The notes under the pieces are model-generated. The model was not told the DNA's origin and did no database searches. It saw only the letters and a program-made list of their open reading frames with translations. A DNA stretch of 64,000 nt from Pyrobaculum ferrireducens (GTDB taxonomy: Archaea; Thermoproteota; Thermoprotei; Thermoproteales; Thermoproteaceae): the NCBI RefSeq assembly GCF_000234805.1, contig NC_016645.1, forward strand, positions 2,208,391-2,272,390, read 5' to 3'. Positions 1 through 64,000 of this stretch are shown here, piece after piece; within the stretch, counting starts at the first letter, position 1; the number at the start of each line of letters is the position of its first letter. A program made the position numbers and the translations under genes.

Positions 1-214
1 AGTAGTAAAACTGCTCGTACCAAGGCCTGTCGAAGTAGTAGTACTGCTTGATTTTCTCAATAACCTCTGGCTTCGCCTTTTCCCCACCTGCCCACGCCCT
101 CACTGGGTCGGCCGGGATGGCGTAGGCTATCAGATAAGTAATAAAAACAACGCCGAAGATTGTGGGTATAAAGGTGAGTAGGCGTCTTATTAAAAATTTT
201 CTAAAAGAAGACAT
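1..214 (-). CDS. ABC transporter permease, DppB/OppB type (N-terminal part, cut by window edge)
   Basis: The frame begins with ATG at 214 and runs off the left end after 71 codons. It starts with a short basic segment (RKFLIRRLLTFIPTI), then a first membrane helix ending in YAIPADP, then an acidic/aromatic stretch (YYYFDRPWYEQF). This is the usual beginning of the inner-membrane permease of dipeptide/oligopeptide ABC importers (BPD_transp_1 family, DppB branch). It follows the binding-protein gene by 14 bp on the same strand, so the two are very likely one operon with the second permease and ATPases outside the window. It has no TATA element of its own. The substrate cannot be told from this fragment; archaeal members carry peptides or sugars. 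Confidence 0.85.
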   Translation of the reverse strand, partial: MSSFRKFLIRRLLTFIPTIFGVVFITYLIAYAIPADPVRAWAGGEKAKPEVIEKIKQYYYFDRPWYEQFYY

Positions 215-228
215 AGATGGGAAAAAGT

Positions 229-2499
229 TTAGGGTTTAAATCCGTATAGCTGTTGCCACAGTGTGGCGTTCCAGTAGTACGGGTTGTACTTCAACACTAT
301 GTATGAATCCTGCTGGTAGTCGGCTACGTAGTAGGGGCCGGTAGATATGGGCTTCTCGTGGAGAAGTCTGTGAGTGGCGTCGTCCTCGCCTGTCGTGACG
401 TATTTTGCCCACGCAGCCGGGTTCTTTCCGTTGTTAGAATCTGCTAGTGCCTGTTGGTACTTGTCGCCGAGGGCGTACTGCATCGACACAATCATTGTAA
501 ACGGCGCCGCGAGTATAGGCAGAATCGCCGGGTACGCCTGCGTCAGCTCGAGCTTGACCACCCCGGCCGTGGGGCCGGAGTAGCCGAAGATTTTCATCAA
601 GTCGTCCCAACTCTTCACGTTGTAGGACTTCCCGGCGTACTCTGTGACAAGCCCCTTGGAGAGCACTTGCTTAAACTCGTCTTCGGTCAAGACGGAGCTG
701 GCATTGACGTCTACGTATGTAGTGATCATCCAGCTGGGGTCCAGCGACAGCCTGGCTATCCTCCATATGGAGAACAACACGTCAACCGCATCGATGTCAT
801 AAACCTTGTTATTCCACGGCTCGTACGCCTTCATCCCACCCCTAATCACGAAATACCACGTGGTGCCGTTTTCGTCGTGGGCCCAAGCCACCGCTCCAGA
901 AGGCACCACGTACTCAGTATTCTCCCTCCAGAAGGTGACTAACGTAGTGCCTATTTGCGTGAAGATTTCCCAGCCAAAAGACTCGTAGCTTGCGGCGGGG
1001 TCAAAGCTCTGTGGCCAGCCGATGGTGGCTATGACGTATGTGTCGGGGCCGTTCTTGTAGTCCTTGATACCAGTGCTGACGACGGGGGCGTCCGGCGTCT
1101 CCCACAGCAGGTCGTATCTCTCGAGCTCCAGAGGCGTATAGTAGCGCCCCTTCACCCAGTTCCAGTTGTGCATGAAGAACTTTGCCTGGCCTAGCCATAT
1201 AATCGCGGGATCTACGTTGCTGGCTATCGATATCGCCTTGTAGAGAGCTTCTCTCAGCATTGGGTCAAAATGCGTCCTCGCGGCGACTATCATGGCGTCT
1301 ACATCGTAATTCCTGTAGAACGCTGGGTTGATGTCTACGAAACCTGTGCTGGCGTTCACTGGTTTGGTATTCGCCAGATCCACCTCGTAAGCCACTATGT
1401 AGATCTTCTTCCCGGCGGGGACCTCAGCCTTGGCGCCGCTACCCTTCGGTCCTACGACAACAACGGCTTCTCCCACGTCGAACACCTTCGCGGAGGAGAG
1501 CATGGAGGATATCTGCTGAGCCGTGCCCTCAACTACATCTAGCGTCTTGAACCTGGTGCCGCCGTAGAACAGCGGGCTTGCGTAGTCGTCTGGGTCCAGG
1601 TAGTCTGGTAGCCAGCCGATTATATACACGTCGAAGTCTCCCTTCTCCGTCTTGCTCAGCAACGTCGGCCAGTTCAGAGGCTCTGTGGTCACTTTAAAGC
1701 CTAGCCTGGCCCAGGCGTTGGCCAGGAGGGCCGCGGTCTGGGCGCGCTGGTCGTTGCCGAGGTTGAAGTCGATTACTATTGTATACTTTGTGGGATCTAT
1801 GCCGCTCTTCTTTATCAACTCCTGTGCCTTGGTAATGTTGTAGGTGTACTTAACAATGCCATAGTCTGTGTAGCCGGGCAGGCCCTTTGGAATTACGGCG
1901 TACAGCCTGGCGTATCTGTTTGCGTATATTCTGGAGAGGATTGCGTCGTAGGGCACCGCCCAGGCCAGCGCTTGTCTAACGAGTGGGTTGTTAAAGGGCT
2001 CCTTATTGGCGTTTAAGACGATGTACTCTATTGTAAGCGTCAGTAAGTTGGGATCCTCCCGTAGCTCTATCATGTAGTTCCCCATCTTAGTCCCCACCAC
2101 CTCGTTCAGCCTATCCAGCGGCACGGCGGCAATGTCAGCGGTTCCAGTCTTGTAGAGCTGTATCCTAGCCGTCGCGTCGTTGTTGATAATGTAGATCACA
2201 TTTTTGTGGAAGACCTTCTGAGGGGCAGTTGCCGTGGGTGAAGGCGAGGTTGTGGTCTGCGTCGCTGTGGGAGACGGCGTAGTAGCGGTGGTAGTTTGAG
2301 TTGTCTGTGGAGTTGTCGGTGTAGTGGTTTGCGTCGTAGTTGGAGTGGTTTGTGGAGTTGTCGTCGGTGGAGTCGTGGTGGGGGTTGTGGTCGGGGGGGC
2401 TTTTGGCTGCATCAGTAGCACAGCCGCGGCCGCGATCAACACAAGGGCAATAACAATACCGGCTAGCGCACCTTTTGAAATACCCTTAACTTTAGGCAT
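229..2499 (-). CDS. Family-5 extracellular solute-binding protein, domain order permuted
   Basis: This 756-residue lipid- or membrane-anchored binding protein for a Dpp/Opp-type importer has a membrane helix at about residues 10-30, a Thr/Pro linker at about 31-93, then the ligand-binding part outside the cell. The order inside the binding part is unusual. Residues about 96-480 match the second half of the SBP_bac_5 fold (DATARIQLYKTGTADIA, PLVRQALAWAVPYDAI, and the family's C-terminal end near FDPMLREALYKA). Residues about 484-756 match the first half (SFDPAASYES, TTWYFVIRGGMK, AVDVLFSIWR, and finally STGPYYVADY and KYNPYYW, which normally sit in mid-protein). The chain therefore ends where its own N-terminal part would continue. 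A TATA element at 2521-2530 lies 26 bp from the ATG. The permease gene follows by 14 bp. Confidence 0.88.
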   Translation of the reverse strand: MPKVKGISKGALAGIVIALVLIAAAAVLLMQPKAPPTTTPTTTPPTTTPQTTPTTTQTTTPTTPQTTQTTTATTPSPTATQTTTSPSPTATAPQKVFHKNVIYIINNDATARIQLYKTGTADIAAVPLDRLNEVVGTKMGNYMIELREDPNLLTLTIEYIVLNANKEPFNNPLVRQALAWAVPYDAILSRIYANRYARLYAVIPKGLPGYTDYGIVKYTYNITKAQELIKKSGIDPTKYTIVIDFNLGNDQRAQTAALLANAWARLGFKVTTEPLNWPTLLSKTEKGDFDVYIIGWLPDYLDPDDYASPLFYGGTRFKTLDVVEGTAQQISSMLSSAKVFDVGEAVVVVGPKGSGAKAEVPAGKKIYIVAYEVDLANTKPVNASTGFVDINPAFYRNYDVDAMIVAARTHFDPMLREALYKAISIASNVDPAIIWLGQAKFFMHNWNWVKGRYYTPLELERYDLLWETPDAPVVSTGIKDYKNGPDTYVIATIGWPQSFDPAASYESFGWEIFTQIGTTLVTFWRENTEYVVPSGAVAWAHDENGTTWYFVIRGGMKAYEPWNNKVYDIDAVDVLFSIWRIARLSLDPSWMITTYVDVNASSVLTEDEFKQVLSKGLVTEYAGKSYNVKSWDDLMKIFGYSGPTAGVVKLELTQAYPAILPILAAPFTMIVSMQYALGDKYQQALADSNNGKNPAAWAKYVTTGEDDATHRLLHEKPISTGPYYVADYQQDSYIVLKYNPYYWNATLWQQLYGFKP

Positions 2500-2520
2500 T
2501 TCTCTAGTAATATGTATGGT

Positions 2521-2530
2521 TTTTAAATAT
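2521..2530 (-). promoter_or_regulatory. TATA element of the binding-protein operon
   Basis: The A/T-only stretch lies between the tricorn gene and the binding-protein gene. Its centre is about 26 bp upstream of the ATG at 2499, which is the spacing expected for a leaderless archaeal transcript. Confidence 0.7.
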
Positions 2531-2534
2531 TGCC

Positions 2535-5500
2535 CTAATCCCCGCCCTTTATTAATTCTATGGCTTTATCCAGCTGGGGATCGCGGCCTTCTCTGTAGTC
2601 CTGCGGCGCTATTTCTACCTCTACGTCGGGGTCGACTCCGTAGCCCTCTATGCCGGTTCCGACGTCGTCTGTCCAGAAGGCGTATTTCGGCTGGGTGATT
2701 ATGGTGCCGTCTACCAGCTTGTAGCGGGTGTCTATGCCTACTGTGCCGCCCCAGGTCCTCTTGCCCACCACTGGGCCGAGCTTCAGCCGCTTGAAGTCGT
2801 AGGTGAAGATGTCGCCGTCTGACCCCGCGTGTTCATTTGTGACGAGCACCAGCTTCCTCGGCAACACCAGCTCGGGGTATGGAAACGGCTTGAAGTGGCG
2901 GGTGAGGAATTTTCCGAATATGCCCACGGCGGCTCTTAGGATCAGCATTCCTGAGGTGTGGCCGCCTCTGTTGTACCTCACGTCTATTATAAACGCCTCC
3001 TTGTCCCCCTCGGCGTTTAGCGATTTGAAAAACTCGGCGTATCCCGAGGGCCCCATGTCGGGTATGTGGATGTAGCCCACGGCGCCGCCGGTGCGCTGGT
3101 GTACGTAGCGCCTGTTCGCCTCGACCCAGTGGCGGTATATGATGTACCTCTCGTCGCGCACCGTCCTCACGATGTACCTCTTCACCTCGCCGCCTCTCTC
3201 CACCTCCACGGCCACCGTGTCGCTTGTCCTGTTTAGAAGTGCGTACTCGGGCGGCGCCCCCAGGCCGAGCTTCACGCCGGCGATTGCCACCACGCAGTCC
3301 CCCTCCCTCACGTCGACGCCCGGGGCGAGGAGGGGGGACTTCTCGTTTTCGTAGGAGGGATCCCCCATGTATATCTTCGCCACGCGCCAGCACCCGCCGT
3401 CCCACTTAAACTCGGCGCCGAGCCCGCCGACGAGGTAGGGCTTGTCCACCTCGAAGTCTGGCACTATTTCGTAGGCGTGGCTAGTGCCTAGCTCTCCCTG
3501 CATCTCGTTTATCAAATCGCTGAGTTCGTACCTAGTGCCGACGCGGCTCAGCAGAGGCTCGTACTTCCTATAGACGGCGTCCCAATCCACCCCGTTTAAA
3601 TCGCCCCGCCAGTAGTGCTCCTTCATCAAAAGCCAGGCCTCGTGGAACATCTGCCTCCACTCCCTCTCCGGCTCTACGTACACCTTTACCCGGGACATGT
3701 CGAGAACGCCGCTCTTCCGCCCAGGCTCCCTGGACTGGAGGTCGGGCTTCTTATCCACGTCTATGAGCCTAAGCCTGTTCTCCTCTTTGACTAGGACATA
3801 CCTACCGTCGGGCGAGGCCCTCAGCGCGGAGACGCCGGACATCAGCTGATCCTTCAGCTTGGTCTCTAGGTCGTATACCTCCACTGCTCCCCTCCGCTCC
3901 TGGGCAGACCAGAGGTAGTACCTCAGGGCGCCCTCCACGTCGTACTTCAGCCACGCCACCTTCCCCCCCTTCAGGCCGACCACGGCAGCGTAGAGGCCCT
4001 CCTCGACGGGGATCGGCTCCACCCGTGTGGCGATGCCCTCCACGTCTATATCCTCGGTCTTACCCTCAGCCCTTCTGTATTCGACAAATGGCGAGGTGTC
4101 GCCTTTCTTTAAGACTGCGAGGTAGGGTTTTGAGTGCTTGGCGAATATGTAGCTGAACTGCACGGGGTCCAGCGCGGGGTTGAGGGCCCTCCTGGATAGG
4201 AAATAGAGGTACCTCCCCTCTGGATCGAAGGCCGGGGAGTAGTCGTAGGCGGTTGGCGTAGTCACGTCGTACGTCCTCCTAGTGGCGGCGTCGAGGAGCT
4301 TGATGTTTTGGGTGTAGACGCCGGCTGGCTTGGCGTAGGCGAGCCACCTCCCGGAGGGGTGCCACGCCATCTCAGTGATGAGGCCGTACTCGCTCTTGTC
4401 TGCCAGCTGCGCCGAGCCCGTCTCCATGTCTATTATCCAGAGCTCGCCTCTGTGGTTCGCCGCGGCGAGCCTCGTCTGCCTCAGCGCCAGGGCCTCGATT
4501 ATGCCTATCCCGGGCTCCAGCCTCTTTATCAACGCGCCGTCCATGCCGTACACCTCCACGGCGCCGTCGTAGGTGGCCACGGCGACCCTCTCCCCGTCTG
4601 TGGCTATGTGTTTGTAGCGCACGCCGCCTCCGCGGGCGCCTAGCTGTAGCACAGCCCCCTCCCAGCTGGGGACGATAAAGGCCTGTCCTCTGGAGACTAG
4701 GGCTATTCTCTCGCCGGAGGCGAGGGCAAAGTACTCGAGGTACTTCACAGCGTCTACGAACTTGGCCATCTTCGCCTTGCGGGAGAGGGGCAGGTCGATG
4801 CCTAGCTTCTCAAGCCTATCCGCCGCGGGGTCGTACAGCCATATGTCCCCAGCCACCTGGAACACAACCCGCCTCCCGTCGCTACTGGCATTTCTCACGT
4901 AGTAGTCCTTGAAATTAGTGTGCCTTTTGAGATCCCCGCCTGCGAGATCCACGGAGTAGAGGTTGCCCACCCCCTCGTGGTCGGAGACGAAGTAGACTCT
5001 GTCCCCCACGATCATGGGGGAGGTGATGTTGCCCGGGAGGTCGAGGAACTTCTCAAAGGTCTTCCCGCCGTCTCTGCTTATCCACAGCACCCCCTTCGTG
5101 CCTCCTCTGTACCGCTTCCAGTAGGGGAGGTCGTAGGTATTTCTGCCCAGCACCACCACACCACCCCTCCCGTAGACCAGCGCGGTGGCTGGGCCTAGGT
5201 TCAGCCTTTCGTAGATGCCGTCTAGCGACACCGCGTACAGCTCGCGCCACTGGGGGAAGGGTGTTTTAAAGTCGCTGTAGACCAGGACCCTCCCGTCGGG
5301 GATCCATCCCACTATTCTGGTGAAGGGGGTGCCGAAGTAGGTTACGCGCCTCGGCTCCCCGCCTCCTGACGGCACCACATATACGTCGGCTGTCGTGCCC
5401 TGGTCCGTCTGCTGTAGCCGTGTAAAGGCAATCCACCTCCCGTCTGGAGAGAACTTCGGCCTCACCACGACGCCGAAGTCCGACGTAAGTCTCTGCCCCA

Positions 5501-5588
5501 CCCCGCCTGAGTACTTCCAGAGATCGTCCTCAGCTACGAAAACCACCTCGTCGCCGTAGATATCTGGGTGGAGGTAGTAGCCCCGCAT
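2535..5588 (-). CDS. tri: Tricorn protease
   Basis: This is a large cytoplasmic serine protease that trims peptides released by the proteasome. An N-terminal half of WD/Kelch-like beta-propeller repeats (repeats such as SPDGRWIAFTRL and SPDGRYVLVKEE) is followed by the C1 domain with the active-site His of TSHAY (near residue 704 of the revised protein), a PDZ-like domain, and the C2 domain with the nucleophile Ser of GSDGD (near 923) and the Glu of IEGYGVDPD (near 981). All residues of the tricorn tetrad region are present and the length (1017 aa) is normal. An in-frame ATG at 5618 lies inside the TATA element (5617-5625) and cannot be the start, so the ATG at 5588 (MRGYYLHPDIYG) is chosen. 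The gene is monocistronic; the next gene downstream has its own promoter. Confidence 0.92.
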   Translation of the reverse strand: MRGYYLHPDIYGDEVVFVAEDDLWKYSGGVGQRLTSDFGVVVRPKFSPDGRWIAFTRLQQTDQGTTADVYVVPSGGGEPRRVTYFGTPFTRIVGWIPDGRVLVYSDFKTPFPQWRELYAVSLDGIYERLNLGPATALVYGRGGVVVLGRNTYDLPYWKRYRGGTKGVLWISRDGGKTFEKFLDLPGNITSPMIVGDRVYFVSDHEGVGNLYSVDLAGGDLKRHTNFKDYYVRNASSDGRRVVFQVAGDIWLYDPAADRLEKLGIDLPLSRKAKMAKFVDAVKYLEYFALASGERIALVSRGQAFIVPSWEGAVLQLGARGGGVRYKHIATDGERVAVATYDGAVEVYGMDGALIKRLEPGIGIIEALALRQTRLAAANHRGELWIIDMETGSAQLADKSEYGLITEMAWHPSGRWLAYAKPAGVYTQNIKLLDAATRRTYDVTTPTAYDYSPAFDPEGRYLYFLSRRALNPALDPVQFSYIFAKHSKPYLAVLKKGDTSPFVEYRRAEGKTEDIDVEGIATRVEPIPVEEGLYAAVVGLKGGKVAWLKYDVEGALRYYLWSAQERRGAVEVYDLETKLKDQLMSGVSALRASPDGRYVLVKEENRLRLIDVDKKPDLQSREPGRKSGVLDMSRVKVYVEPEREWRQMFHEAWLLMKEHYWRGDLNGVDWDAVYRKYEPLLSRVGTRYELSDLINEMQGELGTSHAYEIVPDFEVDKPYLVGGLGAEFKWDGGCWRVAKIYMGDPSYENEKSPLLAPGVDVREGDCVVAIAGVKLGLGAPPEYALLNRTSDTVAVEVERGGEVKRYIVRTVRDERYIIYRHWVEANRRYVHQRTGGAVGYIHIPDMGPSGYAEFFKSLNAEGDKEAFIIDVRYNRGGHTSGMLILRAAVGIFGKFLTRHFKPFPYPELVLPRKLVLVTNEHAGSDGDIFTYDFKRLKLGPVVGKRTWGGTVGIDTRYKLVDGTIITQPKYAFWTDDVGTGIEGYGVDPDVEVEIAPQDYREGRDPQLDKAIELIKGGD

Positions 5589-5710
5589 AGGCCATCGTTG
5601 ACCCCCGTTAATAAGCATTTAAAAACGCCAAGGCCGTATACATCTAAAGATGGCAAACTCTGTGTTTAGAGCAATATGGAGGAAGCCCCCATTAGTGATG
5701 TCATCTATGG

Positions 5711-7045
5711 CTAGGTGGGGTCTATCACTGCTATAAATACGTCGTTTACATTAGTACCTGTGTATCCGGTGATTATGTCCCTGCCTAGATGGTTAAAGAA
5801 TGTGTAGCTGTCGTTATTGTTTAGGTATTCCAGTGGGTCTAGCCCCCTCGCCTCCGCCTCTTCCACGACTCCTCCATCTACCACAGCCCCGGCCGCTGGG
5901 CTGTTTCCATCTACGCCGTCTGTCCCCATGCAGGCGGCCGAGATGTTGCGCATACCTCTGATGGCGAGTGCAAAGGATAGGCAGAGCTCTTGGTTTCTCC
6001 CGCCGCGGCCCCCTCCCCGCACCGTGACGACTGTCTCGCCTCCTGCCAGTAGCGCAAGTGGGGGCCTCCCGGGCAGGCCGTGGTAAACAACGCTCTTCGC
6101 CACGGAGGCTAGGACCCGCCCCGCTTCGCGGGCCTCGCCCTCTAGCATCGAGGTGAGGATCAAGGGGCTGTAGCCGACGCCTTTTAGGTAGCCGCCGGCG
6201 CTACGTAGCGACGTCAAGTTATTGGCCACGATGATATTCCACACCTTGGCTAAGACTGGGTCCCCCTCCTTGACAGTGTCGCCTCCACTTTCTATAACCG
6301 CACGGATGCGTGTAGGAAGCTCTTCCCACAGCCCGTACTTTTTCAACACTCTTATGGCGAATTCCCTAGTTGTCCCGTCAGGCGCCGTGGGTCCAGACGC
6401 TATCGTGTCTAGACGATCTCCCACGACGTCGCTCACTATCAGCGACGCCACATGCCTAGCCTTTATGAACTTTAGGAGCTTGCCGCCCTTCACTCTTGAC
6501 AGCCTTTTCCTAACTGCGTTTAACTCCACTATATCCGCCCCCCTCCTCATCAACTCGCCAGATACGTGGGCAATATCTTCAAGCTGTATCCCCTCTTCCG
6601 GCAGTTCAAACAACGCCGATCCACCTCCCGAAATTACAACAAATACGAGGTCCCCCTCCCCCACGCCTTCAAGATATTCGACAAGGCGGTGGGAAGCAGA
6701 CAAGGTGTTGTCTTTAGGAATTGGGTGATCTCCCTTAACCAGCTCTATAGGCCCGGCGCGGCCGCCTCCGGTTGGCGTTATGACTACCCCGCCCCTCACC
6801 AAGTCGCCGAGTAGATCTACCAACGCCTCGGCCATCTTCCCCGACGCCTTCCCAAACCCCACGACGTGGACCCCTCCCCCCACCTCCACCGCCTTCCCTC
6901 CTACCTCGACTACGTCACCTCTTCTTTTCACGCTAGAGGCCACCGCCGTGTAGGGATCTGCCGCGGCCAGGGCCTCCTCCAGCGCTTTTGTCAACACCTC
7001 GCCGCGGGGGAGTTTTACAAGCGACTCACGGTTACGGATAGACAC
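5711..7045 (-). CDS. Glycerate 2-kinase (MOFRL family)
   Basis: The 444-residue protein has the two-domain architecture of type II glycerate kinases: an N-terminal GckA domain with GFGKASGKMAEAL and VVISGGGSALFELPE, and a C-terminal MOFRL domain with LLAGGETVVTV, GRNQELCLSFALA and AACMGTDGVDGNSPAAG. It phosphorylates D-glycerate to 2-phosphoglycerate and thereby feeds the products of the non-phosphorylative Entner-Doudoroff pathway into glycolysis; this pathway is known in Thermoproteales. A TATA element at 7064-7070 is about 24 bp from the ATG. Cytoplasmic, single gene. Confidence 0.92.
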   Translation of the reverse strand: MSIRNRESLVKLPRGEVLTKALEEALAAADPYTAVASSVKRRGDVVEVGGKAVEVGGGVHVVGFGKASGKMAEALVDLLGDLVRGGVVITPTGGGRAGPIELVKGDHPIPKDNTLSASHRLVEYLEGVGEGDLVFVVISGGGSALFELPEEGIQLEDIAHVSGELMRRGADIVELNAVRKRLSRVKGGKLLKFIKARHVASLIVSDVVGDRLDTIASGPTAPDGTTREFAIRVLKKYGLWEELPTRIRAVIESGGDTVKEGDPVLAKVWNIIVANNLTSLRSAGGYLKGVGYSPLILTSMLEGEAREAGRVLASVAKSVVYHGLPGRPPLALLAGGETVVTVRGGGRGGRNQELCLSFALAIRGMRNISAACMGTDGVDGNSPAAGAVVDGGVVEEAEARGLDPLEYLNNNDSYTFFNHLGRDIITGYTGTNVNDVFIAVIDPT

Positions 7046-7189
7046 ATTTATACGATATCACGGCTTTATACCTATATACCTATTACCCCCACCTATCCCA
7101 CAGAGAGGGCCTTACTCCAGCCCCTACGGCGTAGCCGTTTTCTGACCTCAAGTTGTGTAGTGGCTTGTTCAGCCACGTCCTACGGCGCC

Positions 7190-7608
7190 GTATTGATGTA
7201 CTGGGCTAAGCTGTGGACGGCTTCCTCAGCACATTTTCTCCAAGCGCCGCTTACCAGAAAAGGCACCTGCGCAACGGCAAGTCCCCGAGCCTCCCCCTCA
7301 AATTTCTAATTTCGAGAGACCCCTGATCACTGGGTGTTGCCTTTATCTCAATTCTGAAGTTCGCCCTGGTACGTAAACGTGAGGCGCCTCCCGCCGCCGC
7401 TATGCTATCCTCTTTAGTCTCCGCCATCTTTGAGGTGAGCGTTCTTTTTACCTGATATGCGGCTTATCTTCACAGCGGCCTCCCCCTAAGTATTCGCCGC
7501 CAACTTTGCTGTACATTGGACCGGATATAGACTAGCAACAACCTAAGGTCGTTATCAGCATCACATATCTCTGAAGAGGTTCGCTTGAAACTGGCCCGAT
7601 ATTCCTTG
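7190..7608 (-). pseudogene. Decayed second copy of the CoxG-like gene
   Basis: Read on the minus strand, this stretch aligns along its whole length with the intact CoxG-like gene at 8114-8554. Matching blocks include the 3' end (TTGATGTACTGGGCTAA at 7193-7209), the segment around 7254-7290 (GCGCCGCTTACC against GCACCGCTCACA), and the 5' end (CGCTTGAAACTGGCC at 7581-7595 against CACTTGAAACTGGCC). Many substitutions, small gaps and stop codons prevent translation, and no start codon remains at the expected place. The copy lies on the same strand as the intact gene, with the VKOR gene between them, so it looks like the remnant of a tandem duplication. Confidence 0.82.
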
Positions 7609-7682
7609 GTTAATGGTACTTCAATAGTGGTGTGCTGATTTGTCTGCTGTAGTCTCGTGAAGGTTGTTCACCTGGGTAATAA

Positions 7683-7690
7683 GTATATAA
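7683..7690 (+). promoter_or_regulatory. TATA element that decides the VKOR start
   Basis: The sequence GTATATAAAT ends directly in front of an in-frame ATG at 7691. With the usual 26-bp spacing, transcription would start near 7712, where an in-frame GTG occurs, so the ATG at 7691 is probably upstream of the transcript. Confidence 0.65.
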
Positions 7691-7711
7691 ATGCTGTGTC
7701 GTGTCGCTGTC

Positions 7712-8119
7712 GTGAGATATTTACTCGTCGCATTGGCGCTCTCCGCCGCGGGGATCTTGTCGAGGTTAGCGGGGTACGAGCAACTTGGTATATGGCTACT
7801 CGCGGCGGGGGGCTTGGCCCACACCCTCCTGAATAAGCCGGGAGATGTGTGTAGAAGAGGTAGGTTTGCCGGTTGCGTGGTGGTGCTCGGATCTCCATAC
7901 GCGAGGCCTCTTGGGATACCTCTTGAATACGTGGGGGCGGCGTGGTTCGGCGGCGTGCCCCTCGCGTTTCATCTAGGTTTTGGACAGATGTGGGCCCTAC
8001 TGGCTGTGTTAGGCGTGGTGTTGTTAGTCGGAATGGAGGTGAGGCTTAAGGCGCTGTGTCTATACTGCACAGTTGCGCACATAATTGGGCTGATATGCGC
8101 CGTCTTTCTACTTCTATGA
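7712..8119 (+). CDS. VKOR-family membrane disulfide-forming oxidoreductase
   Basis: This small integral membrane protein (135 aa from the GTG at 7712, 142 aa from the ATG at 7691) shows the hallmarks of archaeal and bacterial homologues of vitamin K epoxide reductase. A loop carries two cysteines (GDVC and AGC) followed by the conserved GSPYARPLGIP, and a later helix carries the redox pair CLYC. There are about four to five helices. The family re-oxidises a thioredoxin-like partner and passes electrons to quinone, as DsbB does. Thermoproteales are rich in disulfide-bonded proteins, so a role in protein disulfide formation is expected. The partner thioredoxin is not encoded next to it. The 3' end overlaps the convergent CoxG-like gene by 6 bp. 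Confidence 0.85.
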   Translation: MRYLLVALALSAAGILSRLAGYEQLGIWLLAAGGLAHTLLNKPGDVCRRGRFAGCVVVLGSPYARPLGIPLEYVGAAWFGGVPLAFHLGFGQMWALLAVLGVVLLVGMEVRLKALCLYCTVAHIIGLICAVFLLL

Positions 8120-8554
8120 TTCATTGATGTACTGGGCTAAATTCTGCGCCGCCTCCTCTGCCATTTTTCTCAAAGCACCGCTCACAAGCGAGGGCGCCAG
8201 CGTTGCGGCTAGGCCCCGGGCCTCGCCCTCGAATCTCCAGCTGACCACAGACCCCGAGCCGCCGGGGGTCGCAGCAACCTCTATTTTGAAGTCTGCCGTT
8301 GTCTGGAGCCCCGTGGCCCTCCCTACGACCACTACGCCGTCGTCGCGAACCTCTGCGTATTTGAAGCGGGCGTTCATCCTGCCGGAGAGGTGCCCAAGCC
8401 TCACCGACGCCTCGCCCATGTACTCATCGCCGGACTTCTGCACGTTGGAGACCCCTGGTATGAGCTTCGCCACCACCTCCGGCTTTTTCAACATCTCCAC
8501 CACCTCCCGGGGCGGCTTGTTCACTTGAAACTGGCCAGATTCCACCACGCGCAT
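8114..8554 (-). CDS. CoxG-like SRPBCC (START-fold) protein
   Basis: The 146-residue protein has the layout of the CO-dehydrogenase subunit G family: an N-terminal strand (SGQFQVNKPPREVVEML), a conserved IPGV segment (KLIPGVSNVQ), and a C-terminal helix (GALRKMAEEAAQNLAQYI) that closes a hydrophobic cavity. Family members help recruit or mature molybdenum hydroxylases at the membrane, but many archaeal copies stand alone and their ligand is unknown. No CO-dehydrogenase genes are nearby. The ATG at 8554 lies 26 bp from a TATA element near 8575-8584. A degenerate second copy of this gene lies at 7190-7608. Confidence 0.8.
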   Translation of the reverse strand: MRVVESGQFQVNKPPREVVEMLKKPEVVAKLIPGVSNVQKSGDEYMGEASVRLGHLSGRMNARFKYAEVRDDGVVVVGRATGLQTTADFKIEVAATPGGSGSVVSWRFEGEARGLAATLAPSLVSGALRKMAEEAAQNLAQYINES

Positions 8555-8655
8555 GGCCTACCGCTCTCGATGGTTATTAAATATTGTCAGCGAACTCGGC
8601 ACACTTCACCACTCCGCCAAGAACCGAATCATCACGTCGATGACCAGAGGCGTAT

Positions 8656-9822
8656 TTAAATGACGCCTCGGCTTTTCGCAAGCTCCCTCGCCATTTGGTA
8701 CAGCTCCCGGGGCCCAAGCGAGACATCGCCCACCTCCGGCGGCCTCTCCGAGAGGCTGACGAGACCCGCCTTCTCGGCCACCTTTCTAAGCCTCGCGACC
8801 GCCTCGGCGGCCTCCGGCCTTGTGAAGGGGCCGAGCTTCACCTCAAAGGCCCACAGCCTCCTACGCCCTCTTGTCAGCACCACGTCGATATCCTCGCGGG
8901 GCGAGTACCGCTGGACGGCTCCGTAGTAGCTGGCGAGCATCTCCCCCACTGTGAACTGGACCTCCCGCCCGATCGGCAACTCAGGCGGGGCCGCGCCTAG
9001 GTCGCTGACGCTGTACTTAGCCTCGGCGTAGAGGATAAGGGAGAGCACCGGCGACCTCACTGTGTAGTACCTTTCCCGCCCGAGGGTAGGCACAGCCCTC
9101 AAAACGCCCATCTTAGAAAGTTTAGAGAGGATGGAGGACGCCGAGGCGAGGCCGCCTCTGAGGCCCAGGGCCCCCGCCACGTCTGTGCTCTTCCAGTACC
9201 CCTCCGCCACCAGCAGTATAGCCCTCCAGTATGTATCAGTCAACTCCCTGTCCTCCTCCGTGAAGACCTCGCCGATGAGCCCCCTGGCGATCAGCGCCAG
9301 ATCCCGCGCCCTCTCCCTGAGCTCTTCTACGCTACTTATGTGGGGTATGGCCCACGGATCTCTCCACACCACGGCGAGGAGGGGGTCCCCTACCTGCGCC
9401 AGAACCTCCTCGTATGCAATTATGTCTATGTGGAGGGGGGAGAAGAGCCCGAGGAGGGGGCTGGACTTGTCAAATACCTTGTGAACAATCCCGTAGCTGG
9501 AGCCCGCCGCTATCAAAACCCCACGTGGAGACCAGCTGGCCACCAAATCCCAGTACCTCGTGGGAAACCGCTGGAATTCGTCAACCACGGCGACGCCGCC
9601 CTTCCTCAACACGGCGCCCACCTCCCTAACCGCCTCCTCCACCGGCACCACCTCGTCACCCACCACTGCGTGGCCCCCGCCGTGGCCCACCAGCACGTAG
9701 AGGTCATGGGGGGCACAAGTCCTAAGTAGCGTGGTCTTGCCAACCTTCCGCCTACCGTACAACAAAGTCCAGCTACGGGCCCTGGCCAACTGGCCACATT
9801 CACTACGTCGAATTATTCTCAC
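8656..9822 (-). CDS. Archaeal AAA-type ATPase with C-terminal nuclease-like domain (DUF234 type)
   Basis: This 388-residue protein belongs to the expanded archaeal P-loop ATPase family. Walker A is GRRKVGKTTLL near the N-terminus, Walker B is VAVVDEFQR, and the sensor-like segment is LIAAGSSYGIV. A winged-helix segment follows (TDVAGALGLRGG to LSKMGVLRAVPT). The C-terminal domain has the PD-(D/E)XK-like pattern DIDVVLTRGRRRLWAFEVK. The start is a GTG about 26 bp from an A/T-rich element near 9845-9851. The physiological role of this family is not established; copies are frequent and often decay in Thermoproteales, and two halves of another copy are found at 24676-25660 and 27690-27995. Confidence 0.85.
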   Translation of the reverse strand: MRIIRRSECGQLARARSWTLLYGRRKVGKTTLLRTCAPHDLYVLVGHGGGHAVVGDEVVPVEEAVREVGAVLRKGGVAVVDEFQRFPTRYWDLVASWSPRGVLIAAGSSYGIVHKVFDKSSPLLGLFSPLHIDIIAYEEVLAQVGDPLLAVVWRDPWAIPHISSVEELRERARDLALIARGLIGEVFTEEDRELTDTYWRAILLVAEGYWKSTDVAGALGLRGGLASASSILSKLSKMGVLRAVPTLGRERYYTVRSPVLSLILYAEAKYSVSDLGAAPPELPIGREVQFTVGEMLASYYGAVQRYSPREDIDVVLTRGRRRLWAFEVKLGPFTRPEAAEAVARLRKVAEKAGLVSLSERPPEVGDVSLGPRELYQMARELAKSRGVI

Positions 9823-9944
9823 CAGACTAGTACATATAGAAGAGTTAAAAATTTACGGATCCTCACCAAATCTCTTCACGATCTTTAGCGCCAAGTCTAT
9901 CAACTGCTTATAGCGCCGGTTTAATACTATATCTTTAACAATTT

Positions 9945-10281
9945 CTATTTAATAAGTTGATATTTATTAACAAGAACATTTCTAAACTTAACTATGTTCA
10001 TATAGAGTTTAAAATCATTTTCTGTAAAAACTCCGTGGATCATTAATTGTCTGCCGGCGTCTATATAGCCCCTGGCTGAGAGCCCCAGCAGTGAGACAGC
10101 CATCTCTGCCATGTCTATAAGCGCCTGGCTTTGAGACATGAGGAGATACATGGCGCCGTGCAACCTTTTTTGAATCTTCTAGATCCTCCGCCGTGTATCT
10201 ATCAAGCTCCGCCCCGTAGCTGAAGACGTATCTAGCCAGCTCTCTCAAGACCGCCATGTCTTTGAAAGCTGTGTCTCCCAC
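9945..10281 (-). pseudogene. Frameshifted HEPN-domain (DUF86/HepT-like) gene
   Basis: Two frames join into one HEPN-type protein. The first frame (GTG at 10281) gives LRELARYVFSYGAELDRYTAEDLED. The second continues with LHGAMYLLMSQSQALIDMAE and ends near KFRNVLVNKYQLIK. The switch falls at a run of six A on the coding strand (T at 10166-10171); one A fewer restores a continuous frame. In active HEPN toxins the C-terminal motif is RxxxxHxY (usually RNxLVHxY); here the His is replaced by Asn, so RNase activity would probably be lost even without the frameshift. The gene follows an equally frameshifted nucleotidyltransferase gene. Either a decayed type VII toxin-antitoxin pair or a homopolymer sequencing error. 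Confidence 0.68.
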
Positions 10282-10627
10282 GCCTCCACCTTTCTGAGAG
10301 TGATGAAGTGATCAATACAGACATTCACATGGAAGTAGAGCACGTCTAGAAATTCCTTCAAACCTCTGTAGTAGAGCGGTCTCCCCCTAGCGATTTCTAG
10401 AACCAGCGCGCAGGGCGTGTCTTCGTCAAGCACTACAATGTCAATATCCTCCTCCCGCACGCCTAAACGCGCGGCGAGATCCATCACTAAATCGCCGTAT
10501 CTATCGCCAGGATCGGGCCAAACCGCTATGTCCCAGTCCCCCTAACAACAGGCTTATACCCCGCCCTCGAGCCAAACAACACGGCGAATCCAACACCATA
10601 TTTCTGCCAGGGAAAGTCCTCAAGCAC
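10245..10627 (-). pseudogene. Frameshifted minimal nucleotidyltransferase (MNT/MntA-like) gene
   Basis: From a GTG at 10627 the frame reads LEDFPWQKYGVGFAVLFGS followed by RAGYKP, which includes the start of the GSxxxG nucleotidyltransferase motif. It then stops. Adding one G to the run of five (C at 10538-10542) joins it to DWDIAVWPDPGDRYG and the remaining 80 residues (DLAARLGVREEDIDIVVLDED, LYYRGLKEFLDVLYFHVNVCID), giving an MNT protein of normal size with its GS...DxD active site. MNT proteins are antitoxins that AMPylate their HEPN partner. The partner here overlaps the 3' end and is also frameshifted. Confidence 0.68.
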
Positions 10628-10671
10628 GCAATTTGAACAGTGGAAAAAAATCTTTGTATTATGTGGAAGGA

Positions 10672-11544
10672 TTATGGTATTGGTTCAAAAACGCCGGCTT
10701 GAAGCACTAGTATTCTCAGCAGAAGTGCCCCGATGAGCGCCAGCACTGCGGCCGCCGCGGTCAGCGCTCTGCTTTGTCTTTTCATCGAAACTATCCCAAT
10801 GGCCAGGGGGATGACCACGCCTAGTCCCACGAGGCCGCCCCAGAACGCCGCCGCCAGGGACCCGTACGCAAGGGCCTGGGCGCTCAGCCTTGCCGCCGTG
10901 GAGCCTCCATACAGCGCTAGGTTGATGAGGGCCATGACGGCGATTAGCTCGGCGGATTCAAGCGCCACGCCCATTCGCACCACTTGACGAGTTACGTCGC
11001 CGTGGTGTAGCAAGAGCTCTACCAGTGCCAGGGCGCATACCGAGGCGCTGAGTAGCCAAAGGACTGGTATGAGCGCTGTGTTCCAGAACGGGATGCCGGG
11101 CGCCGCCGCTATGAGGAAGCCGCTGTATATCGTAATGAGTACGCCAACCACCACCAGCAGAACACCGTACCATGTGGAGTCGACTATTCGTACAAGCACG
11201 CTACTGGCCGCTATATACCTCAGCGTGAGGAACAGCAGAAGGACTGTGCCTAATGATATCAACGCGATGCCCACCGCCATCCAGCTCCGCACCCAGCCGA
11301 ACGTGCCGCCGAGGATAGAGGACAGTATCGCTCCAGGCATATTCCAAGGTCTCGACAGGTCGGCCACTACAAACACCAGCGCCAAGACGATCGCCGGTAG
11401 TAAGGCGTATGCAAGCCTCTGGTAACCCTCTACCCTCTGCCGTGCCAGCATTACATAAGCCACCGACCCCATCCCAGCTATGCCGGCCAGCCACAGAAAC
11501 GGCCCAATTAGATATGGAGACCAGATTTCTTGAAACGCTGTCAT
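10672..11544 (-). CDS. NrfD/PsrC-like membrane subunit of molybdoenzyme complex
   Basis: The 290-residue protein has about eight hydrophobic helices and matches the NrfD/PsrC family, which anchors periplasmic or extracytoplasmic molybdoenzymes and exchanges electrons with menaquinone. Typical features are a first helix ending in GPFLWLAGIAGMG and conserved aromatic and proline positions in helix 3. Its ATG overlaps the stop of the ferredoxin-like subunit gene by 4 bp, so it is translated last in a three-gene operon: catalytic subunit, iron-sulfur subunit, membrane anchor. Confidence 0.85.
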   Translation of the reverse strand: MTAFQEIWSPYLIGPFLWLAGIAGMGSVAYVMLARQRVEGYQRLAYALLPAIVLALVFVVADLSRPWNMPGAILSSILGGTFGWVRSWMAVGIALISLGTVLLLFLTLRYIAASSVLVRIVDSTWYGVLLVVVGVLITIYSGFLIAAAPGIPFWNTALIPVLWLLSASVCALALVELLLHHGDVTRQVVRMGVALESAELIAVMALINLALYGGSTAARLSAQALAYGSLAAAFWGGLVGLGVVIPLAIGIVSMKRQSRALTAAAAVLALIGALLLRILVLQAGVFEPIP

Positions 11545-12107
11545 GGCCCCACCACCACGAAGTACTTTGGCTCAGTCCCCTTTCCCTCGAGCAGCCTAAT
11601 ATAGCGGCTCTGGGCAAGCCGCCGGGAGATGGCGCTGTTAGGATCGTCCAAGTCGCCGAAGGCCCTGGCGCCGGCGGGACACACAGCGACGCAGACAGGT
11701 TCTAGGCCGGCCTTCACCCTACTGAGGCACTCCTCCCCCATGCACTTCCTCGGCAAGCCGCTCTCCTCGTCAAGCCACCTTGCCTCGTATGGGCAAGCCA
11801 CCATACAGTACTTACAGCCTATGCACAGCTCCGGCTTTATCTTGACTAGGCCGTCCACATCCCTGTACGAGGCGCCGGTTGGGCAGACGGCGACGCAGGG
11901 CGCGTTGTCGCAGTGCTGACACTGGACGAGGAAGAGCATAGGCCTCGGCCCCCTCACCAACTCAACCCTCTTTATGTTTGAAGCGAGCCAGCCCCATGTC
12001 TTGTTCACCCTCCCCGTGCTACCGTAGTTTGCCGCGTTGCAAGCCGCTATACACGCCCCACATGCAATACACCGCGACTGGTCCCAGAGGTGAGCCAGCC
12101 GCGTCAT
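11541..12107 (-). CDS. Four-cluster iron-sulfur subunit of molybdoenzyme complex (DmsB/PsrB/NrfC type)
   Basis: The 188-residue protein contains four groups of cysteines for four [4Fe-4S] clusters: CIACGACIAAC, CQHCDNAPCVAVC, CIGCKYCMVAC, and CMGEEC followed by CVAVC. It relays electrons between the membrane anchor and the catalytic subunit. An in-frame ATG at 12182 exists, but it lies inside the catalytic-subunit gene and adds an atypical leader. The ATG at 12107 overlaps the TGA of the upstream gene (ATGA) and begins directly before the first cluster (MTRLAHLWDQSRC), so it is chosen. Confidence 0.92.
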   Translation of the reverse strand: MTRLAHLWDQSRCIACGACIAACNAANYGSTGRVNKTWGWLASNIKRVELVRGPRPMLFLVQCQHCDNAPCVAVCPTGASYRDVDGLVKIKPELCIGCKYCMVACPYEARWLDEESGLPRKCMGEECLSRVKAGLEPVCVAVCPAGARAFGDLDDPNSAISRRLAQSRYIRLLEGKGTEPKYFVVVGP

Positions 12108-14527
12108 AGCTTCCTCACACGGACCGTGCTGTTTGTAGGCGCAGACCCAACCACAGGCTCGATCTTCCCCGTGGCAAACCACTGTGGATTTACACCCTCC
12201 CGCAGGAACTCGAACTCTTTCGTAATGAAGCTTGACCTCCTCCCGCCGAGGAAGGCGTAGGTAAACAATACGCCCTCCCTCACTCTATTCGTCACCTTTA
12301 CCCTAGCTGTGGCCTTCGCCCCCGTGTCTATAGACTCGAGCTCTACCAAGTCGCCGTCTCTAATGCCCAACCTTTCCGCGTCTTTTGGATTCATCCACAC
12401 GGAGCGATCGCCGAGGAATTTGGCGTTTGGCGTAAAGGCGAAGTGGGAAGACACAACGTTGTCTTTGCCGTTGACTAGGTAGAACTCGTTCGGCGCCTTG
12501 GGCTTTGTGTAGAGCGGCTCCCTGTAGTCTGGCAGTGGATCAAGCTTATTTCTCAACGCAGTAATGGAGTATATCTCCACCAAACCCGTCGGAGTGGCTA
12601 GCTTCGTCTTGTAGGGCCTCGTCTCGTAGCTCTTGCGCTTCAGCACCACGAAACCCTTCTCCTCCAGCTCCTTCTCCAGCTCCTCGAGGGATAGCTTAAA
12701 CCTCTCCGCCACTTTTTTAAGAGCTTCGCGCACAAGTTGGCGCTCCCACTCCTCGAACTTGTGAGGGTCGGCGTAGCGCTCGTCGTAGCCCACCGCCTTA
12801 GCTCTGTCGGGATAGGCCCTCCTTACAATCTCCATAAGTATCCACGGCGCGTGCCTCGCCTCGACGCCAGGCGGCGGGTCAAGCGCCTTGTGAGATTTTT
12901 GAAGCGCCGCGTGTAGCGTCCACTTTACAGTCGACACCTCCTCCCTTTCGAGAAACATCAAGTCTGGAAGCACGTAGTGGGCGTAATCCACATGGTCATG
13001 TGGGAAGATGTCGATGGCCACCACTAACTCAAGCTTCCTAAGAGCCTCCACTGCCATGTGGTACCTGGCGTCTCTCTGCAGTGGCCCCGTCCCCACCACA
13101 AACAGGGCCTTAACAGGATAGGGATCGCCGGAGAGTATCGCCTCATACACAGAGTCGAAAGAGGATACCGCAAGCGGAAACTTAATCTTGTCAATTCTCT
13201 TGGCCTTAGGCGCCGGTAGCTTAACGCCGGTGAGAGTCACCACGTCGGGGCCGACGGGGTCGCATATATTCGGATACCCAGCAGACTCCTGGAAAGAGAG
13301 CCCACCCCGCTTGTCAATATTACCCACCAGCGCGTTTAGAATCAGGATAAGCCGATATGTGTCGAAGTCGTTGCCGTTCCTCGCGGCGTACCACCCATCC
13401 TCGATCACCCCCCTCGCCGTTGCGAACTCCCGCGCAATTCGCACAATCGTGGCGGCATCAACGCCGGTTATCCTCGCGGCGGCCTCCGGCGGGTACTTAG
13501 CCACGCGCTCTGTGAACAGCTCCCACGCAGTCTTCGCGCCCCCCACCCTCTGCCTCGCCTCGTCGTTTAGAGTCAGCGCCGGGTTTTTCGTCTTCCCCAA
13601 AGGCGCAGGGGCTTGAGCGTCGGCGTCCCAGACGACATAATCACCCTCAACCCCAACCTCCTTGCCAGAGAGAGGCGAGCCGTCTGGCTTTATCAGCATA
13701 GGCGCGTTGGTATATAGCTTCACGAAGCTCTCGTCATACAGCCTCTCGCCGATAATTACATAGGCCATCCCCATTAAAAACGCGGCGTCGGTGCCGGGTA
13801 TAATAGGCACCCACTCAAGAGAGCTGTAGGCGATGTTCGGCGCCCGCGGATCCACCACCACTACCTTAACCCCGCGCTCCCGTGCCGCTGTCAGCCGCCT
13901 AATATGACCCATCGCCGCATCTAGATTCCTCCCAATCAGTATTAGATACGTCACGTTTTCATAATCTGGGTCTACAGTAGGCGGTCCGCTTGCCCCCAGC
14001 ACGGCTCCTCTAGCCGCTGTTGATGCAGTGTGGCAAGTCCCCTCGTGCCCTATAAGGTTGGGGGTGCCTATTAGGTACTGAAACAGCGGTAGGAACCATG
14101 AATGGACATCATGGCGCGTGATGACCACGGACTCTGGGCCGTATTTTTCCACGATTTCTTTAAGCTTCGCCGCGATTTCGTTGAGAGCTGAGTCCCAATC
14201 CACTTCCACAAACTTCTCCCCTACCCGCTTCATAGGCCTCTTAAGCCTAAGCGGGTGGTTCCACATCTGAAGAGCAGATGCGGGACGTCCACACATGCCG
14301 GGTTGCGGATGTGCCAAATTAGGCACTAGATACCTCCTTCCATTACGCTCTACGAAAAGTAGCCCACAGCCGGCGCCACATGCCCCACACATCACAGGGA
14401 TGACACGCTCTGAGCTAATCGCAGAGGCTGACTGCTCCTTAGACAACGTGGATACTGCGCCCAGCGCCGTTCCTAACAAAGCCGCGGTGCCAACGACCTT
14501 TAAGAAATCTCTTCTCTGGATCTCCAC
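12104..14527 (-). CDS. Molybdopterin oxidoreductase catalytic subunit (PsrA/PhsA/TtrA-like)
   Basis: The 807-residue protein starts with a twin-arginine signal (RRDFLKVVG, residues 5-13), so the folded enzyme is exported. A [4Fe-4S] site follows (Cys47, Cys50, Cys54, Cys79). Cys165 in GHEGTCHTAS is at the position of the molybdenum ligand, the Cys type found in polysulfide, thiosulfate and tetrathionate reductases. The C-terminal cofactor-binding domain contains WMNPKDAERLGIRDGDLVELES. The likely role is anaerobic reduction of a sulfur compound or similar oxyanion with electrons from menaquinol; the substrate cannot be fixed from sequence, and arsenate or selenate are alternatives. A TATA element at 14551-14557 gives a leaderless start, and a long palindrome lies directly upstream of it. 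Confidence 0.9.
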   Translation of the reverse strand: MEIQRRDFLKVVGTAALLGTALGAVSTLSKEQSASAISSERVIPVMCGACGAGCGLLFVERNGRRYLVPNLAHPQPGMCGRPASALQMWNHPLRLKRPMKRVGEKFVEVDWDSALNEIAAKLKEIVEKYGPESVVITRHDVHSWFLPLFQYLIGTPNLIGHEGTCHTASTAARGAVLGASGPPTVDPDYENVTYLILIGRNLDAAMGHIRRLTAARERGVKVVVVDPRAPNIAYSSLEWVPIIPGTDAAFLMGMAYVIIGERLYDESFVKLYTNAPMLIKPDGSPLSGKEVGVEGDYVVWDADAQAPAPLGKTKNPALTLNDEARQRVGGAKTAWELFTERVAKYPPEAAARITGVDAATIVRIAREFATARGVIEDGWYAARNGNDFDTYRLILILNALVGNIDKRGGLSFQESAGYPNICDPVGPDVVTLTGVKLPAPKAKRIDKIKFPLAVSSFDSVYEAILSGDPYPVKALFVVGTGPLQRDARYHMAVEALRKLELVVAIDIFPHDHVDYAHYVLPDLMFLEREEVSTVKWTLHAALQKSHKALDPPPGVEARHAPWILMEIVRRAYPDRAKAVGYDERYADPHKFEEWERQLVREALKKVAERFKLSLEELEKELEEKGFVVLKRKSYETRPYKTKLATPTGLVEIYSITALRNKLDPLPDYREPLYTKPKAPNEFYLVNGKDNVVSSHFAFTPNAKFLGDRSVWMNPKDAERLGIRDGDLVELESIDTGAKATARVKVTNRVREGVLFTYAFLGGRRSSFITKEFEFLREGVNPQWFATGKIEPVVGSAPTNSTVRVRKL

Positions 14528-14567
14528 GAACCCTTACATTTCCTGTTTAGATATAAACTTCATTATG

Positions 14568-14603
14568 ATTTATGTACATTGAATATATCAAATGTACATA
14601 AAT
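14568..14603. promoter_or_regulatory. Inverted repeat (putative operator) upstream of the molybdoenzyme operon
   Basis: Two perfect 13-base arms (ATTTATGTACATT at 14568-14580 and its complement at 14591-14603) flank a 10-base A/T-rich spacer. Each arm also contains the self-complementary core AATGTACATT or part of it. The repeat sits immediately upstream of the TATA element (14551-14557) of the operon read leftwards and about 90 bp upstream of the TATA of the CBS gene read rightwards. Its size and symmetry suggest a site for a dimeric or tetrameric regulator, most likely of the molybdoenzyme operon. The regulator is unknown. Confidence 0.7.
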
Positions 14604-14724
14604 AATCAAGATAAGCCTACTGCAACAAATTCTGTCTCTTTACACTTGTACGATTTGTCGTGACGATTTTTATATCTACGAAAGTGGGAACTATGTATAA
14701 ATAATTAGCCGTCTCATATAGTAT

Positions 14725-15129
14725 GTGAAAGTTGCCGCGGTGGCCAGAACCAACGTAGTTACCTGCTTCCCCACCACGCCAATTCGTGAAGTAGCCGAGT
14801 TAATTCTTGCGAAAAACATCGGCTCGGTGGTGGTGGTCGACCCAGCTAACCCCACAAAACCCGTGGGTATCGTAGGCGAGAGGGATCTGCTAAAGGCTTA
14901 TGTGGCCGGGATGGACCCCTCCACTCCGGTGCGCGAAATCATGTCCAAGCTAATTATCACAGTAGATGCAGATGCTCACATAGGCGAGGCGTTGCTACTA
15001 ATGAAGGAGGCCAATGTGAGGCGTCTAGTGGTGACAAAGGGCGGCGAGCTGTACGGCGTAGTGGCGTTGAGAGATATTGTGTACAACATACCGCTCTTAA
15101 AAATTCTCGCCGACTACTTCTCCAAATAA
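14725..15129 (+). CDS. CBS-domain pair protein
   Basis: The 134-residue protein consists of two CBS motifs only (first ending near VGIVGERDLLKAYVAG, second near YGVVALRDIVYNIPL). Such stand-alone Bateman modules bind adenine nucleotides or S-adenosylmethionine and act as regulatory sensors of a partner protein. The GTG start is 26 bp downstream of TATA 14696-14702. The gene is divergent from the molybdoenzyme operon and shares its upstream region, including the palindrome, so a link to respiratory control is possible but not shown. Confidence 0.85.
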   Translation: MKVAAVARTNVVTCFPTTPIREVAELILAKNIGSVVVVDPANPTKPVGIVGERDLLKAYVAGMDPSTPVREIMSKLIITVDADAHIGEALLLMKEANVRRLVVTKGGELYGVVALRDIVYNIPLLKILADYFSK

Positions 15130-15161
15130 ATATTTATTTAAATAGTTTCACAGCCTCCTCC

Positions 15162-15416
15162 GTGGAGTTGCTGACAGCGGCGTTGTTGTTGATCATCGTC
15201 GGCGTGTTCCTCATGGCGTTATCCATGCTCATCACCGCATTGAAAAGGGAAGAGGAGGGCGGAGAGTCAAAAACAGAGGCGGGAGGGGTCGTGTTGATCG
15301 GGCCCGTGCCCATTGTCTTCGGCACAAGCCAGAGGATAGCCCAGCTAACCCTTATACTGGCCATCCTGCTCACGGCGCTGGCGCTGTTGCTGTTCACACT
15401 GCCGCTCCTTAGGTGA
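15162..15416 (+). CDS. DUF131-family small membrane protein
   Basis: The 84-residue protein has two membrane helices separated by a charged loop and the motif GGVVLIGPVPIVFGTS, which is diagnostic of the archaeal DUF131 (TIGR00304) family of unknown function. The GTG start lies 26 bp downstream of an A/T-rich TATA element near 15131-15141. A second family member is encoded on the opposite strand, its 3' end only 4 bp away. Confidence 0.8.
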   Translation: MELLTAALLLIIVGVFLMALSMLITALKREEEGGESKTEAGGVVLIGPVPIVFGTSQRIAQLTLILAILLTALALLLFTLPLLR

Positions 15417-15420
15417 GGCG

Positions 15421-15696
15421 CTACCCGCCAGCCGCCGCCTCCCTCCGCCTCCAAAACAGCCACTGGAGGAGCAGGACGGCGGCTATCAACGCCGCCAGGC
15501 CCGCCAACCCCACAGCCACCGCGGACTCGCTCCCCGCCCCGAAGCATATAGGCACGAAGAACACCACCACGCAACCAACCACGCCTCCCTCAGCCTTGAC
15601 GCCGCCTTTCATAAATATATACGCCGCAGAGCCCAGCACTAGGAGTAGAACACCTGCCATTACCAGCACAGTGCCAAAAACAAAAAGCCAGTTCAT
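15421..15696 (-). CDS. DUF131-family small membrane protein (second copy)
   Basis: This protein of about 91 residues has the same plan as its neighbour at 15162-15416: a helix, a loop with EGGVVGCVVVFFVPICFG, which matches the neighbour's GGVVLIGPVPIVFG, and a final helix. The ATG at 15696 (MNWLFVFG) is 25 bp from the TATA element at 15717-15724 and is preferred over a GTG at 15702. Function unknown. Confidence 0.75.
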   Translation of the reverse strand: MNWLFVFGTVLVMAGVLLLVLGSAAYIFMKGGVKAEGGVVGCVVVFFVPICFGAGSESAVAVGLAGLAALIAAVLLLQWLFWRRREAAAGG

Positions 15697-15865
15697 CGCC
15701 ACAGTTGTGTAACGCGTATAAAAACCTTCAGCCGTTGCAGTTTCCAGCGGGTAGAGCCATGCCTATTGGCAAAAAAATATACAATGCGTTTTATAGTACA
15801 CAAATGCCGATTTAACCGGCGAGCTTGTGTCAATAGATATATAAAACCAAGTCGTATCTGCTGTC

Positions 15866-17455
15866 ATGACGAATCCAAACCCACTTCTTCCACTAAGTGC
15901 GTTAGGGATCTATTTCCACGGCGTGTACATATCGCTGACGTTTGGCCTCCCCGTGGCGATAGGCGTAATGCTCTGGAAGTGGTGGCGCACCGGGGACCGC
16001 GACTACTACAAGGCGGCCCGCATCATGACGGCCGTGCTTGGGGTGAACTTCGCACTGGGCGCCATCACCGGGACACTCGTAGAGTTCGGCCTAGTCCAGA
16101 TATGGCCCGGCGTAAACCTAGCCATTGCCACCTTCGCCTTTGCCCCCCTCGCCCTCGAGTTGATCGCCTTTGCTAACGAAATAGCCTTCTTGATACTTTT
16201 TATAGTAACTCTCGGCAGGGTCAAGCCGCCCACCAGCATCGCCATTTTGGCGCTGTACGCCGCCTTCGCCTACTTCTCCGGCGTCTTGATCACCGCCGTT
16301 AACAGCTGGATGCAGGCGCCGTGGGGCGTCGGCCCCGTCGCCAAGACCCTGTACCCATTCATGCCCGAGTACGGCCCCAACGTCGTCGACGTCCCGAAGC
16401 TTGTGGCGCTTAAGCTAGCCGCCGTCGCCACCGGCCAGCCCATCTCCCTCTTAATCGAGAAGCCGGGGTTCGCCCAGGAGGTTGGCATCGTGTTAAAAGA
16501 CCCGATGGTCGCCCTTTACAGCCCCTATGCTCTGGTGTCTATATTCCACAACATCCTCGCCGCTATTCTCATAGGCATGGCCGTGGCCACGGCCGGGTGG
16601 GCTTACAGATACTTTAAGACTGGGGATCAGAAGTATCTCAAGATCGTGAAGCCGCTGGCCGGAGCCTTCGCCGTGCTGTTCGTCATACAGGCTCCCATAG
16701 TGGCGCATTTCATGGGCGAGGTGGTGGTGCACTACAACCCCACTAAATTCGCCCTTATGGAAGGCGCCGAGACGACCTACCACAACCCTATCATCGCCCT
16801 TGTGGCCTATGGAGATCCCAACAAGCCCATAATCGGCTTCGACGAGCTGGAGAAGGCGTGTATGAACAACACCTTGACTGTAGGCGACTTGGCCAAGGCC
16901 CTCAACCTCCCCCAGACGCTGAAACTAGCCGGGCAGTCGGTGGACATCTCCGCCCTAGCTTCTGTAAAGCTAAGCGACTTGTGCCTCGCAGATCTGCAGA
17001 AGGCCAAGGCGTACATGCCGCTGATACACACAGTCTACTACGTCAAGGTTGCCTTTGCGATAATCGGCGGCCTCGCCGCGGCTGTCCTGTTCTTCTACTT
17101 CTATAGGGTGCCCGGCCTCTCAGCCATAGCCAGCGCCATTGCTAAAATATTCGGCGACGAGAGGCGGAGGGTGTTTCTCCTAGCGCTTCTGCTGGTCCTA
17201 GGCACAGTCATCCCTGCCGTGGGCGGCTGGGCAGTTAGGGAGATTGGGAGGAAGCCATGGAGCGTCTACGGCCTCCTGTACCCCTCGGAGATTGTGACGC
17301 CGGTGCCCTATGCCTCCAGCCCCGGCTTTCTCGCCTTCGCCTATCTTGTGATTTTGGCGGTGAGCCTTGGCGGCCTCTACGCCATGTATCTAGTGGCCAC
17401 TAGGGAGTACAAATTCCTAGAGCTTCTGAAGAAGGGGGCTGGGGTTGGGCAATGA
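15866..17455 (+). CDS. cydA: Cytochrome bd-type oxidase subunit CydA
   Basis: The 529-residue membrane protein matches the catalytic subunit of bd-type quinol oxidases. It has an early haem-ligand His (residue 18, FHGVYIS), the conserved NSWMQAP segment, a His in the fifth helix region (SIFHNILAA), a quinol-side loop, and the GRKPWSVYGLLYP signature, equivalent to GRQPW. It oxidises menaquinol and reduces oxygen. No cydB follows; instead a shortened CydA-like gene overlaps by 4 bp. This matches the archaeal CydAA' arrangement described for Caldivirga and relatives. A TATA element near 15838-15847 gives a leaderless ATG. Confidence 0.88.
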   Translation: MTNPNPLLPLSALGIYFHGVYISLTFGLPVAIGVMLWKWWRTGDRDYYKAARIMTAVLGVNFALGAITGTLVEFGLVQIWPGVNLAIATFAFAPLALELIAFANEIAFLILFIVTLGRVKPPTSIAILALYAAFAYFSGVLITAVNSWMQAPWGVGPVAKTLYPFMPEYGPNVVDVPKLVALKLAAVATGQPISLLIEKPGFAQEVGIVLKDPMVALYSPYALVSIFHNILAAILIGMAVATAGWAYRYFKTGDQKYLKIVKPLAGAFAVLFVIQAPIVAHFMGEVVVHYNPTKFALMEGAETTYHNPIIALVAYGDPNKPIIGFDELEKACMNNTLTVGDLAKALNLPQTLKLAGQSVDISALASVKLSDLCLADLQKAKAYMPLIHTVYYVKVAFAIIGGLAAAVLFFYFYRVPGLSAIASAIAKIFGDERRRVFLLALLLVLGTVIPAVGGWAVREIGRKPWSVYGLLYPSEIVTPVPYASSPGFLAFAYLVILAVSLGGLYAMYLVATREYKFLELLKKGAGVGQ

Positions 17456-18552
17456 ACCCCGCGGTCTTCATCGGCTTTGTAGGCCTCGGCCTCGCCGTTA
17501 CGCTACATGTCATATTCGTCTCAATGACGCTGGGCACCGGCCTCCTCGCCGCGTGGTATAGGTGGAAGGCGTACAGGGAGAGCGACCCGTGGGCCGAGCT
17601 ATTCGCGAGGAAGGTGTTTAAGGTGTTGATAGTTTCTGAGCTGTTCTCCGGCGTATGGGGCACTATAATAACTGTATTCCTAGCCGGCTTCTTCACCGCC
17701 GTGACGACGCTGGCCACAAACACTCTATTCATCCCCATAGCCATAGCCATCGCCTCTATAATGATTAGGATACCGACGATTGCGATTAGCTGGTACACCT
17801 GGGGCAAGATACACCCGCGGACGCACTCCCTGGTGATGTGGATAATGGCCCTCTCCGGCTTCGGCGTTCCCTTCGGCTTCAGAGCTATCTTCGCCGAGAT
17901 AAACCACCCCGTGGCGGTGGGGTACTACCTCCAAACTGGCCACAACCCCGGCTTCATGCCGTATTCCAACCCGCTGTTCTGGACTCTGTACCTCCACACA
18001 GCCGCCGCTGTGATATCTACTGGGGGCTTCGTCGCCGCCAGCCTGCTGGCTCTGGATAAAGACGTTAGGGGCGTAAAGGCAGGTCTGTTGCCGGGGGTGG
18101 GCTTCTTGGTTGCTCAGCTGATCTTCGGCCCGCTGTACTACTTCTCCCTTGACTGGTACTCCCCGCTACTCTTCAAGGCGGTTAACGGTGAGTTCCTCCC
18201 GCTTCTTGTCATAAAGCTCGCCGCCGTTGTTGCCCTACTGGCGCTTGGATTAGCCTCGTACAAGGCGGCGAGGGCTGGCGCAATTTCTAGCTACGTCAAG
18301 TGGCTGGGGCCGCTTGCGCTCTTCACAGTCGCCCTCGGCGAGATTCTCAACGACGGGGCGCGCTACCCCAACCTGGTGATCCTCGGCGATAAGGGCCTGT
18401 CTGCCGACTTGTTTGCCAACTTATACATGGATATACCCATGCCAGCTGTCTACGTGATACTGGCTTTTTTAATACTGTCAATTGTGGTTTTCACAATGGC
18501 CGCGTTCTACGCCTTGTATAGGAGGTTCATTGCAGAGGTGCCCGAGGTTTAA
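17452..18552 (+). CDS. CydA-like second subunit (CydA')
   Basis: The 366-residue protein is a CydA relative lacking the C-terminal third. It keeps an N-terminal helix with His19 (LHVIFVSMTLG) and the following helices (SELFSGVWGTI, KIHPRTHSLVMWI), but has no GRxPW signature. It overlaps cydA by ATGA, which implies translational coupling and a 1:1 complex. In the CydAA' family this protein replaces CydB as structural partner. The next gene starts directly after its stop codon. Confidence 0.82.
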   Translation: MNPAVFIGFVGLGLAVTLHVIFVSMTLGTGLLAAWYRWKAYRESDPWAELFARKVFKVLIVSELFSGVWGTIITVFLAGFFTAVTTLATNTLFIPIAIAIASIMIRIPTIAISWYTWGKIHPRTHSLVMWIMALSGFGVPFGFRAIFAEINHPVAVGYYLQTGHNPGFMPYSNPLFWTLYLHTAAAVISTGGFVAASLLALDKDVRGVKAGLLPGVGFLVAQLIFGPLYYFSLDWYSPLLFKAVNGEFLPLLVIKLAAVVALLALGLASYKAARAGAISSYVKWLGPLALFTVALGEILNDGARYPNLVILGDKGLSADLFANLYMDIPMPAVYVILAFLILSIVVFTMAAFYALYRRFIAEVPEV

Positions 18553-18948
18553 ATGTCTGAAGCTTTTTTCTGGTCATATCCCGTTACTTTTCTCTTCTGG
18601 ATCCTCGCAGTACTGCTTCTTTACTCTCGGTCCTGGCTCTCGGGGGTGTTGGCTGTCCAGCAGGCAATTTTCATACCTACTCTTGTGTCTATTGCCTTGA
18701 AGACATGGGCAACGGATAAATCTCTCCAAATGGCCTTCGGAGGCGTTCTCAACGTGGTTGGCCTTGCCACAGCTGGGCTTCTGCTTTTTCTTGTTTATCA
18801 TGTACAAAAAGCTAAGCGGCTACCATTGACAGCGTGGATTCTTGCTATTCTCATCGCGTTAATATTAACACTTCTTCTTTCCACCATGGAGTTGCCAATT
18901 GCTACTAGACTTAGGCAGACTACATCCACCTATTTAAAAATTTTTTGA
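18553..18948 (+). CDS. Small four-helix membrane protein in the cydAA' operon
   Basis: The 131-residue protein has four hydrophobic helices with short loops and no recognised family. Its ATG begins on the base after the stop of CydA', and no promoter precedes it, so it belongs to the oxidase operon. It could be a third subunit or an assembly factor of the oxidase, comparable in role only to CydX of bacteria, which is much smaller. The T-rich stretch after its stop may terminate transcription. Confidence 0.7.
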   Translation: MSEAFFWSYPVTFLFWILAVLLLYSRSWLSGVLAVQQAIFIPTLVSIALKTWATDKSLQMAFGGVLNVVGLATAGLLLFLVYHVQKAKRLPLTAWILAILIALILTLLLSTMELPIATRLRQTTSTYLKIF

Positions 18949-19009
18949 AATATTGTTCGCCTGAAGCTCGTTAATAAATTATAAATAACTAAAATGAACG
19001 ATAATATAC

Positions 19010-20449
19010 ATGTCAACCGGAAAAATTGACTGGAGTTCTCTTTGGAAGAAGGAAGATTGGTGGGCGCTGTGGCTTGGACTTGTTTTGTTCTTTTACGCAT
19101 TTATTGGATTTTGGACGTATGCCGATGCGCTGGGGTGGGTGCCCATGTGGACTAAATGGACTGACCCCGGCAAAGCCTTCGCTGTTCCTAATCCAAAACT
19201 TGTGTTTGGCTCTCCGTGGGTTAACCTAGTGGTGGCTTGGCTTGTGTTGATGCTGTTGCTGGCGGGCCCGGCAAAGTTGATCGGCGTTAAGTTCGGCGAC
19301 TGGGTGAAGGGGTTTTCCATAATTTACTGGCTTTGGTGGCTATGCGCCTTTGTTATCGGCTACAAGCCTATTGCCGACGTGGTTACCACCGAGTTTGCCT
19401 TTACCCTGGCGCTGTTTGTAGGGATGTTGCTGGGGAATTTGCCCAGGGTGCCTCAGTGGCTGCTGGGCTCTGCCAGGGGGGAGTGGTTTATAAAGACCGC
19501 GATTGTGCTCCTCGGCGCTAAGATCTTGTTTACTGACTGGATTAGGTACGGCGGCGCCGTTTTGACTATGGTGCTGATGTCATTTCCGGTGTTTATGCTT
19601 CTCGCATTTCCAATATTTAGGCTGTTTACGAGAAATACAGACCTCAGTGTCGTGGCCGCGGTTGGGGTCGGCGTCTGCGGCGTCTCGGCCTCTATCGCGG
19701 CGGCCGGTGCCATCGGCGCGCCTGCCATCTACCCCACCATGGTCTCGGCGGCGATTTTAATATACGCGGCGGTGGAGCTTGTCATACTGCCCTGGGTTGG
19801 GATTTCTCTAGTTAAGGCTGGTGTTATGAGCCCGGCGGCCGCGGGGGCGTGGATGGGTCTCTCCGTCAAGACAGACGGCGCCGCCGCCGCCTCCGCTGAG
19901 ATAGTGGCGAGGGGGGTGGGTAGCGATGTTCCGCTTAGCGTAGGCGTTATGTCTAAAGTGCTGATAGACATATGGATTGGGGTCATAGCCTTCGTGCTGG
20001 CCTTAATCTGGGTGTTTATTGTCGAGACTAGGAGAGCCGCCGCCGTTCAGAGAGCCGGCGTAGAGGCTAAGGCCAATCCAGGTGTGGAGAGGAGGAGGCC
20101 TTCTCCTCTGGAGTTGTGGTTTAGATTTCCAAAGTTTGTCTTGGGATACTTCTTTACTTCTATTGTGGTGTCGCTCCTCATCATGCACCTCGCGGGCACC
20201 GTATACGCCTCTCAACAGAACCCAGTGGACGCCGCTACTAAGGCCGTGGTGCCTGTGGTGGTTAATAGGGGCACTGACCCGTTCCGCGTGTTGCTCTTCG
20301 GCTTGACCTTTGTGGCTATTGGGATAAACACTAGGTTTAGCTTGATGAAGCAGTACAGGGTTTGGAACCTCTTCATCGCCTACGGCATCGCCCTGTTGAT
20401 AATTATCGGCCTAGCCTATTTAATAAGCACGTCCTTCTTCCCCAAGTAA
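19010..20449 (+). CDS. YeiH/UPF0324-type membrane transporter
   Basis: The 479-residue protein has about twelve to thirteen helices and the pattern of the YeiH family: LALFVGMLLGNLPRVP, KTAIVLLGAKILF, VGVGVCGVSASIAAAG and GLSVKTDGAAAASAEIV. Bacterial relatives are proposed sulfate or anion exporters, but the substrate is unproven. TATA at 18979-18987 gives a leaderless ATG. The last 34 bp overlap the 3' end of the convergent citramalate synthase gene. Confidence 0.8.
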   Translation: MSTGKIDWSSLWKKEDWWALWLGLVLFFYAFIGFWTYADALGWVPMWTKWTDPGKAFAVPNPKLVFGSPWVNLVVAWLVLMLLLAGPAKLIGVKFGDWVKGFSIIYWLWWLCAFVIGYKPIADVVTTEFAFTLALFVGMLLGNLPRVPQWLLGSARGEWFIKTAIVLLGAKILFTDWIRYGGAVLTMVLMSFPVFMLLAFPIFRLFTRNTDLSVVAAVGVGVCGVSASIAAAGAIGAPAIYPTMVSAAILIYAAVELVILPWVGISLVKAGVMSPAAAGAWMGLSVKTDGAAAASAEIVARGVGSDVPLSVGVMSKVLIDIWIGVIAFVLALIWVFIVETRRAAAVQRAGVEAKANPGVERRRPSPLELWFRFPKFVLGYFFTSIVVSLLIMHLAGTVYASQQNPVDAATKAVVPVVVNRGTDPFRVLLFGLTFVAIGINTRFSLMKQYRVWNLFIAYGIALLIIIGLAYLISTSFFPK

Positions 20450-22040
20450 ATAGGCTTTTTTCCCCACCCGTTTTTTATCTGGAGGGCGAAGTCGTAGCCG
20501 TCTGTGAGGGCTTTTATAGAGGCCTTCACGATATTTGTAGAAACCCCCACTGTTCTCCACATCCTCTGCCCGTCTCTAAACTCCGCCAAGACCCTGACCA
20601 CGCTCTCCGTGCTCTTCTTAGCGGTGGGCAACACCACTTTGTAGTCGCTAAGCGCCACGTCGACAAGCTCCGGGAAGGACGCCGTCAGCGCCCTCCTCAG
20701 AGCGACGTCTACGGCGTGGACAGGCCCGACGCCCTCCCCCGCCTCCAGCCGGACGGATTCGCCGACCCTAACCTTCACAAATGCGTAGGAGTGCTCGCTG
20801 GGGCCCGTCACCACCTTCCACTCTAGCAACTGGAAGCGCTCTGTGTAGAGGCCGAGGTGGCGCATGAGGATGAGTAGCGCCGAGGCCGGGGCTAGGTCGA
20901 AGGAGTAGCCCTCCTTCTCCATGCGCTTAATTTCCTCCAGCGCGCGTCTCACAGCCTCGTCTCTCTTCTCCAGCTCCAGCCCCAGCTCCTCCGCGGCTTT
21001 GAGCACCACGCTCGCGCCGCCCGCCATTTCAGAGACGACGAAAACCCTCCTGTTGCCCACGAGGGCCGGGTCCACGTGCTCGTAGGCCCTAGGCACCTTC
21101 ATAACCGCGTCTGCGTGGACGCCGCCCTTGTGGGCGAAGGCGAACTCCCCGACGTAGGGCTGGTAGGGGTTGGGCGCCATGCCGAGCGCCTCGTACACCA
21201 GGCGGGAGACCTCCCTCAGCTTGCTGTACTTGGCGGGGGGCGGCTCGTCCCGGAGAACTCTAAAACCCATCTTCAGCTCTAGGGTGGGCAACACAGCCAC
21301 GAGGTCGGCGTTGCCCGTCCTCTCCCCCACTCCGTTGATGGTGCCCTGCACGTGCCTCGCCCCGGCGGCGACGGCCATCAGCGTGTTGGCGACGGCGCAT
21401 CCAATATCGTTGTGCATGTGGGCGCCCAGGGGCATGTTTGGAAACCTCCGCCTCACCTCCTGCACTATTCTATACACCTCGTTGGGCGGCGTGCCGCCGT
21501 TTGTGTCCGCCAGCACCACCACCCGCGCCCCGGCTCTCCACGCCGCCTCTATCGTGGCGAGGGCGTACTCTGGATCCTCCTGGTAGCCCTGGAAGAAGTG
21601 CTCCGCGTCGTATATCACCTCCATGCCGTGTTGCCTTAGATACTCCACACTCTCTGCAATCATCGCCAGGTTCTCCTCCCTCGTGGCTTCAAGCACCTTG
21701 TCGACGTGTAGCGTCCAGCTTTTGCCAAATATGACGGCCGCCGGGACGTCTGCCTTGACTATGGAGTTGAGGCTCTCGTCTTGATGGGGCCTTAGGCCTC
21801 TGCGCCGCGTGCTCCCGAAGGCGGCCAGTTTGGCTCTGGTGAGGGGGTACTCCTTCATTAGTTTGAAGAACTCCAAGTCTTTGGGGTTTGAGTAGGGCCA
21901 GCCGCCCTCGATGTAGTCTACCCCCAGTTCGTCTAGTTTAAGAGCGATGTTTATCTTGTCCTGGAGGGTAAAGGACACGTTGGCGCCTTGGGCGCCGTCG
22001 CGGAGGGTTGTGTCTAGAACTTCTACATAATCCCCGGCAT
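20416..22040 (-). CDS. cimA: (R)-citramalate / 2-isopropylmalate synthase family, frameshift at a G tract near the start
   Basis: The enzyme condenses acetyl-CoA with a 2-oxo acid; the CimA branch uses pyruvate and opens the threonine-independent isoleucine route. The HMGL-like barrel has YIEGGWPYSNPKD and GAHMHNDIGCAVAN (metal site), followed by a LeuA-type dimer/regulatory domain. The essential N-terminal motif LDTTLRDGAQG is encoded in frame just upstream of the first usable start (GTG at 21978), but no start codon lies in that frame. An ATG at 22040, 26 bp from TATA 22062-22070, would give MPGDYVEVLDTTLRDGAQG if the G run at 22032-22035 (C on the plus strand) had five bases instead of four. 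Either a sequencing slip or a true one-base loss. The C-terminus overlaps the convergent transporter gene. Confidence 0.85.
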
Positions 22041-22061
22041 GGCTATATAAGAAGCGGGGGA

Positions 22062-22070
22062 TTTATAAAT
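22062..22070 (-). promoter_or_regulatory. TATA element supporting the citramalate synthase start at 22040
   Basis: The palindromic TTTATAAA is centred 26 bp upstream of the ATG at 22040. A second A/T stretch (22043-22050) would place transcription start inside the gene, so the outer one is preferred. Confidence 0.6.
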
Positions 22071-22086
22071 TTTGGCCCCCGCCGCG

Positions 22087-22458
22087 CTACATGCGGGCGC
22101 CGCTGTATAGCTTAAGGCCGTATTCCTTGAGGGGGGCGAAGTGTTTTACGTTTCTAGTCCACAGGGGGATGTTTTTCACAATTGCTGTTGCGGCTATGAT
22201 AATGTCGGCGTCGCTTATCGTAACGCCGCGGCTTTTAAGCTCTCTGTATATCTCAGCCGCCTTCTGGAGAATTGCGTTGTCGTTCCACACAACCACAAAG
22301 ATGTCCTCTAAGAGCTTTTTTGACTTTTCCACATCTGCAAATCCTCTGAGTAGCTCATACAGTGTGATTTCGGAGATGTAGAAAACTCCGTCGCCGAGCT
22401 CAAGCCTGCCTTTTATATATTCAATAACAACGTCGGTGTCTACTAGTACCTTGTCCAT
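22087..22458 (-). CDS. vapC: PIN-domain toxin VapC
   Basis: The 123-residue protein has the PIN nuclease layout: LVDTDVVIEYI near the N-terminus (first Asp pair), an acidic helix with SEITLYELLRGF, and ISDADIIIAATAI followed by LWTRNVKHFAPL. The four conserved acidic positions for metal binding are present. VapC toxins cut tRNA or rRNA. It overlaps the 3' end of the antitoxin gene by 16 bp, the usual vapBC arrangement. Confidence 0.88.
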   Translation of the reverse strand: MDKVLVDTDVVIEYIKGRLELGDGVFYISEITLYELLRGFADVEKSKKLLEDIFVVVWNDNAILQKAAEIYRELKSRGVTISDADIIIAATAIVKNIPLWTRNVKHFAPLKEYGLKLYSGARM

Positions 22459-22637
22459 CTAGCTCTCTCCACAGCCTCCTCTTCCAGCAACTCCGCCAGC
22501 GCCTTTCTGGCATCCTCTCTGCGTCTCTTTACAGCTTCTTGGGCCAGCTCTCTGAGGAACTCGTCCCATGTCTTGCTCCCCTTTAATGCCTCTAGCAAGG
22601 CTTTGGTCTCCCGGGAAATTGTAATTGTCGTACTCAC
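22443..22637 (-). CDS. vapB: VapB-type antitoxin
   Basis: The protein of 64 residues (GTG at 22637) begins with TTITISRETKALLEALK, a ribbon-helix-helix-like DNA-binding start, and continues with a charged helix (REDARKALAELLEEEAVERA) that should wrap the VapC toxin. The GTG at 22637 lies about 25 bp from a TATA element near 22656-22664 and is preferred to a TTG at 22643. It probably represses its own operon. Confidence 0.82.
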   Translation of the reverse strand: MSTTITISRETKALLEALKGSKTWDEFLRELAQEAVKRRREDARKALAELLEEEAVERARWTRY

Positions 22638-22714
22638 ATACAATTAGCAACTGCAAAATTTAAACATCACTTGCTTGTAATAGGCTACCTGCCTCGGCGC
22701 CGGTGTCCCGTGGG

Positions 22715-23140
22715 TTATTTTTTGAGGTAGTACCAGGTGCCGAGGGCCTTTGCTATTAACCTGCCGTCGGCGTCTCTCACCTCGCCCTCGACCACTGCTA
22801 TGCGGTTGCCCCGCCTCACAACCTGTCCGCAGATTTTGAAGGGCTTCTTCACGCCGGGTTCTAGAAAGTTCACCTTCAGCTCCACCGTCACCTGATCGTC
22901 ACCGTCGTTAAGCGTCAAGGCGGCGAACCCCATGGTCTCGTCTAGAGCCGTCATGATTACCCCTCCGTGCAACATCCCGCCTACCCTCTGGGCGTTTTCG
23001 CCGGCGTCCAGCTCGGCGCATGCACGGCCCTCGGACAGCTCCACCAGCCTGTATCCGAGGAAGGCTGTTATGGGCTCGGCCTTGTGGATAAATTCGTTAA
23101 TGCGGTCAACCCCCATGGCGAGCACCGACCTAAGCCCCAC
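22715..23140 (-). CDS. Hotdog-fold acyl-CoA thioesterase (PaaI-like)
   Basis: The 141-residue protein shows the PaaI-type thioesterase pattern: [20 protein letters not shown] on the central helix (His-Gly-Gly and catalytic acidic residue), then [13 protein letters not shown] and [17 protein letters not shown]. It hydrolyses acyl- or phenylacetyl-type CoA thioesters; the true substrate is unknown. GTG start 26 bp from a TATA element near 23160-23166. Confidence 0.85.
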
Positions 23141-23158
23141 GCCGTTTACATGAGGCGG

Positions 23159-24004
23159 CTATTTAACTCTTAAGGCCATGTAGACTCCTGCAATGGCGAG
23201 GGCCATGCCGACTGTCTGGAGGGGGCTGAGGCCTTCGTGGAGGAGGACGGCGGAGAGCGCGGTGGTGATTACAGGCATCAGCGGCAGTAGCGAGGCGGCC
23301 GACTGCGGGTCTGCCAGCTTTACCGCGGTGTTCCACGCCGTGTAGGCCACCGCCCCTGGGATTAACGCGATGTATACTACAAGAGCGGCATGTATGGGGG
23401 TCAGCAGTGCGCGGTAGTCTGCGTAGGCGGCCAGCGGCGACATGGCTAGAGTGCCGAGGAGGGAGATCCATGCCATGGCCTCGGCGGGGGTGTAGAGGTT
23501 ATACACCCGCCTAACCAGGACTGTGTAGAGCGACCAGGACAACGTGGCGAGGATCGCCAGGGCGGGGCCCAGCAACGACTTTATTGTGATGTAGGGCTCG
23601 AGGATGAGGTACGCCCCTGCGAATGAGGCGGAGGAGCCCAGCAACGCCCCGCGGCCCGGCGCCTCGCGGTGTAGCAAAGCCTGCAACAGCTGGGTCGTGG
23701 GGCTGGCTAGAACCACGAATAGAGAGGCCGCGGCGGCGGATATGTAGACTAGGGAGCTGTAGAGGAATATGTTGAACCCCGCCACCCCGAGAAGCCCCAG
23801 CGCCGCAAGGAGGGCGAGCCCTCCCCTGTACCTCGGGAAGCGGGCTAGGGCAAATACGGCAGGTGTCGCCAGGGCAAATCTAGCAACGGAGAGGGCAAGG
23901 GGATCGACGCCGCCCGAGGCTAGGTACCTGCCTACCAAGTAGTTGGTGCTCCAAGACACTGTGGAGATAGTGGCGAGTAGGAGGCCCAGCCCCCGCCCCT
24001 TCAT
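23159..24004 (-). CDS. EamA/DMT-family transporter
   Basis: The 281-residue protein has ten hydrophobic helices in two EamA repeats, each starting with a conserved pattern (STVSWSTNYLVGRYL in the first, TLSWSLYTVLVRRVY in the second). This family exports or imports amino acids, nucleotide-sugars or other metabolites. The ATG at 24004 overlaps the stop of the uracil-DNA glycosylase gene as ATGA, so the two form an operon, although their functions look unrelated. Two further family members occur at 29428 and 34349. Confidence 0.85.
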   Translation of the reverse strand: MKGRGLGLLLATISTVSWSTNYLVGRYLASGGVDPLALSVARFALATPAVFALARFPRYRGGLALLAALGLLGVAGFNIFLYSSLVYISAAAASLFVVLASPTTQLLQALLHREAPGRGALLGSSASFAGAYLILEPYITIKSLLGPALAILATLSWSLYTVLVRRVYNLYTPAEAMAWISLLGTLAMSPLAAYADYRALLTPIHAALVVYIALIPGAVAYTAWNTAVKLADPQSAASLLPLMPVITTALSAVLLHEGLSPLQTVGMALAIAGVYMALRVK

Positions 24005-24654
24005 ATACAACCCGCCTCGGTTGCGGCTCTCCTCAGCACCTCGGCCAGATCCTCGGCGGAGAGCCTCCCGGTGTTCATATTCCGGGGGCTTGGGTGGTAG
24101 GAGGCGTATATCTTAACCCCGCCCAGATCCACGGCGGCTCCGTGTCTAAACTCCGCCTTCGCCGCGCCCAGGGCTCTCAGCACGGCGCCCCACGCCACCG
24201 CGCCGAGGGCGACTACGGCCCTGGGCTTCACCGCCTCTATCTCCTCCCGGAGCCACGCTACGCAGTTCTCCACCTCGCTCTGTGTGGGGCGGTTTCTCGG
24301 CGGGGCGCACTTCACCGCCGAGGTTATGTAGACGCACCTCAGCTCCACGCCGTCGTCTCTCGATATGCTGTACGGCCTCGTGGAGAGGCCGAGGAGGTGG
24401 AGGGCTTTGAAAAGGTTCTGGGCGGAGCGGTCCCCAGTGAACATCCTCCCAGTCCGATTGCCGCCGTGCGCCGCCGGCGCCAGGCCCACCACCATGACCC
24501 TCGCCTTCAGATCGCCCCACGGGGGCACGGGCCTGGCCCAGTAGGGCTGGCCGCTGTACTTCTTCAAAGGCTTGACTGATGCTCTGTACGCCGCGAGCCT
24601 GGGGCATTTTTGACACGCCGTGAGGCGCGCGACGAAGTCACTGTACCAGTCCAC
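24001..24654 (-). CDS. Family 5 uracil-DNA glycosylase (UDGb)
   Basis: The 217-residue protein has the iron-sulfur cysteines (Cys14, Cys17, Cys116, Cys131), motif GLAPAAHGGNRTGR (57-70) without the catalytic Asp or Asn of other UDG families, and the C-terminal HPSPRNMNTG (187-196). This is the pattern of Pa-UDGb, which was characterised in Pyrobaculum aerophilum and removes uracil, hypoxanthine and other deaminated bases from DNA. GTG start 26 bp from the TATA element near 24675-24681. Confidence 0.93.
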   Translation of the reverse strand: MDWYSDFVARLTACQKCPRLAAYRASVKPLKKYSGQPYWARPVPPWGDLKARVMVVGLAPAAHGGNRTGRMFTGDRSAQNLFKALHLLGLSTRPYSISRDDGVELRCVYITSAVKCAPPRNRPTQSEVENCVAWLREEIEAVKPRAVVALGAVAWGAVLRALGAAKAEFRHGAAVDLGGVKIYASYHPSPRNMNTGRLSAEDLAEVLRRAATEAGCI

Positions 24655-24675
24655 AGAGAGGCCGCGAACCCACCT

Positions 24676-25660
24676 TTAAAATATGGGAGCCGTCAGCCTG
24701 TCTATGGCGTTGAAGTCTACGAGGCCCTCCACGTCGCCCTCCCTCGCGATTACTAAGTAACGCCGCCTCCGGCGGCCCACGTCCACCCTCTGCGACTTCT
24801 CTATAAGCGCGTCTAGGTCGCGTGTGGTGGCTCTCCCCCACTTGACCTCTGCAAACAAGGCGTTTCTATCGTCGAGCGCCACCACGTCTATCTGCACGCC
24901 CCCCCCCCACTGGCATACGTAGCTGGGCTTGAAGGGGGGGGGGGATCACGCCCTCTGCTATCAGCCGCCGCGTCAGCTCCCCCAACACGAGGCCTAGGCG
25001 CATCTCCAGCTCATGCCTAATCCTCTCCACCACCGCGTCTACCCCCCAGCTCCATGTCAGACTGGTTTGGGAGTACGAACTTCAGCCAGAACCACGTATA
25101 GTTATCCGCCGCCTGGTAGACCCCCTTCCGCCTCTGGCCGTAGGGCGCAACATGCTTCACAAAGCCGAGGATCTCCAGCGCAGATAGGTACTTGGTGAGG
25201 TTAGTCTTGTCCATGCCAAGCGCCCCCGCCAGCTTCCCCAGGGAGCTGTAGCCAAGAGCTATATACTTGAGAATAGAGAGGTAAGTGGCGGGCTCCCACA
25301 ACTCCTCTCGGAGGAGGAAGTAACCCTCGTCGTATAGGAGGGAGCCCTCCCGGAAAACCGCCTTCCTCGAAGCTCCCGCCGTCGTCGAACTGGGCGAGGT
25401 ACAGCGGCACGCCGCCCAGACCTTCACAGCGTCCACAAACCCGTACCTCGGCACAAAGAGCCGCATAGCACCAGGAAAAACCCCGGCGGGACAGCTCCTC
25501 GTCCCACGCCCTCTGGAGATCGGAGACGACCCCCGGCCCAGCTCCACTACAATCTCCCACGTCTCTACGTCATCGAACATCATCTTGTCGAGAGGCCCCA
25601 GGAGGCGGGGTTCCCATCTTGTGTCAAGCTGTACCGAACTCGCCTTGATCGATTCCAAAT
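24676..25660 (-). pseudogene. Degraded archaeal ATPase gene, C-terminal half
   Basis: Several frames together give the C-terminal part of a DUF234-type archaeal ATPase: DLQRAWDEELSRRG (just after Walker B in intact relatives), GLGGVPLYLAQFDD, FREGSLLYDEGYFLLREEL, a winged helix (LGKLAGALGMDKTNLTKYLS), FWLKFVLPNQSDMEL, LGLVLGELTRRLIAEGV, and the nuclease-like VQIDVVALDDRNALFAEVKWG. Frame changes coincide with homopolymers: C6 at 25042-25047, G11 at 24934-24944 and C10 at 24899-24908, plus single-base gains near 25378 and 25470. The segment between the sensor region and the substrate-binding part is also deleted, so this is real decay rather than sequencing error alone. No P-loop is present here; one lies at 27690-27995. 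Confidence 0.8.
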
Positions 25661-25821
25661 CTATTGGAACTGGCCTCGGTATCTCCCTCTTTCAACTATC
25701 GTGGCGCGTTGTCAGTTCTAAGATATGCGGAGCGTCGTACACCCCTCCCGACTAAACATCAGACCTTTTTCCTGATTCAAGAAGAGCGTACGGCGCAGGG
25801 TCAGGTAAAATGCAGAGCGTT

Positions 25822-26376
25822 TTACGTCCTGCCTACACCGGCTTCTTCACCCACGACGGCGCCGGGCTGTAGCTTAGGCAGCCGGGAGGGCAACAGCTCG
25901 GCCACCCACATCCACCCCAAGCCCTCGTAGCATGTACCCCGCCCTCTCGCCTAGCAATCTGCCCCGCGGGGCCTCCCTCACCAGCGCCGGCGTCGCCTTT
26001 TCCAAAATACCCCCGCCGTGGGGGGCCAGGCGTTTGCAACTGCGGAGGTCGCCTCGTCGATGAGGGCTAGGGCTTCCCAGGTTCTTATCCTCCACCTCGG
26101 GCTGTCCCGGCAGCGCTCCGCCACGTAACGCGCCGCGGCCAGCGCCCTGGCCACTACATACGCCAGCCTCCCCACGTCAACCGGCCTGGGGGCGAGGCGC
26201 CTGATCCGCAGAGCCACGGAGAGGGGGTCTGAGAGGTTGCCTAGATAAACCGTGTCCCTCGGCCGCCACCCCAGCTTCACGTAGAGCCTCAACCCCAGAA
26301 TCCACATGTAGCCAGAGACACCGCCGATATCAACCCTCCCTATGTATAGGTACATATGGCTCTGTACTGGCAACAT
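25822..26376 (-). pseudogene. Unrecognised gene with homopolymer frameshifts
   Basis: A frame from an ATG at 26376 (or 26355, MYLYIGRVDIGG) gives about 120 residues rich in Arg and Ala with a helical segment (LAYVVARALAAARYVAERC). It then goes out of frame at a C6/G5 region (around 26015-26030). A second frame continues with GILEKATPALVREAPRG and GERAGYMLRGLG. A third frame, reached at a G4 run, would end as LLPSRLPKLQPGAVVGEEAG with a stop at 25822. A continuous protein of about 180 residues can thus be reconstructed. I do not recognise the family. It lies between the CRISPR leader and the ATPase remnant, and no promoter was seen. Confidence 0.4.
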
Positions 26377-26579
26377 GCGCCCTCAGCCACCCGCGCCTTC
26401 TGAGCCGCTGTCTCCAACACCCTCACTCCAACCCCAAACATACCCCCCTGGAATTCCGCACATTTAACCATTTTTACATGTCCAGAGCCCCGTTTACAAA
26501 CATATAAACATGTGCACGGCGCGGCGAAGAACGGCGCTGGGTTTGGGCGTCTCTTAAGCATCCAGCCCGCCGCCACTGC

Positions 26580-26707
26580 GAAGAATGGCGTGCGGCTAAA
26601 TCACACAGCGGAATATATGAATGTAAGGCGCTACCCAAAAGCGTCCACCGAAGAGACAAAAAACAGACGAAAAACTTAAAAACACACAAAAACCGCAAAA
26701 ACCAGCC
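26580..26707 (+). promoter_or_regulatory. CRISPR leader
   Basis: The 130 bp before the first repeat become progressively A-rich and C/T-poor, typical of an archaeal CRISPR leader. A TATA-like element (AACTTAAAAAC, 26682-26692) would start transcription near 26712, inside the first repeat. The position is consistent with the degenerate repeat lying at the opposite end. A short direct repeat (GCGAAGAAYGGCG) occurs at 26523 and 26578. Confidence 0.7.
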
Positions 26708-27478
26708 CCGGAAATCAAAAGATAGTTGAAACCTATTTGGAATTTGGGGGTTTATAAATGTTTCGCCCCTTACCCGGAAATCAAAAGATAGTTGAAACGC
26801 CCCGCGGAGGACCTCCGCGAGTCTCCTCAAGACGTGTCTGACCGGAAATCAAAAGATAGTTGAAACCTCCCCTTGGCGTTTTGTATCAGCTCCACGAGCC
26901 TCTTCACCCCGGAAATCAAAAGATAGTTGAAACCTAGCAACTTTGAACACGTCCATGAGCTTGGCCCACGCAACTGCCGGAAATCAAAAGATAGTTGAAA
27001 CTCCCACCCTTTCCCCCTTCTTCTCGTGGACTGCGTTAAGCTTCTCCGGAAATCAAAAGATAGTTGAAACTGATGGTGGTGTAGCTCATATGAGCACCCA
27101 CACCTCCCTCTGCCTCCGGAAATCAAAAGATAGTTGAAACACAAATGTCGGGGTCCGGGGGGGCCTGGGTTTGTCAAGCCGGAAATCAAAAGATAGTTGA
27201 AACTCTGGGCATGTGCTCCCGTGGCTCCGCGGTTTAAAAATCCGACCGGAAATCAAAAGATAGTTGAAACTACGTAGCCAGGGACCCGTCCTCAAGCTGA
27301 TCTGTGAACGTGATCCGGAAATCAAAAGATAGTTGAAACTGGATCGGTCTAGAGAACGGTAAAGCTGGCGGTAATATGCTCACACCGGAAATCAAAAGAT
27401 AGTTGAAACGCGAGGCGGTTCGCAGGCGCGGCGCGGGCGGCGCACTGTGGGGACCAGAAATCAAAAGATAGATGAAAC
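26708..27478 (+). CRISPR. CRISPR array, 12 repeats and 11 spacers
   Basis: The 25-bp repeat starts CCGGAAATCAAAAG and ends ATAGTTGAAAC. Repeats begin at 26708, 26774, 26842, 26909, 26977, 27046, 27116, 27179, 27246, 27315, 27385 and 27454. Spacers measure 38-45 bp. The first eleven repeats are identical; the last has two changes (third base A, and GATG for GTTG near the end), marking the trailer. The 3' end GTTGAAAC is the usual 5' handle of crRNAs, so transcription is rightwards from the leader. No cas genes are in the window; Cas6 and effector genes must be elsewhere. The repeat type is that of Pyrobaculum arrays. Confidence 0.97.
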
Positions 27479-27544
27479 TCTACTAATGCCGAGCTGATAG
27501 ACACACGCCATACATTAATTCACAATTTGGGGATGTGTTTCTAC

Positions 27545-27690
27545 GGTCATGGGCAAGCCGGCGCCCGCCCCGCCTCCCGCGAGGGCTCCGGGAGGCGACG
27601 CTGTGTATAATCCGCGCCTGCCGAAGGGGCGGCCCCGCCCGGGCGCGCCACAGCGCCCGCCCGGGCCCCGCGCCCCCCTCCCCGAGACGC
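27545..27690. other. Extremely GC-rich, stem-loop-rich segment
   Basis: This stretch of about 145 bp is far richer in G+C than its surroundings and can form strong hairpins, such as the 9-bp stem CGCCTCCCG / CGGGAGGCG at 27570-27596 and the pairing of CCCGGG at 27636 with CCCGGG near 27660. It lies between the trailer end of the CRISPR array and the ATPase N-terminal remnant. No protein family fits any frame. It may be a structured RNA gene or a repeat; I could not match it to RNase P, SRP, 5S or tRNA signatures. Confidence 0.4.
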
Positions 27691-27995
27691 CCGGAGAGTA
27701 GAAGGGGGGTATAGTTCCACTAGGTAGCCGAATTCGTCAATGACCAGACGCGGCCTGTCCACCTCCTTAGCAAAGTAGATCGGGGCTCCCCCAGGCCTCC
27801 CGGCTCGACTTTTCTAGAAACTCCGCTATGCATGTAGAGGTTATCCCTCACCGAAGTCAAGAAGTAGAGACACCTCTTCCCCTCTATAAACCGCCTTAAA
27901 ATCTCCGTCTTCCCCACATGCTGTACAACACCAACAGTTCAGCCCTCCCAGACCGCTACCTCTCCTCAAGCCACGCCAGTTCTCTCCCTATTCAC
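27690..27995 (-). pseudogene. Degraded archaeal ATPase gene, N-terminal half with P-loop
   Basis: Starting at a GTG at 27995, frames combine into the N-terminus of a DUF234-type ATPase: VNRER, then ELAWLEER, a stop where Tyr is expected, RSGRAELLVLY, then VGKTEILRRFIEGKRCLYFL (Walker A and following helix), and finally YFAKEVDRPRLVIDEFGYLVE (Walker B). At least three frame changes, a TAG stop and a small deletion inside Walker A show decay. The match stops just after Walker B, which is where the fragment at 24676-25660 begins. The two may be halves of one gene. Confidence 0.75.
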
Positions 27996-28127
27996 ATTTA
28001 TCAAGAATTATACCCGAGATGCGAAATCTTTGAACTGGGGTTTGAGAGGAGTGGGTCAGCTCTTCCCATCTTCGCCACGTATCCGCCTGCAGCCGCTTCA
28101 CATCACCGTATCTACAATCTTTGCTAT

Positions 28128-28484
28128 CTAAAATATCTCTTTGTAGGTGTCTATGAGGCGGCGGTGCCAGTTTTCGAACTCCTCCCGAGTCGCGACGTGG
28201 AGCTCAAACACCCCCGCGCCCCCAACTCTTTCGGTTATGTGTAGAATCATCTCCACGGCGCGCCTCGCCTCCCCGCCGTAGGCATCGGACACGATAAGTA
28301 TGTCAACATCGCTGTCGGGCCTCGGCGTCCCCCGGGCATAGCTACCAAATAGATAGACCCTGGCGTCTGGGTCCAGCTCCCTCGCCGCGTCTCTAACCCT
28401 CCTGAGGTACTCCTCGAGATTCTCCACAATGCGCCTCCTCTCCTCCGCCCGGCGTCTCAACAATTCTATAAACTCTCTAGACAT
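28128..28484 (-). CDS. Minimal nucleotidyltransferase (MNT/MntA-like antitoxin)
   Basis: The 118-residue protein carries the nucleotidyltransferase signature GSYARGTPRPDSDVDILIVSD in its middle, with both catalytic Asp residues. MNT proteins paired with HEPN proteins act as antitoxins by adding AMP to the HEPN toxin. It follows the HEPN gene with a 19-bp overlap, so the pair is one operon in the order HEPN then MNT, opposite to the frameshifted pair near 10 kb. Confidence 0.85.
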   Translation of the reverse strand: MSREFIELLRRRAEERRRIVENLEEYLRRVRDAARELDPDARVYLFGSYARGTPRPDSDVDILIVSDAYGGEARRAVEMILHITERVGGAGVFELHVATREEFENWHRRLIDTYKEIF

Positions 28485-28831
28485 TTGAAAACAGCCAGCG
28501 CTTCCTCTGCAAATTTCAACGCCTCCTCGCAGTCCCCCCTCCTAGCTCTAAAAGGAAGATAACGCGAGGAGATATAGGCATACTCCAGCAGAGCTAACAC
28601 ATACCTCCACTTAGTGAAAAGATGGACAAGGCCGCACCTATCTCCATAGATCTCCACTAACCTATCAGCCAAGCCACGCAGAAAATGAGTCTTTGGGAAG
28701 TCCCCCACCCTCTTATACAATAGGTGGAGTGTCTGTTCTGCATTAAATAAGGCTAATTCACAGAACCCCCTTTCAACGGCGAACTTAGCCTCTTCATAAA
28801 ACTGCAAGGCGCGTTCTTTCAACACATCCAC
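28466..28831 (-). CDS. HEPN-domain protein (toxin partner of MNT)
   Basis: The 121-residue, mainly helical protein matches the PF05168-type HEPN domain: KERALQFYEEAKFAVERGFC, LALFNAEQTLHLLYK, KTHFLRGLADRLVEI, and the C-terminal ISSRYLPFRARRGDCEEALKFAEEAL. HEPN proteins of such pairs are RNases. The classical RxxxxH motif is not obvious in this subfamily, so activity is not certain. It is the first gene of a two-gene operon with the nucleotidyltransferase at 28128-28484. Confidence 0.82.
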   Translation of the reverse strand: MDVLKERALQFYEEAKFAVERGFCELALFNAEQTLHLLYKRVGDFPKTHFLRGLADRLVEIYGDRCGLVHLFTKWRYVLALLEYAYISSRYLPFRARRGDCEEALKFAEEALAVFKCLESL

Positions 28832-28902
28832 GCATCGCCCCGCCCCGGTAATAAAAGTTTTCTAGGCAACAAGATTTTAAAAAGCGGGTATCCCCCATTG
28901 TC

Positions 28903-29385
28903 GTGGAGTTTAGGGGCGAGTACTACCTCGTGCTTGAGGCTCTGGCCAAGGGCGGCAAGACGGCGGAGGAGGTGGCTAGGTCTGTGGATATGCCTCTACA
29001 CGACGTGGAGGCGGTGCTCAACACCCTAATGGCCCACGGCCTCGTGGAGGCCCGGGAGAGGGGACTCATTCTGAAGAAGACTGCCTACTACCTCACCGAG
29101 AGGGGTTGGGAGGTGTTGTACAAGTGGCGGAGGGAGGTCAAGGAGCGGCTTGAAAAAGCCGCACATCTGAGAAAGGCCGGCGAAGTTCAGCGAGCCGATG
29201 AGGTGCTGGCCCCCGTCGAGCCGATACTCCCGGCCCTCCTGGCCATGGGCATTCTAGACCTCTGGCTTTACAGCGCCGCCCTGGGGGAGGGATATCCGGC
29301 GATTACGGACGAGGCTGTGGAGGAGGGCGCCGAAGCGGGCGGAGAATCTGGATGGGAGTCCTGGGGGGCAGATGAGGAGTTTTAG
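28903..29385 (+). CDS. Winged-helix transcriptional regulator (uncharacterised)
   Basis: The first 75 residues of this 160-residue protein form a winged helix: YYLVLEALAKGGKTAEEVAR, LHDVEAVLNTLMAHGLVEA, then a wing with RERGLILKKTAYYLTERG. A helical linker (WRREVKERLEKAAHLRKAG) and an acidic, Gly-rich tail follow. A Leu-rich segment near 105-130 (LPALLAMGILDLWLY) could be a dimer interface. GTG start 26 bp from a TATA element near 28873-28881. The transporter gene 43 bp downstream lacks its own TATA, so the regulator may control that gene. Confidence 0.75.
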   Translation: MEFRGEYYLVLEALAKGGKTAEEVARSVDMPLHDVEAVLNTLMAHGLVEARERGLILKKTAYYLTERGWEVLYKWRREVKERLEKAAHLRKAGEVQRADEVLAPVEPILPALLAMGILDLWLYSAALGEGYPAITDEAVEEGAEAGGESGWESWGADEEF

Positions 29386-29427
29386 CCGTCTACAGACCTC
29401 TGTGAGCTCCGCTAGCTGTGCGGGGCC

Positions 29428-30246
29428 TTGAGCGCCGCCGGCAGGGCCTATGTCGAGGTGGTAGCTGCGGCGGCTCTGTGGTCCACCCTGGGCGTAGCCG
29501 CCCAATACGGCAGAGACTACATCTGGCTGGCTTTTTTGCGGTCTCTCGTAGCCGCCGTTATCTCCATAACGGTAGCTGGCTGGCCGACTCGGCGCGGCTT
29601 GGTGCCCGGCTTGCTTCTTGGAGGGCTCTTCACGGTTTACCCCCTCGCCGCTCTCCTGGCCGGCGTTGGTCCGGCGGCGTATCTTCTCTACACTGCCCCC
29701 CTCTGGACGACCACCTCCCTTGTGGCATTCGGAGAGAGGCCGACTCCGCGGGGCGCGGCTGGAGTGGCGCTGGTCCTCGCCGCAGTTGTGTTGATGATCT
29801 ACGCATCTGCACGGGGTGAGCTCTCCCCGGTGGGCCTAGCCGCGGGGCTCGCCTCCAGCGCCTTGTACGGCCTCTACATTGCGGCGGCCCGCCTCATGGC
29901 TAGGAGGGGCTATGGAGCGGACGCCTCGTACGGCGCCATGCCCTACACGCTGGTCGTCACAACCCCGGCTCTGCTGGCGTCTCTCCACGCCACGGCAGCG
30001 CCGCCTGCCCCCCAGACGGCCCTGGCGGGGCTCTACATGGGTGTGCTGGGCACAGTGGTGCCCTACCGCCTATTCTCCTCCGCAGTCTCGAAGATAGAGG
30101 GATCTAGGGCCTCAGTAATCGCGTCGGTGGAGCCCGTGCTCGCCGCGTTGTGGGACTTCCTTCTGTTTGGACGTATTCCCGGCTTTATGACGGCGGCGGC
30201 ATATATCCTCATCTCGACGGCCGCGGTGGTGGCGGCAAAGAAGTGA
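29428..30246 (+). CDS. EamA/DMT-family transporter
   Basis: The 272-residue protein has ten membrane helices in two EamA repeats (ALWSTLGVAAQYG in the first, SSALYGLYIAAARLM in the second; the typical SVEPVLAALWDFLLFG near the end). The start used is a TTG at 29428 (start codon inferred, no better one nearby). It probably forms an operon with the regulator gene just upstream. The transported substrate is unknown. Confidence 0.85.
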   Translation: MSAAGRAYVEVVAAAALWSTLGVAAQYGRDYIWLAFLRSLVAAVISITVAGWPTRRGLVPGLLLGGLFTVYPLAALLAGVGPAAYLLYTAPLWTTTSLVAFGERPTPRGAAGVALVLAAVVLMIYASARGELSPVGLAAGLASSALYGLYIAAARLMARRGYGADASYGAMPYTLVVTTPALLASLHATAAPPAPQTALAGLYMGVLGTVVPYRLFSSAVSKIEGSRASVIASVEPVLAALWDFLLFGRIPGFMTAAAYILISTAAVVAAKK

Positions 30247-30272
30247 TTTAAATCACCTCCCCCGGAGACCCC

Positions 30273-31076
30273 ATGCTGAAGGTGGCCCACTCCCCAGACG
30301 CAGACGACGCCTATATGTTCTACGGCATTGCGACAGGCGCGGTGAAGATGCCCATGCCATTCGTAGAGTTTCTAAGCGACATCGAGACTCTCAACAGACT
30401 GGCTCTTGAGGAGTTGCTCGACGTGAGCGCCGTCAGCACACACGCCCTAGCCTACATCTGCGACAGGTACTACGTCATGTCGGTAGGCGCCTCCATGGGA
30501 GAGGGATACGGCCCCGTAGTCGTTACAGCGAAAGAGGGGGGCGAGATTAAGTACGTAGCGGTGCCGGGGCGCTACACCACCGCCGCCCTGCTCACAAAAC
30601 TGGCGCTCCCCCACGTAAAGACTGTGGAAATACCCTTCGACAAGATAATAGACGCCGTAAGGGCAGGGGTCGTAGACGCGGGGGTCCTCATACACGAGGG
30701 ACAGATAACCTACCAGCGCCTGGGGTTGAAGAAGGTAATTGACCTTGGCGAGTGGTGGAGGGAGGAGACCGGCCTTCCCACCCCCCTGGGGCTTGACGTG
30801 GTCAGAAAGGCACTGGGGCTCCAGACAGCGAAGGCCGTGGCTGAAGCCTTGTCCCAGTCTATTAAATATGCAGACGAAAACCGCGTTGAGGCGTTGAGAT
30901 ACGCACAGAAGTTCTCGCGGGGCCTCACTCTAGAAGAAACGGCGCGTTTCGTGGACATGTATGTAAATGCGTATACCCGCGACATGGGTCAGAGAGGCAG
31001 AGAGGCAGTGGAGGAGCTACTCATACGTGCACACAAGGCGGGACACGTCCCGGCATGTCATCCAGAATACATTTAA
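30273..31076 (+). CDS. mqnD: MqnD-like protein (menaquinone biosynthesis, futalosine route)
   Basis: The 267-residue protein matches the VitK2_biosynth family: SPDADDAYMFYGIATG at the N-terminus, LSDIETLNRLALEE, DVSAVSTHALAYI, GRYTTAALLTKLA, and the hallmark LIHEGQITYQRLGLKKVIDLG followed by EWWREETGLPTPLG. MqnD makes 1,4-dihydroxy-6-naphthoate from cyclic dehypoxanthinyl futalosine. The other mqn genes are not in the window. Menaquinone is the quinone used by Thermoproteales and would serve the reductase and oxidase encoded here. The ATG is 26 bp from a TATA element at 30244-30253. A role other than MqnD within the family cannot be excluded. Confidence 0.82.
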   Translation: MLKVAHSPDADDAYMFYGIATGAVKMPMPFVEFLSDIETLNRLALEELLDVSAVSTHALAYICDRYYVMSVGASMGEGYGPVVVTAKEGGEIKYVAVPGRYTTAALLTKLALPHVKTVEIPFDKIIDAVRAGVVDAGVLIHEGQITYQRLGLKKVIDLGEWWREETGLPTPLGLDVVRKALGLQTAKAVAEALSQSIKYADENRVEALRYAQKFSRGLTLEETARFVDMYVNAYTRDMGQRGREAVEELLIRAHKAGHVPACHPEYI

Positions 31077-31160
31077 ACAGCACCTAAACACAACACTGAT
31101 AAGCCCACTAACCTGAGCAACACACCTTCAAGATTTATAACGTCGCGATCTGTAACGTTC

Positions 31161-31796
31161 GTGAGTCTCGACTGGGGTAGGCTTGAGGAGGTTGTGGAGA
31201 GGGCTGTTAGGAGGGCTAGGTCTGAGGAGCTTAGGGAAATGGCCGACGCCGTAAGGGCCCTAGCCGAGTACATGAAAACCGGCTTCCAAGAGACAAACAA
31301 AAGAATAGAAGAGCTAGGCAAGACAGTAGCAGAGCTAGCCAAGAGAGTTGAGGAACACGGCAGGCGGCTTGACGAGTTGACCAAGGCTGTGGCTGAGCTT
31401 AAGGTGGCTATGGGCTCCCTTGGCCGTAGGTGGGGCCGGGATTTGGAGCGTACTGTTCTCGAAATTTACCGCGACGCTCTTGAGAAGAGGGGGGTTGAGC
31501 CCGGCCGTGTGGAAAAATTCGTCTACACCGACGTAGACGGCCGCTATCTGAAGCCGGGGGCGAGGATCGAGGTCGACGTCTATATCCACGACGGGAGGAC
31601 TTATCTCTTGGAGGTGAAGTCGCATGCAGAGCTTGAAGACGTTGAGTGGTTCGCCCAAAAGGCCGGGGCGGTGGAGAAGATACTCGGCAGAAAGGCAGAC
31701 CGCCTCATAATCGTGGCGGTGAATATAGACAAAGAGGCGCTGGAGAGGGCGGCGCAACTGGGAATAGACGCGGTGTACGGCGCCGTTATTGAATAA
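31161..31796 (+). CDS. DUF3782-type coiled-coil PD-(D/E)XK nuclease-like protein
   Basis: This 211-residue protein begins with a long amphipathic coiled coil (about residues 15-85; heptads such as ETNKRIEELGKTVAELAKRVE) followed by a nuclease-like domain with RIEVDVYIHDGRTYLLEVKS (Asp...Glu-x-Lys). It belongs to a family common in Thermoproteales and Sulfolobales whose role is unknown. GTG start 26 bp from a TATA element near 31132-31140. Monocistronic. Confidence 0.8.
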   Translation: MSLDWGRLEEVVERAVRRARSEELREMADAVRALAEYMKTGFQETNKRIEELGKTVAELAKRVEEHGRRLDELTKAVAELKVAMGSLGRRWGRDLERTVLEIYRDALEKRGVEPGRVEKFVYTDVDGRYLKPGARIEVDVYIHDGRTYLLEVKSHAELEDVEWFAQKAGAVEKILGRKADRLIIVAVNIDKEALERAAQLGIDAVYGAVIE

Positions 31797-31985
31797 TCTA
31801 TCTTGGCTTTAAGATCTGCCCATTGCCTAGGGTTGGCGATGAAGTGGGGGCTATCGCTGTTTGGTGGCGTAGAGGCGTTGGGGGGGGTTGGGTGCTACAG
31901 CGTTGAAGCTGGTTGCTGGGCCGCCGATGGAGCGTGTGGGATCGATGCCGGTTCCAAAAATATATAGTGGGGCACTTCCAGCGTC

Positions 31986-34352
31986 GTGATTTTTGATATT
32001 GTTAAGGGTGAGATTGAGAAAGCGCGAGCGGCGAGGCATAGAAGGCTTTTAGTGCTTGTAGGCTCTGACGATAGGAGGCTGGCGGAGGCCGTGGGAGAGG
32101 CGCTGAGGGGCTTTGAGGCGGCTGGCGGCGGGGGCACTGGGCTCTACATGTTCCAGCCGGAGTTCGCCGACGCAAATAAGCGGATGAACTACGTTAGAGA
32201 CGTGCTGGGGGGGACGGGTCTGGAGGTGGAGTTCAGGCCATATAAAGACACGCCGAGGCTCCTCGGGACGACTTACGACTTCGCAGTCCTGGACTTGGTA
32301 AACGACTTGAAGCCTAATGACGTGGGGAGGCTGGGCGGCGTGGTTAGAGGCGGGGGGTTGTACGTGCTAATGGTGCCGCCGCTTGAGGTGTGGCGGAGGT
32401 ACGTCACCAAGTTCCAATCCACCTTGCTGGTGCCGCAGTTTACCCCCAGCGACATTAGACACAGATTAAAGGAGAGGTTCTGGCGGAGCCTCTACACCCA
32501 CAGAGGAATAATAGTATACGACGTAGATCGCGGGGAGTTGCTTAAATCATCGGGCATAGAGGAGGTGGAGCCGTATGAACCTAAGAAGCCGGCGCCGCCC
32601 GAGAAGGCCGTCCTCCCTCTTAAGATCTACAAACTCGCCGCCACCCACGACCAGGTAGAGGTCTTGAAGCTCTTTGAGATTTTCTACCAGAGGCCTAAGA
32701 GGAAGCAGGTACTCGTAGTAATTGCCGACAGGGGGAGGGGCAAGAGCGCCGCGCTGGGGCTGGGGCTGGCCGGCATTGGCCACAAGCTGAGGAAGGCCAA
32801 GGCCAGGGTGCAGATCGTGGTTAGCGCCATGGAGTACGGCAACTTGGAGACGCTTCTAGAATTCGCGCTGAGGGGGCTGGAGGCCCTAGGCTACAAGCCC
32901 GGCGTTGAGAAGGAGGGGGGCGAGATACGGGCCATCAAGGCTAGAGGCATCTTCATCGACGTGGTGACGCCATACATGTTGCTCAAGCGGGAAAATGCCG
33001 ATATAGTTGCCATCGACGAGGCCGCGGCGGTGCCCCTCCCCGTGCTGTACGCCGTGCATAGGAAATTCGACAAGCTGGTGTTCGCCACGACGATACACGG
33101 CTACGAAGGGGCGGGGCGCGGCTTCTCTATAAGGTTTTTGAAGTATCTAAGAGAGTCTAAAGACACCGACGTACACCTCTACGAAATGGAGGAGCCGATT
33201 AGGTACGGCAGGGGGGATCCCGTCGAGGAGTGGCTTTTCGACACCTTCCTCCTAAACGCCGAGCCCGCCAAGGTGGCGCCAGAAGATCTTGAGTACGTCA
33301 AGAGGAGGGAGGTGGTGTACCTAAAGGAGGAGGACATCATGAAGAGCGAGGAGCTTTTTAGACAGTTCTTCGGCATATACGTCCAGGCCCACTACCGCAA
33401 CGAGCCCGACGACCTCGGGATGTTGCTAGATGCCCCCCACCACACCGCCCGCGCCCTCGCCCTCCCAAACGGGAAAGTCGTGGTGTCGGTAGAGCTGGCC
33501 TACGAGGGCGGGCTCGACGACCTTTCGATAGACCAGGCGCTGAGGGGGCTGAAGCTACCTGGCAATATTATACCTGATAGATTTCTCAAGTATTGGCGCC
33601 TCCCCGAATTCGCAAAGCTTAAGGGGTGGCGCATAGTGAGAATCGCCACACACCCAGAGCTACAGGACATGGGGCTCGGCACAATCATGTTGCAGAAGAT
33701 CGAGGAGGAGGCTAGGGAGCTGGGCATGGACTACGTCGGCGTGGGCTTCGGCGTGTACGACCGGCTCTTGAAGTTCTGGGTGCGGAACGGCTACGTGCCG
33801 ATTCACCTCTCCCCGGAGCGCAATCCCTCCTCAGGGGAGTACAGCGTCTTGCTTGTAAAGCCGCTGAACGATATGGCCGAGGCTTTTGTAAAGTACGCCA
33901 ATGTGGAGTTTAGGCGCCGCCTCATTCACTCGCTCATGGGGCCCTACGCCGATCTCCTGCCCACAGAAGTTCAGTTACTTCTAGAGGACTGGGGATGGGA
34001 CGTGGACGGGGCGCCCGCCTTATCTAAAAACCAGCTTGACAGACTCGTTGCCTATGCCTACGGCCCCATGACGTATGAAAATGTCACCGACGCCGTATAT
34101 ATGCTAGCCACGCAGTACTTCTACTCGTCGAAGAAGAGGAGGCCGACCCTCCCGGACGCCGCCGTGCGCATATTAATTAGCAAAGTGCTCCAGGCAAGGC
34201 CTTGGAAGGAGGCCGCCGAGGCCGCGGGAGTGAGGAGGGGAGATCTGATGCTTATTTTGAGAGAAGTGGTTAAAGTCCTGCTGTTTTACTACTACGGCGG
34301 CGAGTTTGAAGTACCCCTATTCGTCGTCGGCACGGTGAAGGGCAAGGACTAG
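31986..34352 (+). CDS. tmcA: tRNA(Met) cytidine acetyltransferase TmcA
   Basis: The 788-residue protein has the TmcA/Nat10 architecture: an N-terminal DUF1726-like domain, a helicase-like ATPase with Walker A IADRGRGKSAALG and Walker B IVAIDEAAAVPLP, a GNAT acetyltransferase domain (RIATHPELQDMGLGTIMLQK), and a C-terminal tRNA-binding part. It makes N4-acetylcytidine in RNA using acetyl-CoA and ATP; in hyperthermophiles ac4C is widespread and temperature-linked. GTG start 26 bp from the TATA element at 31959-31967. The last 4 bp overlap the convergent transporter gene. Confidence 0.92.
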   Translation: MIFDIVKGEIEKARAARHRRLLVLVGSDDRRLAEAVGEALRGFEAAGGGGTGLYMFQPEFADANKRMNYVRDVLGGTGLEVEFRPYKDTPRLLGTTYDFAVLDLVNDLKPNDVGRLGGVVRGGGLYVLMVPPLEVWRRYVTKFQSTLLVPQFTPSDIRHRLKERFWRSLYTHRGIIVYDVDRGELLKSSGIEEVEPYEPKKPAPPEKAVLPLKIYKLAATHDQVEVLKLFEIFYQRPKRKQVLVVIADRGRGKSAALGLGLAGIGHKLRKAKARVQIVVSAMEYGNLETLLEFALRGLEALGYKPGVEKEGGEIRAIKARGIFIDVVTPYMLLKRENADIVAIDEAAAVPLPVLYAVHRKFDKLVFATTIHGYEGAGRGFSIRFLKYLRESKDTDVHLYEMEEPIRYGRGDPVEEWLFDTFLLNAEPAKVAPEDLEYVKRREVVYLKEEDIMKSEELFRQFFGIYVQAHYRNEPDDLGMLLDAPHHTARALALPNGKVVVSVELAYEGGLDDLSIDQALRGLKLPGNIIPDRFLKYWRLPEFAKLKGWRIVRIATHPELQDMGLGTIMLQKIEEEARELGMDYVGVGFGVYDRLLKFWVRNGYVPIHLSPERNPSSGEYSVLLVKPLNDMAEAFVKYANVEFRRRLIHSLMGPYADLLPTEVQLLLEDWGWDVDGAPALSKNQLDRLVAYAYGPMTYENVTDAVYMLATQYFYSSKKRRPTLPDAAVRILISKVLQARPWKEAAEAAGVRRGDLMLILREVVKVLLFYYYGGEFEVPLFVVGTVKGKD

Positions 34353-35179
34353 GACGGGGAGCCCATCGCCACTGCAATTGCTAGGAATATAGCCAGGGCG
34401 CCGGCCATCTGTCTCGGGCTCAGCGGCTCTATCCCGGTGAATTTCGCGTAGAGCTGGGTAATGAGGGGCGACACGGAGACAAGTATTGTGGAGAGGGCTA
34501 AGCCAACCCTCTCTACTGAGAAGGCGAACAGCGCCGAGCCGAGGCCGAGGTCCAGGAGAGACGCCGCGGCGAAAAGCGGCGACTTGACAACCCTCAGCCT
34601 CCCCCTCGCCGCGAGGTAAAGCGCCATGAATAGACAGGCGGACAGCGCTCTGAGATAGGCAACTGCGGTGGGGTGCACGCCCTGCACGGCGGCAAGCTTT
34701 ACGGCTGTCATCCCAAGAGACCACATAAACGCCGCCGCCGCGGCTGAGGCGACACCGGCAACGTTAACCCTAGCCTCGCCTCCCCTGGCCAGCAACCCGA
34801 CCCCAAGCACCACCAGCAGAGAGGACACTATTAACATGGGGGTAACCCTCTCCCCCAGGAGTAGGGCGAAGTACTGAGCTATCACCACGTAGGTATATGT
34901 GATGGGAGCCGCCACCGAGCCGCCCACTCTGTGTATTGCATAGAAGTATACACTATCGCCTATGAACAACGTCAAGACGCCGCTCGCCACCGCCGCCCAC
35001 ACGCCGGCCGATGGCTTCGCAAGTATCAGGACAGGCCACATAAGAGCCGAGACGTAAAACAGGCGGGAGAAGTTCACCACAGCGGCGTCTAGAGACTCCA
35101 TATGTCTCTTGTATAGGAAGATCACAAGAGCCCAGATGACCGCCGCCGTGAAGACGGCGGCCAGTCCCGCGACGTCCAT
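34349..35179 (-). CDS. EamA/DMT-family transporter
   Basis: The 276-residue protein has ten helices in two EamA repeats (AAVIWALVIFLYKRHM at the start; AAAFMWSLGMTAVKL in the second half). Its ATG starts directly after the stop codon of the aIF2-beta gene, so it is the second gene of that operon. The substrate is unknown. Confidence 0.85.
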   Translation of the reverse strand: MDVAGLAAVFTAAVIWALVIFLYKRHMESLDAAVVNFSRLFYVSALMWPVLILAKPSAGVWAAVASGVLTLFIGDSVYFYAIHRVGGSVAAPITYTYVVIAQYFALLLGERVTPMLIVSSLLVVLGVGLLARGGEARVNVAGVASAAAAAFMWSLGMTAVKLAAVQGVHPTAVAYLRALSACLFMALYLAARGRLRVVKSPLFAAASLLDLGLGSALFAFSVERVGLALSTILVSVSPLITQLYAKFTGIEPLSPRQMAGALAIFLAIAVAMGSPS

Positions 35180-35584
35180 TTAGAGCGGCTTAACGGGGGT
35201 AGAGGCGCCGCAGGCGAGACACCTCATTACGAATATCCTCCCCTCCCTCCTCAGCTCTGTATCTATGGAGTTGCATACTGGACACACCACGTAGTACCTA
35301 ATAAAACGCTCGTACACGGCCTCCACAACCTTGGGAGACTTCTCGCCGTGAAGCGTAAAGACGTCCCCCTCTAGAGTCCCCGGCACCGCGAGCTCCTTCT
35401 GGAAAAACTTAGCAATAAAGTACACATCCCTGTTGAGCCTCTTAGCAATCTGCCCAAAGTTGAGGATTATCGTCTTCCGGGGCATGTTCTCCACCTCGAT
35501 CTTCGGTATCTCCGCCCTGCGCTGTGCCTTAGGCGCCACCAGCTTGTACGCCCGATCTAGAAGAGCGACATACTCGCTATCCAT
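35180..35584 (-). CDS. Translation initiation factor aIF2 subunit beta
   Basis: The 134-residue protein has the aIF2-beta layout: a central alpha-beta domain ([32 protein letters not shown]) and a C-terminal zinc ribbon with Cys101, Cys104, Cys122 and Cys125 (CPVC, CLAC). It forms part of the heterotrimer that brings initiator tRNA to the ribosome. ATG about 25 bp from the TATA element at 35604-35612. Confidence 0.93.
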
Positions 35585-35624
35585 GAAAGGGGAAATCTAC
35601 ACCATTTATAAAAATTATGAAAAA

Positions 35625-36029
35625 CTACGCCGGCTTGAACCAATATGTAATGTAGTTCTCCCCCGGCCTCCTATCCACCACTAGCCTCATCTTCATGCCG
35701 GGCTTCAGGATTTTGGGATCGGTATCTACCCACGCAGTTATATTAAATCCATCCGGCATCTTGACAATACCAACAATGTAGTCTTTATGGTGAGAGAAGC
35801 TACCCGGCTTTACGTTAATCACAGTCCATGTAATTAACTCTCCCACTCCACTAACCTCACGCCACTCCACATCAGACGCCTTACACCTTGGACAGTCTAT
35901 CTGCGGCGGGAAGTACTTAGCGCCGCATTTCCTACACTGTGTGTATAACAACTTGCCCTGTTGAAGCCCCTCTACAAATTTCTCTAGCTTATTCACCGAA
36001 AGCGTAAATCTAAGTCTCATCTCCCTCAC
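35625..36029 (-). CDS. DUF35 (zinc ribbon plus OB fold) acyl-CoA-associated protein
   Basis: The 134-residue protein has a rubredoxin-like zinc ribbon (QCRKCGAKYFPP, DCPRCKASD) followed by an OB-fold domain (GVGELITWTVINVKPGS). DUF35 proteins bind CoA esters and, in archaea, bridge acetoacetyl-CoA thiolase and HMG-CoA synthase in a channelling complex. Here the gene is the last of an operon thiolase, 3-hydroxyacyl-CoA dehydrogenase, DUF35, 6 bp behind the dehydrogenase stop. A thiolase partner role is therefore likely. Confidence 0.87.
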   Translation of the reverse strand: MREMRLRFTLSVNKLEKFVEGLQQGKLLYTQCRKCGAKYFPPQIDCPRCKASDVEWREVSGVGELITWTVINVKPGSFSHHKDYIVGIVKMPDGFNITAWVDTDPKILKPGMKMRLVVDRRPGENYITYWFKPA

Positions 36030-36035
36030 ATCTAC

Positions 36036-37361
36036 CTACAACAACGCTCCACTTCTCGGATCTCTATAGACAGGCAACCCAGTAGATGAAATTAGCATAT
36101 CTAACTGCTTCAATGACTCGCCATACATCTTCTCAAGGGTCTCAGTGACCGCCGCCACGACAGACCCAGCATATTTATAGAAACCCTCACCAGTCTTCCT
36201 ACCAAGCTTACCCCCTTTCACCATTTGCAACAGCAAGGGATCCGGCGCGAAACCTCCCAACCCCATATTAACCCACTCTTCTAGGGCTTTTACTATGGTG
36301 TCTATGCCTAGTTCGTCTGCGTATTCCAGCGGCCCCTTAGGCCAGTTTAAACCAAGACGAACAGCCTTGTCAATATCTTCTCTAGTGGCGATACCCTCTC
36401 TAAGTAGGTAAGCCGCCTCATTCACCGTAGGGGCGAGCAACAACACATGGTTTATCTTGTCGCCAAGCTCCTTTGGTATATTTGGCCGCTCAAATTTACC
36501 CGGAGCTGGGTACTTGTAGAAACCCTCACCAGTCTTCACACCATACTTCTTCTGCTGACACTTCTCAGTGATTACGGGGCATGGATGGGTTTTGAAGCCT
36601 CGTTTCAACATGGCGTCGCCTATAAAACAGACTACGTCTATCCCAGTGTAGTCCATCAAGATAAAGGCGCCCATGGGCAACCCGGCTTTGTACATGAGGG
36701 CCGAGTCTATCTCCTGGACAGTGGCCTCCCCCCTCGCCACCATCCAGCACGCCGCCTCGTTTACCCTCGCCAAAATTCTGTTGACAATAAAACCAGGAAC
36801 GTCCCTATTAACAACAACCGGCTCCTTGCCGAGCCTCCTCGCGTACTCCACAGCCCTATTAACCGTCTCACTGCTAGTATAGCCACTCCTAATTACTTCT
36901 ACCAGTGGCATTAGTGGTGGTGGGTTGAAGAAATGCATTCCCACCACTCTTGGTCTTCTTTCTGGCTTCACTGCCTCGGCTATTTCTGTTATTGGAAGTG
37001 AGGAGGTGTTTGTGGCTAGTATAGCCTCCGGCGGCGCGCAACGATCAGCCTCAGCAAAAACTCTCTTCTTCACCTCAATATCCTCCACCACAGCCTCCAC
37101 CACCACCTCAACCCCCTCAACAGCTCTACACACATCTCCCACTATGGGCTTAATTCTGGCAAGAATAGTTTGTATATCCTCCTTTAAGCGCCCTCTTTCC
37201 TTTATTTTTACCAGCGACTCCTCGATATTTCTCAACGCTTTACTTAGGATGTCTTGAGAAACATCTACGAGACTAACCTCGTAGCCAGCGATTGCGAAAA
37301 GCTCAGCAATGCCGTGGCCCATTGTCCCGGCGCCTATAACAGCTACCCGAGGCATAATCAC
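36036..37361 (-). CDS. 3-hydroxyacyl-CoA dehydrogenase
   Basis: The 441-residue protein has an NAD-binding fold (GAGTMGHGIAELFAIAGYEV), the catalytic His in MHFFNPPPLMPLVE, and two 3HCDH C-terminal domains, the second ending with KTGEGFYKYAG. It oxidises 3-hydroxyacyl-CoA to 3-oxoacyl-CoA. The GTG at 37361 overlaps the thiolase stop; an ATG at 37355 is an alternative. Long stretches of its DNA are nearly identical to the first part of the fused gene at 42682, on the opposite strand, with divergent stretches between them. Confidence 0.9.
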   Translation of the reverse strand: MIMPRVAVIGAGTMGHGIAELFAIAGYEVSLVDVSQDILSKALRNIEESLVKIKERGRLKEDIQTILARIKPIVGDVCRAVEGVEVVVEAVVEDIEVKKRVFAEADRCAPPEAILATNTSSLPITEIAEAVKPERRPRVVGMHFFNPPPLMPLVEVIRSGYTSSETVNRAVEYARRLGKEPVVVNRDVPGFIVNRILARVNEAACWMVARGEATVQEIDSALMYKAGLPMGAFILMDYTGIDVVCFIGDAMLKRGFKTHPCPVITEKCQQKKYGVKTGEGFYKYPAPGKFERPNIPKELGDKINHVLLLAPTVNEAAYLLREGIATREDIDKAVRLGLNWPKGPLEYADELGIDTIVKALEEWVNMGLGGFAPDPLLLQMVKGGKLGRKTGEGFYKYAGSVVAAVTETLEKMYGESLKQLDMLISSTGLPVYRDPRSGALL

Positions 37362-38537
37362 GGACTTAAGCTGAGTATTGTCACAAAGGCGTAGTGCCCC
37401 GTGCCGCCGATGTTATGCGCCAGCGCCATCCCATTCCTAATAGGCGCTTGGCGGCCCCTCTCCACCTGTTGTCGCAACTGCTTGGCAAGCTCTGCTATCA
37501 TTGAAACCCCAGTGGCCCCTATTGGGTGGCCCTTTGCCTTCAACCCCCCATCTAGGTTGACTGGTATCAACCCGCCAATGTACGTCTGTCCCTCTCGTAT
37601 TAGCTTGTAGCCCTCCCCACGTTTGGCAAACCCCAGATCTTCATAAGCCATAATTTCCGCAATTGTGAAGCAGTCGTGTACCTCAGCTACGTCTAGGTAC
37701 TTAACAGGATTCTGAGGATCAATGCCTGCTTTCTTGTACGCCATTTGGGCGGCGACTTGCGCTGCCTCGAGCCCCACGAAGTCTAGCCTTTTGCTCAAGT
37801 TAGCGGTTCCATTTGCATAGCCAACAGCCTTGATCCAGACTGGAGTGTCCGTGAGCTTCTTTGCGACTTCTTCGCTTGCTAGTATTACCGCAACCGCGCC
37901 GTCAGTTATGGGGCTACTGTCGTACAATTTCAACGGCCACGCCACGTAGCGCGAGGCGAGGCACTCCCCCACTGTGATGACCCTCTGGAACTGGGCCTTG
38001 GGGTTGAGCGAGCCGTAGTAGTGGTTTTTTACAGCTACTTTACAGAAATCCTCCTCCGTAGCTCCGTATCTATTCATATATGCCGTGGCGTACAGCGCGT
38101 AGTACCCGGGAAAGGTTAAACCAAAGTTTTCAAATTCCCAGAAGTAATTCCCCGCCCGTCCAATAAACTCCACCACCGTAGGCGTAGGAGACTCGTTCAT
38201 CTTCTCCACACCGATAGCCATGACTATATCGGCCTCACCACTGGCAATCATGTGGTACGCCGTCCTAACAGCGGCTGATCCGGTGGCGCATGCGGCTTCT
38301 ACTCTTATCCCGTTTCTAGGAACAAAACCGCAGTATTCTCCAACCACCACTGCAGGTAGAGCCTCTGAAGACCACCCACCGACATTCCCCACTACGAAAG
38401 CTTGGATGTCTTCAGATCCGAGACGTGCGTCATCTAGAGCCTCCTTCACGGCCTCCCAAGCTAATTCTGGTAAAGACACGTCGGCTCTGTTGCCGAATTT
38501 ACTGACACCAACCCCCTACCACTGCTACCTTACCCAT
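37358..38537 (-). CDS. Acetyl-CoA acetyltransferase (SCP2-type thiolase), frameshift at a G tract near the start
   Basis: The main frame gives 373 residues with the thiolase active site (Cys in EAACATGSAA), the HDCFTIAE motif, NLDGGLKAKGHPIGATG, and a C-terminal HNIGGTGHYAFV; this is the archaeal SCP2-like class. The frame begins with SLPELAWEAV, so the N-terminal strand is missing. It is found upstream in another frame: the ATG at 38537, about 26 bp from a TATA element, reads MGKVAVVG and would continue with VGVSKFGNRADVSLPELAW if the G run at 38512-38516 had four bases rather than five. Operon with dehydrogenase and DUF35 genes. Substrate probably acetoacetyl-CoA or longer 3-oxoacyl-CoA. 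Confidence 0.86.
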
Positions 38538-38589
38538 GTAAAAAGGCAGTAAAGTAATATTTATTGATAGTCTTAGACTTTAGGTGGAT

Positions 38590-39822
38590 TTAGGTAACTA
38601 TTTTGGCTACTTCGTCAGGTATCTGCCCCTTTTCCTTCAGTAATCTAATTAGCTGGCGGTAAGCCACCAGCTTCTGGATGTTGTTAGCTCCCTCGTATAT
38701 CTGGGTAATCTTGACGCTTCTCAAAAACCTCTCGACGCCGGTCTCCCTAATTACCCCCACGCCGCCGTGGAGGTTGATGGCCTCGGAAATCACCTCCTCA
38801 GCCACCTCTGTGGCGTAGAACTTAGCTAGAGACGCCACGAAGGTGAACTCCCGCCTGTCCTCGTCGGCCAGCTTAGCCGCGAGGTAGGTCAAGAGCCTCG
38901 CCGTGAAGATCTTAGCCATCATCTCCACCAGGCTGAACTGGATGGCTTGGAAATAGGCGACGGGAACTCCGAAGGCCTGCCTCTGGTGTACGTACTGGAA
39001 CGCCCTCTCAAAGGCGGCCTGGGCCATGCCCACAGCCTGGGCGGCGACGCCTATCCTCGTCCTGTCGAAGGTCTCCATTGCGTAGAGGAAGCCCATCCCC
39101 TCCTCCCCCACCCTATTCTCATCGGGCACCTCCACGTTTTCAAGCACCAGCTCACAGGCGTGGTTGCCGTGCAAGCCCATCTTGTGGTAGCACTGCTCCA
39201 CCTTGAAGCCGGGGGTGTCCCTCTCCACGACGAAGAAGGTGAGGCCTAGGTACCTGACCTTCTTGTCTGGTGGCGGGTAGGTGCGGGCCAGCACTATGAA
39301 GTAGTCCGCCACGTCGGAGCTACTGATGAAGGCCTTACGGCCGTTTATAACCCACCTTTCTCCCTTCTTCTCGGCCTTTGTCTGTATGCCAGCCACGTCC
39401 GAGCCGCAACAAGGCTCCGTGACGGCGAAGGCCCCGAACTTCTCCCCCCGGGCGATGGGCGGGACGTATTTCTGCCTCTGCTCCTCGGAGCCGAACAGCA
39501 TTATTGGGGTAAGGAAGAGCTCGTTGGTGCCGAAGTAGACGCTCAGCCCCGGAAGGACTTTGCAGAACTCCTCGCTCATTATAACCGCCATTCTGTGGTC
39601 GCCGCCCTGCCCACCGTATTTCTCAGGTATGCCTATCCCGAAGAAGCCCTGCTCCGCTATTTTTTTAAGGAGGTCTCTAGGAACCTCGTCCGTCTCCTCT
39701 ATCTGCATAGCGCGGGGGGCGACTTCCCTCTCCAGAAAATCCCTCACGGCTTTTCGAAACATTTCGTGCTCGGGGGTCAACACAATGGAGTAGTCCTCCA
39801 CCGTATCAAATGGGAACACCAT
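38590..39822 (-). CDS. Acyl-CoA dehydrogenase
   Basis: The 410-residue flavoprotein shows typical signatures: EKYGGQGGDHRM, FAVTEPCCGSDVAGIQTKAE, MGLHGNHACELVLENVEVP, RIGVAAQAVGMAQAAFERAF, and INLHGGVGVIRETGVERFLR near the C-terminus. It introduces the alpha-beta double bond in acyl-CoA using FAD. The ATG is 26 bp from the TATA element near 39844-39852. It is a separate transcription unit, divergent from the acyl-CoA ligase gene, and its start region is shared with it. Confidence 0.92.
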   Translation of the reverse strand: MVFPFDTVEDYSIVLTPEHEMFRKAVRDFLEREVAPRAMQIEETDEVPRDLLKKIAEQGFFGIGIPEKYGGQGGDHRMAVIMSEEFCKVLPGLSVYFGTNELFLTPIMLFGSEEQRQKYVPPIARGEKFGAFAVTEPCCGSDVAGIQTKAEKKGERWVINGRKAFISSSDVADYFIVLARTYPPPDKKVRYLGLTFFVVERDTPGFKVEQCYHKMGLHGNHACELVLENVEVPDENRVGEEGMGFLYAMETFDRTRIGVAAQAVGMAQAAFERAFQYVHQRQAFGVPVAYFQAIQFSLVEMMAKIFTARLLTYLAAKLADEDRREFTFVASLAKFYATEVAEEVISEAINLHGGVGVIRETGVERFLRSVKITQIYEGANNIQKLVAYRQLIRLLKEKGQIPDEVAKIVT

Positions 39823-39928
39823 GTGGGGGAAAGGGGCCTTAGTATTTAAGCATTAATTTCGTCAAGATGCACATCTTAACATACTTCAACACGTGAAAGC
39901 TTTTTAAATTAGGCAGGTTTTTATACAT

Positions 39929-41662
39929 ATGCCAAGTAGTGCTGAAATATTTGAAAAGTACGTCAAGAGCAGGGTGTGGTCCAGAAACTACGACGAGGGC
40001 GTCCCGCCGGAGGTCGATATTAAACCTTCTCCGCTTTTCACCTATCTAGATAAGCAAGCCGCAGAGAACGGGGGCCGCGCCGCCTACATCTACTTCAACA
40101 ACCGGGTCACCTACCGCACAGTTGGGGAACACAGCGACAGAGTTGCGGCGGCGCTGAGGGAGTGGGGCGTGGGCAAGGGCGACGTGGTGGCGCTGTACAT
40201 GCCCAACACCCCGGCCTTCCCCGTTGTATACTACGGCGCGTTGAAGCTAGGCGCCGCGGTGACCCCCATGAACCCCATGTACACGCCGCGGGAGGTTGCG
40301 TGGCAGGCGAAGGACGCCGGGGCGCGGATCATATTCACAGTGGATGTGCTGTATAAAAACGTAGAGGAGGCCGATAAGCTGTACCACTTCGACCGCGTGG
40401 TGGTGGTAGAGGTGAGCGAGTACATGCCGGCCATTATCAAGCCGCTCGCCAAGAGGAGGCTAAAGCCCCCGAAGATACAATACAGCCAGCGCGTAGTGCC
40501 ATACAAGTCGTTGCTGAGCCACAGCCCGACGCCGTACCGCGCAAACATAAACCCCACGGAGGACTTGGCGGCTTTGATGTACACCGGCGGCACCACGGGG
40601 CTCCCAAAAGGCGCCGAGATTACCCACGGCAACATCTCCTCCAACCTACAACAGCTAAAGCCCCTCTACGAAGCCGTCAAGCGGAGGAGGGGTCTAGACA
40701 GCCTAGTTATGATGGGCTTGCTACCGTGGTATCATATATATGGCCAAGTCACTGTGATGCACTACGGCATATTCGACGGCGCCACTGTCGTCGTGATGCC
40801 TCGGCCAGACATCGAGCAGTTGATGAAGCTGGTGCAGAAATACAAAGCCCAAGTCCTCCACGGCGTCCCCACTCTCTACAACATGATCAACAACCACCCC
40901 AAAGCCGGCCAATTCAACCTCAGAAGCCTAGCCTTCTGCATCTCCGGAGCGGCGCCCCTGCCCGTGGAGGTTGCAAAAAAATTTGAACAAATCACGGGGG
41001 CCGTGCTGAGGGAGGGCTACGGCCTTACAGAAACCGCCGTAGTCACCCACGTAAACCCCCTCTACGGCAAGGCAAAGGAGGGATCCATAGGCCTCCCCAT
41101 ACCGTCCACATACGCCGCCATTGCGGACCCCGACAAGCCTGAACTACTACCCCCAAACCAGGTGGGGGAGCTCGTCATCTCCGGGCCTCAGGTATTCAGA
41201 GGCTACCACAACCGCCCCGAGGAAAACGCCCAGGCCTTCTTCCACTGTTGCGGATTGAGGTGGTTTAGAACCGGCGACATGGGATACATGGACGAGGAGG
41301 GCTACTTCTACATAGTCGACAGAAAGAAGGACATGATTAAGTACAAGGGGTACTCCGTCTTCAGCCGCGAAATTGAGGAGGTTCTCTACCAGCACCCCTG
41401 TGTAAAGGAGGCGGCGGTAATCGGCGTCCCGCACCCAGAGGCGGGGGAGATACCCAAGGCCTACATAGTGCTGAGAGACGAGTGCAAGGGCAAGGTGAAG
41501 CCGGAGGACGTTATAAAGTGGACCGAGGATAAGCTGGCCCATTACAAAAGGCCACGCGCGGTGGAGTTTAGAGACGAGTTGCCTAAGTCTGCCGTGGGCA
41601 AAATCCTGAAGCGTGAGCTTAGGGCAGAGGAGTTGAGGAGGCTGGCTGAGCAAAAAGCTTAA
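39929..41662 (+). CDS. AMP-forming acyl-CoA synthetase
   Basis: The 577-residue protein has the ANL-family P-loop (MYTGGTTGLPKGAEITH), the YGLTET core motif (REGYGLTETAVV), the WFRTGDMGY hinge, and the C-terminal catalytic Lys in PKSAVGKILKRELR. It activates a fatty or other carboxylic acid with ATP and CoA, feeding the beta-oxidation genes around it. ATG 26 bp from the TATA element at 39900-39908. The aldo/keto reductase gene follows by 22 bp. Confidence 0.92.
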   Translation: MPSSAEIFEKYVKSRVWSRNYDEGVPPEVDIKPSPLFTYLDKQAAENGGRAAYIYFNNRVTYRTVGEHSDRVAAALREWGVGKGDVVALYMPNTPAFPVVYYGALKLGAAVTPMNPMYTPREVAWQAKDAGARIIFTVDVLYKNVEEADKLYHFDRVVVVEVSEYMPAIIKPLAKRRLKPPKIQYSQRVVPYKSLLSHSPTPYRANINPTEDLAALMYTGGTTGLPKGAEITHGNISSNLQQLKPLYEAVKRRRGLDSLVMMGLLPWYHIYGQVTVMHYGIFDGATVVVMPRPDIEQLMKLVQKYKAQVLHGVPTLYNMINNHPKAGQFNLRSLAFCISGAAPLPVEVAKKFEQITGAVLREGYGLTETAVVTHVNPLYGKAKEGSIGLPIPSTYAAIADPDKPELLPPNQVGELVISGPQVFRGYHNRPEENAQAFFHCCGLRWFRTGDMGYMDEEGYFYIVDRKKDMIKYKGYSVFSREIEEVLYQHPCVKEAAVIGVPHPEAGEIPKAYIVLRDECKGKVKPEDVIKWTEDKLAHYKRPRAVEFRDELPKSAVGKILKRELRAEELRRLAEQKA

Positions 41663-41684
41663 TTCCGGACAACGCCCCGCCACT

Positions 41685-42629
41685 GTGAAGATCGGCAGTC
41701 TAGAGGTGGGGAGGGTGGGGCTGGGCGCTTGGCAAGCCGGGGGCGGAGCCTGGCGTGTAGACCCGGCCGAGATAAAAAGAGCCTATGAATACGCACTTGA
41801 CCACGGCCTGAACTTCATAGACACCGCAGAGGTGTATGGAAACGGGAGAAGCGAGAAGTTTGTGGGGGAGTTGATACGCCAGCGGCCGCACGTCGTCGTT
41901 GCGACTAAGGTCGCCGGATTCCACTGGGGCCGCATCGTCAAGAGCGCAGAGATAAGCAGGAGAAGGATAGGGCGAGTTGACCTACTGCAGTTCCACTGGC
42001 CGCCGCCGGTGTACGTGCCAATTTGCAGAGTGGTGCGCGGCTTGGAGAGAGCTGCGGAGCTGGGGCTCGCCTCTGAGATAGGCGTCAGCAACTTCGACAT
42101 AGGCCTCATGGAGCGGGCCAAGACGTGTACTAAGAAGTACGAGATCGTCTCCGACCAGGTGGTATACAACCCGTTGCAGAGAGCTGCGGAGAGGCTGATA
42201 GAGGCTGGGAGGAGGATGGGGGTTACAGTCATATCCTGGAGCCCCCTAGCCAAGGGGGCGGCTGTGAAGGAGTCTCTCGGCGACGATCCGGCGAGGAGGC
42301 TTGATCCCGTAGTCAAGAGGGCGGCTACGCCCGCGGGGAGGAGGGTAGTTGAGACTATTAGAAAAATCGCCGCGGGTAGGGGGGTTAGCCCGGCGGCTGT
42401 GGTGCTGGCTTGGCACGCGGCTAAGGGCGCCTATCCAATTCCGGGGATAAAGACCGTGGAGCAGGCACATGACGTTGTGGAGGCTGTGGGCCTCGAGCTG
42501 TCAGAGGCCGAGGTTAGGGCAATAGACGAGGCGTCTGCGCAGTTCGTCCACGGCTCTATATGGCCGTCGGGTATGAGGTACATACCTGGCTTCTTGCTGA
42601 AGCTGGGTTTTATATTAGCAAGTGTATAA
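41685..42629 (+). CDS. Aldo/keto reductase family protein
   Basis: The 314-residue protein has the AKR signatures: GLNFIDTAEVYGNGRSEKFV (catalytic Asp and Tyr), VVATKVAGFHWG (Lys), SEIGVSNFDIG, and IPGIKTVEQAHDVVEA for NADPH binding. It reduces aldehydes or ketones. The GTG start is 22 bp behind the ligase gene and no promoter intervenes, so they form an operon. The substrate is unknown. Confidence 0.88.
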   Translation: MKIGSLEVGRVGLGAWQAGGGAWRVDPAEIKRAYEYALDHGLNFIDTAEVYGNGRSEKFVGELIRQRPHVVVATKVAGFHWGRIVKSAEISRRRIGRVDLLQFHWPPPVYVPICRVVRGLERAAELGLASEIGVSNFDIGLMERAKTCTKKYEIVSDQVVYNPLQRAAERLIEAGRRMGVTVISWSPLAKGAAVKESLGDDPARRLDPVVKRAATPAGRRVVETIRKIAAGRGVSPAAVVLAWHAAKGAYPIPGIKTVEQAHDVVEAVGLELSEAEVRAIDEASAQFVHGSIWPSGMRYIPGFLLKLGFILASV

Positions 42630-42681
42630 ACTTCAACTATAGACGTATATACTCTTTAAATATACCCTTTTTCACCTAATC

Positions 42682-44670
42682 ATGCCAAAAGCAGCCGTTG
42701 TAGGCGCGGGGACGATGGGCCATGGCATTGCTGAGCTTTTCGCAATCGCCGGCTACGAGGTGGCGCTGGTCGACGTCGCGGAGGAGTACCTCAAGAGGGC
42801 TCTACAGAACATTGAGTGGTCTGTCAAGAAGCTGGCCGAGAAGGGGCAGGTAAAGGAGGACGTCCAGACAGTTATGAGCCGGATAAAAACCGTAGTTAAC
42901 GACATATGCAAAGCTGTTGAGGGGGTTGAGGTTGTGGTTGAGGCTGTGGTGGAGGATATTGAGGTGAAGAAGAGAGTTTTTGCTGAGGCTGATCGTTGCG
43001 CGCCGCCGGAGGCTATACTAGCCACAAACACCTCCTCACTTCCAATAACAGAAATAGCCGAGGCAGTGAAGCCAGAAAGAAGACCAAGAGTGGTGGGAAT
43101 GCATTTCTTCAACCCACCACCACTAATGCCACTGGTAGAGATTATAAGGGGTAGGTACACCAGCGACGAGACTGTTAAGAAAACTGCGGAGTACGCGGCG
43201 AGGCTGGGTAAGCAGACCGTCGTGGTGAACAGAGACGTCCCTGGTTTTATTGTCAATAGAATTCTGGCGAGGGTAAACGAGGCGGCGTGCTGGATGGTGG
43301 CGAGGGGGGAGGCCACTGTCCAGGAGATAGACTCGGCCCTCATGTACAAAGCCGGGTTGCCCATGGGCGCCTTTATCTTGATGGACTACACTGGGATAGA
43401 CGTAGTCTGTTTTATAGGCGACGCCATGTTGAAACGAGGCTTCAAAACCCATCCATGCCCCGTAATCACTGAGAAGTGTCAGCAGAAGAAGTATGGTGTG
43501 AAGACTGGTGAGGGTTTCTACAAGTACCCAGCTCCGGGTAAATTCCAGTGGCCTGAAGTACCCAAGTCCGCCGGGGATAAGATAGACATCGCCTACATAC
43601 TCGCCCCTGCGGTGAATGAGGCGGCTTACCTACTTAGAGAGGGTATCGCCACTAGAGAAGATATTGATAAGGCTGTTCGTCTTGGTTTAAACTGGCCTAA
43701 GGGGCCGCTGGAATACGCAGATGAACTAGGCATAGACACCATAGTAAAAGCCCTAGAAGAGTGGAAGGGCAAGACCGGGTTTGAGGAGTATGAGCCCGAC
43801 CCGTTGCTGAGGAGTATGGTGGCCAGCGGGAGGCTTGGGAAGAAGAGCGGTGAGGGGTTCTATACATATGTCAAGGCTGAGGAGAAGAAGCTCGAAACTC
43901 TTATCGTGAGGTATGAGCCGGGCATTGCCTGGATTATACTGAACAGGCCGGAGAGGCTTAACGCGATTAATCCCAAGATGATTGAGGAGCTTTGGAAGGT
44001 GCTCGACGAGATTGAGCAGATGGATTACGAAAAGGTGCGGGTGGTGGTTATAACGGGGGCGGGCAGGGCGTTCTCCGCGGGGGCTGACGTAACTGGATTC
44101 ATGGGGGCGACACCTGTAACAATTTTCAAGATATCTAGGAAGTTGCAGATGTTGTACGACAGGCTGGAGCTACTCGACAGGCCCGTAATATGTGGGCTGA
44201 ACGGCTACACGCTGGGCGGCGGGCTGGAGCTGGCGATGGCTTGCGACTTCAGAATAGCGTCTGAAACCGCCGAGCTTGGCCAGCCAGAGATAAACCTAGG
44301 CTTCATACCAGGCGCCGGCGGGACGCAGAGATTGGCGAGGCACATCGGGAGAGATAGGGCAAAGGAGCTCATCTTCACTGGCGACAGAATACCGGCGCGT
44401 GAGGCGGAGAGGCTCGGCTTGGTGCACAAGGTGGTGCCTCTAGACAAGCTTGAACAGGAGCTGAGAGCCTTTGCAAATAAGCTGGCGGAGAAGCCGCCCC
44501 TGGCGCTGGCGATGGCTAAATACGCGATTAACTTCGGCATCGAGGCGCCGCAGTGGGTCGGCATGGTGCTGGAGGCCGCCCAGTTCGGCCTCCTATTCAG
44601 CACAGAAGACGTCATAGAAGGCGTATCGTCCTTCCTACAGAAGAAGAAGCCGCAGTTCAAAGGCAAGTAA
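42682..44670 (+). CDS. Fused 3-hydroxyacyl-CoA dehydrogenase / enoyl-CoA hydratase
   Basis: The 662-residue bifunctional enzyme has an N-terminal 3-hydroxyacyl-CoA dehydrogenase (GAGTMGHGIAELF, MHFFNPPPLMPLVE, residues 1 to about 390) followed by a crotonase domain (GAGRAFSAGADVTGF; the catalytic Glu residues in LGGGLELAMACD and GQPEINLGFIPGAGG). Such fusions catalyse crotonyl-CoA hydration and oxidation to acetoacetyl-CoA in the hydroxybutyrate CO2-fixation cycles of Crenarchaeota and can also serve beta-oxidation. The order is dehydrogenase then hydratase, reverse of bacterial FadB. ATG 26 bp from TATA at 42652-42660. Its first part is a partly converted copy of the gene at 36036. Confidence 0.92.
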   Translation: MPKAAVVGAGTMGHGIAELFAIAGYEVALVDVAEEYLKRALQNIEWSVKKLAEKGQVKEDVQTVMSRIKTVVNDICKAVEGVEVVVEAVVEDIEVKKRVFAEADRCAPPEAILATNTSSLPITEIAEAVKPERRPRVVGMHFFNPPPLMPLVEIIRGRYTSDETVKKTAEYAARLGKQTVVVNRDVPGFIVNRILARVNEAACWMVARGEATVQEIDSALMYKAGLPMGAFILMDYTGIDVVCFIGDAMLKRGFKTHPCPVITEKCQQKKYGVKTGEGFYKYPAPGKFQWPEVPKSAGDKIDIAYILAPAVNEAAYLLREGIATREDIDKAVRLGLNWPKGPLEYADELGIDTIVKALEEWKGKTGFEEYEPDPLLRSMVASGRLGKKSGEGFYTYVKAEEKKLETLIVRYEPGIAWIILNRPERLNAINPKMIEELWKVLDEIEQMDYEKVRVVVITGAGRAFSAGADVTGFMGATPVTIFKISRKLQMLYDRLELLDRPVICGLNGYTLGGGLELAMACDFRIASETAELGQPEINLGFIPGAGGTQRLARHIGRDRAKELIFTGDRIPAREAERLGLVHKVVPLDKLEQELRAFANKLAEKPPLALAMAKYAINFGIEAPQWVGMVLEAAQFGLLFSTEDVIEGVSSFLQKKKPQFKGK

Positions 44671-44706
44671 AGTCACTTTTTTAAAGAACCCCCATCCCTA
44701 ACCCCT

Positions 44707-45795
44707 ATGGAGGAGTTCATCCAACTCCTAAAAAGGCTTTCAGAGGCGAGGGGGCCCTCCGGCTTTGAAGACGAGGTAAGGGAGGTCGTGGTTAGGGAAA
44801 TGGAGCCGTATGTCGACGAGGTGGTGGTGGATCGGTGGGGGAATGTAATTGGGATTAAGCGGGGCGCCTCGGAGCGCCGCGCCATGGTGGCTGCCCACAT
44901 TGACGAGATTGGCCTCATGGTTGATCACATAGACAAGGAGGGGTTCCTCAGGTTTAGACCAGTCGGAGGCTGGAACGAGGTGACTCTCGTGGGCCAGAGG
45001 GTGTGGGTTAAAACTTCCCGCGGCACGTGGATCCGAGGCGTCGTGGGCTCCACACCTCCCCACGTCACTCCGGCGGGCAAGGAGAGGGAGGCGCCTGAGA
45101 TCAAGGACTTGTTTATAGACATCGGGGCTTCTAGCAGAGAGGAGGTGGAGAAATTGGGCGTGGAGGTGGGCTCCGTGGCTGTGCTCGACAGGGAGTTCGC
45201 CGTGCTGAACGGCAGGGTGGTCACCGGAAAGGCTTTCGACGACCGGGTAGGCGTAGCCGTCCTGCTGTACGCCTTGAGACAGTTGAAAGAATTGCCGACG
45301 ACTCTATACGCCGTGGCCACCGTACAGGAAGAGGTTGGGCTCCGTGGGGCGCAGATTGCGGCTGAGAGGATAAACCCCCACTACGCAATTGCGCTCGACA
45401 CGACTATAGCGGCGGACGTGCCGGGGGTGGGGGATAGGCTACACGTCACCAAGATCGGCAAGGGCCCCGCCATTAAAGTCCTCGACGGGGGTCGCGGGGG
45501 GCTCTTTATAGCGCACCCCCAGCTGAGGGACCACATTGTGAAAATCGCCAGGGATATAGGGGTTCCGTACCAGCTGGAGGTTCTGTACGGAGGCACCACC
45601 GACGCCATGGCAATAGCGTTTAGGCGTGAGGGGATACCGGCGGCGACGATATCTATACCCACCCGCTACATCCACTCGCCTGTAGAGGTGCTCAACGTAG
45701 AGGACGCCGTCAACGCCTCTAAACTCTTGAAAGCGGTGTTGGAGAGGACCACCCCCGCGGTGATAGACAGCTTCCTAGACAAGAGGATTAAGTAG
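44707..45795 (+). CDS. M42-family aminopeptidase (TET-type)
   Basis: The 362-residue protein has all metal-site segments of M42 peptidases: MVAAHIDEIGLM (His, Asp), TGKAFDDRVG (Asp), TVQEEVGLRGAQ (Glu pair), ALDTTIAADVPG (Asp) and PTRYIHSPVE (His). TET enzymes form dodecamers that finish peptides from the proteasome and tricorn. ATG 26 bp from the TATA element at 44677-44684. Some family members are annotated as endoglucanases without good evidence. Confidence 0.9.
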   Translation: MEEFIQLLKRLSEARGPSGFEDEVREVVVREMEPYVDEVVVDRWGNVIGIKRGASERRAMVAAHIDEIGLMVDHIDKEGFLRFRPVGGWNEVTLVGQRVWVKTSRGTWIRGVVGSTPPHVTPAGKEREAPEIKDLFIDIGASSREEVEKLGVEVGSVAVLDREFAVLNGRVVTGKAFDDRVGVAVLLYALRQLKELPTTLYAVATVQEEVGLRGAQIAAERINPHYAIALDTTIAADVPGVGDRLHVTKIGKGPAIKVLDGGRGGLFIAHPQLRDHIVKIARDIGVPYQLEVLYGGTTDAMAIAFRREGIPAATISIPTRYIHSPVEVLNVEDAVNASKLLKAVLERTTPAVIDSFLDKRIK

Positions 45796-46401
45796 CTACC
45801 GCTTCACCTGCCCCGTCACGAGGTAATACGCGTGGTTGGCGATATACACGGCGTGGTCGGAGGCCCTCTCCAATAGCCTAAGCACGACGGTTTCCATAAC
45901 CTTACACCGGTCGGCCCCTTTGAGTACCTCCATGAGGGACTCTTCATATGCCCTGTCGACCACATCGTCGTCCAGCCTCTCCACCTCAGCCAGTGCCGAG
46001 ATGTCCCTCTTTAGAAACGCCTCGACCGCGGTGGCCACCATCTTCTTCACCACCTCGCCTACCTCGACAACTCTTTTAGACCAGCAACCAGATCCGAGCC
46101 TCTCAACTACGACGGCGATGTCGTACGAATACCTAGCCACTCTATACACGTCATATGACACAAAGAGGGCACCCTTGAGAAATCTAAGATCGCTCGCCAC
46201 TGGGGAATACCTCGCCACGGCCTCCATCACGAGGTCTGAAATCTCGTGGTGCAAGTCGTGTATCCTCGACGCCAGCTCTCTAATGACGGTTGAATTGGGC
46301 TCCTCCCTCAGCGCCATGGAGAGCGCCTCCTCCGCCGTCTCGGCGCCCTCTCTAATCTTCCGGGCAATCTCCCCCTCGGCAATGTCAAGAAGCCTCCTCA
46401 C
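45796..46401 (-). CDS. PhoU-family protein
   Basis: The protein of 201 residues is all-helical with two PhoU-type repeats (IHDLHHEISDLVMEAVARY and VERLDDDVVDRAYEES; ending LRLLERASDHAVYIANHAYYL, the conserved ERxxDHA element). PhoU proteins regulate phosphate uptake. It is distant from the Pst genes (about 6 kb) and ends directly after the M42 gene on the other strand. The GTG at 46401 is about 26 bp from a TATA element near 46423-46431 and replaces a TTG at 46422 that lies within 5 bp of that element. Confidence 0.82.
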   Translation of the reverse strand: MRRLLDIAEGEIARKIREGAETAEEALSMALREEPNSTVIRELASRIHDLHHEISDLVMEAVARYSPVASDLRFLKGALFVSYDVYRVARYSYDIAVVVERLGSGCWSKRVVEVGEVVKKMVATAVEAFLKRDISALAEVERLDDDVVDRAYEESLMEVLKGADRCKVMETVVLRLLERASDHAVYIANHAYYLVTGQVKR

Positions 46402-46460
46402 ACCGATTAGGGTACTACCCAATATAAATCAATTATCCATATGCAGGCTACGGCGGGGCG

Positions 46461-46952
46461 CTACGACTTAACTCTCTGGAGCACCTCTCTACACCTGGCC
46501 ACGAAAAGTTTGAGATCTTCAACCGCCAGCTCTAGGGAAGTGTATCTGCTGAGCAGAGCCTCTCTATCCACGCCGTTGTACTGAAATTCGTGGAGGTTCA
46601 AAGCGAGGTCTGTTAGAGACACCACATCGAAGTCTACCACATCTCTGAGCCTCTGGGCAACCTCCCGCAGTTTACTAGACGGCATGTAGGCTATCAGCCA
46701 ATCCACCCTAGCCACCGTCCGGCCGTCGCGCGTCTTGACAACTCCGGGGTAGTGCCTAGCCAACACCTCTCTGTGAAACGCCGCCAGCGCCGCCATCAGC
46801 GACTTCCAAGCCTGAAACGCCTTGCCAGCCGCGTTTCTGTACATCTCCTCTCTAGTAAACTTCTCGGCAAGCTCAAGCTCGTACCTCGCCTCCTCTAGCC
46901 TAATCTCCACATACCTCCCCAAATCCCTCCAGGGGTGGACCAGCAAAGTCAC
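46461..46952 (-). CDS. PaREP1/PaREP8-type helical protein
   Basis: The 163-residue protein has the pattern of the PaREP1 family, a large paralogous family first noted in P. aerophilum: YVEIRLEEARYELELAEKF, NAAGKAFQAWKSLMAALAA, then a variable middle and a C-terminal helix (SLELAVEDLKLFVARCREVL). The fold is probably HEPN-like. The function is unknown; a link to nucleotidyltransferase-type pairs has not been shown, and no partner gene is adjacent. GTG start 26 bp from a TATA element near 46974-46982. Confidence 0.78.
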   Translation of the reverse strand: MTLLVHPWRDLGRYVEIRLEEARYELELAEKFTREEMYRNAAGKAFQAWKSLMAALAAFHREVLARHYPGVVKTRDGRTVARVDWLIAYMPSSKLREVAQRLRDVVDFDVVSLTDLALNLHEFQYNGVDREALLSRYTSLELAVEDLKLFVARCREVLQRVKS

Positions 46953-46990
46953 TAGACGGGGAGGCCTCTGTTTTTAAAAACCTTCAGCGA

Positions 46991-47695
46991 CTAGACTCCT
47001 AGATAGGCCTTCTTGACGTGATCGTTCTCCGCCAGCTCCCTCGGCGCGCCTTGAAGAACGATTCTCCCGTTTTCCAGCACGTAGGCGTAGTCGCTTATCT
47101 CCAGCGCGGCGGCTACGTTCTGCTCCACCAGCAACACAGACATCTCGCTCCTCAGCTGGCCGATGGTGCGGAATAGGTCGGACACCACCTTCGGCGCGAG
47201 GCCGGCGCTGGGCTCGTCTATAAGCAAGACACTTGGCCTAGACATGAGGGCCCTGGCTATGGCCAACATTTGTTGCTCCCCGCCGCTCATCGTCCCAGCC
47301 TTCTGCCTCCGCCTCTCCCTAAGCCGGGGGAACAGCGAGTAGACAAATTCGAGGCTGTCTGCCAGCTTGCCGCGCGCCCGCTTTGTGTAGGCCCCCATCA
47401 GGAGGTTCTCCTCCACGGTCATCTCGGGGAAGAGTCTCCTCCCCTCGGGCACCAGGGAGATTCCCAACTCCACCTTTTTGTGAGGCGGCACGTTTGTCAC
47501 GTCGACGCCTCCGAGCTCCACCTTGCCGCCCCACGGCTTCACAACCCCCATCACTGTCAGCAACGTCGTGGTCTTCCCAGCGCCGTTGGGGCCCAGGATC
47601 GACACCACCGAGTTCTTACCCACTTCAAACGAGACGTCGAAGAGCACCTGCAACTTGCCGTAGCCCGAGGCCAGCTGGGAAACCCTCAGCGCCAT
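46991..47695 (-). CDS. livF: Branched-chain amino acid-type ABC transporter ATPase LivF
   Basis: The 234-residue ATPase contains Walker A GPNGAGKTTTL, the signature TMSGGEQQMLAIARALM, Walker B LLIDEPSAGL, and the LivF-type C-terminus (VLENGRIVLQGAPRELAE). It is the last gene of a five-gene operon: binding protein, LivH, LivM, LivG, LivF. It overlaps livG by 10 bp. In archaea such systems may also carry urea, amides or aromatic acids. Confidence 0.92.
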   Translation of the reverse strand: MALRVSQLASGYGKLQVLFDVSFEVGKNSVVSILGPNGAGKTTTLLTVMGVVKPWGGKVELGGVDVTNVPPHKKVELGISLVPEGRRLFPEMTVEENLLMGAYTKRARGKLADSLEFVYSLFPRLRERRRQKAGTMSGGEQQMLAIARALMSRPSVLLIDEPSAGLAPKVVSDLFRTIGQLRSEMSVLLVEQNVAAALEISDYAYVLENGRIVLQGAPRELAENDHVKKAYLGV

Positions 47696-48414
47696 GGCTT
47701 CCCCAGATACACCTCCACTACCCTGGGGTCGCTGAGGGCCTTCTCAGGCGGCCCCTCCGCTATGATCCTGCCTTGGTGCATCACGATTACCCGATCCGCC
47801 AGCTGCGCCACCGCCCTCATTCTGTGCTCCACCATGGAGATCGCCGATATACCCCTCTCATCAGACAACCTCCTCAGCAGAGCCGCCATCTCGTCTATCT
47901 CCGTCGGCGTAAGCCCCGCCATCACCTCGTCTAACAGAAGTAGCTTTGGCCTCCCCGCGAGAGCCCTGGCCAGCTCTAAAAGCCTCAACTCGTTGAACGT
48001 AAGCTTGCCGGCCAGCTGGTGCCTCTTCTCGTACAGCTTTACAAATCTCAAAGCCTCTTCAGCAACCCTCACCGCCTCCTCCTTCCCATACCCACCGTTG
48101 AAAATAGCCCCCACCACCACGTTCTCCAGAACAGTCAGCTCTGGAAAAGGCCTGGGCACTTGAAAAGCCCGCGAGATGCCCAGCCTCGCCCGCTTGTAAG
48201 GCGGCATGTCCGTCACGTCGCGGCCCTCAAAAACCACACGCCCCTCATCGGGCTTGTACACGCCGTTTATCACATTGAGGAGAGTGGTCTTGCCAGAGCC
48301 GTTTGGCCCAACCACCGCCACGAACTCCCCCCTCCCGAGCTCAAAACTAACGCCGTCCAGCGCCCGCAGGCCGCCGAATTTCTTCACCACGTTCTCCACC
48401 TTCAGCAACGTCAT
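47686..48414 (-). CDS. livG: Branched-chain amino acid-type ABC transporter ATPase LivG
   Basis: The protein of 242 residues has Walker A GPNGSGKTTLLN, signature LTFNELRLLELARAL, Walker B LLLDEVMAGL, and the LivG-specific insertion ahead of the signature. The ATG at 48414 overlaps the livM stop as ATGA, so it is preferred to a start at 48423. It pairs with LivF to drive the LivH-LivM channel. Confidence 0.92.
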   Translation of the reverse strand: MTLLKVENVVKKFGGLRALDGVSFELGRGEFVAVVGPNGSGKTTLLNVINGVYKPDEGRVVFEGRDVTDMPPYKRARLGISRAFQVPRPFPELTVLENVVVGAIFNGGYGKEEAVRVAEEALRFVKLYEKRHQLAGKLTFNELRLLELARALAGRPKLLLLDEVMAGLTPTEIDEMAALLRRLSDERGISAISMVEHRMRAVAQLADRVIVMHQGRIIAEGPPEKALSDPRVVEVYLGKPWR

Positions 48415-49373
48415 GGCAACCACCTCCTAAGCATAGGTACCCTCTCTCTGAGCGTACCCACCACACCCTTAGGTAGCAGGATTACCACTAGGAAGACTAT
48501 CAGCGAGGTGACAAGCGCCTGCGTCCCCGGCGCCACTAAGCCCGTGAGGTACCTAACGCCGAAGTATATAAGCCCGCCTACTATTGGCCCCGTCACGGTC
48601 CCGGCGCCTCCGAGAAACATAACCGCGAGCCCGTCGAGGATGTACTCAACGAAAAAGACGTTTTCTGGGAACACCTGCATATTCCCAAGGCTGAAGTACG
48701 AGGCGCCGAGGAGGCCCGACAGCGACGCGCTGGTTAGAAACGCCAGTAGCTTATACTTCGTTGGGTTTATGCCCATCACCTTGGCGGCGTCTTCGTCTTG
48801 TCTAATCGCGGCGAGGGCGTATCCCGCCCGGCTTGCCTGTATGATATACATCGCGACCACCGCTATCAAAGCTGTGACTAATATCAATATGGTCGATCCC
48901 ACGTTGGCTATGTACAGCGCCGTGTCCCTCCCAAAAGCTTTGAACATGTTGGCGCTTAGTATCAGCCCGGCGCCGCCCCCCCAGATGTTTGCCCCCACGA
49001 TCAAGTGCTTAACCCCCTCGTTTACGCCAATCGTAGCGATGGCGAAGTAGGCACCCCTAAGCCGCAACGCTATTGCCCCCACAACCGATGCGAGGCCCGC
49101 CGCGAGCAAAACCCCCAGCGCGAGGCCGATAGGCAACGCCGCGACGCCCAGCCCAGGCCAGTACGTCACCGTGACCCCCACGCCGTATGCGCCCATTGCA
49201 AGAAAGGCGGCGTAGCCGAAATCGACATATCCGGTGAGGCCCACAAAAATATTCACCGCTTGGCCCAGCGCCATGAAAAAGGCAATGGAGGCAATCAGCT
49301 TTGAATACTCCGGGAAGACAAAGGCGGCCCCCATCAAGGCGAGGTATATGCCCAGGGGTATGTAGGGCCTCAT
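48411..49373 (-). CDS. livM: Branched-chain amino acid-type ABC transporter permease LivM
   Basis: The 320-residue membrane protein has about nine helices and the LivM pattern (GLTGYVDFGYAAFLAMGAYGVG; the loop AIRQDEDAAKVMGINPTKYKL that contacts the ATPase; GGAGTVTGPIVGGLIYFG). It overlaps livH by 4 bp and livG by 4 bp. Confidence 0.92.
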   Translation of the reverse strand: MRPYIPLGIYLALMGAAFVFPEYSKLIASIAFFMALGQAVNIFVGLTGYVDFGYAAFLAMGAYGVGVTVTYWPGLGVAALPIGLALGVLLAAGLASVVGAIALRLRGAYFAIATIGVNEGVKHLIVGANIWGGGAGLILSANMFKAFGRDTALYIANVGSTILILVTALIAVVAMYIIQASRAGYALAAIRQDEDAAKVMGINPTKYKLLAFLTSASLSGLLGASYFSLGNMQVFPENVFFVEYILDGLAVMFLGGAGTVTGPIVGGLIYFGVRYLTGLVAPGTQALVTSLIVFLVVILLPKGVVGTLRERVPMLRRWLP

Positions 49374-50242
49374 AGCCTAAACAGCCCCGTGGGCTTAAAC
49401 AGCAGGACGAGCAGTAGCAAGACAAAGGCGAGGAAGAGCGCCATTTGTGAAGGCTCGGCGAAGCCGAGAGCCGAGAAGACGTAGAAACCCACAGACTCAA
49501 AAACGCCGAATAGGAGGCCCGCTAGGTAGGCACCCATAATAGACCCAAGTCCCCCCAGCACCGCAATTACGAAACCGATTAGGGTATAGGGGCCGCCCAT
49601 GTAGGGGTTAATACCCACCGGGATGAACAGGGTGAGGAGCACGCCGCCGAGGGTCGTGACGCCTATACCGACGGCGGCGCTTGCGGAGAAGACCCGCTGC
49701 ACGTCGACGCCGACAACCATCGCCCCCACTGGGTCCTGAACCACTGCCCTAATAGACCTGCCGAAGTAGGTCTTCCTTAACAGAAGCTCCAGAGCCACGG
49801 CTATTACCAACGCGAGGACGGCGCCGATCAACTTCGTAATCTCTATCTGGAGCCCGGCCACCTCCACCGACCCGATGCTCCACCTATAGCCAACGAAGTC
49901 GGGCCCCCAGACGAGCCTAGCCACCTCAGCCAGAAGCGCCCCGAGGGCGAAGAGGGCGACTAATATGTTCAGCTCGGCCTTGCCCAACGGCTTAATGACT
50001 CCTATGTATACAAGGTAGCCGGCCGCCAGACCCACTAGGAGGGCTATTAGGGCGGAGCCAAAGGGCGGAAGCGCCCACGAGATGAATGCCAGGTAGGCGA
50101 TGTAGGCCCCAATCATTATAAAAGATCCGTGGGCCACGTTGGCCACCCTCAACACGCCGAAGATGAGACTCAGGCCGAGGGTGGTCAGGCCGTAGACAGA
50201 ACCGATTATGATGCCTGTGAGGAAAAAGGGGAGTATATCCAT
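49370..50242 (-). CDS. livH: Branched-chain amino acid-type ABC transporter permease LivH
   Basis: The 290-residue membrane protein has about eight helices with LivH features (GITTLG-like start YGLTTLGLSLIFGVLRVANVAH, the ATPase-contact loop RAVVQDPVGAMVVGVDVQRV, and VLGGLGSIMGAYLAGLLFG). It starts 3 bp after the binding-protein gene and overlaps livM by 4 bp. Confidence 0.92.
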   Translation of the reverse strand: MDILPFFLTGIIIGSVYGLTTLGLSLIFGVLRVANVAHGSFIMIGAYIAYLAFISWALPPFGSALIALLVGLAAGYLVYIGVIKPLGKAELNILVALFALGALLAEVARLVWGPDFVGYRWSIGSVEVAGLQIEITKLIGAVLALVIAVALELLLRKTYFGRSIRAVVQDPVGAMVVGVDVQRVFSASAAVGIGVTTLGGVLLTLFIPVGINPYMGGPYTLIGFVIAVLGGLGSIMGAYLAGLLFGVFESVGFYVFSALGFAEPSQMALFLAFVLLLLVLLFKPTGLFRL

Positions 50243-50245
50243 CTC

Positions 50246-51670
50246 CTACTTACAGGTCTGTCCAGCCGCCTTCTGATCCCAGGTAAGGGATGGGTACGCC
50301 AGCTTCCCCTCGGCGACGTCCGGCGGCCAGACAACCACTCTATTGCCGCTCTGCCACTGGATCACCACCATGCTGTGGGCCACGTTGAGATTTGTCTTAG
50401 GGTCGAGCTTGAACTCGCTGAAGAATGTCATAAACCTGGCGTTCTGCAGAGCGGCTAGAACCTTGTCTGAATTCACCGACGCGGCTTTCTGCACGCCGTA
50501 TAGTATAGTCAAGACGCCCTCGGCGGCCCACGCGGCGTGGTAGCCAGGCTCCACCTCCTGTCCGCCCATCTGCTTAGCCACCTTCTTGAAATATGTAATA
50601 AACTCCTCCCTGGTGGGCCCAAACCACTCCACTCCCCTCTGCTTAGCCACGTCGGGGCTGTACCTCACCCCGGGCTCCCAGTGAGAGGGCCCAACTATGC
50701 ACTCTGCCTTCTCACTAAGCGCCTTGTAGAAGTCGGGCACCAGGGGGGCCACAGACAGGGCGATGAGCTTGGCGTCTACCTTCTGCTCAGCTAGTTGCTG
50801 GACGGCCAGCTGGCCGTCGGCGAAGTGGGAAGCCACTAGGATTATGTCGGGGGCCGCCTGCTTAACTTTAAGAATCTGCGGCGTCAAGTCCTTCGGCGAA
50901 GACGGGTAGACCTCGTACACCTCCACCTGCAGGCCCAGCTTCTCGGCATAAGCCTTGGCGCCCTCCGCAACCTGTCTATTAAACTCGCTGTCTCTATAGA
51001 GGATAGCCACCTTCTTCACAGTGGGATCCTTCTTGGTCACCATATCAAGCACGGAAACCATGTACTGACTAGCCGGCGCCGCCACGCCCAGCACATACTT
51101 AAACCCCTGCTGGAATATGCGGTCTGAGGATGCGCCCACCACAGCCATTAAGACGCCGTACTTCTCGGCTATGGGCGACACCCCCAGTGCGAGGTCAGAG
51201 CCGTAGGGGCTCAAGAGGAAGTGCACCTTGTCCTGAGTTACCAAGGCCTCCGTGATGCTTTGAGCCAGCTCTAGTTTAGACTCGCTATCTCTATAGAGAA
51301 GCCTCACCCTCACCTTCTTACCACCACAGTCGAGCCCACCATTATCATTTATCCAATTAACCACGGCCAAGGCACCCCAGAGGGAGTACTGCCCCTCGGC
51401 GGCGTATCTGCCGGAGATAGGCATGGCCGTTCCGATAACTATCTCATCTGGACACTCACCCGCTGGCTTTGGCTGCGTAGCCGTGGGGGAGCTGGTGGTG
51501 GTCGCCGACTGCGTCTGAGTGGGAGACGGCGGCTGAGCGGTAGATGTGGTGGGGGTTGGCCCTGGGGTGGTGGGCTGGGCTGAAGGTTGCGTTGCCATCC
51601 ATGCTAGCGCCCCTATCACAATCACAGCAACAGCTAAGGCTATCACCCAGAGAGTTTTAGAACCGGCCAT
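50246..51670 (-). CDS. Periplasmic-type binding protein for the Liv-like transporter
   Basis: The 474-residue protein has an N-terminal membrane anchor (residues about 7-28), a Thr/Pro/Ser linker (about 29-70), and a type I periplasmic-binding fold of the Peripla_BP_6 class (IVIGTAMPISGRYAAEGQYS, LLSPYGSDLALGVSPIAEKYGV, VAILYRDSEFNRQVAEGAKAYAE). It captures the substrate outside the membrane. A TATA element near 51692-51700 is 26 bp from the ATG and drives the whole operon. Ligand unknown; aliphatic amino acids and amides are the usual ones. Confidence 0.9.
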   Translation of the reverse strand: MAGSKTLWVIALAVAVIVIGALAWMATQPSAQPTTPGPTPTTSTAQPPSPTQTQSATTTSSPTATQPKPAGECPDEIVIGTAMPISGRYAAEGQYSLWGALAVVNWINDNGGLDCGGKKVRVRLLYRDSESKLELAQSITEALVTQDKVHFLLSPYGSDLALGVSPIAEKYGVLMAVVGASSDRIFQQGFKYVLGVAAPASQYMVSVLDMVTKKDPTVKKVAILYRDSEFNRQVAEGAKAYAEKLGLQVEVYEVYPSSPKDLTPQILKVKQAAPDIILVASHFADGQLAVQQLAEQKVDAKLIALSVAPLVPDFYKALSEKAECIVGPSHWEPGVRYSPDVAKQRGVEWFGPTREEFITYFKKVAKQMGGQEVEPGYHAAWAAEGVLTILYGVQKAASVNSDKVLAALQNARFMTFFSEFKLDPKTNLNVAHSMVVIQWQSGNRVVVWPPDVAEGKLAYPSLTWDQKAAGQTCK

Positions 51671-51803
51671 AGCGTAGTGACTTTAGGACTATATAAGTTT
51701 TTATATTACATGATATATAATTATAGATTTACTTAAAGAATTGTCTCTACAAATATTTTATAGACTTTCATTAAGTCTTCGTTTTAAATAACTAATTGAA
51801 TTC

Positions 51804-52559
51804 TTAATATAGTTTTCCTGTGACGTATTTCTCTGTTAATTCATGCTTGGGGTTTGTAAACACCTCCTTCGTGGGTCCGGTCTCCACGATGCGCCCCTTG
51901 TAGAGAAACGCCACGTAGTCGCTTATCCTAGCCGCCTGCCCCGGGAAGTGCGTCACGAGGATAATGGTCACGTCCTTCTTTAAGTTGAGAAACAGCTCCT
52001 CAAGCTTTGCCGTGTTCTCGGGGTCGAGATTAGCCGTGGGCTCGTCGGCTAGCAGAACCTCCGGCTCGAAAGCCAAGGCGCGGGCGACGCAGAGCCTCTG
52101 TTGCTGACCCCCCGACAGCTTGCCCGCCGGGGAATTAAGCCTGTCCTTAACCTCCTCCCAGAGCAAGGCCTTTTCAAGAGCGGCCTTAACCCGGTTATAA
52201 AGCTCTCTCCTGCCATTCACCAACCTGTTTAGCTTAAGTCCCAACGCCACGTTTTCAAAAATTGAGAGGTTGGGTATCGGGTTTGGAATTTGAAAAATCA
52301 TCTGCACCTTCCTCCTAAGCTCTATAACGTCCATCTTAAAGATATCGCGCCCGTCGAGGTAAACCTCACCTTTGACCACCGCCTCTGGATACAGCTCGAT
52401 AAGTCTATTGAAAACTCTCAATAGTGTGGATTTGCCGCTCCCCGAGGGCCCCATCAACGCCGTTATGGCTCTGTCCATAATTGAGTGGGTGATGCCGTCT
52501 AAAACCTTGTGGTTTCCAAAAGCCACGTGGAGGTCGCTTATCTCTATCTTTGGCGACAT
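51804..52559 (-). CDS. pstB: Phosphate ABC transporter ATPase PstB
   Basis: The protein of 251 residues has Walker [13 protein letters not shown], the Q-loop with [16 protein letters not shown] (typical of PstB), signature [16 protein letters not shown], Walker [14 protein letters not shown], and the switch His in LVTHFPGQ. The ATG at 52559 overlaps the pstA stop (TGATG) and replaces a longer start at 52646 that would lie inside pstA. Last gene of the pstSCAB operon. Confidence 0.92.
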
Positions 52560-53476
52560 CACCTCGCCACGACGCGGGCGATTAAAAATATTGTCAATAT
52601 TATCGTCAAGAGAACCGCAGCGGCCCCGTAGGCGGAGGTTATCCACACGTCATATGGAGACTGAGCCGCGTAGTAGATCCAGAGGGGTATTGCGGCTGTG
52701 GCCCCTGTAAACGGCGCGTAGTAGTAGTTTCCAAACGCCGTGAATAACAGCGGCGCGGTCTCCCCTGCGATTTTCGCAGTGCCGATCAACGCCGCTGTCA
52801 AAACAACACGGGACACCGCCTTCCTCAGGACTATGAACAAAGCGTTGAACTCCCGCCCCGCCGTGGAATACGCAGCCTCTCTCAGAGGTTGCTCTATTGA
52901 GGCGTATGCGCTACCGGTTAATAAAGCCACGTACGGAATCATTACAATCGACAGAGCCAAAGCGCCGGAATAGGCGCTGAACCCGCTCAGAGGCCCTACG
53001 AACTGGCTGACCCAGTCGCCTAGAGCCGCCGTCAGCCAGCCGCTAAGCGGCTCCAGCAAGTATCTATTCAAATCCTCAACAGACAGCGCCATGACGGCAT
53101 ATACAAACAAACCTATTGTTATAGTGGGGAACTCCACCAACACATTTACGCCAGCCCTAGACATCTTGCTGAAAAATTCCCTCCTCATCTCCCCGATATA
53201 GACCCCCAGGGGGAAGCCGATGATAAAGCCAAGTATAGAGCCGAGGAGCGTCATGTACAGCGTGCCCACAAGCATGGGGCCGATGCCGCCTTTCTCGTCG
53301 TATGGCGTCGGGGCTATCCCAGTCAAAAACTCCCAAGGCCCGCCGAGCGCGAAAATCGCCGGCACGCCTTTTGTATAGACGTCGTAAATTATGAAGAACA
53401 GCGGAGCCACGGCCAGCACGGCAAGCGCCGTCAGCACCGCCAAGCCAATTATGTTAAAAACTTTACGGGCCATCAT
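52559..53476 (-). CDS. pstA: Phosphate ABC transporter permease PstA
   Basis: The 305-residue membrane protein has about six helices and the PstA pattern ([54 protein letters not shown], the [12 protein letters not shown] segment near the end). It overlaps pstC by 4 bp and pstB by one base. Confidence 0.92.
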
Positions 53477-54411
53477 GTCTGCCCCCTCGTCAGCAGGTAT
53501 ATAGCCACGCCGTTTATAGCCAGACCCATAATTGCTAGAACGAGGGCCGCGGCGAAGAGCGCCGGTATCATATACTGATAGGCGGCTGCGTTTGGAAATT
53601 GCAACGCTACCAGCGACGATATTGTTATCCCACTGTCAAATACATTTAATGTGAGGCGGGAGAAATTCCCGCCCACAACCATCGCCACGGCGACGGTCTC
53701 CCCCATAGCCCTGCCCAGGGCTAGGAAGAGGCCGCCGAAGATATACTGCTTAATGTACCTAAGCTTTACCAGCACCGCCTCGAATTTAGTAGCTCCAACT
53801 GCGTATATAGCCTCCTCCACCGGCTTGGGAACCGTTGCGTAGCCCTCCCTCATAACTGCTGCCATGTACGGCGTGATCATAACCGCCAACAGAACAGAGG
53901 CTGTGAACAACGAATTAGACGACGGCATTACCACTCCACCCACAAGTAGATGCGATACGCCGTTGACAACATCCTTCAACAAGGGCCCCAGGACAAACAG
54001 CCCCCACAATCCATATATTACAGTCGGCATAGCCGCCGTGAGATCTACTAAAGAGGCAAATACGTTGCGGAACCCTCTGGGGAACACCTCATTTATAGCT
54101 ACGGTGATCCCTACAGCGAGAGGGAAAGCCATCGCCACCGCAATGGCAGATGTCATGAGAGTCCCCACAACAGCTGGCAACACCCCGTAGCTCTCTCTAA
54201 CGGGATCCCAATCAGCCTTTAAAAATATGGCAAATCCCTCTCTAGCCAATATAGGGCCCGCCTCGTAAATGAACAAGATAACTAAACCAGCGATTAAGAC
54301 CAGCGAAACGGCCCCAACCAGCCTTAGGCCCCACCTAACTCTGAGGAACAGCAGGACAAGAACAGAAATAAAGTAGACAAGCGCAGACAAGAACAATACG
54401 AGGCCTAGCAT
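53473..54411 (-). CDS. pstC: Phosphate ABC transporter permease PstC
   Basis: The 312-residue membrane protein has the PstC features (VLPAVVGTLMTSAIAVAMAFP, VDLTAAMPTVIYGLWGLFVLG, VEEAIYAVGATKFEAVLVKL, ALGRAMGETVAVAMVVGG). It starts 21 bp after pstS and overlaps pstA by 4 bp. Confidence 0.92.
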   Translation of the reverse strand: MLGLVLFLSALVYFISVLVLLFLRVRWGLRLVGAVSLVLIAGLVILFIYEAGPILAREGFAIFLKADWDPVRESYGVLPAVVGTLMTSAIAVAMAFPLAVGITVAINEVFPRGFRNVFASLVDLTAAMPTVIYGLWGLFVLGPLLKDVVNGVSHLLVGGVVMPSSNSLFTASVLLAVMITPYMAAVMREGYATVPKPVEEAIYAVGATKFEAVLVKLRYIKQYIFGGLFLALGRAMGETVAVAMVVGGNFSRLTLNVFDSGITISSLVALQFPNAAAYQYMIPALFAAALVLAIMGLAINGVAIYLLTRGQT

Positions 54412-54432
54412 AGAGAGGAAAAAATACAGTTT

Positions 54433-55731
54433 TTAAGGCTTCACCAATTTCAAAGCGTCGAGTCCTATCTGCGCCACCTCCCTAGGAAGCGGTATGAAGC
54501 CCTCGACAATATACTCAGGCTTCTGCCCCTCCGTCAGCACCCATTCAAAAAACCGCTTGAGGAGAGCCGCCTTTGTGGCGGCGTCTCCGTAGCCCTCAGC
54601 GGCGTAGTCCTTCCATAGGAATACATACGTAAAGGCCAGGATGGGGTACCCCCTCGGCGGGTTTGTGAATTCTATAGAGACGGGATTCCAATCGGCGTCG
54701 GGCTTCGGCTTAGCGCCGTATTTCTGTGTGTACCTCTCCAAGCCCGCCTTCGCCCCTTCCCCCACCGACTCGGCAGTGGGGAAGTAGAATTTGCCATCAT
54801 TGTCATTTTTTAGATAAGCGACGCCGCCAACTTTGTCGTACTTATCCCTGTTCTTATACCAATAGGCGAATTCCACATACCCAATGGAGTAGGCATTCTG
54901 CAACACAGCCTGGGCCACGCCTTCGTTGCCCTTAGCCCCGCTACCTTGTGCCTTCTCGTCTGCAGGCCACTTAACTGTATAGCCCCAGCCAACGGTCTCG
55001 TTCCACGGCTTGTAGGCCAGTGATAAGTACAGCGTGAAAGCTGCCGTGGTGCCGGAGCCGTCGCTTCTGTGCACCGCAATTATGTCCCTACAAGGCAGTT
55101 TGTCGGCGAGGCCTGGGTTAACTGCCTTTATCCGGGGGTCGCACCACTGCTTAATCTCGCCCATGTAGATAAGCGAGATAAGCTCGGAGGTGAGGTTGAG
55201 GTACTTACCCGTCTTCACGTACGCAATCTCAGGAATGTTATACACTAGCACTATCGACCCGATCACCACTGGGAATTGAACGAAACGGCCGGCGACCTGC
55301 TCGTATCTATCCCTAGGCATGGGCACGTCGGAGGCGCCGAAATCCAGCTTCTTTTCTAAAAACTGCGCCGCGCCAGCACCTGACCCAATCGACTGATAGT
55401 TCACCGTAATGGCTCCCCCAGTCGCTTCGTAGAATTTCTTAGACCACATCACCATCTGAGGATTCACAAACGTGGAGCCGCCCCCAGTCACAGCCCCACG
55501 TAGGGCGGGTGTGGTAGTTTGTTGCGGCGTCGCGGTTGGCGTCGAAGGTTGAGCCGGAGTCGTTGTTGGATACGTCTGTGCCGGAGGCTGGGCCGTCGGA
55601 GTGGTAGCTGGTGGCCCAGGTTGCTGTGCTGGTGGTTGTGTTGCAGAAGTTGTTGCAAGTAGTACCGCGGCGACTACGGCGACCACGGCCACTGTTATTA
55701 CTGCGATCGTTTTTAGGTTTAATGCAACCAT
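54433..55731 (-). CDS. pstS: Phosphate-binding protein PstS
   Basis: The 432-residue protein has an N-terminal membrane anchor (about residues 7-27), a Thr/Pro/Gln linker (about 28-80) and the PstS domain (VTGGGSTFVNPQM, YQSIGSGAGAAQFLEKKLDFGASD, the phosphate-site RSDGSGTTAAFTLYLS). It binds phosphate outside the cell. ATG about 26 bp from a TATA-like element near 55753-55760, and a CATATG box lies just upstream of that element. Confidence 0.92.
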   Translation of the reverse strand: MVALNLKTIAVITVAVVAVVAAVLLATTSATQPPAQQPGPPATTPTAQPPAQTYPTTTPAQPSTPTATPQQTTTPALRGAVTGGGSTFVNPQMVMWSKKFYEATGGAITVNYQSIGSGAGAAQFLEKKLDFGASDVPMPRDRYEQVAGRFVQFPVVIGSIVLVYNIPEIAYVKTGKYLNLTSELISLIYMGEIKQWCDPRIKAVNPGLADKLPCRDIIAVHRSDGSGTTAAFTLYLSLAYKPWNETVGWGYTVKWPADEKAQGSGAKGNEGVAQAVLQNAYSIGYVEFAYWYKNRDKYDKVGGVAYLKNDNDGKFYFPTAESVGEGAKAGLERYTQKYGAKPKPDADWNPVSIEFTNPPRGYPILAFTYVFLWKDYAAEGYGDAATKAALLKRFFEWVLTEGQKPEYIVEGFIPLPREVAQIGLDALKLVKP

Positions 55732-55761
55732 GGGCGGATGTTTGTCCCCTGCTAAAAGAGT

Positions 55762-55771
55762 TTTTCATATG
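55762..55771. promoter_or_regulatory. CATATG box at the pstS promoter
   Basis: The decamer TTTTCATATG occurs here, immediately upstream of the TATA region of pstS, and again at 55818-55827, immediately upstream of the TATA region of the divergent AbrB-PhoU gene. The same decamer at both divergent promoters suggests a shared regulator-binding site. Confidence 0.5.
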
Positions 55772-55817
55772 TCTATTATGTGTGTTACTAATCGGACGAG
55801 TTGTGTTTATCGCTGTG

Positions 55818-55839
55818 TTTTCATATGAGCTACTCATAT
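55818..55839. promoter_or_regulatory. CATATG box and palindrome at the AbrB-PhoU gene promoter
   Basis: The second TTTTCATATG (55818-55827) extends into a perfect inverted repeat ATATGAG-CTA-CTCATAT (55823-55839) that abuts the T-rich TATA element of the gene starting at 55862. A protein bound here would block or assist TBP/TFB binding. The encoded AbrB-domain protein is itself a candidate to bind it. Confidence 0.55.
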
Positions 55840-55861
55840 TTTTAAACGGTTCATAATTGCT

Positions 55862-56704
55862 ATGGAAGTTAGATCTCTTATAAAGCTCAGAGGCTCCTAC
55901 CTTATCTATCTACCCAAGAAGGTGGTTGCTAGCTACTACTCAGACAAAGCAGTGATATACTGGGAGGGGGATTTTATAGGAGTTAGGCAAGTGGAGCCCC
56001 GCCGGGCTGAGACCAGCCACGCAAGCGTCCTAACCGTCGTGGCGGGCTTCGCCGCAGGTCTGGACGAGCTCGTGGTTCCCCAAAGTAGGGAGGTTGAAAA
56101 AGCTCTGGAAAAGGTATATGCAAAAATCGAATACGAAGGCGAAGTCGTGAAAATCCGCTACGAGGACCGGTACGTAAACAAAAACGACGTGATTCGCCGG
56201 ATGTTGCAAACACTTCTCTACCTACTCGAGGGCTTGGCAGAAGGCACGGCGGGGAGAAAGACAGTAGAAGCCGCCGACGGCGAGACCGACGTCCTGAGGC
56301 TTATTATCAACAGGCTCTGCGCCAAGTGGCCCACGCCGAGTTGCGCCTTCTACATCCAGCTGGCTAGGTACTACGAACGGGCGGTTGACCACATAAGAGA
56401 GCTCTACCTAAGCGAAAGCCAGCCGGAGATGTGGGCAACCTTGCTAGAGGCGGCCAGGGAGCTGGCGGAGATCCACGAGCGGCGCACGGTGGACCACATC
56501 GTCAAATTCCTCACCACAGTGGCATCGAGGAGATTCCACGTCATGCAGAAGGCCAAGTCTGAAATCGCCATGCTACACGCGGTGAGGGTCATCGACTACA
56601 TGGAGAACTCAGCCGAGGTGTACTTAGACATGGCCATATACGACCTCGCAAGTAAAAAGCCCACACTCGGCGAAGCCGAGGCTCGTATCAAACAGCAGAG
56701 GTAA
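55862..56704 (+). CDS. Phosphate uptake regulator with AbrB-like and PhoU domains
   Basis: The 280-residue protein begins with a SpoVT/AbrB-type swapped-hairpin DNA-binding domain (EVRSLIKLRGSYLIYLPKKV, residues 2-50), followed by a PhoU-like helical region (ARYYERAVDHIREL, conserved ERxxDHI element; ASRRFHVMQKAKSEIAMLH). This architecture is known from archaeal phosphate-uptake regulators. It is divergent from the pst operon and shares 130 bp of upstream DNA with it. It probably senses Pst activity and represses or activates both promoters. Confidence 0.85.
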   Translation: MEVRSLIKLRGSYLIYLPKKVVASYYSDKAVIYWEGDFIGVRQVEPRRAETSHASVLTVVAGFAAGLDELVVPQSREVEKALEKVYAKIEYEGEVVKIRYEDRYVNKNDVIRRMLQTLLYLLEGLAEGTAGRKTVEAADGETDVLRLIINRLCAKWPTPSCAFYIQLARYYERAVDHIRELYLSESQPEMWATLLEAARELAEIHERRTVDHIVKFLTTVASRRFHVMQKAKSEIAMLHAVRVIDYMENSAEVYLDMAIYDLASKKPTLGEAEARIKQQR

Positions 56705-56740
56705 GACAGTAGTATACACCTACACCCTCAGTAGCCGGCG

Positions 56741-57421
56741 TCAGCCCAGAAGGGCTGCTGCGAGCTCCTCCAAATCCCTCACCACCAGGTAGGGAGCCGC
56801 GTCCAGCTCCTCGGGCGGCAGGCCGTGTCGATTTACATAGACCGCCTTGAGCCCCGCGTTGGCGGCCCCCGCGGCGTCCCAGGGGTTGGAGGAGACGAGG
56901 GCGACCTCCCACAGCTGAACCCCGAGCCTCGCCACGAGGCCGTACACCCGCGGGCTCGGCTTAAAGACGCCGGCCTCCTCAGCTGAGAAAATCGCGGCGA
57001 AGTGGTGGCGGACCCCTGCGCCTCTCAGCAACTCGTCCACCATATCCACGTCGCCGTTCGTCAAGGCCACCACTGTATAGCGAGAAGCGAGCCCGGGCAG
57101 GGCCCTCGGCACGTCCGGGTAGGGCCTGAGTCTAAGCCACGCCTCGAGTAGCCTCCGCATCTCCGCCTCCCCCAGCCCAAGCCCCAGCCTCCTACTGACG
57201 TACCTAAGCGCCCTCTCAGTCACCACCCGAAACCTCTCATACCTACCCATCATAGAGAGCAGAAGTGCGTACTCCAGCTGCTTCGACCGCCACATAGCCA
57301 CAAACCCCGCAGGATCCGGCGCGACGCCCCTCGCCGCCTCCACAAGAGACCCAAGGTCAAACAACGTGCCGTACACGTCGAAAGCCAAGACCCTCACCGA
57401 CCTAAGCTCCACAGCCCCCAC
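56741..57421 (-). CDS. HAD-superfamily hydrolase (haloacid dehalogenase type II-like)
   Basis: The protein of 226 residues has the HAD motifs: nucleophile LAFDVYGTLFD, motif II VVALTNGD, motif III Lys in GVFKPSPRVYGLVA, and motif IV SSNPWDAAGAANAG. The pattern is that of the (S)-2-haloacid dehalogenase-type branch, but a phosphatase role is more likely in this setting. The GTG at 57421 is about 26 bp from a TATA element at 57441-57450 and replaces a GTG at 57436. Confidence 0.87.
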   Translation of the reverse strand: MGAVELRSVRVLAFDVYGTLFDLGSLVEAARGVAPDPAGFVAMWRSKQLEYALLLSMMGRYERFRVVTERALRYVSRRLGLGLGEAEMRRLLEAWLRLRPYPDVPRALPGLASRYTVVALTNGDVDMVDELLRGAGVRHHFAAIFSAEEAGVFKPSPRVYGLVARLGVQLWEVALVSSNPWDAAGAANAGLKAVYVNRHGLPPEELDAAPYLVVRDLEELAAALLG

Positions 57422-57510
57422 ACCCCCACCCGCCACCTAGCTTAAATAACTTCCACGCCGCGGGTAGCCCCCTGTCTTCAACCTATTTATACATCAACAG
57501 ATGGGTAGCC

Positions 57511-58566
57511 ATGTGGCTACTCGTCCTAGCCCTCGCGGCGTCGGCGTGGGGTGGGTGGATCTCGGCGTCTGTGCCCGGCGAGGCCGTGAGCATATGCTCA
57601 ACAGATACCCACCTATACGTCGTTGGCTACGCATACGACGTACAGACGTGGCGCCTCGTGACCCGCATCGAAGTCCGCGACAAAGCCAGCGGACAGCTGG
57701 TGAAAACCTACACCGAGCCGGGGGACCTCATCAACAGTTGCGTGGCGATAGGGGGAAGGCTGTACCTTGGCAGGTTGTTCCAAATCTCCGTATACGACCC
57801 GGAGCCCCGGCGCGTCGACGAAATCGAGCCGTCAGAAGGCGCCAACCCGCCGAGGGGGCCTGGACATCCATTGCTACAGATTACCAGACTCGCAACCGAC
57901 GGAAGCCACATCTACGTGATCGGCGTAGTTGTCGAACACGGCCAGGGCCCCCTACAGTCGTTTATACATAAGCGGAGCCTAAACCTTACGCTTCTGGGGG
58001 AGCGCTACTTCAACTTGACGCTGAGCGGCGTAGGCGTAAACCCGGTCACGGGCCACGTCTGGGCGGTGGGAAGCGCGGCAGAGGGGAACAGGTCTGTGTG
58101 GATCGTGTTAATCCTAGACCAGAACCTCAACACCGTGAGGGAGGCGAGACCTGGAGAAGAGGGGTGGCCCTACGGCGTCGTCTTCGACGACGAGGGAAAC
58201 GCATACGTCTACGGCCCAGGCGGCGTCGTGAAGATGTCCAAAGACGGAGATGTGGTGTCCAGAGCCGAGGGGCACTACCAGCGCGTCTTGTACAGCGGCG
58301 GCAGGCTCTACCTAACCCGGTGCAACCAATTAGCCGTATACGACAAAAACCTAAAGCCCCTCTACACTCTGGAGACGCCGCTGGACACGGTCAACAGCCT
58401 CGCCGTGGAGGAAGGCCGCATCTACGTAGCGGGGCAAAAAGCTGGGAAATACACAACCGCCGCGCTGGAAAGCGGCGGCGCCCCCGAGCCAACACTACTA
58501 CTCACAGCCCTGGCCGCCGCCTCCATAGCAACCGCGCTGATCCTCAAGAGACTCCGAAAACACTAA
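57511..58566 (+). CDS. Secreted beta-propeller-like protein with C-terminal membrane anchor
   Basis: The 351-residue protein has a short N-terminal signal sequence (residues 1-18, MWLLVLALAASAWGG), repeated four-stranded blades with patterns like THLYVVGYAYD, GSHIYVIGVVVEHG and GRIYVAGQKAG, and a hydrophobic C-terminal helix followed by LKRLRKH. It is therefore probably displayed outside the cell membrane. I do not recognise a family beyond a generic beta-propeller. ATG 24-26 bp from the TATA element near 57483-57491. Confidence 0.7.
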   Translation: MWLLVLALAASAWGGWISASVPGEAVSICSTDTHLYVVGYAYDVQTWRLVTRIEVRDKASGQLVKTYTEPGDLINSCVAIGGRLYLGRLFQISVYDPEPRRVDEIEPSEGANPPRGPGHPLLQITRLATDGSHIYVIGVVVEHGQGPLQSFIHKRSLNLTLLGERYFNLTLSGVGVNPVTGHVWAVGSAAEGNRSVWIVLILDQNLNTVREARPGEEGWPYGVVFDDEGNAYVYGPGGVVKMSKDGDVVSRAEGHYQRVLYSGGRLYLTRCNQLAVYDKNLKPLYTLETPLDTVNSLAVEEGRIYVAGQKAGKYTTAALESGGAPEPTLLLTALAAASIATALILKRLRKH

Positions 58567-58692
58567 ACGGAGAACAGCTACACACGGCCCCCCAGAGCCC
58601 ACCAAACCCGAATCTACACGTAGAGGCCATCTTTTTGCCGGGGTCAATACTTTGCGTCTTAGACAAGGGACATTAGAGTTAACCGGCGTAAC

Positions 58693-58841
58693 TGGTCGGC
58701 CCGCCGGGATTCGAACCTTATCCCGAACCCCCTGCGGGGGCTCGACGGGACCGCCCGTTACAGGCGCCTGGGGGCTTTTCCCATATGTACCCCCAGGGGC
58801 TGTCTACAGCCGGGCGCTCTGGACCGCTGAGCTACGGGCCG
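58693..58841 (-). tRNA. tRNA-Tyr (GUA) with two introns
   Basis: Exons 58841-58802, 58757-58746 and 58717-58696 join to a perfect cloverleaf: acceptor CGGCCCG/CGGGCCG, D stem GCTC/GAGC, anticodon stem CCCGG/CCGGG with loop CTGTAGA (anticodon GTA), T stem CCGGG/CCCGG with loop TTCGAAT, and A73. C1:G72 is the archaeal tyrosine identity pair. CCA appears to be encoded (58695-58693). Intron 1 (44 nt, 58801-58758) interrupts between positions 39 and 40 and holds the stem CCTGGGGG/CCCCCAGG. Intron 2 (28 nt, 58745-58718) interrupts the T stem between 51 and 52 and holds CCCCC-GCA-GGGGG. Both positions are non-canonical. The TATA element is at 58864-58872. Confidence 0.93.
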
Positions 58842-59283
58842 CTGGGATGAAATGTATTGGGAGTTTTAAAAATTTTTCCGCGACGCGTTGCGGAGGCGTC
58901 TCTATATTGCGCTCTATCTGTGGGGTGGTGACGGGCTTTATCTTGTGTCCCCCGCCGCTCTACTTCTCTGGTGAAGAATGCCAACGCAATCGCGGCTAAG
59001 GTGTATAGGGTCACCACCGCTAGAGGTTAGTATACGGGCGGGGCTGGGGCACCTAGGACTTTTCCGCGTATGTAGCAAGCGGTAGCACATATGAGGATTG
59101 CCTGGGGGTAGTGTGAGAGGCTTACTCGATCTCGAGGCCGTGGTGCGCCACTACCTCCCTAATCTACAGCAAGTGTGTCAAACGCCACTGCGCAGAACGA
59201 GACGCCTCGGACCACCCCAATTCGCCAGACACAAGTTTCAGTGTCGGCAAAAACTTTTAAACACCGTAATTCAGCGTAGACGG
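58842..59283. other. Intergenic region between the two tRNA genes
   Basis: Beyond the promoters of tRNA-Tyr (TATA 58864-58872) and tRNA-Arg (TATA near 59248-59256), no coding region is supported. A small minus-strand frame (59017-58832, starting VTLYTLAAIALAFF) runs into the tRNA and has no well-placed promoter. A plus-strand stretch around 59110-59240 has a protein-like composition but no start or family match. Confidence 0.5.
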
Positions 59284-59375
59284 GGGCCCGTAGCTCAGCC
59301 TGGATAGAGCGGCGGCCTTCTAAGCTCGCCGAAGAGAGCCGTAGGTCGTGGGTTCAAATCCCATCGGGCCCGCCA
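59284..59375 (+). tRNA. tRNA-Arg (UCU) with one intron
   Basis: The acceptor stem GGGCCCG/CGGGCCC, D stem GCTC/GAGC, anticodon stem GCGGC/GCCGT with loop CTTCTAA (anticodon TCT), T stem GTGGG/CCCAT with loop TTCAAAT, G73 and an encoded CCA (59373-59375) make a complete tRNA. A 14-nt intron (59323-59336) sits at the canonical position 37/38. The TATA element at about 59248-59256 fits transcription start close to the mature 5' end. Confidence 0.95.
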
Positions 59376-59853
59376 GTATTCTCATGTGTATTTGGGGGTG
59401 GTGTGCTTGCTGTGTCTGTTCGTCGACACGGCGAGTACTGTGTGAGTTTCTCGACATATGGAAAAAAGATCTACGAGACACAGCGCCTGTGGGCGTAGCT
59501 TAAATGGATAACCAAGTCAAATGGCGCTATGTCAAGACTCCTCTGGCCTCTGCAGTAAAGCGTGTTAATTTCTACGTCTGAGTACTCGACAGCACCGGGG
59601 CTGAGTATCGAACCTATGACTACTGGGAATCCGAGAGGATCTCCCAGCGCATATGCCGCGGCGTCTGTGGTAGATGCAAGGCGGGAATCCCACATGCCAC
59701 TTGCGAGGCGCTTTCTGGGGGTGTGCCGGCGGTGCCGCCTCTGCCGCCGTCATGACAAGGGATTACGAAGCTGTTTGCGCTGTGAAAAACAGCGCCGTCC
59801 TTCTGTTTAGAGGCGGGGGCTTGGCGTGTTCACCGCAGTAAAACTTAAAGAAG
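59376..59853. other. Region without an identified gene
   Basis: No gene could be assigned. On the minus strand, 59695-59471 reads as protein-like sequence (TDAAAYALGDPLGFPVVIGS, ILSPGAVEYSDVEINTLY), but it lacks a promoter and a continuing N-terminus, so it may be the remnant of a gene of unknown family. No tRNA or sRNA signature was recognised. Confidence 0.4.
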
Positions 59854-59871
59854 GTGGACTCTAGCCTACAC

Positions 59872-60072
59872 GTGTCTGTGTTTGCCGCTGTGGCGTTGCT
59901 GGCTGTCGCTGGGGCTGGGCCTGGTCCTCTAAGCGGCGTTGATGTGTCTAGGGAGGCTGTTAACTACGCTGGTAGCCACACGACGCCTCGAGGTAAGGCA
60001 GCGACTGTATCTCGCCACGGCGTGCTGAAGACTACGGAGCCGCCGACGTCTTCACACGGCGCCACGACATGA
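59872..60072 (+). CDS. Small predicted exported protein (uncharacterised)
   Basis: From the GTG at 59872 (26 bp from the TATA-like AAAACTTAAAG at 59840-59850) the frame gives 66 residues with a hydrophobic start (VFAAVALLAVAGAG) that could be a signal peptide and a polar, Thr/Ser-rich remainder. It overlaps the next gene as ATGA, which argues for a true two-gene operon. No family recognised. A longer start at 59854 is less likely. Confidence 0.45.
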   Translation: MSVFAAVALLAVAGAGPGPLSGVDVSREAVNYAGSHTTPRGKAATVSRHGVLKTTEPPTSSHGATT

Positions 60073-60767
60073 GAATAAAAAAGTTGGTAGTCACCGCGGT
60101 TGTGGTAATTCTCTTTTTGCTTCTTGCGTTTTATCTATATCTCTCGTGGGGGTGCACCCTGGGGGTTGACGTCAAGTGTTTCGACACCACCCCCGGCGGG
60201 GGTGTGGTGTGGTCCCCGTGTAGCTACGACGGCGACGTAGAAATCGAGCCTGAAATTCCGCTCAACTGGGGGTGGCCTGGCCGGGAGGGTGGCAAATTTA
60301 CATGCGTAGCTGGAGGGAGAGTTGGAAATAAGACATACGTAGTTTTTACAAGAGAGGTTGGCCTAATTATGCTAAACGACTCGCCGTTTTCTGAAAGAGA
60401 TACTGTTAGGTGCTACTGCGCGAGGCACTTCTGTATAACCGTCGCCGTGCCGGCGGCGATAGGACTTGCCAGCGCCGTGTTGGTGGTTGACGTGGACAGC
60501 GGCGTGGGCTATCTGGGAATTAAGAGGGGTCTCCACGAGGTGGTGGAGAACGGCACGGAGCTATTCACGTTTCTACATTACTCACACGTGGTTTTTGGAA
60601 ACGACGGCGTATATCTAGCGTTGAGAGACGTCTGGGTCGTCAAGGAGATTGCTGGTGACCACATTTCCAACTGTTTCTACGTGGTGAAGGTGCGCCTGGA
60701 TAGGGAGAGGCTGAGGCTGGGGAGGCCGCTTTACAACACCACTGGGAGCTTCCTAAAGATATCCTAG
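60069..60767 (+). CDS. Membrane-anchored extracytoplasmic protein (uncharacterised)
   Basis: The 232-residue protein has an N-terminal anchor helix (residues 7-26, VTAVVVILFLLLAFYLYL) and an exported part with paired cysteines (CTLGVDVKC, CSYDGD, RCYCARHFC) that could form disulfides, plus strands such as TYVVFTREVGLIML. It overlaps the preceding small gene by 4 bp. I do not recognise the family. Confidence 0.6.
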   Translation: MRIKKLVVTAVVVILFLLLAFYLYLSWGCTLGVDVKCFDTTPGGGVVWSPCSYDGDVEIEPEIPLNWGWPGREGGKFTCVAGGRVGNKTYVVFTREVGLIMLNDSPFSERDTVRCYCARHFCITVAVPAAIGLASAVLVVDVDSGVGYLGIKRGLHEVVENGTELFTFLHYSHVVFGNDGVYLALRDVWVVKEIAGDHISNCFYVVKVRLDRERLRLGRPLYNTTGSFLKIS

Positions 60768-61055
60768 GTGAGGCGTGGCGGCAGTGGGGGAGGGGTAGCA
60801 AGGGCGCCTAGTGGATTTCTCCCGCTGGACAAACGACGACGGTGACACATGCTGAGAGGGGCGAGGTGGCTGGCCCGTGTGTAGAGCGGGTGCACAGTGT
60901 TGGGTGTAGAGAACGTGGTTGAGCTGTGTGGAATTTTGTAATAATGCCGTCCCTGTGGGCTTAGATATACGCATGTCTTCGGCCCTTTTGGCGGGTGCTT
61001 GGCGCCGGCGTCAACGTCGCTGTTGTTTATGACCTCATCGGGCCTGCCATCTCCT

Positions 61056-62030
61056 CTAGCGCTTGATGTGTACTATCTCCACGCCGTATGGCTTGAGGTA
61101 TTGGGCGTAGCGCTCCGCCTCGAGGGGCCACCTGGCCACTGCGACGATCTTGGCGCCTCTGTACTTAGCCAGCATTTTGTGGCCCACGGCCTCGGGGACT
61201 GGGGCGTAGACCACCGAGCCGTCTATATACACGCCGAATTCTCTGTCTAGTGCGCCCCCGGGGGCCCGGCCCTTCTCAGCCTCTATTATGGCTTCCCGCG
61301 CCGCCTCCCTCAAGAGGGGGTTTACGCGCCTCCCGTTGAAGACGCCGGGTAGCTCCGCCGGCTGGCCTAGCAACGCCTCCTGGGGGATTACGGGGACGTC
61401 TCTAAAGACGTCTGCTCTAAACGCGGCGTAGCCCCGGGGGTTGTGGAACAGCTTGCCCACGAAGTCTCTCAACAACTTGGAGGTCTCCTCGCTCTGCCTA
61501 AGCTCCACGGCGTTTGCCACCACGCCGAGGGCCTTCTCCAGCCAGCGGGGTGTGCACAGCATCTTCTTCTCCAGTACCGAGTCCCAGGTCTCGAAGAGTA
61601 GCCCCATTTTCCTATAGTTCTCAATATCCACTCCGAGGAGGCCGGCGAGCTCGGCCAGCTCCTCCGCCTCCTGGCACGCCGCTAGGCTGGAGAAGCTCTG
61701 CATCTCGGGGTATAGGAACTTGGCGAAGTAGGCGGCGGCTTCCCACGCCTCGGGGCTGGATTTCAACACCTCCGCGGCGAGCTCCCGGTAGGCCGCCTCG
61801 GCGAATTTCTCGTCCCCCGCCAGCCTCTCCAACACCTCCGCCAGGACCTCCCTCTCTAGGCTCCTCACCGCGTTGTCCACATAGCGCCCCACCTCCGGGG
61901 GGTCGCCTCTCCGCTCTGCCTCCGCAACGGGATCGCCCCCCTCGTAGGCCACCAGCACGTAGTAGGCCAGCCGGGGGAAGTGGAAGAGGAGGTTTCTAAG
62001 GCCGGCTGTCTTTATGCTAGGGGGTAGCAT
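61056..62030 (-). CDS. Uncharacterised helical protein
   Basis: The 324-residue protein is mostly helical (for example VLERLAGDEKFAEAAYRELA and EEAELAELAGLLG-like repeats) with a basic C-terminal alpha-beta part (GAKIVAVARWPLEAERYAQYL). No conserved catalytic motif is visible and no family is recognised. It overlaps the 3' end of the preceding gene by 14 bp, so both are one operon. The operon is divergent from the TorD gene, hence a link with molybdoenzyme maturation is conceivable but unproven. Confidence 0.6.
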   Translation of the reverse strand: MLPPSIKTAGLRNLLFHFPRLAYYVLVAYEGGDPVAEAERRGDPPEVGRYVDNAVRSLEREVLAEVLERLAGDEKFAEAAYRELAAEVLKSSPEAWEAAAYFAKFLYPEMQSFSSLAACQEAEELAELAGLLGVDIENYRKMGLLFETWDSVLEKKMLCTPRWLEKALGVVANAVELRQSEETSKLLRDFVGKLFHNPRGYAAFRADVFRDVPVIPQEALLGQPAELPGVFNGRRVNPLLREAAREAIIEAEKGRAPGGALDREFGVYIDGSVVYAPVPEAVGHKMLAKYRGAKIVAVARWPLEAERYAQYLKPYGVEIVHIKR

Positions 62031-62727
62031 TAAGCCTCTCCAGGGCCTTTTTTACAAACGGGCAGTTATCCACCTCGACGTGACCGCATCCGGGATATGC
62101 CGGGCACCTGGCGGCGATTAAATCCAGCGCCGCACCTCTCCTCCTAACCAACAACCTAACGCCGTTCACCGGCGCGAGGTAGGGGTCGAGTATTTTGACA
62201 TATGTGGGGTACGCCAGCTTCAGCACCTCTCCGGGAACACCCAAATTGCCTTCAAGGCTTTTGAAGTTGCCTTTTATGAAGGAGGCTACGTACATGGCGG
62301 CGCCCCACGCCGGGCAGATGTAGGCCTGGGTGATGTCGAATTCTAGCCTCTTGAGAGCCGCGCCGACCAGCACTAGATATGCCATGAGGTTTTCATCGCT
62401 GATCTCCTCGATGTTCCAGATCTTCTTGACGTGGCGGAGAGCGTCGAGCTCGCCGTGGTATATCAACGTTAGTGGGGCCTTTACGGTGGCGGCGCAACCC
62501 CCCTCGTCGCAGATCACCAGCCTCCGCCGGCGGAGGCTCTTCACGGCTTTATACACCGTGCTTAGCTGGTGCGGCGTCTTGACGTAGACCTCGTATGTTT
62601 TCAGCTTTCTTGGGTAGTTCTCGCTGTATATCCTCACCACGTCTCTTGAGATGTCTGTAAGATGTGGAACGAGGTCTTTCCAAAAGAACTTAAAGTGAGT
62701 ATAGAGTTGGTCAAGGGATTTATACAT
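62017..62727 (-). CDS. Uncharacterised protein with C-terminal cysteine cluster
   Basis: The 236-residue protein has an N-terminal half with a winged-helix-like stretch (PHQLSTVYKAVKSLRRRRLV) and a C-terminal RCPAYPGCGHVEVDNC cysteine/histidine cluster followed by a helix (PFVKKALERL), which could bind metal or an iron-sulfur cluster. No family is recognised. ATG 23-26 bp from the TATA element at 62747-62757, which lies in the short region shared with the TorD gene. Confidence 0.6.
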   Translation of the reverse strand: MYKSLDQLYTHFKFFWKDLVPHLTDISRDVVRIYSENYPRKLKTYEVYVKTPHQLSTVYKAVKSLRRRRLVICDEGGCAATVKAPLTLIYHGELDALRHVKKIWNIEEISDENLMAYLVLVGAALKRLEFDITQAYICPAWGAAMYVASFIKGNFKSLEGNLGVPGEVLKLAYPTYVKILDPYLAPVNGVRLLVRRRGAALDLIAARCPAYPGCGHVEVDNCPFVKKALERLNATP

Positions 62728-62783
62728 GTGTTATCCTGAACAGTCTATTTATATATATTGTTACACCGTCCCGGTATAACGAG

Positions 62784-62791
62784 ATATAAAT
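62784..62791 (+). promoter_or_regulatory. TATA element that decides the TorD start
   Basis: ATATAAAT at this position lies 25-26 bp upstream of an in-frame GTG at 62812, whereas the longer frame's TTG at 62758 would lie upstream of the transcript. Confidence 0.6.
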
Positions 62792-62811
62792 ACTCAGGTC
62801 CACCTCTCTAC

Positions 62812-63348
62812 GTGTCGCTTTCTCCTCTCTACCGCTTCGTCTCCTATCTCTTAATTAGGGAGCTGGAGCCGGACGACTTGCCCAAGGTGAGGCACGTGGT
62901 GGACAACCTACCCGAGCCCTACCGGGGGGATATGCTTTCTGAACTTGACAGAGGCGACGCCTATCTAAGGCTTAGGGTTGACTTCACAAAGACTCTTCTC
63001 ATGTACGTCCACCTCTACGAGTCTGTATTTGTGGATCCCAGCGGCCTTATGTGTACAGACGTGTCTGCGGAGGTGTTGAGGTACTACGCCAAATTCGGCT
63101 ACGAGCCAGACCTAAGGTCGGCTAGGGTGAGGTGCGGAGACCACCTGGGGCTGGAGCTCCTGTTTGCGGCTAGCCTAATGGAGGAGGGTAGGAGGGAGGC
63201 CGCCGCAGACTTTTTCGAGAGGCATCTGGGGAGGTGGGGCCCGCTCGCCGGCTTTGCGATATACAGATCGGCGGCGACCAGCTTCTACAAATCGCTGGGG
63301 ATGCTGGTGGCTGAGCTAATAGCAGAGGGGTATGAAAATCTACGCTGA
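62812..63348 (+). CDS. TorD/DmsD-family molybdoenzyme chaperone
   Basis: The protein of 178 residues is all-helical with the TorD-family pattern: LYRFVSYLLIRELEPDDL at the start, EVLRYYAKFGYEPD, RCGDHLGLELLFAASLMEEG, and ADFFERHLGRWGPLAGFAI near the C-terminus. Such proteins bind twin-arginine leaders and help insert the molybdenum cofactor before export. The GTG at 62812 is used because of its TATA element. The gene overlaps the polyferredoxin gene by 17 bp. The client could be the reductase at 12104 or an enzyme beyond the right edge. Confidence 0.85.
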   Translation: MSLSPLYRFVSYLLIRELEPDDLPKVRHVVDNLPEPYRGDMLSELDRGDAYLRLRVDFTKTLLMYVHLYESVFVDPSGLMCTDVSAEVLRYYAKFGYEPDLRSARVRCGDHLGLELLFAASLMEEGRREAAADFFERHLGRWGPLAGFAIYRSAATSFYKSLGMLVAELIAEGYENLR

Positions 63349-64000
63349 CTTCTCCCGTTGCGTCAGATCCTTCTGGAAGGCCAGCAGATGCTCGAAGTGC
63401 GTAGAGGCGTGTCCCGCCGGCGCTTTGTACGTCGGCGACGGCCGGGTGGAGGTGGCGGAGGATCTCTGCGTGGGGTGCGGCATATGCATAGGCGCGTGCC
63501 CCACCGGCGTCTACACGCCGGCGGAGGAGCTGGGGCCGAGAATTAGCTGTAGAGAGGGGGGTCCCTGCATACACGCGCTGAGGTTTGAGGACTATGTCAA
63601 GCTGGTGGAGAAGTACGGCGAGGTGGAGGTAGACGCTCGTTGCGACGACTGTAAGCTAAGGGACGCCGGCGGCGGCTGGAGGGCCCTAGAGGAGGCTCTG
63701 AAGGCCGGCCTCAGGGTGAAGGTGGCCAGGGGGAGGGGAGGCGATGTGAGCAGGAGGCTTCTCTTTAGGCGGGCCGCGGCTGGGGAGCCGTTAATAAAGG
63801 CCGTTAGGGGGCCGCCGAGGCGGTTTGAATACAGCAGGCCCCTCGGCGCCGAGGGCCTCCGCCCCGTGGTGGACGCGGATCGCTGCGTCTTGTGCGGGGT
63901 GTGCGCCGGCGTCTGCCCCACTGAGGCTGTGAAGGTGGATGAGGAAAGCGGCCTGGTTGCCGTAGACGGTGGGAGGTGTGTGGAGTGCGGCGTCTGTGTC
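63332..64000 (+). CDS. Polyferredoxin-like 4Fe-4S protein (partial, runs off the right edge)
   Basis: From ATG 63332, 223 codons are seen. Cysteine groups for at least four clusters are visible: CSKCVEACPAG, CVGCGICIGACPTG, CVLCGVCAGVCPTE and the start of another (CVECGVCV). Additional cysteines (SCREGGPC, CDDC) lie between them. It is translationally coupled to the TorD gene and likely serves electron transfer to, or maturation of, a molybdoenzyme encoded further right. Confidence 0.85.
   Translation, partial: MKIYADFSRCVRSFWKASRCSKCVEACPAGALYVGDGRVEVAEDLCVGCGICIGACPTGVYTPAEELGPRISCREGGPCIHALRFEDYVKLVEKYGEVEVDARCDDCKLRDAGGGWRALEEALKAGLRVKVARGRGGDVSRRLLFRRAAAGEPLIKAVRGPPRRFEYSRPLGAEGLRPVVDADRCVLCGVCAGVCPTEAVKVDEESGLVAVDGGRCVECGVCV

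Follow-up and report, generated by a model that had tools for sequence, protein, structure and literature searches.

A gene near the start of the window (the whole 64,000-nucleotide stretch that was analysed, from the hot-spring archaeon Pyrobaculum ferrireducens) raises the question of how a family-5 solute-binding protein (SBP) of ABC importers can carry the second half of its ligand-binding domain ahead of the first. The reading that we consider highly probable is that the product would be one family-5 domain with a circularly permuted chain: the old C-terminus would have been joined to the old N-terminus, and the chain would begin and end anew at a loop of domain I, the one that connects the NPYYW strand with the strand after it. 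An N-terminal transmembrane anchor, followed by a Thr/Pro-rich linker, would tether this domain to the membrane, outside which it would catch short peptides for delivery to the DppBCDF-type importer of the neighbouring genes. We expect fold and binding site to be unchanged, and the point at which the tether leaves the domain would differ. On the same reading, the protein represents one of at least six or seven such order changes.

Segment order of the window protein

We named three segments, M, C and N, by their position in a normal family-5 protein, which reads N-M-C. The window protein reads anchor, Thr/Pro-rich linker, M-C-N (Table 1). Its match to PF00496 reached 191.2 bits in total (cut-off 32.4) and fell into two stretches out of order: profile positions 149–364 came first and positions 2–142 followed C-terminally, at residues 49–262 of a fragment beginning at residue 483. 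The earlier note had proposed a permuted SBP_bac_5 order and had named the profile match of the reordered sequence as its sequence test; after reordering alone (residues 486–756 followed by 93–485), a single PF00496 stretch covered profile positions 2–364 with 203.9 bits, which supports the proposal. The collinear N-M-C order was seen only after this rotation. A second, separate profile was made from 16 archaeal proteins of normal order; with it, the highest-scoring single stretch went from 152 bits over 222 columns in the native order to 246 bits over 450 columns in the rotated one. M, C and N are each present once, which excludes a tandem array or two complete domains. As in natural circular permutations, the segments occur once each, their order is rotated and the old termini are joined. 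The coordinates and break points given earlier were correct within a few residues. Between M and C lies an insert that is missing in normal-order relatives and matches the split termini of relatives with C-N-M order.

Table 1. Features of the permuted solute-binding protein gene and its neighbours (positions in the window).
Feature	Position	Strand	Basis or remark
dppB-type permease start, first of downstream dppB-C-D-F	1..214	-	rest past window edge, L006 6226-10214
Circularly permuted family-5 solute-binding protein CDS	229..2499	-	756 aa, ATG start; ORF, PF00496, dN/dS
Segment N, first domain half, residues 483-756, ends ..KYNPYYWNATLWQQLYGFKP	232..1053	-	PF00496 2-142, 58.4 bits scored apart
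New joint, old C-terminus to old N-terminus, residues 468-485	1045..1098	-	sequence segments
Segment C, C-terminal part of normal family-5 domain, residues 350-482	1054..1452	-	segment profile, 184 bits
Insert between M and C, residues 315-397	1309..1557	-	insert profile vs B1/B2 tails and heads
Asp299	1603..1605	-	gapless alignment to DppA Asp408 (1dpp alignment, residue 312 = 421)
Segment M, second half of SBP_bac_5 domain, residues 95-332	1504..2217	-	PF00496 149-364 at residues 99-314, 145.6 bits scored apart
Thr/Pro/Ser-rich linker, residues 32-94	2218..2406	-	S/T/P = 51/65 residues in 31-95
N-terminal hydrophobic anchor, residues 1-31	2407..2499	-	hydropathy 3.02 at residue 12
Upstream 1027-aa tricorn-protease-like gene	2535..5618	-	named from sequence alone

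The anchor appears to resemble the class III (prepilin-type) signal peptides of relatives: weak Pilin_N matches, below cut-off, were found in L034 and L010, and the Pfam search gave no Pilin_N match in the window protein. A TATA-like TTTAAAAA lies about 25 bases before the ATG (seen in window positions 2480–2620, minus strand), consistent with an own promoter and a leaderless message for the SBP gene.

Operon, selection and predicted ligand

The SBP gene is the first gene of an SBP-dppB-dppC-dppD-dppF operon in the window genome, where the downstream permeases were identified by Pfam and NCBIfam matches and the ATPases by NCBIfam matches. It is under strong purifying selection: dN was 0.09 and dS 1.5 against the Pyrobaculum relative L009, and 0.13 and 1.9 against L020. 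In the alignment with E. coli DppA (1dpp), Asp299 keeps the position of Asp408 with no gap, which makes it the predicted counterpart of a residue that in DppA contacts the amino group of the dipeptide. The complete dppBCDF operon, the strong purifying selection and this aligned Asp make it very probable that the product works in peptide binding. Ligands of family-5 proteins also include nickel complexes, glutathione and sugars, among others, and all NCBIfam matches of the SBP lie far under cut-off, among them the DppA equivalog (89 bits against a cut-off of 1005). A peptide is thus a predicted ligand, and its delivery to the adjacent permease a predicted role. The tricorn-protease-like gene is found upstream in L071 too; its product is a possible source of peptides, a matter separate from the permutation.

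Relatives with M-C-N and C-N-M order

We surveyed Thermoproteota. About 21 proteins of Pyrobaculum, Thermofilaceae and other Thermoproteota have the M-C-N order (type A), with full-length collinear relatives of the window protein in Pyrobaculum (L009), Thermofilaceae (L016) and several other groups of the phylum; the order is thus kept well beyond Thermoproteales, where the earlier note had asked how widely it is conserved. One type A reading frame (L086, 7238–11095) is open upstream, with about 550 extra residues (1285 aa in all), which is either a real extension or merely a late start codon.

Relatives with C-N-M order include two groups with differing cut points: type B1, from genomes that are Staphylothermus-like, Pyrodictiaceae-like or of other kinds, and type B2, which is more distant. 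Pfam reads both as collinear, because the C part alone has moved. One genome (G033) carries both a type A and a type B2 protein. Of the loci of types A, B1 and B2 that are uncut by a contig end, nearly all have a complete dppBCDF near the SBP (some loci stop at a contig edge), and outside Pyrobaculum these genes are 41–66% identical to those of the window genome. Divergently oriented permease genes were found in L012, L013, L014, L091 and L093, and in L074 and L075 the permease genes lie about 3 kb away from the SBP.

Beyond the phylum, the survey included one search of bacterial plasmids with the joint region, which matched 68 plasmid records; the matches listed start no earlier than the joint region, and 80% coverage of the query was reached by none, so that they give no sign of the permuted joint in bacterial plasmids.

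Further cut points

Type D (L110, L111, L114, L115) is cut within M, as seen in the search with the normal-order protein L034. Where the window protein has its Thr/Pro-rich linker, between membrane anchor and receptor, these proteins have a CARDB-like domain (the CARDB match is from L110), and identity to L034 across the domain is 70% in L110 and 67% in L111. The link from C to N in type D spans about five residues, which implies that both ends lie close in space. Type E (L126) is C-N-M without insert and nested within normal-order proteins. Type F (L135–L138) is M-C-N with a C-terminal membrane anchor. Finally, type G (L139–L143, L149) has a late cut in M: in a profile comparison, the first 205 residues corresponded to normal positions 436–564 (E = 8e-6) and the rest to 70–473 (E = 4e-31). 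L139–L144 and L149 are family-5 proteins of about 620–840 aa with an N-terminal signal, a C-terminal anchor and the late-M cut, and form a large separate permuted group.

Wherever a type had its joint read, the former C-terminus leads directly into the former N-terminus, and at least four cut regions of this one receptor fold were found within Thermoproteota. A paralog of 876 aa in the window genome (L007) has M first and N second, with an N match of 18 bits that lies under cut-off. This paralog (7559–10189 of its locus; C1, about 419.6–422.2 kb) has a C-terminal S/T/P-rich linker and membrane anchor, and is followed by two permease genes.

Number and proposed succession of order changes

A FastTree phylogeny of 84 proteins, with residues set in normal order and L007 left out, required 7 order changes by parsimony, and this number was unchanged when nodes with support below 0.9 were collapsed. 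A single clade of B1 and B2 was rejected (AU p = 1.5e-13). Monophyly of all type A proteins was not rejected (AU p = 0.29), and grouping all of them together would bring the count to 6. The deep branch positions of types F and G are uncertain. As judged from this phylogeny, the family appears to have changed its segment order at least six or seven times in Thermoproteota.

The insert of type A may keep a trace of former chain ends. Against B2, its profile matched the longer tails at columns 1–59 and most heads from about column 55–73 on (68–115 in L029); against B1, it matched tails to about column 40 only and heads from 53 on. These ranges imply that the VVVGPKG strand separates the points at which B1 and B2 opened this shared insert. 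The normal-order L034 has no such insert. The long link of B1 (..NKTLWNTKPYGENGKP) looks similar, by eye, to the C-terminal end of type A (..NATLWQQLYGFKP), and the B2 link is short and normal-looking. Since B2 branches first, these likenesses of insert and link suggest the succession N-M-C to B2 (C-N-M) to A (M-C-N) to B1 (C-N-M, at a slightly different point); a derivation of B1 from A is favoured by the tree shape and the cut positions. We tentatively propose, at somewhat less than even confidence, that the ring was re-cut stepwise within one transporter lineage, the beta-strand tails of one stage becoming the loop insert of the next as fossil chain ends. If true, tethered binding proteins of archaea would undergo circular permutation routinely and repeatedly.

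Proposed origin of the permutations

The simplest explanation of the order changes is that a tandem duplication was trimmed in differing ways. The earlier note had offered permutation or, alternatively, a tandem duplication whose outer halves were lost: the permutation stands, and duplication becomes a route to it instead of a rival. C-N-M and M-C-N could also have arisen if the gene split in two and the parts fused again in another order, an accepted general mechanism (PMC3320104) with which the lack of any tandem NMC-NMC intermediate among the sequences inspected would agree. We consider this route rather unlikely, however, as no split genes came to notice in passing either, and a tandem or ring that was cut repeatedly would account for the C-to-N joint, which is short and shared, and for the apparent scars (the insert matches). 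A 2059-aa reading frame (L155) was considered as a tandem intermediate and rejected, as it has a single normal-order domain. In that frame (3441–9620), the family-5 domain comes first, followed by stretches that look thioredoxin-like, beta-propeller-like and peptidase-like by eye.

Predicted folding of the permuted chain

AlphaFold2 models of the window protein (type A) and of a C-N-M relative (B1) had a confidence too low to judge the family-5 (cluster C) fold by (pTM 0.43 and 0.46), and Foldseek on these models returned local matches to family-5 SBPs with TM-scores of about 0.3, which are suggestive at most. Such models are compatible with subunit swapping, in which M-C of one subunit would complete N of its neighbour in a domain-swapped dimer or chain, for example in a bindosome-like surface assembly; in Sulfolobus, oligomeric assemblies of SBPs have been proposed in connection with prepilin-like anchors (PMC2910488). 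Swapping nevertheless seems very improbable: the short C-to-N joint (about five residues in type D) is expected if the ends adjoin in one domain, and so are repeated order changes without disturbance of the operon. The more natural reading is one chain that would fold on itself.

That two half genes were fused by decay or misassembly and yield no working protein, for which only the odd order itself speaks, has a negligible probability: the window genome is a single contig, the order recurs in about 20 further proteins and in many genomes, single-contig ones included, dN is far below dS and a complete operon lies beside the gene, which reject chance, misassembly and a pseudogene alike.

Comparison with known systems

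To our knowledge, reports of circular permutation in nature usually concern a single event of old date. In this family, one receptor fold occurs in several chain orders in one phylum, some of them in close relatives, and three of the groups (A, B1 and B2) lie beside the same permease genes. No account of a natural family-5 SBP with a permuted chain turned up in the open literature, which is the coverage of our search (most subscription papers lie outside it). The family makes it testable how permutations arise, whether the exit point of the tether affects how the receptor docks on its importer, and in which loops new ends are tolerated. There is a warning for annotation too: profiles split M-C-N proteins into two partial matches, and a collinear profile does not reveal the C-N-M forms at all.

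The window protein is like the SBP_bac_5 proteins of ABC importers (DppA, OppA, NikA) in its profile match, its segments, the Asp aligned with Asp408 and the dppBCDF operon; it differs from them in reading M-C-N and not N-M-C, in the insert between M and C, and in the Thr/Pro-rich membrane tether. The normal-order protein L034 (G004, 616 aa) shares with it the N-terminal anchor, the S/T-rich linker and the C-terminal signature W.hGwYYNPaf, but is unpermuted and without the insert; its N-M-C order is as expected of the precursor. N-terminally anchored archaeal SBPs with prepilin-like leaders are known from Sulfolobus, where the class III signal-peptide proteins of the bindosome are sugar-binding; permutation is not mentioned in the available part of that study (PMC2910488), whereas the window protein is permuted. 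Several chain orders per fold, explained by duplication or by fission and fusion, have been described for DNA methyltransferases and for saposin and swaposin (PMC3320104). Those are enzymes or lipid-binding proteins, whereas here the fold is that of a transport receptor on a tether, encoded next to a set of conserved permease genes.

Follow-up and report, generated by a model that had tools for sequence, protein, structure and literature searches.

The intergenic region between pstS and a divergently transcribed regulator gene in Pyrobaculum ferrireducens raises the question of whether the CATATG boxes found there constitute an operator of phosphate genes and, if so, whether the regulator, which appears to join an AbrB-like and a PhoU-like part, is the protein that binds it. 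The locus was analysed within a window, meaning the whole 64-kb stretch of DNA under study, whose relevant features are as follows.

45796-46401, minus strand: stand-alone phoU, 201 aa from GTG, 74% identical to the phoU at locus L118
46438-46443, no strand: Box C, CATATGGATAATTGATTTATA (CATATG), 42 nt before the GTG of the stand-alone phoU
51804-52646, minus strand: pstB; best matches NF010860 and TIGR00972, both under their cut-offs; true start probably further in
52559-53476, minus strand: pstA; TIGR00974, E 6.9e-44, under the curated cut-off
53473-54411, minus strand: pstC; TIGR02138, E 7.8e-81, 271.3 bits (cut-off 196.45)
54433-55731, minus strand: pstS, phosphate-binding protein; TIGR00975, E 3.6e-84, 282.5 bits (cut-off 205)
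55752-55759, minus strand: TCTTTTAG, read from the sequence as a likely, weak pstS TATA box
55766-55771, no strand: Box A, CATATG core of TTTTTCATATG, at -40 of pstS (read on the minus strand) and -96 of the regulator; position kept in relatives
55822-55827, no strand: Box B, CATATG core of TTTTCATATGAG, at -40 of the regulator start codon and -96 of the pstS start
55823-55839, no strand: inverted repeat ATATGAG-CTA-CTCATAT, pointed out in the earlier note; conservation not evident
55839-55846, plus strand: TTTTTAAA, read from the sequence as the likely regulator TATA box, some 20 nt upstream of the ATG
55862-56704, plus strand: regulator, 280 aa, with an AbrB/MazE-like N-terminus and a PhoU-like helical C-terminal part (homologue alignment, predicted structure)

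Promoter layout at the pstS/regulator region

The Pst assignment is firm for the predicted pstS and pstC genes, which match NCBIfam equivalogs above cut-off, and the L118 homologue of the stand-alone phoU matches Pfam PhoU at 1.2e-20. The decamer TTTTCATATG has two copies in the window (plus strand, 55762-55771 and 55818-55827) and no third, and both fall within the 130 bp (55732-55861) that separate pstS from the regulator. The number expected by chance in the window was 0.04 and none of 100 shuffles gave two copies. This confirmed an earlier claim, made from the letters of the window, that CATATG boxes are common to the divergent pst and AbrB-PhoU promoters. In the window's genome (G000) the start of each CATATG lies 40 nt from the start codon of its own gene and 96 nt from that of the other. 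The box at phoU is nine kilobases away from these two; a cluster for an ABC transporter of the branched-chain amino acid type (46991-51670) lies between pstB and phoU, an order also found in genome G005.

The earlier note had further drawn attention to the ATATGAG/CTCATAT palindrome touching the TATA box of the regulator. The repeat is present and ends on the base with which TTTTTAAA begins; a special role for it was not supported. Shuffling the 130 bp 5,000 times produced inverted repeats of 7 bp with a 1–6 nt spacer in 3% of cases, the window contains 40 of them, and the one at the regulator was not seen in the orthologous pstS/regulator regions of the relatives that were compared. It was accordingly dropped as a functional element.

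Conservation of the box in relatives

A search at the phosphate genes of other Pyrobaculum species, put forward earlier as a check, found the box conserved there and in relatives, at pstS, the regulator and phoU. A box of the form CRTATG or CATACG was present within 150 nt upstream of 14 of the 17 pstS genes and 8 of the 12 regulator genes examined. The same was true of 8 of 12 phoU genes (in G011 only at -134), in seven of which, including that of the window (start 46401), it lay at -40 to -42. Genes for phoU placed directly after pstB (G002, G010, G014 and G018), at which no box was seen, were left unscored, and partial phoU matches of G013, G016 and G018 were dropped. The pstB genes of G005 and G010 also have a box at -40/-41. 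The regulator is divergent from pstS in eight genomes (G000, G001, G002, G003, G004, G009, G010 and G011); elsewhere it is found as a paralogue near pstS (G005), away from pstS (G006) or in the same direction as pstS (G014).

Not every phosphate gene carries the box. Neither pstS nor phoU of G007 has one and this genome also gave no regulator match; the box is likewise missing from the pstS copies G003b and G004b and from phoU of G003, G004 and G017. The second pstS of G003 and G004 (L120 and L121) lies beside a tRNA-like sequence with no linked regulator. As the regulator promoters of G005b, G006 and G014 are also without a box, autoregulation is not universal.

The position of the boxes is constrained. 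Proximal boxes start 38–42 nt ahead of the start codon and are mostly found directly upstream of a TATA-like stretch. A second copy at pstS lies 55 or 56 bp further upstream in G000, G003, G004 and G005 and 64 or 65 bp further upstream in G002, G017 and G018, so that one spacing exceeds the other by roughly a helical turn. In G000 and G002 both divergent genes share one pair of boxes. Five genomes (G001, G006, G008, G010 and G011) have only the distal box at pstS, at -95, and G009 has a single box at -105. Over seven genomes, the 12 bp of the distal box at -95/-96 were 75% identical; outside it, ungapped identity in the region was 32%, which is near chance.

Enrichment in phosphate promoters

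Enrichment was evaluated by scoring every octamer, with one mismatch allowed, over 130 nt of upstream sequence at 26 phosphate promoters and in 358 control upstreams. The controls were sampled evenly from the window's genome alone, with a GC content of 0.52 versus 0.48 in the targets. Negatives, for example G007 and the G003 second pstS, were kept in the set of 26, from which near copies (pstS of G004, G008, G018 and G004b; phoU of G008, G009 and G012) were removed; shared divergent regions were entered without their regulator side. The octamer CATATGAA ranked first of 6,493, being found in 19 of 26 phosphate promoters versus 19 of 358 controls (p 2.5e-16), and it remained first of 5,538 upon removal of the window's genome (17/24 versus 19/358, p 1.4e-14). 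Among 450 decamers, TTCATATGAA ranked first with 10 of 26 versus none of 358. A box starting at -38 to -42 was present in 11 of the 26 phosphate promoters (9 of 24 without the window's genome) versus 2 of the 358 controls (p 1e-12), and no control promoter had two sites. The 12-mer TTTCATAYGAAR occurs at 12 distinct places in 19 genomes, four of which are in the pstS/regulator region. Judged from these sequence comparisons, the CATATG box is a real and conserved cis-regulatory element, well beyond chance.

Genome-wide, neither the box combined with a TATA (16 rows versus 13 in the control) nor the two-box spacing pattern (7 rows in G000 versus 11 in the reversed control) was enriched, and the claim therefore rests on promoter context. 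Counting of whole motifs irrespective of promoter context, which gave 49 sites of TTTTTCATAYG in 11 genomes of the genus versus 12 in the reversed control, was set aside. In the window's genome TTTTCATAYG has 13 sites (0 in the control), two of them in the pstS/regulator region; most of the others lie inside longer ORFs according to the ORF listing.

The regulator protein

Searched alone, the regulator returned no Pfam match at E 10 and none in NCBIfam at E 1, and its best PDB sequence match was at E 0.18. Its family was more informative. Of 19 aligned homologues, 17 match Pfam PhoU, with a best E of 1.3e-7, and 9 match MazE_antitoxin, which is of the AbrB type, with a best E of 1.4e-7; the window protein itself is not among the matches to either family. 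The predicted structure has a mean pLDDT of 86 and a pTM of 0.82, with residues 2–13 under a pLDDT of 50. Foldseek placed PhoU structures at ranks 1–7 (probability 0.97–1.00) with E values of 0.03–0.09, above 0.001, and a second structure search placed them at ranks 1–9 with Z 12.8–15.0 over 157–167 residues. AbrB folds were not among the matches in the structure searches, an absence that carries little weight given the poor model of the N-terminus. Since the homologues match both domains and the model matches PhoU structures, the label AbrB-PhoU, given to the protein in the earlier note, is supported, and the pairing of a MazE/AbrB-type N-terminus with PhoU holds for its family.

A single-sequence search gave a match to the regulator for 17 of the family's 19 genomes and for none of 26 others from the order. 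In the tree of homologues 10 rows form a single clade (support 100/99) and 8 further rows a second set; the G002 protein sits on a long branch. The G003 regulator gene (L030:8487-9290) contains a TGA in frame some 160 codons in and may be truncated; this regulator was omitted from alignment A1. Second-clade AbrB-PhoU proteins (L031-L038) are found in the other two genera, apart from pst and without the box, and several of their genes have a short common promoter of leaderless type, TAGCAAAATTTATCTAGCTTAAACAA.

A probable phosphate-regulon operator and its candidate binding protein

The conservation and position of the box, the set of genes that it precedes and the domain families of the regulator suggest that CATATG is probably a phosphate-regulon operator bound by the AbrB-PhoU regulator in Pyrobaculum and close relatives; we infer the binding, the signal and the direction of control from these. 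The operator of this small regulon would be CATATG, usually followed by an A-rich stretch, with TTTTCATATGAAAA as its palindromic ideal and CGTATGAAAA as a variant, and dimers of the regulator (55862-56704) would contact it with their N-terminal AbrB-type domains. At a proximal box, directly upstream of the BRE/TATA, the bound protein may either help or block TFB/TBP. As the spacings are about one helical turn apart, a second dimer bound at the distal box would sit on the same side of the helix. In the window the near box of each divergent gene is the far box of its partner, so that a single pair of sites would couple pstSCAB to the regulator. The third site of the regulon would be carried by phoU (start 46401), and the PhoU domain may read the state of PstB/PstC or that of the stand-alone PhoU. 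We slightly favour activation at low phosphate over repression at high phosphate, given that at several pstS promoters only the distal site is present and that haloarchaeal pho-boxes are reported to be needed for induction.

A more inclusive model, which we hold only tentatively, is that of a crenarchaeal Pho regulon in which a one-component AbrB-PhoU regulator would carry the Pst signal to DNA by way of same-face pairs of CATATG boxes, each box being the near site of one divergent promoter and the far site of the other. Besides pst, phoU and the regulator, it would include an ABC transporter of sugar type in two species. The genes of this transporter, comprising two binding proteins of SBP_bac_1 type, permeases and a UgpC/GlcV-like ATPase, adjoin the regulator in G006 (L026:1183-8875); in G005 (L171:7210-12870) the second regulator is about 12 kb away from them. 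One of its binding-protein genes has boxes at -40 and -106 in G006, and its G005 relative, 53% identical, has them at -41 and -106. That the substrate is glycerol-3-phosphate is only a guess. A small gene by the G006 regulator (L026:2657-3391), taken by eye for a glycerophosphodiesterase, found no support as such in Pfam, NCBIfam or PDB sequence searches.

The box might be a true phosphate-regulon operator bound by some other transcription factor, with AbrB-PhoU as a mere neighbour or acting through protein contacts only. We consider this unlikely, although boxes do occur where no clade-1 regulator was detected, in G008 (74% complete) and G012 (76% complete) and, as the form CATATGG, in G017 (80% complete) and G018 (91% complete), the last two of which hold the second clade only, and although the boxless regulators of G005b, G006 and G014 point the same way. 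Against this, the four genomes are 74–91% complete and three of them (G012, G017 and G018) hold a second-clade homologue. Moreover, the eight genomes with a regulator divergent from pstS have boxes in the shared region, and in G006 and G005 the regulator lies beside or about 12 kb from an ABC transporter with the same pair of boxes.

Less probable still is that CATATG at about -40 is a general Pyrobaculum promoter element, one that would activate strong leaderless promoters from upstream, with no specificity for phosphate. A box at -39 to -41 does precede genes without a known phosphate role, namely pilin-like genes in G006, a thiolase-like gene in G010 and an MFS gene in G000, but a site at -38 to -42 was found in only 2 of the 358 control upstreams sampled from G000. 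Chance is scarcely credible and already contradicted: AT-rich intergenic sequence and an over-represented hexamer (22 CATATG in the window versus 9.2 expected) could supply boxes, but not the positional peak, the conservation at the separate loci pstS, regulator and phoU, or the first rank in an unbiased octamer test with and without the window's genome.

Relation to known phosphate regulons

In the bacterial Pho regulon, comprising PhoR-PhoB, PhoU and PstSCAB, pst and phoU are under a shared operator controlled by a sensor kinase and a response regulator. A common operator at pst and phoU is likewise proposed for Pyrobaculum; the difference is that a single fused AbrB-PhoU protein would do the work of the PhoR-PhoB pair.

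At the pst promoters of Halobacterium salinarum a cis element termed the pho-box is reported to bind PhoU-type regulators and to be essential for upregulation (Furtwangler et al. 2010, as cited in PMC6560208). The haloarchaeal kind, as far as described there, resembles the present case in having a PhoU-type regulator with an N-terminal DNA-binding domain in the family and a conserved box at pst promoters (14 of 17 pstS genes here). It differs in belonging to another phylum; in Pyrobaculum the regulator gene is divergent and the element is CATATG, placed near -40 and near -96/-105. The two are likened from their description. It is plausible that the Pyrobaculum box, with its putative binder, is a further case of the archaeal pho-box with a PhoU-type regulator known from haloarchaea.

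TK2245 of Thermococcus kodakarensis is described in PMC7325993 as a member of the SpoVT/AbrB family with a PhoU domain. From that description, it shares the domain pair with the window's regulator by name only. We know of no tested function for TK2245. No report of a CATATG-type phosphate box in Pyrobaculum was found in the literature searched, the coverage of which leaves out most subscription journals. Phosphate sensing in archaea outside the halophiles is little known, and the present case, with a defined box, a candidate protein to bind it and a fixed arrangement, opens it to experiment. If the reading of CATATG as an operator bound by AbrB-PhoU is true, kinase-free Pho regulation would extend from haloarchaea to the hyperthermophilic Thermoproteota.

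Boxes at further genes

The pilin-like genes of G006 are a nearly identical pair, 7.4 kb apart (L113:6021-6131 and L113:13552-13651), both with CATATG at -41 and -107, and each carries a tandem 66-bp unit with TTTCATATGAAAAA and a TATA-like stretch. In the window's genome the gene for the MFS transporter (L163:2542-3762, at about 2052542) has CATATGAGGAAACTATATAAATAGG at -41 and may be a further target.
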